35,283 nt of DNA from a virus: IMG/VR virus record IMGVR_UViG_3300033571_018176, positions 1 to 35,283 of that record; one strand, given 5' to 3'. Both the position numbers and the translations under genes were made by a program. The notes below the pieces were generated by a model that saw nothing but the letters and a program-made list of their open reading frames with translations, was not told where the DNA came from and did not search any database. Positions 1 to 35,283 of the stretch are shown in pieces (position 1 is the first letter of the stretch; each line of letters begins with the position of its first letter).

Positions 1-961
1 CATCACTATCTATAATCACATTTGATAATGGTATATTATATTTGTCAATTAATTCTTTAATAACATTTGATACTTCAACCGTATCTAATTTCGTATAATT
101 AAAACATTCAACAAGTACCATACCTGTCCAAATCATAATCACAGTTCTATCTGAACCAAAACGAGCTATATCACAACTCATGTATTTTTTATTATTTGGG
201 TTAGGTGATAGATACATCTGTGAATTTGTAATACTATCAAAACTGAATAAACTATCATCCTCATCCATATAGTTCCAATCTCCTTCCAACAGACGACGTT
301 TCTGTGCTGGTGGGAGTGTCTTTAACATATCGATATAACTATCAGGTAAATGTTTGTTATCTGTTGGTAACGCCTGAACGAACACTTTTGTATCAGGTAA
401 TAATCCTGCCATCGCAGGAATGTAAAATTCTTTCTTTAACCATACTTGACCTGGGTTACACGTCATTAATAATTTTGGAATCATATTATGTTCCTTCAAC
501 TTAAAACGTATCCTTGATTTAAGAATGTTATATGCAAGTTGTGTAACCTGAGCAGCCTCATCTATAAAACATGCTGAAAGTTCCAAACCACCTAAACTGT
601 CAAAGTTAGGATCTGAAGGTTGATAAGCTAAATCCTTTAATATAATTTCTGAACCATTATAAAATGTGATGATATTTGTTTGTCCGTTATATTTGTAATG
701 TTGTTCAGGTTTTAATGTTAGTAATGCGAACGTTTCAAATAAAGTATTAAGTGTGGTTAATCGGAGTTGTGATAATACAGTTCTTCCAATTAAACATCTA
801 ACTCCTGCTTTTCTTAAACACAAATCAGTAATCCAAAAACAACCAATAAATGATTTTCCTGAACCAGCACTTCCACCATATAAAACTTCTGTGGTTTTAT
901 TATCCATCAGATATTTTAGACATGTACCTTGTTTTTTTGTTAATTCAACATTAATTGCCAT
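1..961 (-). CDS. terL: Terminase large subunit, N-terminal part (runs off the window start)
   Basis: ATP-driven DNA packaging motor and headful nuclease. I translated 320 codons from the ATG at 961 with no stop. Visible motifs are Walker A GGSAGSGKS (residues 29-37), Walker B CFIDEA (131-136), a coupling motif TCNP (167-170) and the first nuclease Asp in SCDIARFGSD (about 264). The fragment ends at IIDSD, where the second nuclease motif begins. The start shares one base with the stop of the glycosyltransferase gene upstream (TAATG). The missing C-terminus is found at the other end of the window (34931-35283), and 961 + 353 bases is exactly 438 codons including the stop. Strong identification from motifs; truncated only by where the molecule is opened. 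Confidence 0.95.
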   Translation of the reverse strand, partial: MAINVELTKKQGTCLKYLMDNKTTEVLYGGSAGSGKSFIGCFWITDLCLRKAGVRCLIGRTVLSQLRLTTLNTLFETFALLTLKPEQHYKYNGQTNIITFYNGSEIILKDLAYQPSDPNFDSLGGLELSACFIDEAAQVTQLAYNILKSRIRFKLKEHNMIPKLLMTCNPGQVWLKKEFYIPAMAGLLPDTKVFVQALPTDNKHLPDSYIDMLKTLPPAQKRRLLEGDWNYMDEDDSLFSFDSITNSQMYLSPNPNNKKYMSCDIARFGSDRTVIMIWTGMVLVECFNYTKLDTVEVSNVIKELIDKYNIPLSNVIIDSD

Positions 962-1533
962 TAGTTGTGTATATATAAAATTTTATCTATCTTCATTATT
1001 GCTTTGCTGTGTTTTTTATTTTTTCTACAATATTCTGAAATAAAAGTCCAATCAGCATTATAATCTTTTTCTAAAGTAATATCTTTTGTATTTTCTTTCT
1101 TCATCATACAATTTCCAATATCAATATATCCGTGAGCTAATCTTGAATTAACTGATTTATAACCCCAATTATTATGTACCATATCACAATAAACGAACTC
1201 ACATCCATTTTCAATTGCGGTATTTAACATTTCATTCACAAAATTTGGTGTGTAGTAATTGTCATCACCTGTCATCACAACCCATTCTTCTTTCGCTTGA
1301 AGTAATCCATAACTTCTTGCTGTATGTCCCCAATCATTATTTGGACCCTCAATATGACTAAAACGAATCTGAGGATCAAACTGAAAATGATTTTTAACAT
1401 AAAAGTAATCATTTGTCATCCCATCTATAATGACGTGGGCTTTCCAATTTTGATTTGTTTGTGAGCATAATGAAGATAACATCATCATTAATTGTTTTGG
1501 TCTTTTCCATGTTGGGACAATAAATTCTATCAT
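961..1533 (-). CDS. GT-A fold (family 2-like) glycosyltransferase
   Basis: 190 aa. It begins MIEFIVPTWKRP, the typical first beta strand of family 2 glycosyltransferases, and has a metal/nucleotide-sugar motif in VMTGDDNYY (Asp90-Asp91) plus GHTARSYGL, which fits the acceptor-side helix. Only the catalytic GT-A core is present; there is no membrane anchor. It lies between the TerS-like gene and terL and overlaps terL by one base, so it is translated with the packaging genes. The likely role is transfer of a sugar to a phage or host acceptor. The acceptor cannot be read from sequence; the Ser/Thr-rich collagen-like tail fibres of this phage, modified DNA bases or host surface glycans are all possible. 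Family is fairly sure, substrate unknown. Confidence 0.8.
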   Translation of the reverse strand: MIEFIVPTWKRPKQLMMMLSSLCSQTNQNWKAHVIIDGMTNDYFYVKNHFQFDPQIRFSHIEGPNNDWGHTARSYGLLQAKEEWVVMTGDDNYYTPNFVNEMLNTAIENGCEFVYCDMVHNNWGYKSVNSRLAHGYIDIGNCMMKKENTKDITLEKDYNADWTFISEYCRKNKKHSKAIMKIDKILYIHN

Positions 1534-1536
1534 AAA

Positions 1537-1995
1537 TTAATCTTCTATACTTATATTAATCGTAATGGGCTCACCATTAGATGTTATATCCAATTTCCTT
1601 TGTTCTAATCCATATATTTTATTCAAGTCAGCAAGTAATTCTCTTTCTACTTTCTTGTTTCCATCCTTACGACATCTCTTTAATAAGTCAAACATTCTCG
1701 CAAGTTGGTCTGTAATTATTTCTTCACTTTGTAACGCAAATCTTTCTTTTAATCTTTCTCTTGCTTCAACCAAAAGATATTCTGCCGCTCGTTCAGATAT
1801 TGCAAATTCCTCCATACACTTACTTCTTAATTCTCTTGTAGGTAGTTTCTCGTACAATATCATTTCATATACACGAGGAAACCTTGCTTCTCTTACTGCT
1901 GTCGGTTGGTGTAATCCATTTCCTTTAACAATCTCATCAAAGTTGTCTTCAACAATATCAGGAAGTTTTTCCAAATTAGTTTTTTTCTTTTCCAT
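1537..1995 (-). CDS. terS: Probable terminase small subunit
   Basis: 152 aa, highly charged and helical. An N-terminal helical stretch (about residues 35-85, including ISERAAEYLLVEARERL) resembles the HTH-like DNA-binding part of small terminases. A long helix follows, and the C-terminus reads GLEQRKLDITSNGEPITINI. This ending (KxDxTSxGEPI followed by a short beta strand) is a recurring C-terminal signature of phage TerS proteins. Position agrees: it lies one gene upstream of terL in the same operon. TerS recognises the packaging site and loads DNA on TerL. The inserted glycosyltransferase between the two is unusual. Confidence 0.75.
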   Translation of the reverse strand: MEKKKTNLEKLPDIVEDNFDEIVKGNGLHQPTAVREARFPRVYEMILYEKLPTRELRSKCMEEFAISERAAEYLLVEARERLKERFALQSEEIITDQLARMFDLLKRCRKDGNKKVERELLADLNKIYGLEQRKLDITSNGEPITINISIED

Positions 1996-1996
1996 G

Positions 1997-2266
1997 TTAA
2001 ATTAGTTTCAATTCAAATTTCAATAAGTTATGAAATTTTCTAACTTGTCTTGAACCACAACCACCACAATCTAAATCTAATTCTTCATCAAACAAGAATC
2101 TATAAATATCTTTGATTCTCTCTTTCTTATCATTATCGACACCTGAGAAACTTGTTAAATCATGATAAGCAGCAACAATATCCTTTTCAGTTGGTATTGT
2201 TGGTAATTCTTCTACTGGTGGTAATTCAGTAACAGGTTTTTTCTTTTTACATTTTTGACATGCCAT
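1997..2266 (-). CDS. Small Cys-rich, probably zinc-binding protein
   Basis: 89 aa. It starts MACQKCKKKKPV (CxxC) and has a second Cys cluster DCGGCGSRQVRKF near residues 66-77, followed by an amphipathic end. Four cysteines in two pairs suggest a zinc ribbon or knuckle. Its stop lies next to the start of the TerS-like gene, which it precedes in the packaging operon. The middle is acidic and Pro/Glu-rich. I do not recognise a named family; a small accessory packaging or DNA-binding role is inference from position only. Confidence 0.6.
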   Translation of the reverse strand: MACQKCKKKKPVTELPPVEELPTIPTEKDIVAAYHDLTSFSGVDNDKKERIKDIYRFLFDEELDLDCGGCGSRQVRKFHNLLKFELKLI

Positions 2267-2271
2267 AAAAT

Positions 2272-2325
2272 CTATTTTTTAACTGGTGGTTTAGGTTTTC
2301 CACAACCACATCCTTTCCTATTCAT
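2272..2325 (-). CDS. Possible 17-residue Cys-Lys-Pro micropeptide
   Basis: Reads MNRKGCGCGKPKPPVKK and stop. It fills the 51-base gap between two well-supported genes and its ATG lies in the last codons of the sigma-like gene, so translational coupling is possible. The Cys-Lys-Pro composition echoes the N-terminus of the next gene (CQKCKKKKPV). Too short for statistical support; it may be a leader or simply noise. Confidence 0.3.
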   Translation of the reverse strand: MNRKGCGCGKPKPPVKK

Positions 2326-2830
2326 TTTCTAATTTATTTAATGTGTTTATTCTAATTAAGTTCTTGGTCTCATCTACATATCTCTTAATACTTGTCAAAG
2401 GAATTGTTGTATCTCGTGAGACAGCTTTTAACGAGCCAAGTAACATATATTTTTCTAATATTTTTTTGTTGAACCAGTTTGTTTCCGCCCATTCTATTTC
2501 AATAATATCCAATAATTTATGTTCATCACTTTCGGTTTCTTCTACTGCAATATTCATCGCCTCTTGTAAATCAAAATGAGATAAACTGAATTGTTTTATT
2601 TTACGATAAAATGGACTTGTTGGGTAACACCAATTCACCATTATCATCCTTATAATATAATATTTTATGTTCTTGTCTTCAAGTTTTATGTTATATTCTT
2701 TGTCATACATTTGTATTATTACTTCATGTAACAACTCACTAGCCCAATCGTTATTCTTTGTATATTTGAAACAAATTTTTAATAATTCATAATAGTTGTC
2801 AGTTATATACTTCTCAATTTCAGGATTCAT
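2318..2830 (-). CDS. Sigma-70-like (ECF-type) factor, putative
   Basis: 170 aa. The N-terminal half (about residues 10-75) looks like sigma region 2: a helix with NNDWASELLHEVIIQMYDK, then IKYYIIRMIMVNWCYP, matching the pattern of ECF sigma helices (xxA-xxLLHEVF followed by Yxxxxxxx-N). The C-terminal half has an HTH-like segment, GSLKAVSRDTTIPLTSIKRYVDET (about 132-155), as expected for region 4. It overlaps the next upstream gene by 11 bases and is in the terminase operon. A phage sigma-like factor could switch host RNA polymerase to late genes. The match is by pattern only; a non-sigma HTH protein is the alternative. Confidence 0.5.
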   Translation of the reverse strand: MNPEIEKYITDNYYELLKICFKYTKNNDWASELLHEVIIQMYDKEYNIKLEDKNIKYYIIRMIMVNWCYPTSPFYRKIKQFSLSHFDLQEAMNIAVEETESDEHKLLDIIEIEWAETNWFNKKILEKYMLLGSLKAVSRDTTIPLTSIKRYVDETKNLIRINTLNKLENE

Positions 2831-3089
2831 TCAATCTTATTTGCATATCTCTTATGACAATACAAACCTCGTAATTTTCCATCATCTCATTTGTCATTAA
2901 AGATGATTCTAATATATCGTTCAAAAATTTAACCCTATTGATATGTGGTAATCTAATTAATTGTTTGTCAATATATTCTATTAATGTATCAATCAATCTG
3001 TCACATAAAATATCCTTTTCTTCTTTTGTAAAATCTTGATATGATATAGGTATATCTAAAAAACCCAAATCAATTTGTTTCATTTTCAT
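2820..3089 (-). CDS. Hypothetical protein, helical
   Basis: 89 aa, mostly helical and charged, with no motif I recognise. It overlaps the zinc/HTH gene upstream by 20 bases if the first Met is used, or 14 bases if Met3 (MKQIDLGF) is used, and overlaps the sigma-like gene downstream by 11 bases. This tight overlap on both sides supports it as a real operon gene. No function can be assigned. Confidence 0.6.
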   Translation of the reverse strand: MKMKQIDLGFLDIPISYQDFTKEEKDILCDRLIDTLIEYIDKQLIRLPHINRVKFLNDILESSLMTNEMMENYEVCIVIRDMQIRLNES

Positions 3090-3627
3090 TTGTCACTTGT
3101 TCTATAAACTTTCTTATTGTTGTGTCACTTACAAAATATTTTTTAGCAATTTCTCTCAACAATTTTCCTTCTTTTCTCATTTTTAATATATCATCGATAT
3201 TTTCCATCATCATAATTCTAGCTTTTGATATTCTTTGTCCTTCTCTTAACCAAGACATATCATAATTTTTATTTATTTTATTTTCCTTTGGTTTAGATTT
3301 GAATATATACCAATTTTTATTCTTATCCTTTACACCTTCCTTCCACCATACGCCATCAGTATATTTCCAATTTAACAGTTCCATCAACCAAAATACTTGT
3401 TCTTTCTGCCATTCATCTGTATATTCATCAGGTTTCATTAGAATCTTTTGACTTCCACCATGATTCTTTTTTCTTTCAATCCAATATAATCTTGCCGCCT
3501 CTTTATTATTTTTATTATGACATTTCTTACATTTTCTAAAATAACAACCAGTTTGATGACTTTTATAAAATTCGTCCTTCAACTTATATTCATCACAACC
3601 TTCACAAAATTTATAATTGTCTGACAT
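3070..3627 (-). CDS. Zinc-finger plus helix-turn-helix DNA-binding protein
   Basis: 185 aa with two recognisable ends. Residues 8-37 hold a CxxC (CEGC) and a CxxC (CKKC) with a further Cys between, followed by HNKNN: a zinc ribbon similar to the N-terminal part of some phage HNH endonucleases, although no complete HNH core follows. The C-terminus (about 147-180, ILKMRKEGKLLREIAKKYFVSDTTIRKFIEQ) is a clear resolvase/homeodomain-like HTH. The middle carries a Trp-rich segment. It is the first gene downstream of the terminator at 3650-3688 and may begin the packaging transcript. A regulator or inactive/degenerate homing endonuclease are both possible. Confidence 0.65.
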   Translation of the reverse strand: MSDNYKFCEGCDEYKLKDEFYKSHQTGCYFRKCKKCHNKNNKEAARLYWIERKKNHGGSQKILMKPDEYTDEWQKEQVFWLMELLNWKYTDGVWWKEGVKDKNKNWYIFKSKPKENKINKNYDMSWLREGQRISKARIMMMENIDDILKMRKEGKLLREIAKKYFVSDTTIRKFIEQVTNENETN

Positions 3628-3649
3628 ATCTATAAATACTCTGTTAAAT

Positions 3650-3688
3650 AAAAAAAGCCAACAGGTATTAAATGGGAACCTATTGGCT
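3650..3688 (-). terminator. Rho-independent terminator (minus strand)
   Basis: Arms 3656-3666 and 3678-3688 form an 11-bp stem with one G-T wobble and an 11-nt loop. On the minus strand the stem is followed by a run of seven T (3649-3655 read in reverse). It ends the transcript that includes the gene at 3751-4257 and isolates it from the terminase operon. Confidence 0.85.
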
Positions 3689-3750
3689 TACTGAGAAAAT
3701 CATTATTAGAATAATAATAAATATATTACATAAAATATAATTTGTAAATA

Positions 3751-4257
3751 TTATTCATATAATAAATGACTAATATCCCATGCGTCTGAAACTTTTAACT
3801 TGCCGTGATATTTGTCTTCCTCCTGAGTGTAATATAAGGTCTTAAAATCAGTTGTTGTTGGTGAGGGTCTCAATATCCATTCAGGTTGGTCTAACTCTCT
3901 TAAATCCCATAAGAATAGCTTAGGATTGTATATTTTATTTACTATGTCTTTATATGTTCTTTGACCTGGTGACCAAACTATATAATAACTAAAATTATTT
4001 TCTACTAAGTAATCATACTTTGGTTTATCTATTCCATATGAATCTTCATAATGTCTTCTTCGGACTTTTATCTCTCCTCCATCACCACTGTCTGACAAAT
4101 AAAAATCATGCTTACTTTTTGTATAAGTTAAATCTACTATATCAGGGAAAAGTGATTTTAATATCTGTACGATTTTATGGTCATTCATATCCATATCAGG
4201 TGTTCTATTCTGTAAATAATCAGGGTAATATGTTCTCAAATAATCTAAAAAACTCAT
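3751..4257 (-). CDS. PD-(D/E)XK-like nuclease, putative
   Basis: 168 aa. After an N-terminal region with acidic DMDMNDHK, the segment TKSKHDFYL-SDSGDGGEIKVRRRHYE (about residues 48-72) has the D-x(n)-E-x-K arrangement of PD-(D/E)XK nucleases (Asp in HDF, then EIK), and the strand YYIVWSPGQ that follows fits the core fold. This suggests a Holliday-junction resolvase or restriction-like endonuclease. The start overlaps the stop of the gene upstream (ATGA). A terminator follows its stop. Motif-level evidence only. Confidence 0.45.
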   Translation of the reverse strand: MSFLDYLRTYYPDYLQNRTPDMDMNDHKIVQILKSLFPDIVDLTYTKSKHDFYLSDSGDGGEIKVRRRHYEDSYGIDKPKYDYLVENNFSYYIVWSPGQRTYKDIVNKIYNPKLFLWDLRELDQPEWILRPSPTTTDFKTLYYTQEEDKYHGKLKVSDAWDISHLLYE

Positions 4258-4445
4258 AATTCTAAAAATTTATCTACTTCAATTTCTTTTTTTGAGTAGT
4301 TGTTAAGTATATGCCAATCATTATAAGAAATATGTTCTTTTTCCATATTTTCTAATAGTTCAATATACTCCAGTTTATCTTTCTTCGAAAGTTGGGTAAA
4401 TTCTTTATAACTTTTTTCTCCAGTACGAAATGTAATTTTTATCAT
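4254..4445 (-). CDS. Hypothetical small protein
   Basis: 63 aa, Lys/Glu-rich and helical, with no recognised domain. It is joined by ATGA overlaps to the genes on both sides (4442-4445 and 4254-4257), which strongly suggests translational coupling of the three genes 4921 to 3751. No function assigned. Confidence 0.6.
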   Translation of the reverse strand: MIKITFRTGEKSYKEFTQLSKKDKLEYIELLENMEKEHISYNDWHILNNYSKKEIEVDKFLEL

Positions 4446-4921
4446 TCTATAACTTTTAGATGAACTAGTTTTAAGTAATGTTTATATGTAAATTTCACCA
4501 GCATGCCTGGTTCCAGTATAATACCAGTTTTGATAAATGCTAAAAATATATGTTCTTTTCCTTTGAGTTTCAACTCCCAATTAGTATAATTCATATTGCG
4601 CCAAACAACATCCTTGCTTGATATTATTTCTGTTATTTGCCCATTATACTTTTTATCTTCAATTAATTGTTGAGGTAAAGTATCTGGTACCTCTTGTTTC
4701 AATTCTTTCAGTTGAGTAGTTATCTTTTCCAATTCACCAGTTAATTTATCTTGTAATTTTATAACTAGTTCAGTTAGTTCTTTTTGTTGGTTATACATCC
4801 TTGAATGAGCGTTTTCAAGTTGCTTAATTTTTTCTTCAATAGTTGCCATATTGTTATTTGTTTTTTTATTGTAATAATTAATACATCCCTCCAACCAAAT
4901 ATCTAATTCTTGCTTATTCAT
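4442..4921 (-). CDS. Coiled-coil protein with C-terminal beta domain
   Basis: 159 aa. Residues about 25-75 form a heptad-rich coiled coil (IEEKIKQLENAHSRM, TELVIKLQDKLTGELEK, TTQLKELKQE). Residues 90-159 alternate hydrophobic strands (YNGQITEIISSKDVVWRN, HIFLAFIKTGIILEPGMLVKFTY) that resemble an OB-like or small barrel. A start at Met25 (MATIEEK) is possible, since the sequence before it differs in character. It is the first gene after the repeat-rich tract at 4930-5088. An oligomeric nucleic-acid-binding protein would fit, but this is inference. Confidence 0.55.
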   Translation of the reverse strand: MNKQELDIWLEGCINYYNKKTNNNMATIEEKIKQLENAHSRMYNQQKELTELVIKLQDKLTGELEKITTQLKELKQEVPDTLPQQLIEDKKYNGQITEIISSKDVVWRNMNYTNWELKLKGKEHIFLAFIKTGIILEPGMLVKFTYKHYLKLVHLKVIE

Positions 4922-4929
4922 AAAAATTT

Positions 4930-5088
4930 TTGTTTAGAGTTGTGATTTTAGAATTGTGATTTTAGATTTATGAATTATCATTTTAGATTTAAGAGTTTAG
5001 ATTTAGGATTTATCAGGTTTTCTGGGTTATTTTGTATCCTATTGGGTTATTAAATAACCTATTGGGTTTCTTCATAACCTGTTGGGTT
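4930..5088. repeat. Tandem 20-bp repeats and AT-rich short repeats
   Basis: Three contiguous 20-bp units lie at 5029-5048, 5049-5068 and 5069-5088, with a partial fourth ending at 5028. On the minus strand each begins AACCCAAYAGG. To their left (about 4935-5010) is a very AT-rich tract in which a (t)gattttaga / gatttaga unit recurs four or five times. The 20-bp period is not a multiple of three, so each unit shifts reading frame. The repeats overlap the 3' end of the DUF6291-like gene. Repeats beside an AT-rich tract resemble iteron origins, but low-complexity decay of the gene tail explains them equally well. Confidence 0.75.
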
Positions 5089-5334
5089 ATTTGGTCTTCC
5101 ACCTTTTTTTCCATTTTCTCTTGATCGTTCAGCACGTAATTCGTATTTCTCTTTGTTAATGTCTAAAATCCTTTTTACTTGTAACCAGTGAAATTGCTCG
5201 TGTTTACTTGGTAAATAAACTTGCTCCCCTTTAGAGTGTCTAAAAATATTCAAGATGAAGTTTTGAGTTTCCTCAGGTGTCATCAATTTAATATCTTCCT
5301 CCCAATCAGCATAAATCAATATTGATTTTTTCAT
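5059..5334 (-). CDS. DUF6291-like protein with eroded C-terminal tail
   Basis: 91 aa. The pattern MKKSILIYADWEEDIKLMTPEE, then NIFRHSKGE, VKRILDINKEKYE and RSRENGKKGGRP matches small phage and prophage proteins known as DUF6291, often found near replication genes. In those proteins the GGRP motif is followed by a long low-complexity tail. Here the frame stops at NPTGYEETQ, but after the stop and two further in-frame stops another 22 codons of similar composition remain (PNRIQNNPENLINPKSKLLN...). The tail therefore appears to have been shortened by stops within the tandem repeats. The molecular role of DUF6291 is unknown to me. Confidence 0.7.
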   Translation of the reverse strand: MKKSILIYADWEEDIKLMTPEETQNFILNIFRHSKGEQVYLPSKHEQFHWLQVKRILDINKEKYELRAERSRENGKKGGRPNNPTGYEETQ

Positions 5335-5335
5335 A

Positions 5336-5626
5336 TTATCTAAAAATTAATTCAGTTCTCATCGTCAATCCGTTTTCATCTTCGGATATCGTTTCATGTA
5401 GAATCTGTCCGTTATCCCATAATAAGTTGAGTAATTGTCTTCTTGCCGCAATTTTAATTACTTCCAAACTTCTCGGTGTTATTTCTCTGTCAATTGTAAT
5501 ACGTGTAATAATTGCGTTATTTTCCACGTCCCTTTCGGATGTAACGTTTAATTCCAAATCCTGAGGTATTTCTTCAATTGGTATTTCCTCAGAAGAATCG
5601 TTATCTAAAAACTTAAATTGTCCCAT
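5336..5626 (-). CDS. Hypothetical acidic protein
   Basis: 96 aa. The N-terminus is acidic (SSEEIPIEEIP); the rest alternates beta strands and a central helix (LEVIKIAARRQLLNLLWDN) and ends in a strand, RTELIFR. No known family. It sits one base from the DUF6291-like gene and four bases from its upstream neighbour, in the long run of accessory genes driven from the promoter near 7815-7845. Confidence 0.6.
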   Translation of the reverse strand: MGQFKFLDNDSSEEIPIEEIPQDLELNVTSERDVENNAIITRITIDREITPRSLEVIKIAARRQLLNLLWDNGQILHETISEDENGLTMRTELIFR

Positions 5627-5630
5627 AAAA

Positions 5631-6017
5631 TTATTTAATTAATGATGAGATAGACGTACCAGCCCATTCATCCGCTTTATGTTGATCGTACGATCTTAAT
5701 ACCCAATCGAATAATGAATCGTCTGAATCGAAATTATAAGACGATTTAATCTTCTCATGGTTATTTTGGTAGTAGTGTAATAGGTTTTTACTTTCCTCCA
5801 TGAATAATCCGTCTGTCTCCCTTTTAACGGGACCAGTTTGAAACATGAAGTATAATACTGCCAGACAATATTCTTCAAAATCCATTTGGTGTTCTTCTGT
5901 TCGGTTATTCATTTCCTCGGTATAATCTTCAACAAGTTGCTTGCTATGTTCTTTATACCAGATTCTTGTTGTCTCGTAAAATCTAACGATTTGTTGTGAT
6001 TGCTTTAATGTTCTCAT
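5631..6017 (-). CDS. Hypothetical helical protein
   Basis: 128 aa, all-helical by composition, rich in aromatic and acidic residues (EEYCLAVLYFMFQTGP, DDSLFDWVLRSYDQHKADEW). It resembles the gene at 7384-7758 in design: similar size, an N-terminal helix with YYxK/WYKEH, and a middle LYFMFQ / YVLFQYSYDTYF motif. The two may be distant paralogues. Start follows AAAAAATAAAAAAA. Function unknown. Confidence 0.6.
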   Translation of the reverse strand: MRTLKQSQQIVRFYETTRIWYKEHSKQLVEDYTEEMNNRTEEHQMDFEEYCLAVLYFMFQTGPVKRETDGLFMEESKNLLHYYQNNHEKIKSSYNFDSDDSLFDWVLRSYDQHKADEWAGTSISSLIK

Positions 6018-6022
6018 TTTTT

Positions 6023-6343
6023 TTATTTTTTAGTTATGGGTTTATACATTTTGTAAGGTGTTCCTTCTTTTGAAACTCGGTCAAGTTCAATCATCACGAT
6101 ATCAATTTCTTCACCGCGTAATCCTTCAATTATGCGGGTCATCATGTCATTAAAGTCGGACTGATCTTTGTCCAAAAAGATTTGACGGAACTGCTCTTTC
6201 TGTTGTTTAGTTCTAAACGATTCACTCACACATACATGTAATTGTAAAAAGGTAGTTTCGTTTAGATAAAGGTTTCCTTCGGTCAAGTCAGCCTCTTTTA
6301 TCTTTCGTAATACAAGAGGGAATTGTTGGGGTATCTTTTTCAT
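6023..6343 (-). CDS. Hypothetical protein
   Basis: 106 aa with mixed alpha/beta character (LYLNETTFLQLHVCVSES, then EEIDIVMIELDRV). The end reads YKMYKPITKK. Two bases separate it from the gene upstream (6346-6588). No motif recognised; support is from packing and codon character. Confidence 0.55.
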   Translation of the reverse strand: MKKIPQQFPLVLRKIKEADLTEGNLYLNETTFLQLHVCVSESFRTKQQKEQFRQIFLDKDQSDFNDMMTRIIEGLRGEEIDIVMIELDRVSKEGTPYKMYKPITKK

Positions 6344-6345
6344 AA

Positions 6346-6588
6346 TTAGTTATTTTCTTGGTTTTCATTTTGATTATACCATTCCATATATGATTCACGA
6401 TAGGTCATCTTAACCTCTTCCAATATCCCAAGAGCTTCAAAGTGGTTGCGTGATCCCCATATAAGGGTTTCCAATATCAGTTGATAGGCTGCGGTCGATC
6501 TCTCACCACTATCACCATCATCATATTGCTTTAGAAACTCCTGAACGTCTTTTTCCATCTTTCTTTTTGTAATATACTTCTTTCTCAT
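6346..6588 (-). CDS. Hypothetical small helical protein
   Basis: 80 aa. Basic N-terminus (MRKKYITKRKMEKD) then helices with acidic/Gly turns (QYDDGDSGERSTAAYQL, ALGILEEVKMTYRESYMEW). It starts one base after the stop of the 43-residue gene upstream. No known family. A DNA- or host-protein-binding role would be guesswork. Confidence 0.55.
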   Translation of the reverse strand: MRKKYITKRKMEKDVQEFLKQYDDGDSGERSTAAYQLILETLIWGSRNHFEALGILEEVKMTYRESYMEWYNQNENQENN

Positions 6589-6589
6589 A

Positions 6590-6721
6590 TTATTGATTTT
6601 GTTTTATAATTTGTTCCAATTCGGTCATGACGATTTTATAGGATATCATCTCGGGTAGTTCTCTAACGACATCCACACATGCGTTATGTAGAATCTTAAG
6701 ATCGGTCATGGTAAGTTCCAT
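6590..6721 (-). CDS. Hypothetical 43-residue protein
   Basis: Reads MELTMTDLKILHNACVDVVR and continues to QIIKQNQ. It fills the gap between neighbouring genes exactly: its ATG lies two bases beyond the stop of the 219-aa gene and its stop lies one base before the next ATG. It is helical and acidic, with a second possible start at Met5. The packing supports it as a true gene despite its size. Confidence 0.6.
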   Translation of the reverse strand: MELTMTDLKILHNACVDVVRELPEMISYKIVMTELEQIIKQNQ

Positions 6722-6722
6722 C

Positions 6723-7382
6723 TTAACCTTTTTTGTTTCGTCTCCTTTTTTTAATAGAATGTAATTCATCTTGTTGTTGTTTTAATAGTTTTTGTTTTAA
6801 TAATACAGCTTGGGTGTTTTTGGGATCCACGGGGATATCCTTAATCTGTGTTGGGGTAAAGGTAAAGGTACCATCCTCGTTATAGGTAACATCCGTCCAT
6901 CCACCTGGGTTCTTCTCTCGGTCATAAACACCAAGGATATTCACCTCGTTATCGGGCTCATTATAATCCCATTCGGTACGATCGGTCGATCTCGGGGGAT
7001 AGAACAATACGGAACAATACTCATCACAAATCTCCTTACTGATAATACCACACCCTTCCAAATTAAAAACGAGGGGAACACCAAAGATATTATAATATTC
7101 CATCTGTACGATATAAAAGTCATAAAAGGTATTACTCTCTCTATAAAGAACTTCAATATCATCTTGGGTAACATATAAATGACATATACCTCTATATACT
7201 TTAATTGTAACAAGATAAGAACCCTCATCATTAGAAAAGGTAAAGGTAGATTGTATAAGGTGAGCAAAAGGGTTAAAGTGTAACCCTTCCGTACCAAAAT
7301 CAAACTTGATTCTTCTATACTCATCCCACGATATCAATAGTCGGGGACAACTTTCAACCAACTCATATAATCTTCTTTCCAT
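6723..7382 (-). CDS. Hypothetical protein, 219 aa
   Basis: The largest of the accessory proteins. The first 165 residues are beta-rich with many aromatics (HLIQSTFTFSNDEGSYLVTIKVYRGICHLYV, YDFYIVQMEYYNIFGVP). Residues about 165-180 contain GWTDVTYNEDGTFTFTP, and the C-terminus is a basic coiled helix (LLKQKLLKQQQDELHSIKKRRRNKKG). The basic tail could bind nucleic acid. It has no family match that I know. It lies between a 43-residue gene and the 124-aa first gene of the operon. Confidence 0.6.
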   Translation of the reverse strand: MERRLYELVESCPRLLISWDEYRRIKFDFGTEGLHFNPFAHLIQSTFTFSNDEGSYLVTIKVYRGICHLYVTQDDIEVLYRESNTFYDFYIVQMEYYNIFGVPLVFNLEGCGIISKEICDEYCSVLFYPPRSTDRTEWDYNEPDNEVNILGVYDREKNPGGWTDVTYNEDGTFTFTPTQIKDIPVDPKNTQAVLLKQKLLKQQQDELHSIKKRRRNKKG

Positions 7383-7383
7383 A

Positions 7384-7758
7384 TTAGATAGAATTAATAA
7401 ACGACTCTAACTTATTACTCATCTCATACTCGTTAAGAATAAACTTCAACATGTCAATAGGAGCATAATTTAAAGTACCATTATATTCCATCTCTAACTG
7501 ATTAAAATTTTTAATAACCCATCTCATAAGTTCGGTTGTAGGATAGTCCCCTTTACCTTTCTTAACATAAGATTTGAAATAGGTATCATAAGAATATTGA
7601 AATAGGACGTAAGACATATAAGGTTGTACGTCATCTTTAGAAACTTTACATTCACGATTTAAAGTGTCATAAACGTACGACTGATATTTCTCTAATATCA
7701 CGTCTTCATTCTTCTCGTAATACTTTACGATTTCTTTTAACTTGTTATACTTTGCCAT
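7384..7758 (-). CDS. Hypothetical helical protein, first gene of accessory operon
   Basis: 124 aa from Met at 7758 (MAKYNKLKEIVKYYEKNEDV). This start is preferred because it is preceded by CAAAACAAAATGGCAA, nearly the same leader as the gene starting at 9613; an upstream Met at 7788 would add ten residues. The protein is helical and Tyr/Lys-rich (YVLFQYSYDTYFKSYVKKGKG). It resembles the 128-aa protein at 5631-6017 in layout. It is the first gene after the promoter at 7815-7845, giving an estimated 5' leader of about 50 nt. Function unknown. Confidence 0.6.
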   Translation of the reverse strand: MAKYNKLKEIVKYYEKNEDVILEKYQSYVYDTLNRECKVSKDDVQPYMSYVLFQYSYDTYFKSYVKKGKGDYPTTELMRWVIKNFNQLEMEYNGTLNYAPIDMLKFILNEYEMSNKLESFINSI

Positions 7759-7814
7759 TTTGTTTTGGTGTTTTATAACCTCCACCACGAGGGTTTTAAT
7801 TAATTTCGTGAGTA

Positions 7815-7845
7815 CAAAAATACGACGGGTTTTTCATTCCACCAA
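7815..7845 (-). promoter_or_regulatory. Bacteroidota-type promoter P2
   Basis: On the minus strand TTG (7843-7845, part of TTTG) is followed by 20 bases and TATTTTTG (7815-7822), which matches the TTG-N(19-20)-TAnnTTTG promoter of Bacteroidota sigma factors. TACTCAC follows directly. The nearest gene downstream starts at 7758. It probably drives the accessory genes from 7758 to about 3751. A sister promoter with the same extended sequence lies at 8833-8863. Confidence 0.7.
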
Positions 7846-7861
7846 ATTTTTTTCATCATAC

Positions 7862-7881
7862 TTTTCCACATGTTATACACA
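7862..7881 (+). other. Two adjacent DnaA-box-like sites
   Basis: TTTTCCACA (7862-7870, one mismatch to TTATCCACA) is followed after two bases by TTATACACA (7873-7881, exact to TTATNCACA). They lie just upstream of promoter P2. Further exact matches occur at 8891-8899 and 9244-9252. They could be host DnaA sites of a replication origin, or a DnaA-dependent regulatory site. Confidence 0.4.
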
Positions 7882-7920
7882 TTTATAAATACTTCCTCAT
7901 CCACCAAAAGTCATCCTGAA

Positions 7921-8231
7921 ACCCCCGTCAGGGGGTGTAATAACACGGGGCTTTTCTTTCCCACGGGTCAAAATCCCCCACCCCCAAAGGGAATATCTCT
8001 AAAAGGGGGTTCATATTTGTAGGGGAATAGGGAACAAGTAGTGCGGGGTTCCCTTCGGTCACCCCTTCAGGTAGTTTTGCCAGACAATATTCGGGGACCA
8101 ATTATACGGGGTCACTTCGTGACCCCTTCAGGGGGAAGAATAAGATGACCCCTCAGGATCAATTCTAAGGGGTCATATTAAGGACTTCTATAATGGGATG
8201 ATAAAAGACCTGAAGGGACCCGTAGGGTCCC
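7921..8231. repeat. GC-rich hairpin array without genes
   Basis: No gene is visible between 7789 and 8241. Instead there are several GC-rich palindromes in an otherwise AT-rich genome: ACCCCC/GGGGGT (7921-7936), GTGT/ACAC (7935-7946), GGGGTCAC/GTGACCCC with a 3-nt loop (8108-8126), CCCC/GGGG (8123-8134), ATGACCCC/GGGGTCAT (8145-8152 with 8169-8176) and GGGACCC/GGGTCCC (8215-8231). The arms GGGGTCA and TGACCCC each occur twice, so alternative pairings are possible. CCTTCAGG-like loops recur. The array lies downstream of the 118-aa gene and upstream of promoter P2. Confidence 0.75.
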
Positions 8232-8243
8232 GTAATGGGTCTT
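8201..8243 (-). terminator. Composite terminator after the 118-aa gene
   Basis: An inner 7-bp stem GGGACCC/GGGTCCC (8215-8231) is enclosed by an outer 6-bp stem aagacc/ggtctt (8205-8210 with 8238-8243). On the minus strand it is followed by TTTTAT. It overlaps the stop codon of the gene at 8242-8598 and should end the P1 transcript. Confidence 0.6.
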
Positions 8244-8598
8244 ATTTTAATTCGTACGAGGTCATACTACAATTCAGCTCGGTCACCTTACCTGTCATCC
8301 TATCGTACGATATGATAGGGATGTCACCATTCAACTTATACTTGGTGATGATATAGTCGGTCTCATACTGTCCGTTATCAAAGGATATACCTTCTTCCTC
8401 CCATCCACTCATCTCGTCATCAATAACCTGGTATAGGTCTTCAATAAGATCGGTCAATCGTTCCTCCTGTGTTGAGTTCAATACAAAGGGGTCTGAGTCC
8501 TGTAGTTCTAAGATTACACCATCAGGATCTACTTTACCGTAATAACTGTTATATGGGATGGTGTAGAGCAAGTCCCATAATTTTACATGTTCGGTCAT
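8242..8598 (-). CDS. Hypothetical acidic protein
   Basis: 118 aa, strongly acidic (LTDLIEDLYQVIDDEMSGWEEE), with beta segments (DGVILELQDSDPFVLN, GDIPIISYDRMTGKVTELNC). No family recognised. Its ATG overlaps the TGA of a 23-codon reading frame upstream (ATGA), and it is the last gene of the short P1 transcript before the terminator. An acidic inhibitor or DNA mimic is conceivable but unsupported. Confidence 0.6.
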   Translation of the reverse strand: MTEHVKLWDLLYTIPYNSYYGKVDPDGVILELQDSDPFVLNSTQEERLTDLIEDLYQVIDDEMSGWEEEGISFDNGQYETDYIITKYKLNGDIPIISYDRMTGKVTELNCSMTSYELK

Positions 8599-8666
8599 AC
8601 TGTTTTATTTTGAGTGTTTAAAAATTCTAACCATTTGTCGTATATCATCTTGTCAATATGGTTCAT
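8595..8666 (-). CDS. Possible 23-residue peptide
   Basis: Reads MNHIDKMIYDKWLEFLNTQN and three more residues. It is linked by TAATG to the membrane peptide upstream and by ATGA to the 118-aa gene downstream, so it bridges them without a gap. It is amphipathic. It could be a real peptide or a coupling leader. Confidence 0.4.
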   Translation of the reverse strand: MNHIDKMIYDKWLEFLNTQNKTV

Positions 8667-8779
8667 TACTTCATAATTTCTGAGGTGATGAAATAGATGT
8701 CAATACATAATGCTACACACACCCATACAAGAGCGGAATAGACAAGTACTTTGAATAACACGTCTTTTACTTTAGTCAT
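8666..8779 (-). CDS. Small single-span membrane protein, 37 aa
   Basis: Starts MTKVKDVLFKVLVYSALVWV and continues VCVALCIDIYFITSEIMK. A short basic N-terminus is followed by one hydrophobic span (about residues 8-30). It is the first gene after promoter P1, about 50 nt from the expected transcription start. Small single-span proteins like this include pinholin-like, anti-receptor and superinfection-exclusion peptides; none can be chosen from sequence. A second one, at 9051-9167, has a similar design. Confidence 0.6.
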   Translation of the reverse strand: MTKVKDVLFKVLVYSALVWVCVALCIDIYFITSEIMK

Positions 8780-8832
8780 AATTGTCGTCGTTCGGTTTGT
8801 CCCCCGTCCACGGGTCTGTTTAATTGTGAGTA

Positions 8833-8863
8833 CAAAGATAAACTATATATACCAAAGTACCAA
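8833..8863 (-). promoter_or_regulatory. Bacteroidota-type promoter P1
   Basis: On the minus strand TTG (8861-8863) is followed by 20 bases and TATCTTTG (8833-8840), again TTG-N20-TAnnTTTG, and then TACTCAC. The leader to the gene at 8779 contains the hairpin CCCG-TGGA-CGGG (8803-8814). Core spacing, the TTTGTACTCAC motif and the AATTAA and CCC-CGTGG segments are shared with P2, which suggests common control. Confidence 0.7.
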
Positions 8864-8890
8864 CTTTCAGGGGTACAAGATATCCCCATA

Positions 8891-8899
8891 TTATCCACA
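8891..8899 (+). other. DnaA-box-like site
   Basis: Exact TTATCCACA in the noncoding region just upstream of promoter P1, overlapping a small hairpin TCCAC/GTGGA. This parallels the DnaA-like pair just upstream of P2. Another exact site in the opposite orientation is at 9244-9252. Confidence 0.4.
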
Positions 8900-8977
8900 T
8901 TACGTGGAATGAAAATGGAAAATTTGGATACTTCGTTCACGCAAGATTTTCCCAAAATCCCGCGGGTAAAACAGGGT

Positions 8978-9009
8978 AAAAAAAAATCCCCGTCCAAGAA
9001 TAGACAGGG
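8978..9009 (-). terminator. Rho-independent terminator
   Basis: Arms 8988-8994 and 9003-9009 form a 7-bp stem on the minus strand (CCCTGTC with GACGGGG, one G-T wobble), followed by A and nine T (8978-8986 read in reverse). It ends transcripts of the membrane protein gene at 9051-9167. Confidence 0.85.
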
Positions 9010-9050
9010 AGTATTTCACGACAATTAACTAAAGGACAAATTTAAAACTT

Positions 9051-9167
9051 TTATTTCATATAACCAAAATCCGTTTCCAGCCCAGACGCCAAAATCCCAC
9101 AGATAAGAATTAGAATATACATTCCAATCAAAATCCATATGGGATCAATCTTCTTCTTCATATCCAT
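9051..9167 (-). CDS. Small single-span membrane protein, 38 aa
   Basis: Starts MDMKKKIDPIWILIGMYILI and continues LICGILASGLETDFGYMK. A basic N-terminus is followed by one strongly hydrophobic span (about residues 9-28) and a short polar tail. It stands alone between two minus-strand terminators (9173-9205 upstream, 8978-9009 downstream). It therefore depends on read-through or on a promoter I cannot see. Together with the 37-aa protein it is the best candidate here for a holin-like or membrane-defence peptide, but neither role can be shown. Confidence 0.6.
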   Translation of the reverse strand: MDMKKKIDPIWILIGMYILILICGILASGLETDFGYMK

Positions 9168-9172
9168 AATAT

Positions 9173-9205
9173 AAACAAAAACCCCCGATATGGAAATATC
9201 AGGGG
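9173..9205 (-). terminator. Rho-independent terminator or attenuator
   Basis: A 10-bp stem (9182-9191 with 9196-9205, one G-T wobble) with a four-base loop is followed on the minus strand by TTTTTGTTT. It lies only about 15 bases before the ATG at 9167, so for that gene it would act as an attenuator. Confidence 0.85.
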
Positions 9206-9232
9206 AGTAATAAAAAATACCAAACGAATAAA

Positions 9233-9305
9233 AATGGAACCCGTGTGTATAACAAACTTACATCAAAATGGCACTATTGAATATATTTGGTCTTCGGGTT
9301 CCATT
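9233..9305 (-). ncRNA. Possible structured RNA bounded by an 11-bp inverted repeat
   Basis: Positions 9233-9243 and 9295-9305 are perfect inverted repeats (ATGGAACCCG with CGGGTTCCAT plus one A-T pair) with a 51-base interior. On the minus strand the closing arm is followed by TTTTTATT, so the element could end transcription. It does not fold as a tRNA (no T-loop). A TAAGTTTG match (9253-9260) and a DnaA-like site (9244-9252) are inside the loop. It lies between two terminators and contains no gene. Confidence 0.35.
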
Positions 9306-9328
9306 AATAAATATAAATATTTTAGAAA

Positions 9329-9359
9329 AAAAGAAAAGGGTTTCTACACCAAGAAACCC
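9329..9359 (-). terminator. Rho-independent terminator
   Basis: Arms 9338-9345 and 9352-9359 form a perfect 8-bp stem (GGGTTTCT/AGAAACCC) with a 6-nt loop. On the minus strand it is followed by TTTTCTTTTTTT. It ends the transcript of the gene at 9389-9613. Confidence 0.9.
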
Positions 9360-9388
9360 GATTCATATATATGAGAACAAAAAGGATT

Positions 9389-9613
9389 TTATTTTTTTGT
9401 TTGTCTTTCCTCAATAATCTTATCAAATGTTTGAAATCTTTTTTTAATTGCGTCGGTTGGACCTTCAATACAGAAGTCCGTCCATAATTCCACATATACC
9501 ATCATCTCAAATGTGTTTAGAAGATTCAAAATACCTTTTTCTTTGAGTAATTCCCTTACGTTTGCTGATTGATTTTGTCTGGTAATAGCCAGGTCTTTTT
9601 CTGTTGTTGCCAT
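9389..9613 (-). CDS. Hypothetical helical protein
   Basis: 74 aa. Helical, with a hydrophobic centre (GILNLLNTFEMMVYVELWTDFCIEGP) and a charged C-terminus (FQTFDKIIEERQTKK). The start has the A-rich leader AAAACAAAATGGCAA that is also found before the gene starting at 7758. It is flanked by terminators at 9646-9677 and 9329-9359 and thus looks monocistronic. No family recognised. Confidence 0.6.
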   Translation of the reverse strand: MATTEKDLAITRQNQSANVRELLKEKGILNLLNTFEMMVYVELWTDFCIEGPTDAIKKRFQTFDKIIEERQTKK

Positions 9614-9645
9614 TTTGTTTTTGTTTTGTTATATACATAATATAT

Positions 9646-9677
9646 AAAAAAATCCCCAATAAAAAAAATTATCGGGG
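9646..9677 (-). terminator. Rho-independent terminator
   Basis: A 9-bp stem (9654-9662 with 9669-9677, one G-T wobble) is followed on the minus strand by ATTTTTTTATAT. It lies just after the -1 frame stop at 9701 and marks the end of the structural transcript that contains the head genes. Confidence 0.85.
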
Positions 9678-9700
9678 AAATTTATTTTGGAGTGTTTGGG

Positions 9701-9850
9701 TTATTTTTTCCAACTACCGTAACATACGGCAGCTCTTTGTTTTTCATCAGGAAATTCTGAGTTAAGTTCTTTCATGCATCTTGATATAAATTCGTTCTCA
9801 TCTTCTCCTTGTGATGGTGAAGGAATCGGAAATCCGTCCTTAACTAACTT
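9701..9850 (-). CDS. -1 frame extension of the A-B-A-B Cys-rich protein
   Basis: 49 codons in the -1 frame relative to the 145-aa gene upstream, running from the A-rich slip site to a TAA at 9701-9703. It reads KLVKDGFPIPSPSQGEDENE and then a module FISRCMKELNSEFPDEKQRA-AVCYGSW. This module has Cys-x17-Cys with DE and VC in the same places as module B1 in the upstream frame (CVADQMERYGDEETAKKVC). It has no start codon of its own ahead of the module, because in-frame TGA codons precede it at 9857-9862. It can therefore be made only by frameshifting, or the homopolymer is miscalled. The combined product would be 193 aa. Confidence 0.7.
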   Translation of the reverse strand, partial: KLVKDGFPIPSPSQGEDENEFISRCMKELNSEFPDEKQRAAVCYGSWKK

Positions 9851-10281
9851 TTTTTTTCATCAGGAACACAGTTTGGTACCATTTTACCATTCATCTCTTT
9901 AAGACCTTCTGCGTGGTAACCTGGCCAGCATGCGTTTGATAAGTCATCACCTTCCTTAAAATCTTTTCTCATACCAGCTTTGATTGCACCACATACTTTC
10001 TTTGCGGTTTCCTCATCACCGTATCTTTCCATTTGGTCAGCAACACACTGATCCCAATCGTATTTAAATTCTTCTGGCATTTCATCCTTCTCTTCTTGTT
10101 CTTTCTTTGGAACACAGTTGGGAACTTCTTTTCCATCAACCATCTTCATTCCGTCTTGAACATATCCTTCAGGACAACCACCATCCATTTCATCATCAGC
10201 TTCGTCTTCCATATAAGGCATCATACCGAACTTATGATTTAATACGTTTTTTAATTTGATTATGTTTTCTAAATTTTTCAT
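9844..10281 (-). CDS. Cys-rich repeat protein (A-B-A modules), probable virion-associated protein
   Basis: 145 aa in the zero frame. Module A occurs twice without gaps (residues 36-58 and 118-140): C-x2-GY-x3-G-x-K-x2-(D/N)GK-x-VPNCVP. Module B (about 72-101) is FKYDWDQCVADQMERYGDEETAKKVC. The frame then stops at KKS straight after GAA AAA AAA; the missing second B module follows in the -1 frame (see 9701-9850). B-type Cys motifs of this kind occur beside capsid or protease domains in environmental phages as I recall them. The gene directly follows the connector gene, at the end of the head cluster. Conserved Cys spacing suggests disulfides or a metal site. Function unknown. Confidence 0.7.
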   Translation of the reverse strand: MKNLENIIKLKNVLNHKFGMMPYMEDEADDEMDGGCPEGYVQDGMKMVDGKEVPNCVPKKEQEEKDEMPEEFKYDWDQCVADQMERYGDEETAKKVCGAIKAGMRKDFKEGDDLSNACWPGYHAEGLKEMNGKMVPNCVPDEKKS

Positions 10282-10307
10282 TTTTGTTTTATTTTAGTTT
10301 TATATTA

Positions 10308-10925
10308 TTAATAACAGTCAGGACAGTTTCTCCAAGCATTATCTTGTTCAGAATATACTGTCATACTTCTTCTTATATCTTGTGCATTCCAACCTTTACG
10401 TGTAACGTGACGAAGGAATATTCCATTATTGTATTTTTGTGTTCGATCAGGAACCATTCCGTCATAAGTTGAATTATTAAGATAATCAGGGAATAAGTTT
10501 TGTCCTGCACCAATTAATAGATAATCCAACAATCTTTGTGAATAGAAATCAGCTCGTGATTTTTGAATATTTCTCAAATACTTCATGGTCTCAATATCAA
10601 CAGGTTGTGCATTTTCCATATCACCAGATACAATACCTCTATTCATGGTTCTATACATGAGTTGTGGCATGGCATTAAAATATGCCGTTTGTATTAAGAA
10701 TGGTTGTATGTAATCATCAACCAAGGTCTTCTCATTTGCATTAAATGTATTACCTGTTGCACTTACTTGATTTTGTAAATGAACATAAAATTTTGTTCCA
10801 AGAATTGTCTGTAAGTCAATATCTTGTGCTATTTGTATTTCAGCTTTCAATACATCCATATCAACATTTTTATTGATATTGGTGAAAGCCTTAAGTTTTG
10901 TTTCTGATACTAAAAGTACGCCCAT
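10308..10925 (-). CDS. Probable head-tail connector (adaptor) protein
   Basis: 205 aa. The N-terminus MGVLLVSETKLKAFTNINKNVD leads into helices with IQIAQDIDLQTILGTKFYVHLQNQV and TLVDDYIQPFLIQTAYFNAMPQLMYR. This layout is like the gp6/adaptor-type connectors of Bacteroidota phages, described as DUF6712-like from memory. The C-terminus carries NCPDCY, a CxxC. It directly follows the portal gene (one base apart), the usual position for an adaptor that sits below the portal. Family assignment is moderate; the virion role is supported by context. Confidence 0.6.
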   Translation of the reverse strand: MGVLLVSETKLKAFTNINKNVDMDVLKAEIQIAQDIDLQTILGTKFYVHLQNQVSATGNTFNANEKTLVDDYIQPFLIQTAYFNAMPQLMYRTMNRGIVSGDMENAQPVDIETMKYLRNIQKSRADFYSQRLLDYLLIGAGQNLFPDYLNNSTYDGMVPDRTQKYNNGIFLRHVTRKGWNAQDIRRSMTVYSEQDNAWRNCPDCY

Positions 10926-10926
10926 A

Positions 10927-12087
10927 TTAATCTACTTGTACTGTGTTTACTGGTTTATCATCCACAACTGGATTTTCTGTCACATCCCCTGTTAAGAATA
11001 GTGATAGAGGTTTGATATCAAGTGTGGTTTCAACACCATACTTTAACGTCAACATTTTATTGAAAACTGGTAGAATATCATTTTGATATGGAAGAATTAC
11101 CATCTTACGGAAATATTCAGAATGTTCTTGTATTTCTCTTGATGTACCTAACTTACCAGCAGTTGAAATACCGAATAGCTCAGCTGAAGAAACTCTATGT
11201 GCAGATAAAATACTTCTTGTAATATCCTCATTTAATGACTGATAGTAGTTATCATTATCATTACGTGGGATTTGTACAATCTCAGGTGATTGTTCTTTTG
11301 ATTCATTAAATGAAACAATTGCTTGACCTGCATTATCTGTTCCACCGTATTGTTCTTCAAGTGCTCTAACCAATATTCTTTGTTCTTCTTCACCTGGTAT
11401 CCCGTTATTATAGTTAATCCAAAGTGACGGAGACATACCCTTACGAAGCAAGTTCATGTGGAAGTTCTTTACCTCAACATCAATTTCAATTGCTCTTTGT
11501 CCTGCTGACCAGTCGGGCACAGGATAATAAGACATGCTTGGCATGTATGTCTTGAAATAATATAATTGTGATGGTTCTTTCTCATTTGGATTGAAACCTT
11601 TTATCTCAATTGGTGGGAAACGCTTTGTATCCTTCCAAAATGGTGAATAATAATATTCCTTAACCACATCTAATAATGGGTCAAGTTTTCCAACTCTAAT
11701 TCTACTAAAATCTACATGGTATATTTCTGATATACTTTTTCTATCTCTTGACCAAATTACATTAAGTGCAAAACCTCCGAATAACATGTAATCCAAAGCA
11801 CATTTTTTCATTACTTCAGTTACATTCTCTTTGTTATTAATCAAATCAGTTACTGCTGATGGATTGTTGAGAGATACAACACCGTCACCCATGATTTGAT
11901 TGACCTTACTTGTTACAACTGCTTTATGAATTGCACAGTTGTCATACAGCTCAATAAAGTATTGAGGTAATAAGTTATTCTCACCATACCAAACCCACGG
12001 AGTTCTTTGTATAAACTCTGCAAAAACAGGAAGTGATGCTCTTTGAAATTCAATTTTCTTAAATTCTGATTTTATTTTTTCACTCAT
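10927..12087 (-). CDS. Portal protein
   Basis: 386 aa, a compact portal. Visible are WVWYGENNLLPQYFIELYDNCAIHKAVVTSKV near the N-terminus, the wing/stem strands around IYHVDFSRIRVG, and a C-terminal stem/crown region (EDITRSILSAHRVSSAELFGI, REIQEHSEYFRKMVILPYQNDILPVFNKML). The last pattern is typical of phage portals that end in helices leading to the head interior. The portal forms the dodecameric vertex through which TerL packages DNA. It is followed by the connector gene and preceded by a 123-aa structural gene. It is shorter than many portals (400-500 aa), mainly because it lacks a long C-terminal barrel. Confidence 0.85.
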   Translation of the reverse strand: MSEKIKSEFKKIEFQRASLPVFAEFIQRTPWVWYGENNLLPQYFIELYDNCAIHKAVVTSKVNQIMGDGVVSLNNPSAVTDLINNKENVTEVMKKCALDYMLFGGFALNVIWSRDRKSISEIYHVDFSRIRVGKLDPLLDVVKEYYYSPFWKDTKRFPPIEIKGFNPNEKEPSQLYYFKTYMPSMSYYPVPDWSAGQRAIEIDVEVKNFHMNLLRKGMSPSLWINYNNGIPGEEEQRILVRALEEQYGGTDNAGQAIVSFNESKEQSPEIVQIPRNDNDNYYQSLNEDITRSILSAHRVSSAELFGISTAGKLGTSREIQEHSEYFRKMVILPYQNDILPVFNKMLTLKYGVETTLDIKPLSLFLTGDVTENPVVDDKPVNTVQVD

Positions 12088-12089
12088 AA

Positions 12090-12461
12090 TTAATCTTGTA
12101 TGTATATATAGTTCTCATTTACTTCATCATCTGATACATAAGTGGTGAAGAATGGTTCTTCTTCAGTTCCTTCTAATACCACCATACCATTATAAACCTT
12201 TTCATTATCAGGTTGTCCATATATTTCTAAAGTATATTGACCAAGATAATTCAAATCATCTGAGTTTAATGGAATTTCTATTTGACAATAACGGATATTC
12301 TCTTCATATTGTGATGGATTACTTTTATCTATCGCATATGATTTGGTTTCTTGACTCATTACATGAGTGAAGACACAAGTATATCCTGTAAATGTTTCTC
12401 TGCTATTATTGTTTATATTCAGAACTAATGTATTTGGCTGACCCTTTTGAAGGTATAACAT
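12090..12461 (-). CDS. Beta-rich structural protein, putative
   Basis: 123 aa, nearly all beta strands (NTLVLNINNNSRETFTGYTCVFTHVMSQ, RYCQIEIPLNSDDLNYLGQYTLEIYGQ), ending in DEVNENYIYIQD. It looks like a single Ig-like or jelly-roll domain. Comparable small beta proteins accompany tail or head genes in Bacteroidota phages in my recollection. It is the first gene after the terminator at 12516-12543 and precedes the portal gene by two bases. A decoration or minor virion protein is likely. Confidence 0.5.
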   Translation of the reverse strand: MLYLQKGQPNTLVLNINNNSRETFTGYTCVFTHVMSQETKSYAIDKSNPSQYEENIRYCQIEIPLNSDDLNYLGQYTLEIYGQPDNEKVYNGMVVLEGTEEEPFFTTYVSDDEVNENYIYIQD

Positions 12462-12515
12462 AATATCTATTTCTATTAATAAATATAAAAAATTTCATTT
12501 TGAATTGGTATAAAT

Positions 12516-12543
12516 AAAAAAAAGAGGTCCGAAGACCCCTTTT
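12516..12543 (-). terminator. Terminator with UUCG tetraloop
   Basis: The minus strand has GGGGTC-TTCG-GACCTC (12524-12539, one G-T wobble) extended by AAAA/TTTT pairs and followed by T-rich sequence. It ends the capsid transcript after the 178-aa gene and separates it from the portal genes. Confidence 0.9.
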
Positions 12544-12586
12544 CTGAAATTGGAGATATAGAAATTCGGTCGTAGACCTACTATCA

Positions 12587-13123
12587 TTATCCTACAATAG
12601 AAACACCTGTAAATACAGAAGCTAATGCTCCTTCAATTACTCTTGCTGGTTCGTTCTCTTGTCCTGTGAAGATTAACTCAAATCCATTTCTATCACCGAA
12701 TGCAGTACCTGTTGCAGCTGAACCACCTGACAAATACATACCATTTACTTGACCAAGTAAATATTGTACGTCATTTTGGTCGATTGCTACGATTTGGATT
12801 TCATCATTCTGTGATAAAATTTTCAATTGATTTCTTTTATCTTGATCATATTTGAATAGGATTGCAGTTAAAACTTGTTCGAAGAAAATGGTACCATTCT
12901 CGAAATTCTTTTGTACGTTCTGTGCAAGAGAACTTGTGTTTCTCTTAAGCTCGAAACCATACAAAGTTGTACCAGTTGTTGATGTTGCACCTGTGATTGC
13001 ACCATCAGCGTCGTAAGTGTATCCTGTTACAGAACCACCACCACCAACTACGTAGATTTTCTTAATACCACCAATACCATCTGAACAACCTAATGCTACT
13101 CCTGAAGATATATAACAACTCAT
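12587..13123 (-). CDS. Structural protein, possible tail tube
   Basis: 178 aa. After MSCYISSGVALGCSDGIGGI and Gly-rich turns it continues with ELKRNTSSLAQNVQKNFENG, TIFFEQVLTAILFKYDQDKR, VQYLLGQVNGMYLSGGSAATG and GFELIFTGQENEPARV. This beta-rich order matches small structural proteins of Bacteroidota phages that I associate with a tail-tube or major tail protein. The location between the capsid gene and a terminator suggests high expression together with the capsid. A capsid decoration protein is the main alternative. Confidence 0.5.
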   Translation of the reverse strand: MSCYISSGVALGCSDGIGGIKKIYVVGGGGSVTGYTYDADGAITGATSTTGTTLYGFELKRNTSSLAQNVQKNFENGTIFFEQVLTAILFKYDQDKRNQLKILSQNDEIQIVAIDQNDVQYLLGQVNGMYLSGGSAATGTAFGDRNGFELIFTGQENEPARVIEGALASVFTGVSIVG

Positions 13124-13146
13124 ATTGTGTGTAATTTATTTTTTAA

Positions 13147-13173
13147 TTTATTAAAAGGGGACTTTCACCCCTT
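13147..13173 (-). terminator. Weak terminator or attenuator after the capsid gene
   Basis: AAGGGG/CCCCTT arms (13155-13160 with 13168-13173) and a 7-nt loop, followed on the minus strand by TTAATAAATTAAAA. The T tract is short, so partial read-through to the 178-aa gene is expected. It may set the ratio between capsid and the next protein, or protect the capsid mRNA 3' end. Confidence 0.5.
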
Positions 13174-13183
13174 ATTGTTTTTA

Positions 13184-14152
13184 TTAAGATAAACCGTTAG
13201 TAGCGAAATAAGCTGTTGAACCAAATGTTGCAATAGCAGCACCGTAGTTGTAGTTAGCTCTCATTCTTACTTGATCGAAATCTTTTGAGTACCAAAGGTC
13301 TAATTTTTCATGATCGCTCATGAGGTCAAATCCAACTACCATATATTCACGTGGTCCGATAGTTACCTTGTCAGAACCAGCTAAACCAATTGTTGGAACA
13401 ACTTTCACGTTCGAGTTCGGATGTGTAGCTTCCATGTTAGAAGTTACATCAGCAGAACCAATATAGTTAGCGAAGAAGTTAGCTCTTGTTAATGCTTGTA
13501 CATACAAACGGAAGTTTGCGTAAGACATGAACACGATTAAATCTTCTCTTGACATAGCGTCATCAGATAAAGCGTTGATTAATTTATCAACTTCTGTGAT
13601 TGGGTTACCATTTGAACCGTAGTTTGCAGATGGTGAGAATGTTGTACCTGAAGCAGAAACTGCGATACCAGTATTACCTGAAGTAATCAAGTTATCGAAA
13701 CCGTTAAAGCAATCGCCACCACTTGTAGTAGCACCCCATAATTGATTTTCAATTCTTTGTTGAATTTGCTTCACTTTCAAATCTGCAATCACGTTTTCGA
13801 ACGGAACAGTTTCAGAAGTTTGACCAGCATTCATCAACATGCTTTGATATGTTGGGTAAAGGTCTTTATAGCATAAAGCTTCAAATAGGGTCTCAGGACA
13901 AGTTGCAATACTTGTTTGAGTGAAGGTAGTTGTACCTGATGGGTTCAAAGAACAAGCACCAGCTTGGAATGTTGGGTTTGAGTTCAACAAATTTAATTGT
14001 TGTGTGCCCTTAATTCCTAATCTAACATTCACATAACGAGGAGTTGTTGCACCGATTAAAGATTTAGCAAGTAATTCACCACCAACTTGGTCTGTAAAAC
14101 CAGTAATTGACGATACTACGTAACTAAATTCTTGTGGAGAATAAATCTTCAT
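13184..14152 (-). CDS. Major capsid protein (HK97-fold type)
   Basis: 322 aa. It starts MKIYSPQEFSYVVSSITGF and includes ENVIADLKVKQIQQRIENQLW (spine-like helix), a Gly/Ser/Asn-rich loop, EVDKLINALSDDAMSREDLIVFMSYANFRLYV, and a C-terminal EKLDLWYSKDFDQVRMRANYNYGAAIATFG. The last element resembles the P-domain/A-domain end of HK97-fold capsids of Bacteroidota phages. It is preceded by an acidic scaffold-like gene and an XkdF-like protease, the usual order protease, scaffold, capsid. No long N-terminal delta domain is visible, so the separate scaffold gene probably fills that role. Weak terminator downstream. Confidence 0.8.
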   Translation of the reverse strand: MKIYSPQEFSYVVSSITGFTDQVGGELLAKSLIGATTPRYVNVRLGIKGTQQLNLLNSNPTFQAGACSLNPSGTTTFTQTSIATCPETLFEALCYKDLYPTYQSMLMNAGQTSETVPFENVIADLKVKQIQQRIENQLWGATTSGGDCFNGFDNLITSGNTGIAVSASGTTFSPSANYGSNGNPITEVDKLINALSDDAMSREDLIVFMSYANFRLYVQALTRANFFANYIGSADVTSNMEATHPNSNVKVVPTIGLAGSDKVTIGPREYMVVGFDLMSDHEKLDLWYSKDFDQVRMRANYNYGAAIATFGSTAYFATNGLS

Positions 14153-14171
14153 AATTTAATTATTTTAATTT

Positions 14172-14765
14172 TTATTTATTATTGTTTCTTCTGAGATTTA
14201 ATATTTGATTTACTTTACTATCAATCTCATCTAAGTTTTTATTGAATTGTTCTGTTTTACCATCAGCGATTTTTGGTGCTGCTGGTTCAGATTTGAATTT
14301 ATTGAAGTCAGCTTTAACTGATTTAACTTCTTCTTCTAATGAAGACATTTTTTCATTCATCTTACCGATGAAATCTTTGAACATCTCCAAAATTTGTGAT
14401 TCAGCTGAAAATTCTTCTTTAACCTCTTCAGATTTTACTGGTTCTTCAGAAACTGGTTCTTCAACAACCACTTCTTCTTTAACCTCTTCAACAGGTTCTT
14501 CAGAAACTTCTTTTACGGATTTAATTTCACCTTCAGATACTTCAATTTCAAAGTTTTCCTTTAGACGATAGACACCATCTTCTAAATTAACTTGCTCGAA
14601 AGCTTCATTAATCTTGTAGATTTTTGACCCTACTTCCAATTTTTCTGTGTTAAGGATTGTGTCATCTTCTAATTTGAAAGATTGAACTGAAACATCTTCT
14701 GATAAAAATCCAAACTGCACCATCAATTTTTTGATTTCTTTGATTGCGTTTTTTGAATTAGACAT
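14172..14765 (-). CDS. Acidic scaffold-like protein
   Basis: 197 aa. Residues about 90-125 form a Glu/Val/Pro-rich repeat (EEPVEEVKEEVVVEEPVSEEPVK), followed by a coiled coil (AESQILEMFKDFIGKMNEKMSSLEEEVKSVKADFNKF) and a helical C-terminus, KNLDEIDSKVNQILNLRRNN. Acidic linker plus coiled coil placed straight before the capsid gene is the typical form of a capsid scaffold that is removed by the maturation protease. Function is inferred from composition and position; sequence families of scaffolds are too variable to match. Confidence 0.65.
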   Translation of the reverse strand: MSNSKNAIKEIKKLMVQFGFLSEDVSVQSFKLEDDTILNTEKLEVGSKIYKINEAFEQVNLEDGVYRLKENFEIEVSEGEIKSVKEVSEEPVEEVKEEVVVEEPVSEEPVKSEEVKEEFSAESQILEMFKDFIGKMNEKMSSLEEEVKSVKADFNKFKSEPAAPKIADGKTEQFNKNLDEIDSKVNQILNLRRNNNK

Positions 14766-14820
14766 GTTTTATTTATTTTTTTTTGTTATTCCTCTACATA
14801 TAGATATATATTTCGAGGTT

Positions 14821-16125
14821 TTATTCCACTTCTTTTAATAATTCAGCTAATTTTTCCAAAAACATCTTTTCTCTTTGGAACTGTGCTATCTCTTCAAAAT
14901 AACCACTTACTGAAAAACCATTAAGTTCTTTTTTCTTAACTTTATCCCAAATTTTTGGGTTATTAACTTTCATACTAACAAACCAAGTACCAACAGGTAA
15001 TTCTTCAAAACCATATTTGACCGATTTGTCCATATCATCTTCTTTTATCCAAGATTCAACAACATAAACGTCCTGTAAAGCTTGTCCGTTATGCATTTCG
15101 TCGTTATTGTCAGTATATTTGTATTTCATATACTTTTCAGCAATCATCTTGATAGTTTCTTTTGTGAAGAAAACATAATATGGGTCACCATTCTTATCTT
15201 TTCTATAAATTTTCATGTCAGGAACCATCGCAGGACCTAATACCATTTTCTTTTCATCATCAATTTGAAACATTTGTGATGACATTTTTTGTTTCAATCT
15301 GATACTTTCTAATTTTCTTTGTGCCCATTCTATACCTTCAGTTCCTCCCCATGCATCCCACATAAGACCTCCACATCCTTCATCATAAGGAACTTTACTA
15401 TTTTGTCTATGTCTTGCAAAAGATGCCATGCGAGCTATAGTTTCTTCTGAGATAGCACGACCATTTGCAAGTTGGTTAGCACGCTGTTTTCCAACAGGTG
15501 TTCCACAAGAACCCCAACCATTCTTTTCTGCCCATCTTAACGCTTTTTGTGCGTTTTTTGTTGCGGCTTGTGGGTAGTCGGCGTAACTTTCGAACTCTTT
15601 TCTTTTTCTCTTTTTTCTTCCGATACCAGGATCTTTATAGCCTGTAATTGAGCTAACATCATAAGCCAAATCTTCTTTAACATATTCTTTGATTTTTTCT
15701 ATGTGACCATCCATGAATGAAACATCATGTTCCATATCACTTTCTTCACTTATTTCGTACATTATATCTTTGAAGTCATCAACCAATAAACTTGCTTCAA
15801 CATATTGATCTTCACTTGCTTCTTCAGCTTGTATAACTTCTTCTTCTATTCTGAAAACATTATCAGCAACTTGTGCTGCAGAACGTATCATACCAATAGT
15901 ATCATCATCGTTTTGCATGCTAACTAAATGTTTGAATAATTCTTGTGCGCCAGGACAAATATGAAAATATCTTGGTTTGAAACCATATATATCCATGACA
16001 TCTGAATTAAAAGCTACCCACCCATATTCGATTGCTGGTTGATCTACGAGTGATATTCTATCAATCCCTGATAAATCATCATCTTCTTCAATCTTGAGTT
16101 CGTATATTTTTTCTTTTTTTACCAT
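14821..16125 (-). CDS. XkdF-like head maturation protease with inserted Cys/Trp domain
   Basis: 434 aa. N-terminal YELKIEEDDDLSGIDRISLVDQPAIEYGWVAFN (8-40) and the C-terminal protease-like part (about 285-412: KMVLGPAMVPDMKIYR, YYVFFTKETIKMIAEKYM, MHNGQ with His345, VVESWIKE, GFSVSGYF with Ser405/407) match the XkdF-like putative serine protease family. Between them (about 178-280) is a separate helical unit (YPQAATKNAQKALRWAEKNG, GSCGTPVGKQRANQLANG, YDEGCGGLMWDAWGGTEG). The protease would cut scaffold and capsid during head maturation. It precedes scaffold and capsid genes, as in related phages. Catalytic residues are proposed from the family pattern only. Confidence 0.75.
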   Translation of the reverse strand: MVKKEKIYELKIEEDDDLSGIDRISLVDQPAIEYGWVAFNSDVMDIYGFKPRYFHICPGAQELFKHLVSMQNDDDTIGMIRSAAQVADNVFRIEEEVIQAEEASEDQYVEASLLVDDFKDIMYEISEESDMEHDVSFMDGHIEKIKEYVKEDLAYDVSSITGYKDPGIGRKKRKRKEFESYADYPQAATKNAQKALRWAEKNGWGSCGTPVGKQRANQLANGRAISEETIARMASFARHRQNSKVPYDEGCGGLMWDAWGGTEGIEWAQRKLESIRLKQKMSSQMFQIDDEKKMVLGPAMVPDMKIYRKDKNGDPYYVFFTKETIKMIAEKYMKYKYTDNNDEMHNGQALQDVYVVESWIKEDDMDKSVKYGFEELPVGTWFVSMKVNNPKIWDKVKKKELNGFSVSGYFEEIAQFQREKMFLEKLAELLKEVE

Positions 16126-16145
16126 AATAATAAATAGTTGTAAAT

Positions 16146-16268
16146 TTACCTTCCTTGTGCTCTATAAGGTTTGGTAGGTTTATCTTTTGGTCCTTTGGTT
16201 TTTCGAGCCTTACCAGTTTTACGTTTCCCAAAGGTAATTTTATATCCATCTGCTTTGTTTTTTGACAT
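16146..16268 (-). CDS. Small basic protein, 40 aa
   Basis: Starts MSKNKADGYKITFGKRKTGK and continues ARKTKGPKDKPTKPYRAQGR. About one third of residues are Lys or Arg. It lies between the tape measure stop (its ATG is one base beyond that stop) and the protease gene. Small Lys-rich proteins of this type are found in head gene clusters; it may bind DNA or stabilise the packaged genome. The role is inferred from composition. Confidence 0.6.
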   Translation of the reverse strand: MSKNKADGYKITFGKRKTGKARKTKGPKDKPTKPYRAQGR

Positions 16269-16269
16269 A

Positions 16270-19200
16270 TTATAAAGTTGATAAATTTCTTAATCTTGCT
16301 TGTTTCTCTTGAACCGATGTTAATTCATTTTCAACAACATAAGTTTTTATTATTTGTGATGGTGTATTATTGTTATTATTCAAACTAAAATCAGGATTAT
16401 CATAACCTGCTTGTCCAACAGCACCTCTACTAAAAGCTGTACCACCACCCATTTGATTTAATGTTGATAATAATGGTGCAAACATGGTAACCGCTCCTCT
16501 TGACATAATAGCTTCACCTTGTTCTGCTTCAATCATGGTACCACCCTCGTAATGTCTATTTCCACCAATCATACCACCTTTTTCATAATTCTTACCCATA
16601 GTTGTTGGTGTAGGTTCGAATTGTCTTCCATTAATCTCTTGAATTGCTTTTGCAGCACTTAAAACAGTTGCTGCTGTTGATAAACCAGCTTGAATTGTAT
16701 TAATTGTTACCCAAGGTTGTCCTCCTGTAGCCCAAAATGTTGCAGTTGCTTTTGCATTTGCAATTGCATTATTTGACCAAATTTGACCAATTGCTGCTGC
16801 CTTTTCTATAACAACAGCACCAATTGCTAATTTCTTAGCGTTTTCAAATTGTTTTTTGTTTCTTCCTTGTGCTCTTGATAACAATAAATCACCAAGTTGT
16901 CCCAAAGTTTCACCAAATTGAATTGCTGTTTGGAACATCATTTGATTCAACTGTTGATTCGTTTCAACTTGTTCAGCTCTTAGTTGAGTCATTCTCTGAA
17001 GATGTTCTCTTTCAATTACTTCTAATAATTGTGCATTACCTTGTGCTCTTGTTTTATCTGCTTCATATCTCTTTTCTTCCTCAGCTAATTTATCTTGATA
17101 AACTAAATCATTAATTTCTCTTACTTTATTATTATGTGAAAATAACCATTTTAAACCGACTTTACCTCTATTATCCATGTTATGCCATTCTGTATCGGCT
17201 CTTCTTTGTTCTAAATTTCCTTGAGCATCAAGTTGTTTAGCATCAACTTCTCTCAATTTTTTAGCATATTCTTCTTTTAATGCTAATTTCATTTTTTCAT
17301 TATTCTCGTAAATCACCAATTGTATTGCTAATTCGTCCTCTAATATTTGTCTTTCGAGATTGAAAAATTGTTCAGTATCTTGAGCAGCAGCATTATAGTA
17401 ACTTTGAGTAAGTTGTTTTCTAGCTTCTAATTTTTCTTTTTCTAATTCTTTTATACTTTTAATTAATTTTGTGTATGCATTTCTTTCATTTTCTTCTCTT
17501 GTTCTTTCATCTTTTCTCGCTTCCGCCATTTCTTTTATGAAGTTTTGATCTATAATTTGTCTTCTTAGGTTAAATTCTTCATCAGTTTTTTCTCCTGCAT
17601 CAATTATTCTATTTTCTAAATTTTTAATTACTTCTTCAGAAGTTCTAACTTCATCTTCGATAATTGCATCATTAATTTTCTTTCTTTGTATCCTATTTCT
17701 TTCATCTCTTTCAGATTGTTTTAATTTATGATCTTTGTCTAAGTACTCTGTTAAAGAATTTCTTTCCGCATATAATCTTTCTAATTCACCAGTTCTTGTT
17801 TTTTCAGAATAAATTTCATTTTCTATAGAAGCATCCAACATTTTAATTCTATTTTGTATAGATTCCCTTTTGTCTGCATCTATATTTGCATTACCTTTAA
17901 CATTAATCTCTGATATTAAATCTGCTTGTTCTTCTTCTAATTTCAATCTTATATCACCAGCATCTTTAACATTTTGTGCCATTTTTTCTGCTGCTTTGTC
18001 ATCTATACCAAAAACTCCACCAGCTTTACTTATTGCTTCATTAGCTTCTTGTTCTTTCTTTCTTGCATCATCTAAAGCAGCATTAGTATTAACTAATTGT
18101 TCTTTTAGTTGTTTTAATTCTTCATCACGTATTTGTTTCGATGTTGCGTTATTTTTTTTCATTTCCGCAATTTTCTCCGCACCTCTTCTCTTAGTATCTT
18201 TAAGGTCCATTTCGAGAATCTTAGAAATATTATTCAATTCTACAGATAAAGTTTCCGCTTCCGCACTCATTTGTGCAAAACCTGTAATCCATTCTTTTAT
18301 TGCAGGTCCTAACATACCAAGACCAAAACCTACAATACCAGCTAATGCGGCATATAATAATTGTACTGCAACTGTTGCTGCTTTTAATGCTGGTGTAAAT
18401 CCTAAACTTAAAATTTTAGCTCCAACTTCAACTGCTGTAGAATATGCTATTGTAACAGCTCTAAGAATATTTAATGTTCCAATAAAAATTTTACTTAGAG
18501 TATTATTTAATGCTTTAGCTGCTGCAGCTTTTTTATCAGCTAATTCAGCTTGTTGTTGTGAAATAATATAACCTTGGTTAGAAATTGTAAGAGCTTCAGT
18601 TGTTCCTAATAAAGCAAGTTCTGCATCAGTCAGTTTTCTCAAAGCTTTATCATTCAATCCAACTAATATATTACCTTCTTGTACTGTAAAAATCCAATCT
18701 TGGTATCTTTCTCTAAGATTCATTATAGTAGGTAATAAATTTTCATTTGCAATAGCCCAATTTTTGAATTGTTTTACATCATCTGATAATTCTTCTCCTG
18801 CAACAAAAAAATCTTTTAATGGAACACCCGATTTTATTGCTGCTTGTAATCTATTCCAACTACCTAATATTTCAACATTTCCAACAACAACTTCTTGTTG
18901 TGCTCTTTCTAATTCACTCAAACCTTGTATTGCAGATGCCGAAGCTGAAACCGCAGCCGCTGCTGTAACTGTAGATGTAGCACCTCTAAGTGCATCACCA
19001 GCTTCACCAGCATTACCTGTTAGTTCTCTCATTCCTGTTGGTCTTCCACCAGGTTGTTGAATAACTTGAATTTCTTCACTAATACTTTCAACATCTCCTG
19101 ATATTAACGCTGCAAGGTTTCTAAACTTATCTTTTAACTCATCAAAAGTTACGTTATTTAAGGCATTAAATAATTTTATGGCTCTATCAATTCTATTAGA

Positions 19201-19467
19201 CATTTCACCAAATCCACCACCTAATGTACCTATTTGTTCAAATAAATCTTTACCTCTTAATTGTGATTGTTTTAATTTGAACTCAGTTTCGGCTAATGCG
19301 TTCTGAATTTTACTAAATTCTTCTTGTGTATAGGTTCCTAATGTAAGTTCCTGACGTAGTAATCTAACTTGTTTTTGTAAGGATACAGTTTCCTGTCCTG
19401 CAAATTTCATCGCTCCTGTAACCTTGTCAAACTCCAAAACTAGTTTGGAATATTTGTCCATCGCCAT
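16270..19467 (-). CDS. Tail tape measure protein
   Basis: 1065 aa. The N-terminus is coiled-coil (LVLEFDKVTGAMKFAGQETVSLQKQ, LAETEFKLKQSQLRG). One hydrophobic block lies at about residues 325-390 (IFIGTLNILRAVTIAYSTAVEVG, LYAALAGIVGFGLGMLG). A long charged coiled-coil region follows (400-840, many EEQ/KEE heptads), then Ala-rich helices and the C-terminal element YEKGGMIGGNRHYEGGTMIEAEQGEAIMSRGAV, which is common at the end of tape measures. The protein sets tail length and may help DNA enter the cell. At 1065 residues and about 0.15 nm per residue the tail would be about 150 nm long. It implies a siphovirus or myovirus; no sheath is recognisable. Confidence 0.9.
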   Translation of the reverse strand: MAMDKYSKLVLEFDKVTGAMKFAGQETVSLQKQVRLLRQELTLGTYTQEEFSKIQNALAETEFKLKQSQLRGKDLFEQIGTLGGGFGEMSNRIDRAIKLFNALNNVTFDELKDKFRNLAALISGDVESISEEIQVIQQPGGRPTGMRELTGNAGEAGDALRGATSTVTAAAAVSASASAIQGLSELERAQQEVVVGNVEILGSWNRLQAAIKSGVPLKDFFVAGEELSDDVKQFKNWAIANENLLPTIMNLRERYQDWIFTVQEGNILVGLNDKALRKLTDAELALLGTTEALTISNQGYIISQQQAELADKKAAAAKALNNTLSKIFIGTLNILRAVTIAYSTAVEVGAKILSLGFTPALKAATVAVQLLYAALAGIVGFGLGMLGPAIKEWITGFAQMSAEAETLSVELNNISKILEMDLKDTKRRGAEKIAEMKKNNATSKQIRDEELKQLKEQLVNTNAALDDARKKEQEANEAISKAGGVFGIDDKAAEKMAQNVKDAGDIRLKLEEEQADLISEINVKGNANIDADKRESIQNRIKMLDASIENEIYSEKTRTGELERLYAERNSLTEYLDKDHKLKQSERDERNRIQRKKINDAIIEDEVRTSEEVIKNLENRIIDAGEKTDEEFNLRRQIIDQNFIKEMAEARKDERTREENERNAYTKLIKSIKELEKEKLEARKQLTQSYYNAAAQDTEQFFNLERQILEDELAIQLVIYENNEKMKLALKEEYAKKLREVDAKQLDAQGNLEQRRADTEWHNMDNRGKVGLKWLFSHNNKVREINDLVYQDKLAEEEKRYEADKTRAQGNAQLLEVIEREHLQRMTQLRAEQVETNQQLNQMMFQTAIQFGETLGQLGDLLLSRAQGRNKKQFENAKKLAIGAVVIEKAAAIGQIWSNNAIANAKATATFWATGGQPWVTINTIQAGLSTAATVLSAAKAIQEINGRQFEPTPTTMGKNYEKGGMIGGNRHYEGGTMIEAEQGEAIMSRGAVTMFAPLLSTLNQMGGGTAFSRGAVGQAGYDNPDFSLNNNNNTPSQIIKTYVVENELTSVQEKQARLRNLSTL

Positions 19468-19470
19468 ATT

Positions 19471-19674
19471 CTATAAATTTAACTCTTCTATAAACTGGTG
19501 TAAAAATGCTTTTTCTAAAATATCTTTATCACCTTTTAATTGTTTGATTGAACTAAAATTCAAATCTGTGTTATAAAATTCTTGTCCCAATTGAAATAAT
19601 TTGTTTTCAAATTTTGTAATTGATACATTTTGTAAATCAATCATTTCTCCGTCTTTATATATTTCCATTTTCAT
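19471..19674 (-). CDS. Hypothetical small protein upstream of the tape measure
   Basis: 67 aa. Mixed beta/alpha: MKMEIYKDGEMIDLQNVSITKFENKLFQLG and DILEKAFLHQFIEELNL. It ends three bases before the tape measure ATG. Genes in this position often encode tail assembly factors, but this one is very short and matches nothing I know. Confidence 0.55.
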   Translation of the reverse strand: MKMEIYKDGEMIDLQNVSITKFENKLFQLGQEFYNTDLNFSSIKQLKGDKDILEKAFLHQFIEELNL

Positions 19675-19678
19675 AATT

Positions 19679-20530
19679 TTATTGACATCCTGTACAATCT
19701 AAATCTTCATCACAAGCAACTGTTGATGTACATGCGGTTATTGTACCACCAAAACCAATTGTAGGTGTGTATCCATTTTGAACACATCTTCTAACACTTG
19801 CACCAGGTGCTAATGGATATGTTAATACATCCACATCACCACATGGTACGAAATCATAGTATATTGTACTTCCAATTTCATTTATAAACCAATAACAACT
19901 ACAATTCACAACAGGTGTTTCTGTTGGAGTCGGTGTTGGTGTTACAGTCGGTGTAGGTGTTGGAGTATCTGTTGGACCACCTGGTGTAGGTGTTGGAGTT
20001 CCTGTTGGTGTAGGTGTAGGAGTTGGTGTTAATGTTGGTGTAGGTGTAGGGGTTGAAGTAGGTGGTATAATCGATACTGGTTGTGATACAGGGAATATTG
20101 CTCGATGACCTATAAATCTAATTTCGAAATAATAAGTTCCTTGTGTAAATGAACCTTGATTAACCATCTGTGGTGTTACTGTAAATGATGCAGTACCTGT
20201 AAGACCCGTTAATGTTGTTGTATTGTCATCCAAATGATAAACACAAATCCAAGGTCTATAATACTTATTTGTATTTGTCATCATATGAACCGATAATATT
20301 GCCAAATCTCCTTCAGTATTTATATATGGTTCAGCACCATTTAATAACCAATTATAATAAAATGATACATTTATTGAACCACCTGTGATTGTTGCTGTGA
20401 ATCCTGAAGTATAACCTGATACACTATTCTCTTTCAAATCATGGTTAATATCAATATCATATTCTGATATTTTATAATTTGGAAATACGAAATTTTCATT
20501 ATTAACCTGTGATATATATTTTCTTGACAT
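19679..20530 (-). CDS. Tail-associated protein: beta domain, Pro/Thr linker, Cys-rich C-terminus
   Basis: 283 aa in three parts. Residues 1-155 are beta-rich (SGFTATITGGSINVSFYYNW, GTASFTVTPQMVNQGSFTQGTYYFEIRF), like an Ig or carbohydrate-binding fold. Residues 157-206 (DNA 19913-20062) are a PTPTPT linker with occasional L, G, D, V or E. Residues 207-283 carry eight cysteines (CSC, CGD, RRCV, ACTST, ACDEDLDCTGC), an even number that could form disulfides. Pro/Thr linkers of this type often connect adhesion domains, and the repeat DNA is prone to length change. It lies between the Asp-box protein and the tape measure. Host adsorption is the likely role. Confidence 0.6.
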   Translation of the reverse strand: MSRKYISQVNNENFVFPNYKISEYDIDINHDLKENSVSGYTSGFTATITGGSINVSFYYNWLLNGAEPYINTEGDLAILSVHMMTNTNKYYRPWICVYHLDDNTTTLTGLTGTASFTVTPQMVNQGSFTQGTYYFEIRFIGHRAIFPVSQPVSIIPPTSTPTPTPTLTPTPTPTPTGTPTPTPGGPTDTPTPTPTVTPTPTPTETPVVNCSCYWFINEIGSTIYYDFVPCGDVDVLTYPLAPGASVRRCVQNGYTPTIGFGGTITACTSTVACDEDLDCTGCQ

Positions 20531-20557
20531 ATTCTATAAATATTTAGATAATGATGT

Positions 20558-21568
20558 TTATGGAAATTGTGGATTCAACATATACAAAGATTTGAAAGTA
20601 TTATTAACAGATGAAATCAAAGTTTGCCATGTTGCCCCATAATCTGAAGATAAAACCAAATCATATGTTCCACCACCCATGTGTTTATTAGCCATAACAT
20701 ATTGTCCATTATCAGAACATTTCAAATTCAATAACCAATTACTTAAATTATATACTGTAGAAAAAGTAACACCATAATTATTAGACCTAAATAATCTACC
20801 ACTATATGGACTTCCAGATCTTTGTTCACTAACATATATAATACTTCCATCAGCACTACAAATAGCTTCTTTATAACCTATTTGAAAAAGTTTTGTTGTA
20901 AATGTAGCACCATAATCTGATGAAATAAAAACATCATTAGTACCATTAGTTCCCATAACAATATACTGACCATTAGTACTCATATCTACATTTATGAATA
21001 TCGGTGGATATCCATACCATGTCCATGTATATCCATAATCATTAGAATAAGAATAACCAATTCTAGATCCACCATTAGAAATTGTAATCCAATATTGACC
21101 ATTTTCACTACATTTTATAGCGTCTTGAGAACCAATTCCATATACATCCCAAGTTTCACCAGAATTTCTACTAATATAAACACCTAATCCAAAAGAAGCT
21201 CCCAAATATACACCATCAGTTGATAAACAAACATTACTACAATTATTCAAACCAACAGGTGTTTGTAAATACCATTTTCTACCATAATTCTTAGAAAGAT
21301 ATAATTGTGATCCTGAGTCCCCTAATAAAATTTGCCCATTATTACTAACAGCTAAATTTTGAAAAGCATATTCACTATTTTGTAAAGGAATTGTTGGAGT
21401 AGTATAACCTGTTGATATATAAGTGTAATTAGGCCAATATGAAGGTTGATTTATATTGGATGCATATAGAACTCTATTCCAATATCCATCCTTTGGAAAA
21501 ATTTGTATATTTCCTAAGAAAGCATAATCACCAACTTTATTTCCTATATATACTTTTTCATTTTCCAT
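20558..21568 (-). CDS. Asp-box (BNR-type) beta-propeller tail protein
   Basis: 336 aa from the Met at 21568 (MENEKVYIGNKVGDYAFLG), which starts two bases after the upstream stop; an earlier Met at 21610 would overlap that gene by 40 bases. At least six Asp-box repeats S-x-(D/N)-x-G-x-(T/K)-(W/F) are visible: SKNYGRKW, SRNSGETW, SNDYGYTW, SSDYGATF, SNNYGVTF and SSDYGATW, each preceded by a strand with (D/N)GQY or DG. This is a six-bladed sialidase/Vps10-type propeller. No sialidase active-site Arg triad is evident, so receptor or glycan binding is more likely than hydrolysis. It lies in the fibre gene cluster. Confidence 0.75.
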   Translation of the reverse strand: MENEKVYIGNKVGDYAFLGNIQIFPKDGYWNRVLYASNINQPSYWPNYTYISTGYTTPTIPLQNSEYAFQNLAVSNNGQILLGDSGSQLYLSKNYGRKWYLQTPVGLNNCSNVCLSTDGVYLGASFGLGVYISRNSGETWDVYGIGSQDAIKCSENGQYWITISNGGSRIGYSYSNDYGYTWTWYGYPPIFINVDMSTNGQYIVMGTNGTNDVFISSDYGATFTTKLFQIGYKEAICSADGSIIYVSEQRSGSPYSGRLFRSNNYGVTFSTVYNLSNWLLNLKCSDNGQYVMANKHMGGGTYDLVLSSDYGATWQTLISSVNNTFKSLYMLNPQFP

Positions 21569-21570
21569 AA

Positions 21571-21828
21571 TTATGTATTTCCTGTTATCGAATTTATTTT
21601 TATGTTCCAATTTTCTGCCTCTAATATATCTAAAATTTTTTCATAAGAATATTCTTGTGATTTACTTTCTAAAATTTTTATTGATTCTGGCATTTCATCA
21701 TAATATTTTACAAAAGATTTATTATCTAATGATAATCTTAATGTATCTTTACTACTTTCTAATACCTCATCAAAATTGATTTTATCTACTTCAGATATAT
21801 CAAATATTATATATTTTTTAGTATCCAT
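21571..21828 (-). CDS. Small conserved tail-cluster protein
   Basis: 85 aa from MDTKKYIIFDISEVDKINFD, or 91 aa if the Met at 21846 is used. The shorter start is preferred because the longer form overlaps the LamG gene by 29 bases. The pattern KYIIFDxSEVDxINFxEVLESSxDTLRxSxDNKSFVKYYDExP and YSYEKILDILEAENW is one I recall from small proteins in phage tail clusters, with no known function. It may be a fibre chaperone, since it sits between two receptor-binding-like genes. Confidence 0.6.
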   Translation of the reverse strand: MDTKKYIIFDISEVDKINFDEVLESSKDTLRLSLDNKSFVKYYDEMPESIKILESKSQEYSYEKILDILEAENWNIKINSITGNT

Positions 21829-22540
21829 AATTTGTTTTTGTTCCATTATAATTTGCTAAAATTTCAGCATCACTTAAAGCTCTTGTATATAATTGAAATT
21901 CACCAATATTACAAAGAGTTGTATTTGTACTTTGACCTCTTGCTATACTCCAACCATCACTTGAAGTTCTTAAATTCGTTCTTGTTGTATTTGTAGTTTG
22001 TTCTAAAATTCCATTAACATAAATTTTTATAGAAACACCTGGTGACCAAATACCCATGACATAATACCATGTATTATCTACTAAAGTTGTTGTACTAATC
22101 GCATTAGTTTGTGCTAAAGAAGGTGTAGTTGTAACAACACCAGCTGTTAATTTATTTGTAGTATTTTTAGTTACAAATAAACTCCATCCATTTCCAGCAC
22201 CATCCCTACCTCTCATAAAAAATATTTTCTCAGCTGCACTTGTTGTAGCATTAACCCAACCACCCCATGTATATGTACCAGTTGTTGAACCTGTGTATGG
22301 AAAACTAACATAATCATTTGTCCCATCGAAACTGAAATAATATGGTGTTGAACCAGTTGTCCATGTAGGTCCATTTGTTAATGTTCCATTATATGTTGTA
22401 CCAGTTGCAATACTTGTCCATGTTGTACCTGTACCATTATAAGAAGATGGTGAGGTATTTGTATAAATAGTTAATCCACTATAAGTAATTCCAGTTGAAA
22501 TTGGTTGTGTATTTCTAAATCCAAATGGTGAAAAAATCAT
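21818..22540 (-). CDS. LamG/concanavalin-like jelly-roll tail protein
   Basis: 240 aa. Residues about 70-230 show the LamG-like signature: YYFSFDGTNDYVSFPYTGS, YTWGGWVNATTS, NTWYYVMGIWSPGVSIKIYVNGILE and CNIGEFQLYTRALSDAEILANYNG. The last two segments (VxIYVNG and IGxxxxYxRALSDxEI) are hallmarks of the family that binds sugars. Starts with one-base overlap (TAATG) on the stop of the collagen-like fibre gene. It probably forms part of the tail tip or fibre and binds host surface glycans. Confidence 0.8.
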   Translation of the reverse strand: MIFSPFGFRNTQPISTGITYSGLTIYTNTSPSSYNGTGTTWTSIATGTTYNGTLTNGPTWTTGSTPYYFSFDGTNDYVSFPYTGSTTGTYTWGGWVNATTSAAEKIFFMRGRDGAGNGWSLFVTKNTTNKLTAGVVTTTPSLAQTNAISTTTLVDNTWYYVMGIWSPGVSIKIYVNGILEQTTNTTRTNLRTSSDGWSIARGQSTNTTLCNIGEFQLYTRALSDAEILANYNGTKTNYGY

Positions 22541-24552
22541 TATACTAAGTTTTTAACGTTTGCCAAATAAAGTGATGAACTATCAAATGAAACCAAAGTA
22601 ACAACATCTACTGTTGTTCCTGTTGATGGAACATATGATGAACCACTTATTTGTTTAACAGATGATGGGAAACTAACTGTTCCACTACCTGTTGTATTTA
22701 ATAAAATGTTTATAGTTTGACCTGCTTTTATATTTGATGGTTCAATTCTTGTATTACTACCGCTAACCAATTGTAATGTGAAAAAGTTACCATTATTCAA
22801 ATTTAGTGATGCTGTATTAGAACTTATAGATAATGATTGTACATTTCCATTTATGGAACCTGTGATTGATTGATTAGAACCTAAAGAACCTGATGTAATC
22901 AAACCAATATAATCTACTAAACCACTCGTACCTGAACTACCACTTGTACCTGATGTACCACTTGTTCCAACACCACTAGAACCTGAAGTTCCTGATGTAC
23001 CTGAACTAAATCCAGCAGGTGATGTACCTGAACTACCACTTGTACCTGATGTACCACTTGTTCCAACACCACTTGTTCCTGATGTACCTGATGAACCATT
23101 CAATCCTGAACCATTACTTTCACCTGTACCTATTGCAGTTAAATAACCTGTGAATCCTGTATATCCACTTAAAGCATCACTACTTGATATAGATACTGTA
23201 AATCCTGAAGTTGTTTTACCAGATATAATAACAGTATTATTTGAACTTAAATCATACCAATAATAATCTGCATCAGTAGGAGTACCTCCACTAAAAGTAC
23301 CGAATTGATAAACAAAATCTACAGAATAATTAGAATTACTAAAAGGTGTAGTAAATGTAAAAGTTTGTGTGTTTACTGGATTAGTAAAAGGTACAAATCC
23401 ACTCCAACCTGTATTATTTACAGAAATGTTCTTTGCGGGTAATCCAAATCCACTTGTTCCAGATGTACCAGCTGTTCCTGAACTACCACTACTTCCTGAT
23501 GTACCAGATGTTCCTGAACTACCACTACTTCCTGATGTACCAGAAGTACCAGAAGTACCAGCTGTTCCTGAACTACCACTACTTCCTGATGTACCAGAAG
23601 TACCAGATGTTCCTGATGTACCAGAAGTACCACTAGTTCCTGATGTGTTCATACTTCCACTTACAAGATATAAAGTATTAGAATCGAGAGCACCAGATAT
23701 AAATAAATTATTATATTCGGAATTTGTTAATGTTGTAACTGTATTTACTTTTGGTAAAGATTGTGTATCAGTTACATTTGTAATTACACTACCCGTATTT
23801 ACATCATCATAAACATAAATGGTTCCTGTTATAAATGCAGAAGAAGAAACTCTCAAAGAACCACTGATGCTTTGATTTCCATTTATTTGTAATGAACCAG
23901 TAATTGCTTGATTACCATTTATATTCGAAGGACCTGTTATAGATTGATTACCAACAACTATGTGTGAGCCTGTTATAGATTGATTTCCATTTATGTTAGA
24001 ATCACCAATTAAAGAAAATGAATTAGATAATAATAAAGAACCTGTTATATTTGCACCATTACTTATCCTTAATGAACCTGTGATTGATTCATTACCATTA
24101 ACATTCAAATTATTATTAACATTTATTGATGTACCTGTAACAAATAAATTTGATGATGCCGTAACTGCTGTACCAGTTGAATTGGTAAAAATGAATCTAC
24201 CTTCAGCAGCATTACTTATTGTTCCAAATCCACTAGTACCAGATGTACCAGATGTACCAGATGTACCAGATGAACCACTACTACCAGAAGTTCCACTTGT
24301 ACCATGAGAACCTCTAGTTCCTGATGTACCACTTGTACCAGAAGAACCTGCAATACCACTAGTACCACTCGTACCTGATGTTCCATTTGCTCCATTAAAA
24401 CCAGATGTACCTGAAGTACCTGATGAACCGTTATTAAAATCTTCAAGAATAACTCTTGCTGTCTGTGTTAAAGCAGGATTATCAATAACAAACCATGTTC
24501 CTGCTATGGAACCTGTATATACTGGTAATTCTGAAACTTTTACGTTACTCAT
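22540..24552 (-). CDS. Collagen-like tail fibre protein 1
   Basis: 670 aa. A short head (1-41, VKVSELPVYTGSIAGTWFVIDN) probably attaches to the tail. Three collagen-like GTSG/GSSG tracts follow: residues 42-110, about 303-368 and about 480-545. Between the first two are repeats built on xINGNQSITGSL (about 150-240), like beta-helix rungs. The C-terminus (about 560-670) is beta-rich (IGLITSGSLGSNQSITGSING, VVTLVSFDSSSLYLANVKN). Gly at every third position with Thr/Ser and almost no proline is an unusual collagen type. It should form trimeric stalks. Tracts share nucleotide-level repeats with fibre 2, so recombination between them is likely. Confidence 0.75.
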   Translation of the reverse strand: MSNVKVSELPVYTGSIAGTWFVIDNPALTQTARVILEDFNNGSSGTSGTSGFNGANGTSGTSGTSGIAGSSGTSGTSGTRGSHGTSGTSGSSGSSGTSGTSGTSGTSGFGTISNAAEGRFIFTNSTGTAVTASSNLFVTGTSINVNNNLNVNGNESITGSLRISNGANITGSLLLSNSFSLIGDSNINGNQSITGSHIVVGNQSITGPSNINGNQAITGSLQINGNQSISGSLRVSSSAFITGTIYVYDDVNTGSVITNVTDTQSLPKVNTVTTLTNSEYNNLFISGALDSNTLYLVSGSMNTSGTSGTSGTSGTSGTSGTSGSSGSSGTAGTSGTSGTSGSSGSSGTSGTSGSSGSSGTAGTSGTSGFGLPAKNISVNNTGWSGFVPFTNPVNTQTFTFTTPFSNSNYSVDFVYQFGTFSGGTPTDADYYWYDLSSNNTVIISGKTTSGFTVSISSSDALSGYTGFTGYLTAIGTGESNGSGLNGSSGTSGTSGVGTSGTSGTSGSSGTSPAGFSSGTSGTSGSSGVGTSGTSGTSGSSGTSGLVDYIGLITSGSLGSNQSITGSINGNVQSLSISSNTASLNLNNGNFFTLQLVSGSNTRIEPSNIKAGQTINILLNTTGSGTVSFPSSVKQISGSSYVPSTGTTVDVVTLVSFDSSSLYLANVKNLV
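22918..23110 (-). repeat. GTSG collagen-like repeat tract C (fibre 1)
   Basis: Imperfect 9-bp units, read on the minus strand as GGT ACA AGT or GGT AGT TCA variants, encoding (G-T-S / G-S-S)n with breaks at GVG and PAGFS. Confidence 0.85.
23447..23645 (-). repeat. GTSG collagen-like repeat tract B (fibre 1)
   Basis: About 22 triplets of G-T-S, G-S-S and G-T-A with a higher-order period of roughly 45-50 bases (a GSSGSSGTAGTSGTSG-like block repeated). The complement reads as VPDVPELPLLPD, which is a shadow. Confidence 0.85.
24223..24429 (-). repeat. GTSG collagen-like repeat tract A (fibre 1)
   Basis: Encodes residues 42-110 of fibre 1, G-T-S and G-S-S triplets broken by FNGAN, IAG, TRGSH. 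Confidence 0.85.
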
Positions 24553-24554
24553 AT

Positions 24555-27434
24555 CTAATGTTCTATTTGTATATTTTGATTTATTTCCGTATTTAATACC
24601 TCTGTTGTTTCAGCTAATATTGAATATGTTGCTGTTGGAGGTGCACAATCTGGTAACCCAAAAATTGTGGATGATGCTGTTCTAATACCTGCCGATGTTT
24701 TTATAGTATTGAATGTACTACAATCTTTGAATAAATTCATACCTGAAATTGTTCCACCTGAATTGAAATAATATGTTGGCATGTTATTCCAAAAAGGTCC
24801 ATCCTGTTCTCCATAAATATGCATTAACAATTTATCACACGTGTAATCAAGACAACCTCCATTTTCATATTCATCTTGATTTATTTCTTCGATAAAATAT
24901 GGTATATAATAATCTGTTGCACCTGATGTTACAAAAAATGTAGATGTATAACCAGATGGTTGATTTTGACCATATATAATACCACAATTATGATCATATA
25001 AAACACTCCAACCAAAATTTGTATATAATAAATTAGGATTTGTGAAATCCGTTTTTAATACATAACATGTTAAAAAATCATCACAATAATAATATTTGAA
25101 ATATCTTGTTGGATATGTATTAACTTTCAAATTGTATTGTACCAATTCTACATCAGTTAATTCAGTATTTGTAACATTAAAATTGGATATTTTATTCCAT
25201 GTAAAATATTGGTCTTTTATTTTTATAATATCTTGTGGTTTAAGATTTTTATAATCAGATAAACTCAATTGGAATTTTCCTTTCAAAAATCTTGTATTTG
25301 GATTATATAAATTATTCACACGATTAGCATAAAAATAATCATAACAATCATTATATGTATAAGTTGTATATGTGCTAACATCTATATACGCTAATTGTTC
25401 TGCATTAAATAATAATGATAAACTATCATTATTGATTTTATATTGATCAGACATTCCTATCGGCATAGCATTAGACATAATAGGAATGTTTTCAAAACCA
25501 AATCCCGATTGACCATTAGAATCATGAACCCATGCTGTATATGTTGTTGCTGAATAGGTTGCGTTATATGTTACACCTGAATCTGCATACTGATTGAGTA
25601 CATTATTACCTTGTAAAAACCACATTAATTTTGGTTTTGTTTTTACACCTGTATATTGATAATGAACTATTTGTTGGTCATTAACATCTTGTGTATTTGT
25701 TGTACCAGCATAATTTATACCTAATGGAAAATCTATACCACCATTTGGTAATTGGTCAGGTGTATCCCACTGACGAAATATTTGTGGTCCAAAAAATGTT
25801 TTGGTTTCACCTGTAGAAGATTTGAAATCTGTATTATTAGATTCAAATTTTTGACCATAAATTCTGTTATTTGTGTTTTTGAAAGTTATATTTCCATAAT
25901 CACCATCTTCAGAATCACTAAAAACTAAATAACTATCAATATTATTTAATGCTGGTTCTACTGTCACACCCGAATCCATACTAATTTTATCAGTCCAATC
26001 ATATATATTTCCTGTACCAACATAATATGTATAAGGTTCAATAATAATACCATTAGGAACATCAGGGTCAGGAATAAATATCAAATTAAATTTTTTAGCA
26101 ATACTTGATAAAAAATCTATCTGTCTAAATTGTGGGTCAATTACCTGACTAAAATTAACAAAGTCACCATCCTCAAACTGAACAAAATCATTAATTGCGA
26201 CGGGATTATATTTTAATTCAGATATATCTGCGACACCTACACTCGAGTAATACCATCCATCATATCTTCTATATATTATACTATTTGGTGGTGGTGTTTG
26301 TGGTAAGTTAATTGTTGTACCTGAAGTTTGAGGAACAACTTTATCTTGCACTAAATAATATATGTTGGTTGGGAATATAAAAGGTACGTATCTTTGTTTA
26401 ACCCAATAAATAAAATCAATTTGTTCTGAACAAAAACATGGAATACCAGTACCCTTTTGAACTACAATAACATCAAATGCTGTCAAACCTGAATTAGGTT
26501 TGAATATAATTTCACAACTTTCTGGTGGTAATGTTGGTATTTCATTTATTTGATAAGAAAACTTTGTAGCATTAGATGAAAAATATCCATACATATATAA
26601 TGTTTTCATCCATGGTGTGTTCATGAAATCAGATTTGATTGTATAACCATAAGTTTTGAAAATTAATTGTAATATATTCCAAACAGATATTGCTGGTTTT
26701 AATTGATTATCAATCAGACCTTGATTAGGTGAATTTATTCTATATGGTTTCACACCAGCTGATATTGCCGCAGCTGTTGAAGTATATGCTCCTGCAAGTA
26801 TCGGTGATGACGTATATAATCTTGTTTGGTCATCTGCTGTACCTCCTGTAAAATTTACTGTGTTACCAGTATAAATGTAACCATTATGTACTACAGGATA
26901 AATGTGTGTAAGTGGTTGTTCCCTATCTAATCCAAAATTTGAATTGTACCAATTTGCTGTAACTTGACCTTGATTAAATGTATGATTAAAAGTATAATCA
27001 GGGTCATTAAAATCTAAATCCTGTAATAAATTATTTCCTATATCTGCGTATAGATTTCCAATTATATTGTATAAAGATACATCATATTCAACTTCTGTAT
27101 TTGTTATTGTAACTTCATTTAATCTCAGATAACCTGTAAAATAAGGTTCATCATTTATCAATACTTGACAACTAACTTTATTTAATACATTAAATTTGAA
27201 TAAATTTACATCAACATCAAAATAGTTTTCAAAAAATTTATTATTGATTTTTGAGCCAGGTAATTTAACATTAATTGCAGTATCACTATTTTTCTTAGAT
27301 ATATCTTGTAACTCCGCAAAACTTCTTGTTATCCTAATGGGGATTTCATTATAGGTATCCAAAACTTCATATTCTGTTATACCTGTTGTATTGTTATAAG
27401 ATACTCTTAAAATAGTTTGTTGTTGTTGCGACAT
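24555..27434 (-). CDS. Large tail hub-like protein
   Basis: 959 aa. N-terminal region (about 20-135): RITRSFAELQDISKKNSDTAINVKLPGSKINNKFFENYFDVDVNLF and CQVLINDEPYFTGYLRLNEVTI. I recall this SxxELQDIxKRxSDxxxxxKLPGxxxNxxFF pattern from large tail proteins of Bacteroidota phages, which resemble hub or distal-tail proteins. The rest is Tyr/Asn-rich and beta-dominated, with a Cys-rich region near 780-900 (YYCDDFLTCYVL, DHNCGI, ENGGCLDYTCDKLL). It lies between the first fibre gene and a second large tail protein. A baseplate/tail-tip role is likely; enzymatic domains are not visible. Confidence 0.65.
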   Translation of the reverse strand: MSQQQQTILRVSYNNTTGITEYEVLDTYNEIPIRITRSFAELQDISKKNSDTAINVKLPGSKINNKFFENYFDVDVNLFKFNVLNKVSCQVLINDEPYFTGYLRLNEVTITNTEVEYDVSLYNIIGNLYADIGNNLLQDLDFNDPDYTFNHTFNQGQVTANWYNSNFGLDREQPLTHIYPVVHNGYIYTGNTVNFTGGTADDQTRLYTSSPILAGAYTSTAAAISAGVKPYRINSPNQGLIDNQLKPAISVWNILQLIFKTYGYTIKSDFMNTPWMKTLYMYGYFSSNATKFSYQINEIPTLPPESCEIIFKPNSGLTAFDVIVVQKGTGIPCFCSEQIDFIYWVKQRYVPFIFPTNIYYLVQDKVVPQTSGTTINLPQTPPPNSIIYRRYDGWYYSSVGVADISELKYNPVAINDFVQFEDGDFVNFSQVIDPQFRQIDFLSSIAKKFNLIFIPDPDVPNGIIIEPYTYYVGTGNIYDWTDKISMDSGVTVEPALNNIDSYLVFSDSEDGDYGNITFKNTNNRIYGQKFESNNTDFKSSTGETKTFFGPQIFRQWDTPDQLPNGGIDFPLGINYAGTTNTQDVNDQQIVHYQYTGVKTKPKLMWFLQGNNVLNQYADSGVTYNATYSATTYTAWVHDSNGQSGFGFENIPIMSNAMPIGMSDQYKINNDSLSLLFNAEQLAYIDVSTYTTYTYNDCYDYFYANRVNNLYNPNTRFLKGKFQLSLSDYKNLKPQDIIKIKDQYFTWNKISNFNVTNTELTDVELVQYNLKVNTYPTRYFKYYYCDDFLTCYVLKTDFTNPNLLYTNFGWSVLYDHNCGIIYGQNQPSGYTSTFFVTSGATDYYIPYFIEEINQDEYENGGCLDYTCDKLLMHIYGEQDGPFWNNMPTYYFNSGGTISGMNLFKDCSTFNTIKTSAGIRTASSTIFGLPDCAPPTATYSILAETTEVLNTEINQNIQIEH

Positions 27435-27435
27435 A

Positions 27436-29016
27436 TTAGAAACCTTTATTTACAAAGAAACCATCAGCGGTTCTCACTGTAATTCTATATTTGTTTAACT
27501 TTTTATGTTTTTTAGTAATTGTATCAACACTTGTTGAAATAACTTGAACTGGTCTTAAATCTTTATATATCTTATTTTGTCTATCTATTGGTGATATATA
27601 ATCTTTCTGCATAATATAAACTTGTGGTGAATAAAATAAACCATTTATCCAATCACCTTGAGCAACTGATAAATAATCACTTTCTAAAACAATATCTACA
27701 TCAACTGTCGTATCAAACGTTTTAATTGTCCTACCCATATTCCTGTCGGGAGAACTAAGATTGGTAGCATAATACTTGTTATCATATGTTTTTCTTTCTA
27801 TGTTTTTTGTATCTTGTCTATAAGATTGGAAAGTATAATAATCATATCCTCCTTCATTATTCAACCATACCAACCTTGTACTTTCAGGAAGACAATTATC
27901 ATATAGATAAAACCAAAATGCTTCACTTACAGGACCAATAGGACCTACTGATAATCTATTAACATTCCAAGTTGGTAATCCATAAAAGAATTGAACTCTA
28001 TAATGATTCACATTACTCCATGTTTGTCCTGTCCATATATTTGTGATGTCAGCTGGACCACATGGAAACGCAAATCTTTTTAATGTATCTGTATAACCTG
28101 TTGGTGATTGATAAGCAGTACCACTCTTATTCATTTCAATATTGTATCTATCAATCTGATTGTTGTTAGCATCGTAAAATTCTATTACAACCCAATCAGC
28201 TTCAATAACTTGTCTGTCACCTGTTTGTCCATTCAAATACCACAATACATAATTTTCATCTTCTTGAATATATTGGATACGTGGTGACGATGTTAAAAAT
28301 CTTGCTGTTTCTGATTGTTCAGGAACAGTTGGAAAATCCCACAAATATTGACATACTGGTGAAACTCTATTGTATAATGAAGTTGTGTTTATACTAAATC
28401 CTGTTCCAATTACTGTTCCAACTTCTTGGTCGAAGTTTGGTCTAATAAAATTATTATCCATTTGAAACGTTCCACCTATATAATCAAAATAAACTCCTGT
28501 GTTTGTGTAATCAGAAGGTGTAAAACCTGTAGTATTTACGTTTTCAGGTATATAAGTAAAATGATTTAAATTGTTTGTAGGAGAACCACTATATTCTGTA
28601 ATATATGTAACACCACTCAAATATCTATATCCATACTTAAAGTTTGCTTTAATACCATTCGAATATGGTGCATTTACATTTATATCTAAAGTTGTTGTAT
28701 CCCAATCACCATCCCAATAATATTGATAATGTTCAGTTTCTACATAATTTTGTAAATATTGATATGGTCTCAAACCGAATTGATAATAATATGTTGAACC
28801 TGATAAAGATGTTTCATATGGAACCAAAGACATGCTTCCAACTTTTACATCATCAGAATATAAATCTACAACCAATTGCATGCTTTCCTGAAAGGACGTA
28901 CCTGTCAAAGTTATATTATATGTTCCACCTCTTTGATATATGAAATCAACCGCTCTTCTAATTTGTGAAGTATTGTTTAATCCATTACCATATAATTGTG
29001 CATATCCAAAAGCCAT
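27436..29016 (-). CDS. Large tail protein, probably tail tip
   Basis: 526 aa, beta-rich and aromatic throughout (GGTYNITLTGTSFQESMQLVVDLYSDD, VNHYRVQFFYGLP). C-terminal part includes YYTFQSYRQDTKNIERKTYDNKYY, RTIKTFDTTVDVDIVLESDYLS, then VYIMQKDYISPIDRQNKIYKDLRPVQV and a basic end, KKHKKLNKYRITVRTADGFFVNKGF. It is separated from the 959-aa gene by one base, so the two are probably partners in the tail tip. No named family. Confidence 0.6.
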   Translation of the reverse strand: MAFGYAQLYGNGLNNTSQIRRAVDFIYQRGGTYNITLTGTSFQESMQLVVDLYSDDVKVGSMSLVPYETSLSGSTYYYQFGLRPYQYLQNYVETEHYQYYWDGDWDTTTLDINVNAPYSNGIKANFKYGYRYLSGVTYITEYSGSPTNNLNHFTYIPENVNTTGFTPSDYTNTGVYFDYIGGTFQMDNNFIRPNFDQEVGTVIGTGFSINTTSLYNRVSPVCQYLWDFPTVPEQSETARFLTSSPRIQYIQEDENYVLWYLNGQTGDRQVIEADWVVIEFYDANNNQIDRYNIEMNKSGTAYQSPTGYTDTLKRFAFPCGPADITNIWTGQTWSNVNHYRVQFFYGLPTWNVNRLSVGPIGPVSEAFWFYLYDNCLPESTRLVWLNNEGGYDYYTFQSYRQDTKNIERKTYDNKYYATNLSSPDRNMGRTIKTFDTTVDVDIVLESDYLSVAQGDWINGLFYSPQVYIMQKDYISPIDRQNKIYKDLRPVQVISTSVDTITKKHKKLNKYRITVRTADGFFVNKGF

Positions 29017-29017
29017 G

Positions 29018-29566
29018 TTAATCTAATTTTACTTTGTCTATTGTTTCTGTTAATTGGTCACCAAAAATTTCTCTATATAAATCAAAAAACTTTTGACTTG
29101 CATAAATTTCATCATCGAAAACAACTATAACATTATTACCTCTAATTCCTTTCTTTTTAATTCCACCACTAATAGCATATGCCAAACTTAATTTCTTTTT
29201 AGCATTATTTTGTATGCTACCTGATATGAATTGTCCTTTCTCATTTCTAATATTAATTCCTCTTTTATTAATCCAATTTAATATTGGTTCTATAGGTGGT
29301 TGTTGAGCACCTTTTCGTCTTCCTCTATCTACAATACTAAAGTAAGGATATGGATTTCTTGGTCCATCAATATCAAAAGTCATTACAGTCATTTCTTGAT
29401 TAAATTGTGCATTCATAATTTTTACACTATTAATCAAGTTACCTGTAGCTTTTTTATTGATAGGTCCTTTCGGAGGGATACCAAAAGTCCATCTTTTTTG
29501 ATTCAATAAATCTTTTAAGATTTCCGTCAAAATTTGGTCTGCTCTTACTTGTTGTTCTTGTGTCAT
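29018..29566 (-). CDS. Tail completion-like protein (HK97 gp10-type), putative
   Basis: 182 aa. The pattern KKATGNLINSVKIMNAQF, PYPYFSIVDRGRRKGAQQPPIEPILNWINKRGI and ISGGIKKKGIRG matches the architecture of gp10-like tail completion proteins (an N-terminal helix, GxLxxS, a central beta strand with YxxxVDxGRR, and a P-x-P-I-x-x-W helix). It overlaps the stop of the fibre 2 gene by one base (TAATG). The role would be in joining the tail to the connector. Moderate confidence. Confidence 0.6.
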   Translation of the reverse strand: MTQEQQVRADQILTEILKDLLNQKRWTFGIPPKGPINKKATGNLINSVKIMNAQFNQEMTVMTFDIDGPRNPYPYFSIVDRGRRKGAQQPPIEPILNWINKRGINIRNEKGQFISGSIQNNAKKKLSLAYAISGGIKKKGIRGNNVIVVFDDEIYASQKFFDLYREIFGDQLTETIDKVKLD

Positions 29567-32500
29567 TATCTTATTTGATTTATTGTTACAATTATTGATG
29601 GTGAACGAGGTATATTACCTGATGCTGCAACCGTTTGGAATGTTGTATTACTACTATCTGATTGATATGCAATTTCATAATAATCACCAGCAGTTGCACT
29701 ATCCCAAAGATTTAATGCCATAAGTTGTTTTGTATTTGATGGAACTGTTACATAAGTTGCTGTATCAGAAACATTACTACCATTCTTCTTTAACCATACA
29801 GCAACATCAGCCGAACTAGCTCCTTGTGAAATTTGTATGCTAAATTGGAAATTATATGTTGCAGTTTTATCAACAACAATATGTGAACCACTATTAAAAT
29901 AAATGCTATTAACACCTAATGAAGTATCATATGTGAAAGAACCTGAGGTATTTGCTGTTGTTGTAATTGAACCTGTACTATAAAATGCACCAACACTAAA
30001 TAAAGCAGGTAATACTGAACTATAAGGTGTATGTGCTAATTGTCCTGTTGACAAATTATAACTCACAATTGCTGAACCAGTTGCATCTGGAAAGTTTGAA
30101 CCTGATTGAATATATACAGAACCTGATAAATTTGCACCACTCTGAACTTGTAATGAACCTGTTACTTGAATGTCACTGTAAATTTGTAATGGTAATGAAC
30201 CAGATTTGATTAATATTTGAGTATTACCAGCGCCAATCCTTAAAGTATCATTTTCAAGTGTGTTATTTGTTCCAACACCAATATAAGTGTTACTATTACC
30301 AAATTCTAAATTTCCAACTTGACCTACAATTGTATTGAATGAACCTGAACGGAAGTTAGCTGCTCCATTACCTGATATAACTGAGTTATTTGAACCTGAA
30401 CTAAATCCTAAGAAGAATCCAGTAAACAACATATTATTAGAACCAGTAAATCCAACATCAATACCGTTTGCATTACCTATTACTGTATTATATTCAGTTG
30501 AATGTCTATAGAAAGCGTGACCGCCATTTACAATATCTATCTTTGCGGTATTTTCACCTGCAAGGATTGCAAAAGGTTGATTTGCACTACCACTAATTTG
30601 TAATTGACCCGCAATTGTTTGACTAGATGTACCGTAACTACCTGTTGTAATCAATCCATTTCTATCTGATGATGTGATTGTACTACCATTAACGGTTAAT
30701 GAACCTGATATATTTACACTACCTGTAAAGTTTGAGTTATTGTTACTATCTATACGTAATGCATTTCTTCTTGCATTTGCTGCGGTACCTGTACCAACAA
30801 CAAATACGGTTTCAGATAATGTTTCTTGATTTGAACCTGTTGCATTAAATCTACCAACAATTGCTGAACCACCAGTTGTAGTATTTGCTAAATTTCCACT
30901 TACAATTAAACTATTACCATATATTAATGCGTTTGCTAAATGACCTGATGCTGAACCTGATGATATTGAATTTAATTCAATACCATTACCACCTGCTATA
31001 TTATTAGTAAGTGATTTACCGTTATTAGCAGTTGATGAACCACTAGCAATAAATGTAATATTACCATTAATAAAATTTTGTGATATAGCAACTGAACCGC
31101 TACTAAATCCAGTATATATTGATGGTGTTGTGTCAAAATTTCTAAAATTATGTGTGGCACCAATCATCACATTTCTTGTTACATTAAATGAACTACTTGC
31201 GTGAAGAAAGTTTTGTGTTGATGCATTTAATATATTTTGTGTGAATTGTGGACCTATTGCATTTGCGTTTGAATGAATTGATGATGTAGCAAATGAATTA
31301 ACTGTACCATAATTCAAATTTGCAGAATATGATAAAGAACCTGATTTATGTCTAGCTAGTACAGTTCCGTTTATATTATTATTTTGTACTAGAATAAAAC
31401 CATCAACACCACCATATATCAAAGCACCTGAAGTTGGTGCATCAATTGTTGTCAAACTACCAACAATATTTTGATTAAATATAAAATTCTGAACATTAGC
31501 AAAAGAACTTGTTGATATTACAGGTATAGCCGTAATAATATTACCATTACCACCTATATAACCTTTTGTTCCAGCACTTACTGTAGCTAATCTAGCACCA
31601 TTCAAAATAATATTATTGGAACCTGATATTTCAATTGAACCTGTTACGTTTGCTGCTGAAGGACCACCACCTATTGGACCAAATATTAAATTGGATTGTG
31701 ATATTGGTAAAGATGATGTAATATAATTTTCATATTGTATTGAACCACTTTCGTACGCTTCAGTTTTAATTTTGATTAATCCTTTATTGACAGCATTACC
31801 AACTAAGTTTCCACTTACTATCAAATCATTTACTGTTGTTGTATTTGATACATTTAATGAACCCGTTATTGCAACTGAACGTTTGAATTGTGGTGCAGGA
31901 TTATTACCTGTGTTTTTATCAATTGTCATCCAATCAACATAACTGAATGTTGAACCATTATCCCAATCTTGAAATTGTAATCCACTTGTTGATGCATTAA
32001 TTTTTAATTCAACATCTTCAGTAAAATTAGGATTATCATAAACACCAACATATACTGATGCATTACTTGCAGTTGAAGCAAAAACATAATTTTCAGCATT
32101 TACTGTTGGGTCTGCATCAGTTGTAATATTGAATGAATTTGGTGCAATCCTATTTATTTGTGTTCCTGATGGATTTGTAACTCTTGCTGCACCTGTGACT
32201 ACTAAATCAAGATTTTCAGAACCTGATATTAATAAAGAACCTGTTATTTGAATGTTATTTGTTGTAGCCCAAAAAGAACCTGTTTGTGCGAATAATGCTT
32301 CACCGCTTGTTCCACTTGTACCAGCAGTTCCTGATGTTCCTGAACTTCCACTTGTTCCTGACGTTCCTGAAGAACCATCACTTCCTGACGTACCTGATGA
32401 CCCACTTGAGCCACTTGTACCAGAAGTTCCACTTGAACCAGTTCCTCCTGATGTTCCTGAACTACCACTTGAACCTGAAGTACCACTAGTTCCTGAACTA

Positions 32501-33039
32501 CCGTTTGAACCTGATGTTCCTGAAGAACCTGAACTTCCACTAGTACCTGATGAACCACTCGAGCCACTTGTTCCAGCAGTTCCTGAGGTTCCACTTGAAC
32601 CTCCATCTGTCATCTTTTGCCAAAATGCTGGTTGAACTGATGGTATTTTGTTTAAGTTTCCATTTTGAAGTGATACATAACTATCTCCGTTATAATAAAC
32701 AACATCATTAACCAAATATGTTGTTGTACCAGTCCAAACACCTTGCCATAAAAATCCCAATCCACTGGTACCTGATGTTCCACTTGTTCCACTACTTCCA
32801 TTTGAACCACTTGTACCTGATGTACCAGATGTTCCTGATGTTGAACCTGTTATCTGAACTCCATTCAAATAAAATGAACCTGATATATTAACTTCAGTCA
32901 AACTCATTTGTAATGGACTGTTGTCGCCATCACCTGTTTGTATTGTCTGTAGTGTATTTGTTAAACCGTTAGCACTATCTGTCATTTTAAGGAGACCTTG
33001 AAACGACTGACTAACGTATAAATTATCTAAAGCACCCAT
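29566..33039 (-). CDS. Collagen-like tail fibre protein 2 with CBM-like and C1q-like domains
   Basis: 1157 aa. Residues 1-66 are an attachment-like head (MGALDNLYVSQSFQGLLKMTDS). GTSG tract 1 covers 68-94. Residues 96-145 resemble a chitin-binding type module (FLWQGVWTGTTTYLVNDVVYYNGDSYVSLQN ... PAFWQKM). GTSG tract 2 is 147-246. The middle (250-1000) has beta-helix-like rungs (ITGSLLISGSEN, SGSVYIQSGSN). The end (about 1015-1157) is C1q/TNF-like: TYNFQFSIQISQGASSADVAVWLKKNGSNVSDT, AGDYYEIAYQSDSS and SPSIIVTINQIR. It should be a trimeric fibre whose tip binds the host. It is the longest protein of the window. Confidence 0.8.
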   Translation of the reverse strand: MGALDNLYVSQSFQGLLKMTDSANGLTNTLQTIQTGDGDNSPLQMSLTEVNISGSFYLNGVQITGSTSGTSGTSGTSGSNGSSGTSGTSGTSGLGFLWQGVWTGTTTYLVNDVVYYNGDSYVSLQNGNLNKIPSVQPAFWQKMTDGGSSGTSGTAGTSGSSGSSGTSGSSGSSGTSGSNGSSGTSGTSGSSGSSGTSGGTGSSGTSGTSGSSGSSGTSGSDGSSGTSGTSGSSGTSGTAGTSGTSGEALFAQTGSFWATTNNIQITGSLLISGSENLDLVVTGAARVTNPSGTQINRIAPNSFNITTDADPTVNAENYVFASTASNASVYVGVYDNPNFTEDVELKINASTSGLQFQDWDNGSTFSYVDWMTIDKNTGNNPAPQFKRSVAITGSLNVSNTTTVNDLIVSGNLVGNAVNKGLIKIKTEAYESGSIQYENYITSSLPISQSNLIFGPIGGGPSAANVTGSIEISGSNNIILNGARLATVSAGTKGYIGGNGNIITAIPVISTSSFANVQNFIFNQNIVGSLTTIDAPTSGALIYGGVDGFILVQNNNINGTVLARHKSGSLSYSANLNYGTVNSFATSSIHSNANAIGPQFTQNILNASTQNFLHASSSFNVTRNVMIGATHNFRNFDTTPSIYTGFSSGSVAISQNFINGNITFIASGSSTANNGKSLTNNIAGGNGIELNSISSGSASGHLANALIYGNSLIVSGNLANTTTGGSAIVGRFNATGSNQETLSETVFVVGTGTAANARRNALRIDSNNNSNFTGSVNISGSLTVNGSTITSSDRNGLITTGSYGTSSQTIAGQLQISGSANQPFAILAGENTAKIDIVNGGHAFYRHSTEYNTVIGNANGIDVGFTGSNNMLFTGFFLGFSSGSNNSVISGNGAANFRSGSFNTIVGQVGNLEFGNSNTYIGVGTNNTLENDTLRIGAGNTQILIKSGSLPLQIYSDIQVTGSLQVQSGANLSGSVYIQSGSNFPDATGSAIVSYNLSTGQLAHTPYSSVLPALFSVGAFYSTGSITTTANTSGSFTYDTSLGVNSIYFNSGSHIVVDKTATYNFQFSIQISQGASSADVAVWLKKNGSNVSDTATYVTVPSNTKQLMALNLWDSATAGDYYEIAYQSDSSNTTFQTVAASGNIPRSPSIIVTINQIR
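32302..32601 (-). repeat. GTSG collagen-like repeat tract 2 (fibre 2)
   Basis: About 33 G-x-y triplets, mostly G-T-S and G-S-S, occasional G-S-N, G-S-D, G-G-T and G-T-A, encoding residues 147-246. Confidence 0.85.
32758..32838 (-). repeat. GTSG collagen-like repeat tract 1 (fibre 2)
   Basis: Nine triplets, residues 68-94, between the N-terminal head and the CBM-like module. Confidence 0.85.
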
Positions 33040-33057
33040 ATATATTTATATATTTAA

Positions 33058-34071
33058 TTAAACTTTATCCCAATCTCTATTAACTTGTCTCCATAATTCA
33101 GCCAATTCATCCCATGTATAACCTGGTACAAAATTAGTAACAGGTAACACACATCTATTATAATCAAATTTTTGTTGAATAGATACTTGAAAACTCCAAC
33201 CACAAAGTGTAGTTTCTGTATCCTCTAACCATGGTTCAAGTGTTGCATTCCATTCAACATCATAATCAGATAAATATGCCTTAGAAAAAAAGTCCTTACA
33301 TATTTCTAAACAATCTGATAATATATCTTGTTGATTTGAATAGTCATCTTCCAATTTATCTACTACAATAACTGTCCAAGTGATATGCATATGGTTTTCT
33401 TCCAATCTTGTTGTATCAGGAATGAAATACATTCTCGGATACAAAGGTTCTTGTTTTGTAATAATATCGTTTGTTAATAACGAACCATCACCAAAACCCC
33501 AACTATTAACTTGTTCGTGAGCGTCAGCAAATTGTTTCCAATCTAATAATACTTGTTTATAAGCTGAATATGTTTGGTCTTGAGGAAATCCAAAATCATC
33601 TACAATAGGTAATCCACAACTATCATAATCAAATGGTACTGACAATCTGATATGAAGTGTATGACCTCCTAATGTACTTTCAAATCTTTCTGTGAATGGA
33701 TGTACTTTTGGTCCCCATTCACCAACAATAATATTAGAAAAATCACCTTGATGTGACGTATATGACTGCCAAAAGATAGTCCATATGTCCATACAAATCT
33801 CCAAAGTATCAGACATGACATCTTGTAAATTTGACAAATCATCTTCTACTTTATCGACAATCACGATTGCAAAATCATAATGCATGTGATTTTCGTTAAA
33901 AATCACAGATTCAGGAACCACATACATTCTTGTGTATTTTGGTTCTTGTTTGGTCTGAATATCCATCGTAATCTGATTCATATCACCAAATCCAAAACTT
34001 TCAATTTGTTCGTGATGATATGCGATTGAACTAAAATAAGTCAGAATTTGTTTATATGTAATTTTACTCAT
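33058..34071 (-). CDS. Tandemly duplicated two-domain tail protein
   Basis: 337 aa made of two copies of one domain, about residues 6-156 and 171-311. Matching pairs include HEQIESFGFGD with HEQVNSWGFGD, TKQEPKYTRMYVVP with TKQEPLYPRMYFIP, ENHMH with ENHMH, IVDKVEDDLSNLQDVMSDTLEIC with VVDKLEDDYSNQQDILSDCLEIC, and FDYDSCGLPI with FDYNRCVLPV. The offset is a constant 165 residues across the first half and about 155 near the end. The domain resembles single-copy tail terminator/neck-type proteins of Bacteroidota phages, which I know by pattern. A fused duplication might act as a ring of alternating domains. It lies between the chaperone-like gene and fibre 2. Confidence 0.65.
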   Translation of the reverse strand: MSKITYKQILTYFSSIAYHHEQIESFGFGDMNQITMDIQTKQEPKYTRMYVVPESVIFNENHMHYDFAIVIVDKVEDDLSNLQDVMSDTLEICMDIWTIFWQSYTSHQGDFSNIIVGEWGPKVHPFTERFESTLGGHTLHIRLSVPFDYDSCGLPIVDDFGFPQDQTYSAYKQVLLDWKQFADAHEQVNSWGFGDGSLLTNDIITKQEPLYPRMYFIPDTTRLEENHMHITWTVIVVDKLEDDYSNQQDILSDCLEICKDFFSKAYLSDYDVEWNATLEPWLEDTETTLCGWSFQVSIQQKFDYNRCVLPVTNFVPGYTWDELAELWRQVNRDWDKV

Positions 34072-34111
34072 CTAATAATAAATATAAAATATCTTGAAAT
34101 GTGTCCTGAAA

Positions 34112-34405
34112 TTAGTTCTGACTCATCGCTTTTTTCTGTAATCTGATTTGTTCTTTATCGTAATCTATTAAGAATGATAATTGGTTTAATACTTCAATTA
34201 ATTTTTTCTTGTAGACGTAGTCGTGTTTTGTAATATCGTTTGAAGTGATTCTATTGACGACAAGGAACCACCCGTAGGTTTTTTGAAAGCTGTTTTCCAA
34301 ATCATCTTGCGCAGCCGCCAAAGCAGCTTGATTCTCGTCCATATTGAGATAGTCGGGGTCGAAGACACCTGGGAATAAAGAAAATATCTCCTTGCGAAGT
34401 TGATA
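34112..34405 (-). CDS. -1 frame extension of chaperone-like protein
   Basis: 97 codons in the -1 frame, entered after a run of nine T (34405-34413 on the minus strand). It reads YQLRKEIFSLFPGVFDPDYL, then NMDENQAALAAAQDDLENS, FQKTYGWFLVVNRITSNDIT, YVYKKKLIEVLNQLSFLIDY and KEQIRLQKKAMSQN. The part from the Met at 34342 could start on its own, but the coding-like sequence extends in front of that Met back to the T run, which argues for fusion to the upstream frame. The fused product would be 272 aa. The YGWFxVxNRxxxxDxxKxDxVYxxxxxEVLNxLSFxxD pattern looks like the C-terminus of phage tail assembly chaperones. Confidence 0.65.
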   Translation of the reverse strand, partial: YQLRKEIFSLFPGVFDPDYLNMDENQAALAAAQDDLENSFQKTYGWFLVVNRITSNDITKHDYVYKKKLIEVLNQLSFLIDYDKEQIRLQKKAMSQN

Positions 34406-34929
34406 AAAAAAAACTGTGCTCCAAGAAGATATTTGACATCAAGTTTCTTTTTGAATATTTCCGCTCGTTCTTTCATTTTATTGACATCATATTCTTCAAT
34501 TATAAAATTGTGTTCTGTAATTTCATGTTCAATAGGTCGGTACATAATTGCTGCTAATATGTGTAATAAGTCCAACATTTCATTTTGTGGTTTAGTAGAT
34601 ATTGTATCCATATCCACAAATTCAGCAAATGTTAAATCTCTCCAATTAGGAAAAAAACCATAATGTACTCCATCAATCTCAAATCTATCATGAAACTTTG
34701 GTTTTTCATCTAATGGTATCAGTGACATTAGATATACTGCAAGAAAATTTATTTCCTCATAATCTTGTTTAAGTAATAATTCTAAAGGAATATCACCAAC
34801 AATACTAATTAATTTTGCTGCAAAATATTGGTCTGTGAATAAATCTTTAACCTTATAAATTTTTACATAATTTTCAATACTCAAATATGAGGGTAACTCA
34901 TATTCGGTTTTATCAATTTTTACTTCCAT
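34198..34929 (-). CDS. Tail assembly chaperone-like protein, zero-frame form
   Basis: 243 aa. Residues 1-172 look like a globular helical domain (FEIDGVHYGFFPNWRDLTFAEFVDMDTISTKP, LDLLHILAAIMYRPIEHEI, KERAEIFKKKLDVKYLLGAQ). After GAQFFF the zero frame continues for 68 codons (INFARRYFLYSQVSSTPTIS ... SSIESLQTILQNTTTSTRKN), which also looks plausible as protein. The same DNA in the -1 frame gives a second plausible C-terminus. Tail chaperones are often made in two forms by -1 frameshifting, which supports this identification, but the gene lies next to terL and not next to the tape measure gene. Confidence 0.65.
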   Translation of the reverse strand: MEVKIDKTEYELPSYLSIENYVKIYKVKDLFTDQYFAAKLISIVGDIPLELLLKQDYEEINFLAVYLMSLIPLDEKPKFHDRFEIDGVHYGFFPNWRDLTFAEFVDMDTISTKPQNEMLDLLHILAAIMYRPIEHEITEHNFIIEEYDVNKMKERAEIFKKKLDVKYLLGAQFFFINFARRYFLYSQVSSTPTISIWTRIKLLWRLRKMIWKTAFKKPTGGSLSSIESLQTILQNTTTSTRKN

Positions 34930-34930
34930 A

Positions 34931-35283
34931 TTATACGAATGCTATAGCATAACGACCAGTAGATTTTATATTCTTCAATTCAAAATACATTCTCATCATA
35001 AGACAATCCGCATAGTCAGGTGAAACACCCAATATCTTTTTCATCTCCTCTTTTGATTGAACAGCTACTTTATTATCCTTATCTATATTTTTTAATTTTA
35101 TTGCTAATAATTCCTGTGTAATTGTGTCCATTAAACTTGGGTCAATAATATTCAAACTAATTTTCTTTTCTTTAAACATCTCACTTAACTTAACATAACA
35201 CTGACTTTTCAAATTAGAAAAGTTTTGATTGAATAAAGGTGATGAGTTATTTACAAAATTCACACCTCTGACTTGATCCGCCA
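34931..35283 (-). CDS. terL: Terminase large subunit, C-terminal part (enters from the window end)
   Basis: 117 codons plus two bases, open to the window end. It reads ADQVRGVNFVNNSSPLF, then KLSEMFKEKKISLNIIDPSLMD, VAVQSKEEMKKILGVSPDYADCLMMRMYF and ends at RYAIAFV. The SKEEMKKxLGxSPDYADxLxM segment is the conserved C-terminal end of TerL nuclease domains and contains the third metal-binding Asp. Joined to the fragment at 1-961 it stays in frame and gives 437 residues, a normal TerL size. At the join the usual DGVGGGV motif is reduced to DSD-VADQ, so a few codons may be missing. A Met at 35263 is internal, not a real start. Confidence 0.9.
   Translation of the reverse strand, partial: ADQVRGVNFVNNSSPLFNQNFSNLKSQCYVKLSEMFKEKKISLNIIDPSLMDTITQELLAIKLKNIDKDNKVAVQSKEEMKKILGVSPDYADCLMMRMYFELKNIKSTGRYAIAFV

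Follow-up and report, generated by a model that had tools for sequence, protein, structure and literature searches.

In bacteriophage lambda, the tape measure is the assembly site of gpG and of gpGT, the scarcer of the two (30:1), and the T part recruits the tail protein (PMC5009743). DNA viruses seldom show long dual coding on one strand, their gene overlaps having a median length of about 16 nt (PMC8903798). The locus described here provides a statistically firm case of it.

The stretch of DNA analysed here (the window) comprises 35,283 nucleotides of the IMG/VR record IMGVR_UViG_3300033571_018176 and carries a two-frame gene next to the large terminase gene TerL. We consider that a programmed −1 frameshift with dual-coded ends, both of them under selection and forming a pair that is most likely G/GT-like, explains the whole of the evidence with a probability of roughly 0.78. 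According to this explanation, programmed −1 ribosomal frameshifting at T TTT TTT would yield two proteins with residues 1–175 in common: non-slipping ribosomes would produce a 243-aa form with a 68-residue tail, which in the window's clade includes a basic Trp helix, and slipping ribosomes would produce a 272-aa form with a mainly helical T-like end. The features of the locus are collected in Table 1.

Table 1. Coordinates of the frameshift gene, its parts and the neighbouring genes in the window.
Feature	Position	Strand	Remarks
TerL C-terminal part, directly upstream of the frameshift gene	34931..35283	-	in frame across the contig ends
TerL N-terminal part, other contig end	2..961	-	Pfam Terminase_6N, E 1.8e-10
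Zero-frame ORF, 243 aa ("G-like" form)	34198..34929	-	residues 1-175 common to both products
T9 run	34405..34413	-	covers zero-frame codons 173-175
Slip heptamer T TTT TTT	34411-34405	-	last two codons are zero-frame codons 174-175
-1 frame past the slip, 97 codons and TAA ("T-like" domain)	34112..34405	-	272-aa fusion
Dual-coded overlap, 207 bases: 68 zero-frame codons and stop over the -1 frame	34198..34404	-	both frames under purifying selection, judging from relatives
Zero-frame basic helix, aa 196-215, with Trp197/Trp204/Trp211 seven apart	34285..34344	-	AlphaFold2, W204 column
T-like core, aa 40-97 of the -1 part, motif FQKxYGW...ND..KH...E.LNQL	34115..34288	-	
Next downstream gene, two tandem copies of a P12024S gp41-like domain; possibly tail terminator	33058..34071	-	by eye
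Likely tape-measure protein, 1065 aa	16270..19467	-	sequence features by eye; without family match

The zero frame runs from 34929 to 34198 (243 codons and a stop), and its last 216 bases consist of the T9 run, 68 codons and the stop. The −1 frame is entered at the last T (34405) and closes with TAA at 34114–34112, so that the fusion comprises 175 + 97 = 272 aa. An earlier note on this DNA had given T9 at 34405–34413, 68 zero-frame and 97 −1 codons, and products of 243 and 272 aa, all of which proved exact on recount. Its hand-counted G+C contents of ~48% at 34297–34399 and ~28% at 34501–34560 were recomputed as 47.6% and 28.3%; the entire overlap has 38.9% G+C versus 27.7% for the remainder of the frameshift gene. 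The raised value had been read as what two-frame constraint would lead one to expect, which is in line with a codon usage that is poor for either frame inside the overlap but normal elsewhere.

A first protein scan of viral contigs recovered 75 loci with 48–74% identity, most of them along the whole 243 aa (alignment A1), and two further alignment-based scans recovered 279 and 573 related places. The frameshift gene is present, unannotated, in hundreds of environmental contigs, and the phage family that carries it is large and mostly uncultured. Among 120 sequences from the first three scans, the window included, the run was T9 in 103 and T7 in 16, and the remaining one was counted as T8 and is situated in a T10 run; all 120 carry T TTT TTT in frame, with an unchanged relation between the two reading frames. 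Within the window's clade (133 distinct sequences), T9 was found in 114 and T7 in 18. The zero-frame overlap of this clade measures 62–89 codons, is exactly 68 codons long in 81 of the 133 sequences and is never shorter than 62, and the −1 part of the relatives mostly has 95–100 codons. One locus (L055), which had seemed to possess a single long frame, resembles L053 as far as a point within the overlap and there switches to other, apparently downstream, sequence; it represents a deletion or a chimera and was left out.

The contig is cut inside TerL, and the relatives have an intact TerL (about 443–459 aa) at the same place, directly before the frameshift gene. The two TerL halves, when joined in frame, lack about 5 residues (GVGGG) compared with the relatives, and only some 15 bases are therefore probably missing from the genome, which would be circular or permuted. 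TerL is followed by the frameshift gene, the possible tail-terminator gene and then the tail-fibre genes. The possible tail-terminator gene (33058–34071) gave only weak matches, to unnamed families; it is an internal tandem duplication, and gp41 of phage P12024S seems to be single-copy. Elsewhere in the window, a family 2 glycosyltransferase is encoded at 964–1533, directly upstream of TerL (Pfam E 2e-14), and a cluster at 20558–24552 encodes collagen-repeat, laminin-G-like and BNR/Asp-box proteins with a likely role in receptor binding or decoration.

The earlier note had also called the gene tail chaperone-like. The layout, the slip site and weak fold matches agree with this name, whereas family and structure searches and the position of the gene do not. 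Pfam and PHROGs returned no chaperone family for alignments A1 and A2 or for the window protein, the only match being phrog_32199, which has no assigned function, and the PDB yielded neither a sequence match to the same queries nor a fold match. In a fold comparison against the viral structure predictions of BFVD, none of the 35 matches with E no higher than 0.001, gp38 of Nonlabens phage P12024S being one of them, bears a functional name; named chaperones appeared only at E 0.16–0.9, among them a tail assembly chaperone (E 0.16) and a tape measure chaperone (E 0.42). A tblastn search of the window protein against cultured phages found no match, and a T-domain scan of bacterial genomes found no confirmed relative and therefore no prophage context. 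The gene follows TerL and does not lie directly upstream of the tape-measure gene and after a major tail gene.

A different head or tail assembly factor beside TerL, produced by the same real frameshift, is the strongest of the alternatives: the gene adjoins TerL about 15 kb away from the likely tape-measure gene, and neither a chaperone family nor a solved structure matched it. We nevertheless regard this alternative as unlikely, given that nothing else next to the likely tape-measure gene was recognised as a candidate and that the size, the G/T layout, the −1 slip and the weak fold matches all fit chaperones. The preferred G/GT-like function is inferred from the layout, since no family library calls the gene a tail chaperone. 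In a lambda-type pair, G is expected to bind the tape-measure protein and T the major tail protein, with neither present in the virion. In a G/GT-like division of labour, the part common to both forms would collect on the tape-measure protein, and the rarer fusion would recruit the major tail protein through its T-like end. The zero-frame tail would then be an extra module that lambda gpG lacks, and may serve as a second helix for partner binding or oligomerisation.

The heptamer itself is of the X XXY YYZ type in phase with the zero frame, as expected of a −1 programmed frameshift site, and T TTT TT(T/C/G) occurs in identical phase wherever a relative's site could be read. In the window's clade, T TTT TTT ends on a zero-frame codon boundary in all readable relatives except one, which has T TTT TTC. 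At the sequence level, two ORFs with a common N-terminus appear to be joined by a frameshift, with the heptamer and both frames conserved. The T count, for which the earlier note had wanted confirmation, is upheld by the relatives, whose T runs all have the length needed for −1 slippage; a read error (a true T10) is ruled out by their T9 and T7 runs, with the heptamer in the same phase. No downstream RNA stimulator emerged from RNAalifold on 34 sequences, which returned no common pair, and single-sequence folds disagreed with one another. Not all known −1 frameshift sites have a stimulator structure.

An origin of the two forms in RNA-polymerase slippage on T9, and not in ribosomal frameshifting, appears distinctly improbable. 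T9, the commonest run in the clade, is long enough for transcriptional slippage, but the run is T7 in 18 of the 133 sequences and distant relatives have only six T followed by C or G. Moreover, the coincidence of the run end with a zero-frame codon boundary in all but one relative is needed for tandem slippage in the P and A sites and not for transcriptional slippage. Tandem slippage of Phe-tRNA on T TTT TT(T/C) would account for this boundary and also for the sufficiency of T7 or of T6 followed by C or G, for which polymerase slippage would not.

Production of the T-like domain alone from an internal −1 start, in place of a fusion, is very improbable. It would be suggested by gp39 of P12024S, annotated as a separate 55-aa ORF with an ATG that overlaps the gp38 stop, and by one −1 column that reads ATG, GTG or TTG in 127 of the 133 sequences of the window's clade. 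The same column, however, reads CTG in three other sequences, and a zero-frame Trp (130/133) accounts for it; the pattern recurs in two more columns at a spacing of seven. Conservation of the −1 frame also begins at the slip site, well ahead of the candidate start codons, which bears out the observation made from the window alone that this frame is coding-like from the T run onward, before any ATG.

Selection on the two frames was assessed in 33 phylogenetically independent sister pairs of the window's clade with a Fisher test. Synonymous change in the −1 frame was 0.108 in the overlap versus 0.267 past it (p 3e-22), and in the zero frame 0.107 in the overlap versus 0.231 upstream (p 3e-30), so that it was lowered 2–2.5-fold in the overlap in both frames; the result was repeated in 54 more distant pairs. 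Pairs with 80–97% identity differed at 33% of −1 third positions beyond the zero-frame stop, at 4.5–12% in three successive parts of the overlap, at 24% of zero-frame third positions upstream and at 7–15% of them in the overlap. A comparison of synonymous rates among relatives, proposed earlier as a check, therefore came out with both frames, not one, conserved across the overlap.

The zero frame was also compared with what the −1 frame alone would impose. Its observed amino acid identity in the overlap was 0.845 across the 33 pairs, as against 0.66 in simulations in which only the −1 protein was fixed and 0.691 when stops were forbidden. With the −1 peptide of the window fixed and the phage's own codon usage applied, a zero frame open for 68 codons appeared in 0.025% of draws, and the chance of an open zero frame was 0–3.7% per sequence in 18 sequences of the window's clade. 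Individual columns point the same way in both directions: zero-frame Trp204 is Trp in 130 of the 133 sequences over a −1 residue that is M, V or L (ATG, GTG, TTG, CTG), three other zero-frame columns (S, K, L) are kept at 92–93% despite a varying −1 residue, and, conversely, a −1 Phe and a −1 Gly stand at 100% while the zero frame varies. Judging from the relatives' slip site, the synonymous change, the zero-frame identity and Trp204, the region 34198–34404 is coding twice, with both frames under purifying selection. A functional −1 frame alone, over a zero frame open by accident and conserved as a mere shadow of the −1 constraint, is extremely improbable and for the window's clade already disfavoured statistically, since, although the more conserved domain lies in the −1 frame and the short zero-frame overlaps (16–41 codons) of the P12024S-like loci L161/L163 and of L296/L298 fit chance, the −1 third position is itself held (0.05–0.12 versus 0.33 past the overlap), the zero-frame identity lies 15 points above simulation, and Trp204 is retained while the −1 residue drifts.

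AlphaFold2 modelled the common part (residues 1–175) with good confidence. The tail of the zero frame, with a net charge of +11 in the window, includes a helix (residues 196–215) of middling confidence, with many Lys and Arg residues and a Trp every seven residues, and its last 28 residues are of low confidence. The −1 part was modelled as helical, with a core block at pLDDT 82–90, and its T-like core matched the T-like part of the P12024S-side clade in a profile comparison (prob 94%, E 1e-7). We lean towards a reading in which the choice of frame would swap two complete, separately selected C-terminal modules overwritten in the same DNA: the unshifted protein would carry a basic Trp-heptad helix, its shifted counterpart a helical T-like domain. 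In this reading, a long overlap has persisted across phages with shared domains that are only ~30% identical, and the charge of the overprinted module has changed between clades from about +11 to −4. This suggests that an unshifted chaperone-like protein can carry a second domain of its own.

The second branch of the family was reached through Nonlabens phage P12024S (JQ823122.1, locus L154, 23136–23830), in which gp38 and gp39 are annotated as separate hypothetical proteins. Gp38 directly follows TerL and has T TTT TTT, and the −1 frame runs through the end of gp38 into gp39; the two look like one −1 frameshifted gene. A scan with gp38 recovered 63 loci with identity down to 25%, and those that were read keep the heptamer and the T-like domain. 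The zero-frame overlap on this side mostly spans 55–84 codons, with only 16–25 in the P12024S-like loci. Among the loci L190–L222 of this side it reaches up to 84 of the 92 −1 codons, and nearly all of the T-like domain is double-coded there. Testing the −1 frame of the P12024S-side clade for selection gave p 0.20, but with little power, as few codons lie past the overlap. Zero-frame tails of the two branches gave a marginal profile match only (prob 7%), and their charges differ; because the P12024S-side tail is acidic, its function may differ from that in the window's clade. As long overlaps occur on both main branches, the short form has probably been derived from an older long one. At three further remote loci the heptamer is T TTT TTG and the overlap spans 38–41 codons, a length within reach of chance at the two examined (L296/L298), and a match in Flavobacterium phage 6H (R9VW65) showed no obvious −1 continuation. 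The family offers a natural series of overlap lengths, from 16 to 93 codons, for studying the gain and loss of a frame over a conserved domain, and its relatives in cultured Nonlabens phages make it testable at the bench.

Alternative C-termini from overlapping frames are also known from the P/V/W genes of paramyxoviruses. Their products share a common N-terminal part (PMC8204654) but arise by transcriptional slippage in RNA viruses, and no homology is claimed. Lambda gpG/gpGT resembles the present pair in a −1 frameshift past a common N-terminal part, which yields a less abundant, longer product bearing a T domain, and in its place in a structural gene cluster. In lambda, however, the slip site is G GGA AAG, 5 zero-frame codons are left and the gene lies directly before the tape-measure gene H, whereas the window gene has T TTT TTT, 68 codons left, a position beside TerL and a zero-frame tail that is under selection; the overlap is about ten times as long as that of lambda. 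P2 E/E+E' likewise makes a −1 fusion, at a heptamer of the kind seen here (T TTT TTG), with only 6 zero-frame codons past the slip before the tape-measure gene T. Phage D29 showed no heptamer by a simple pattern and was left out as a yardstick. A further likeness is found in gp38 + gp39 of the Nonlabens phages P12024S and P12024L (Inhavirus), with a fold match at E 6e-10, the place behind TerL, T TTT TTT and a T-like −1 part, but there only 25 zero-frame codons remain past the slip. In the literature covered, which mostly excluded subscription papers, we found no report of a long selected overlap in such genes. The long dual-coded overlap is well supported in the sequences compared.
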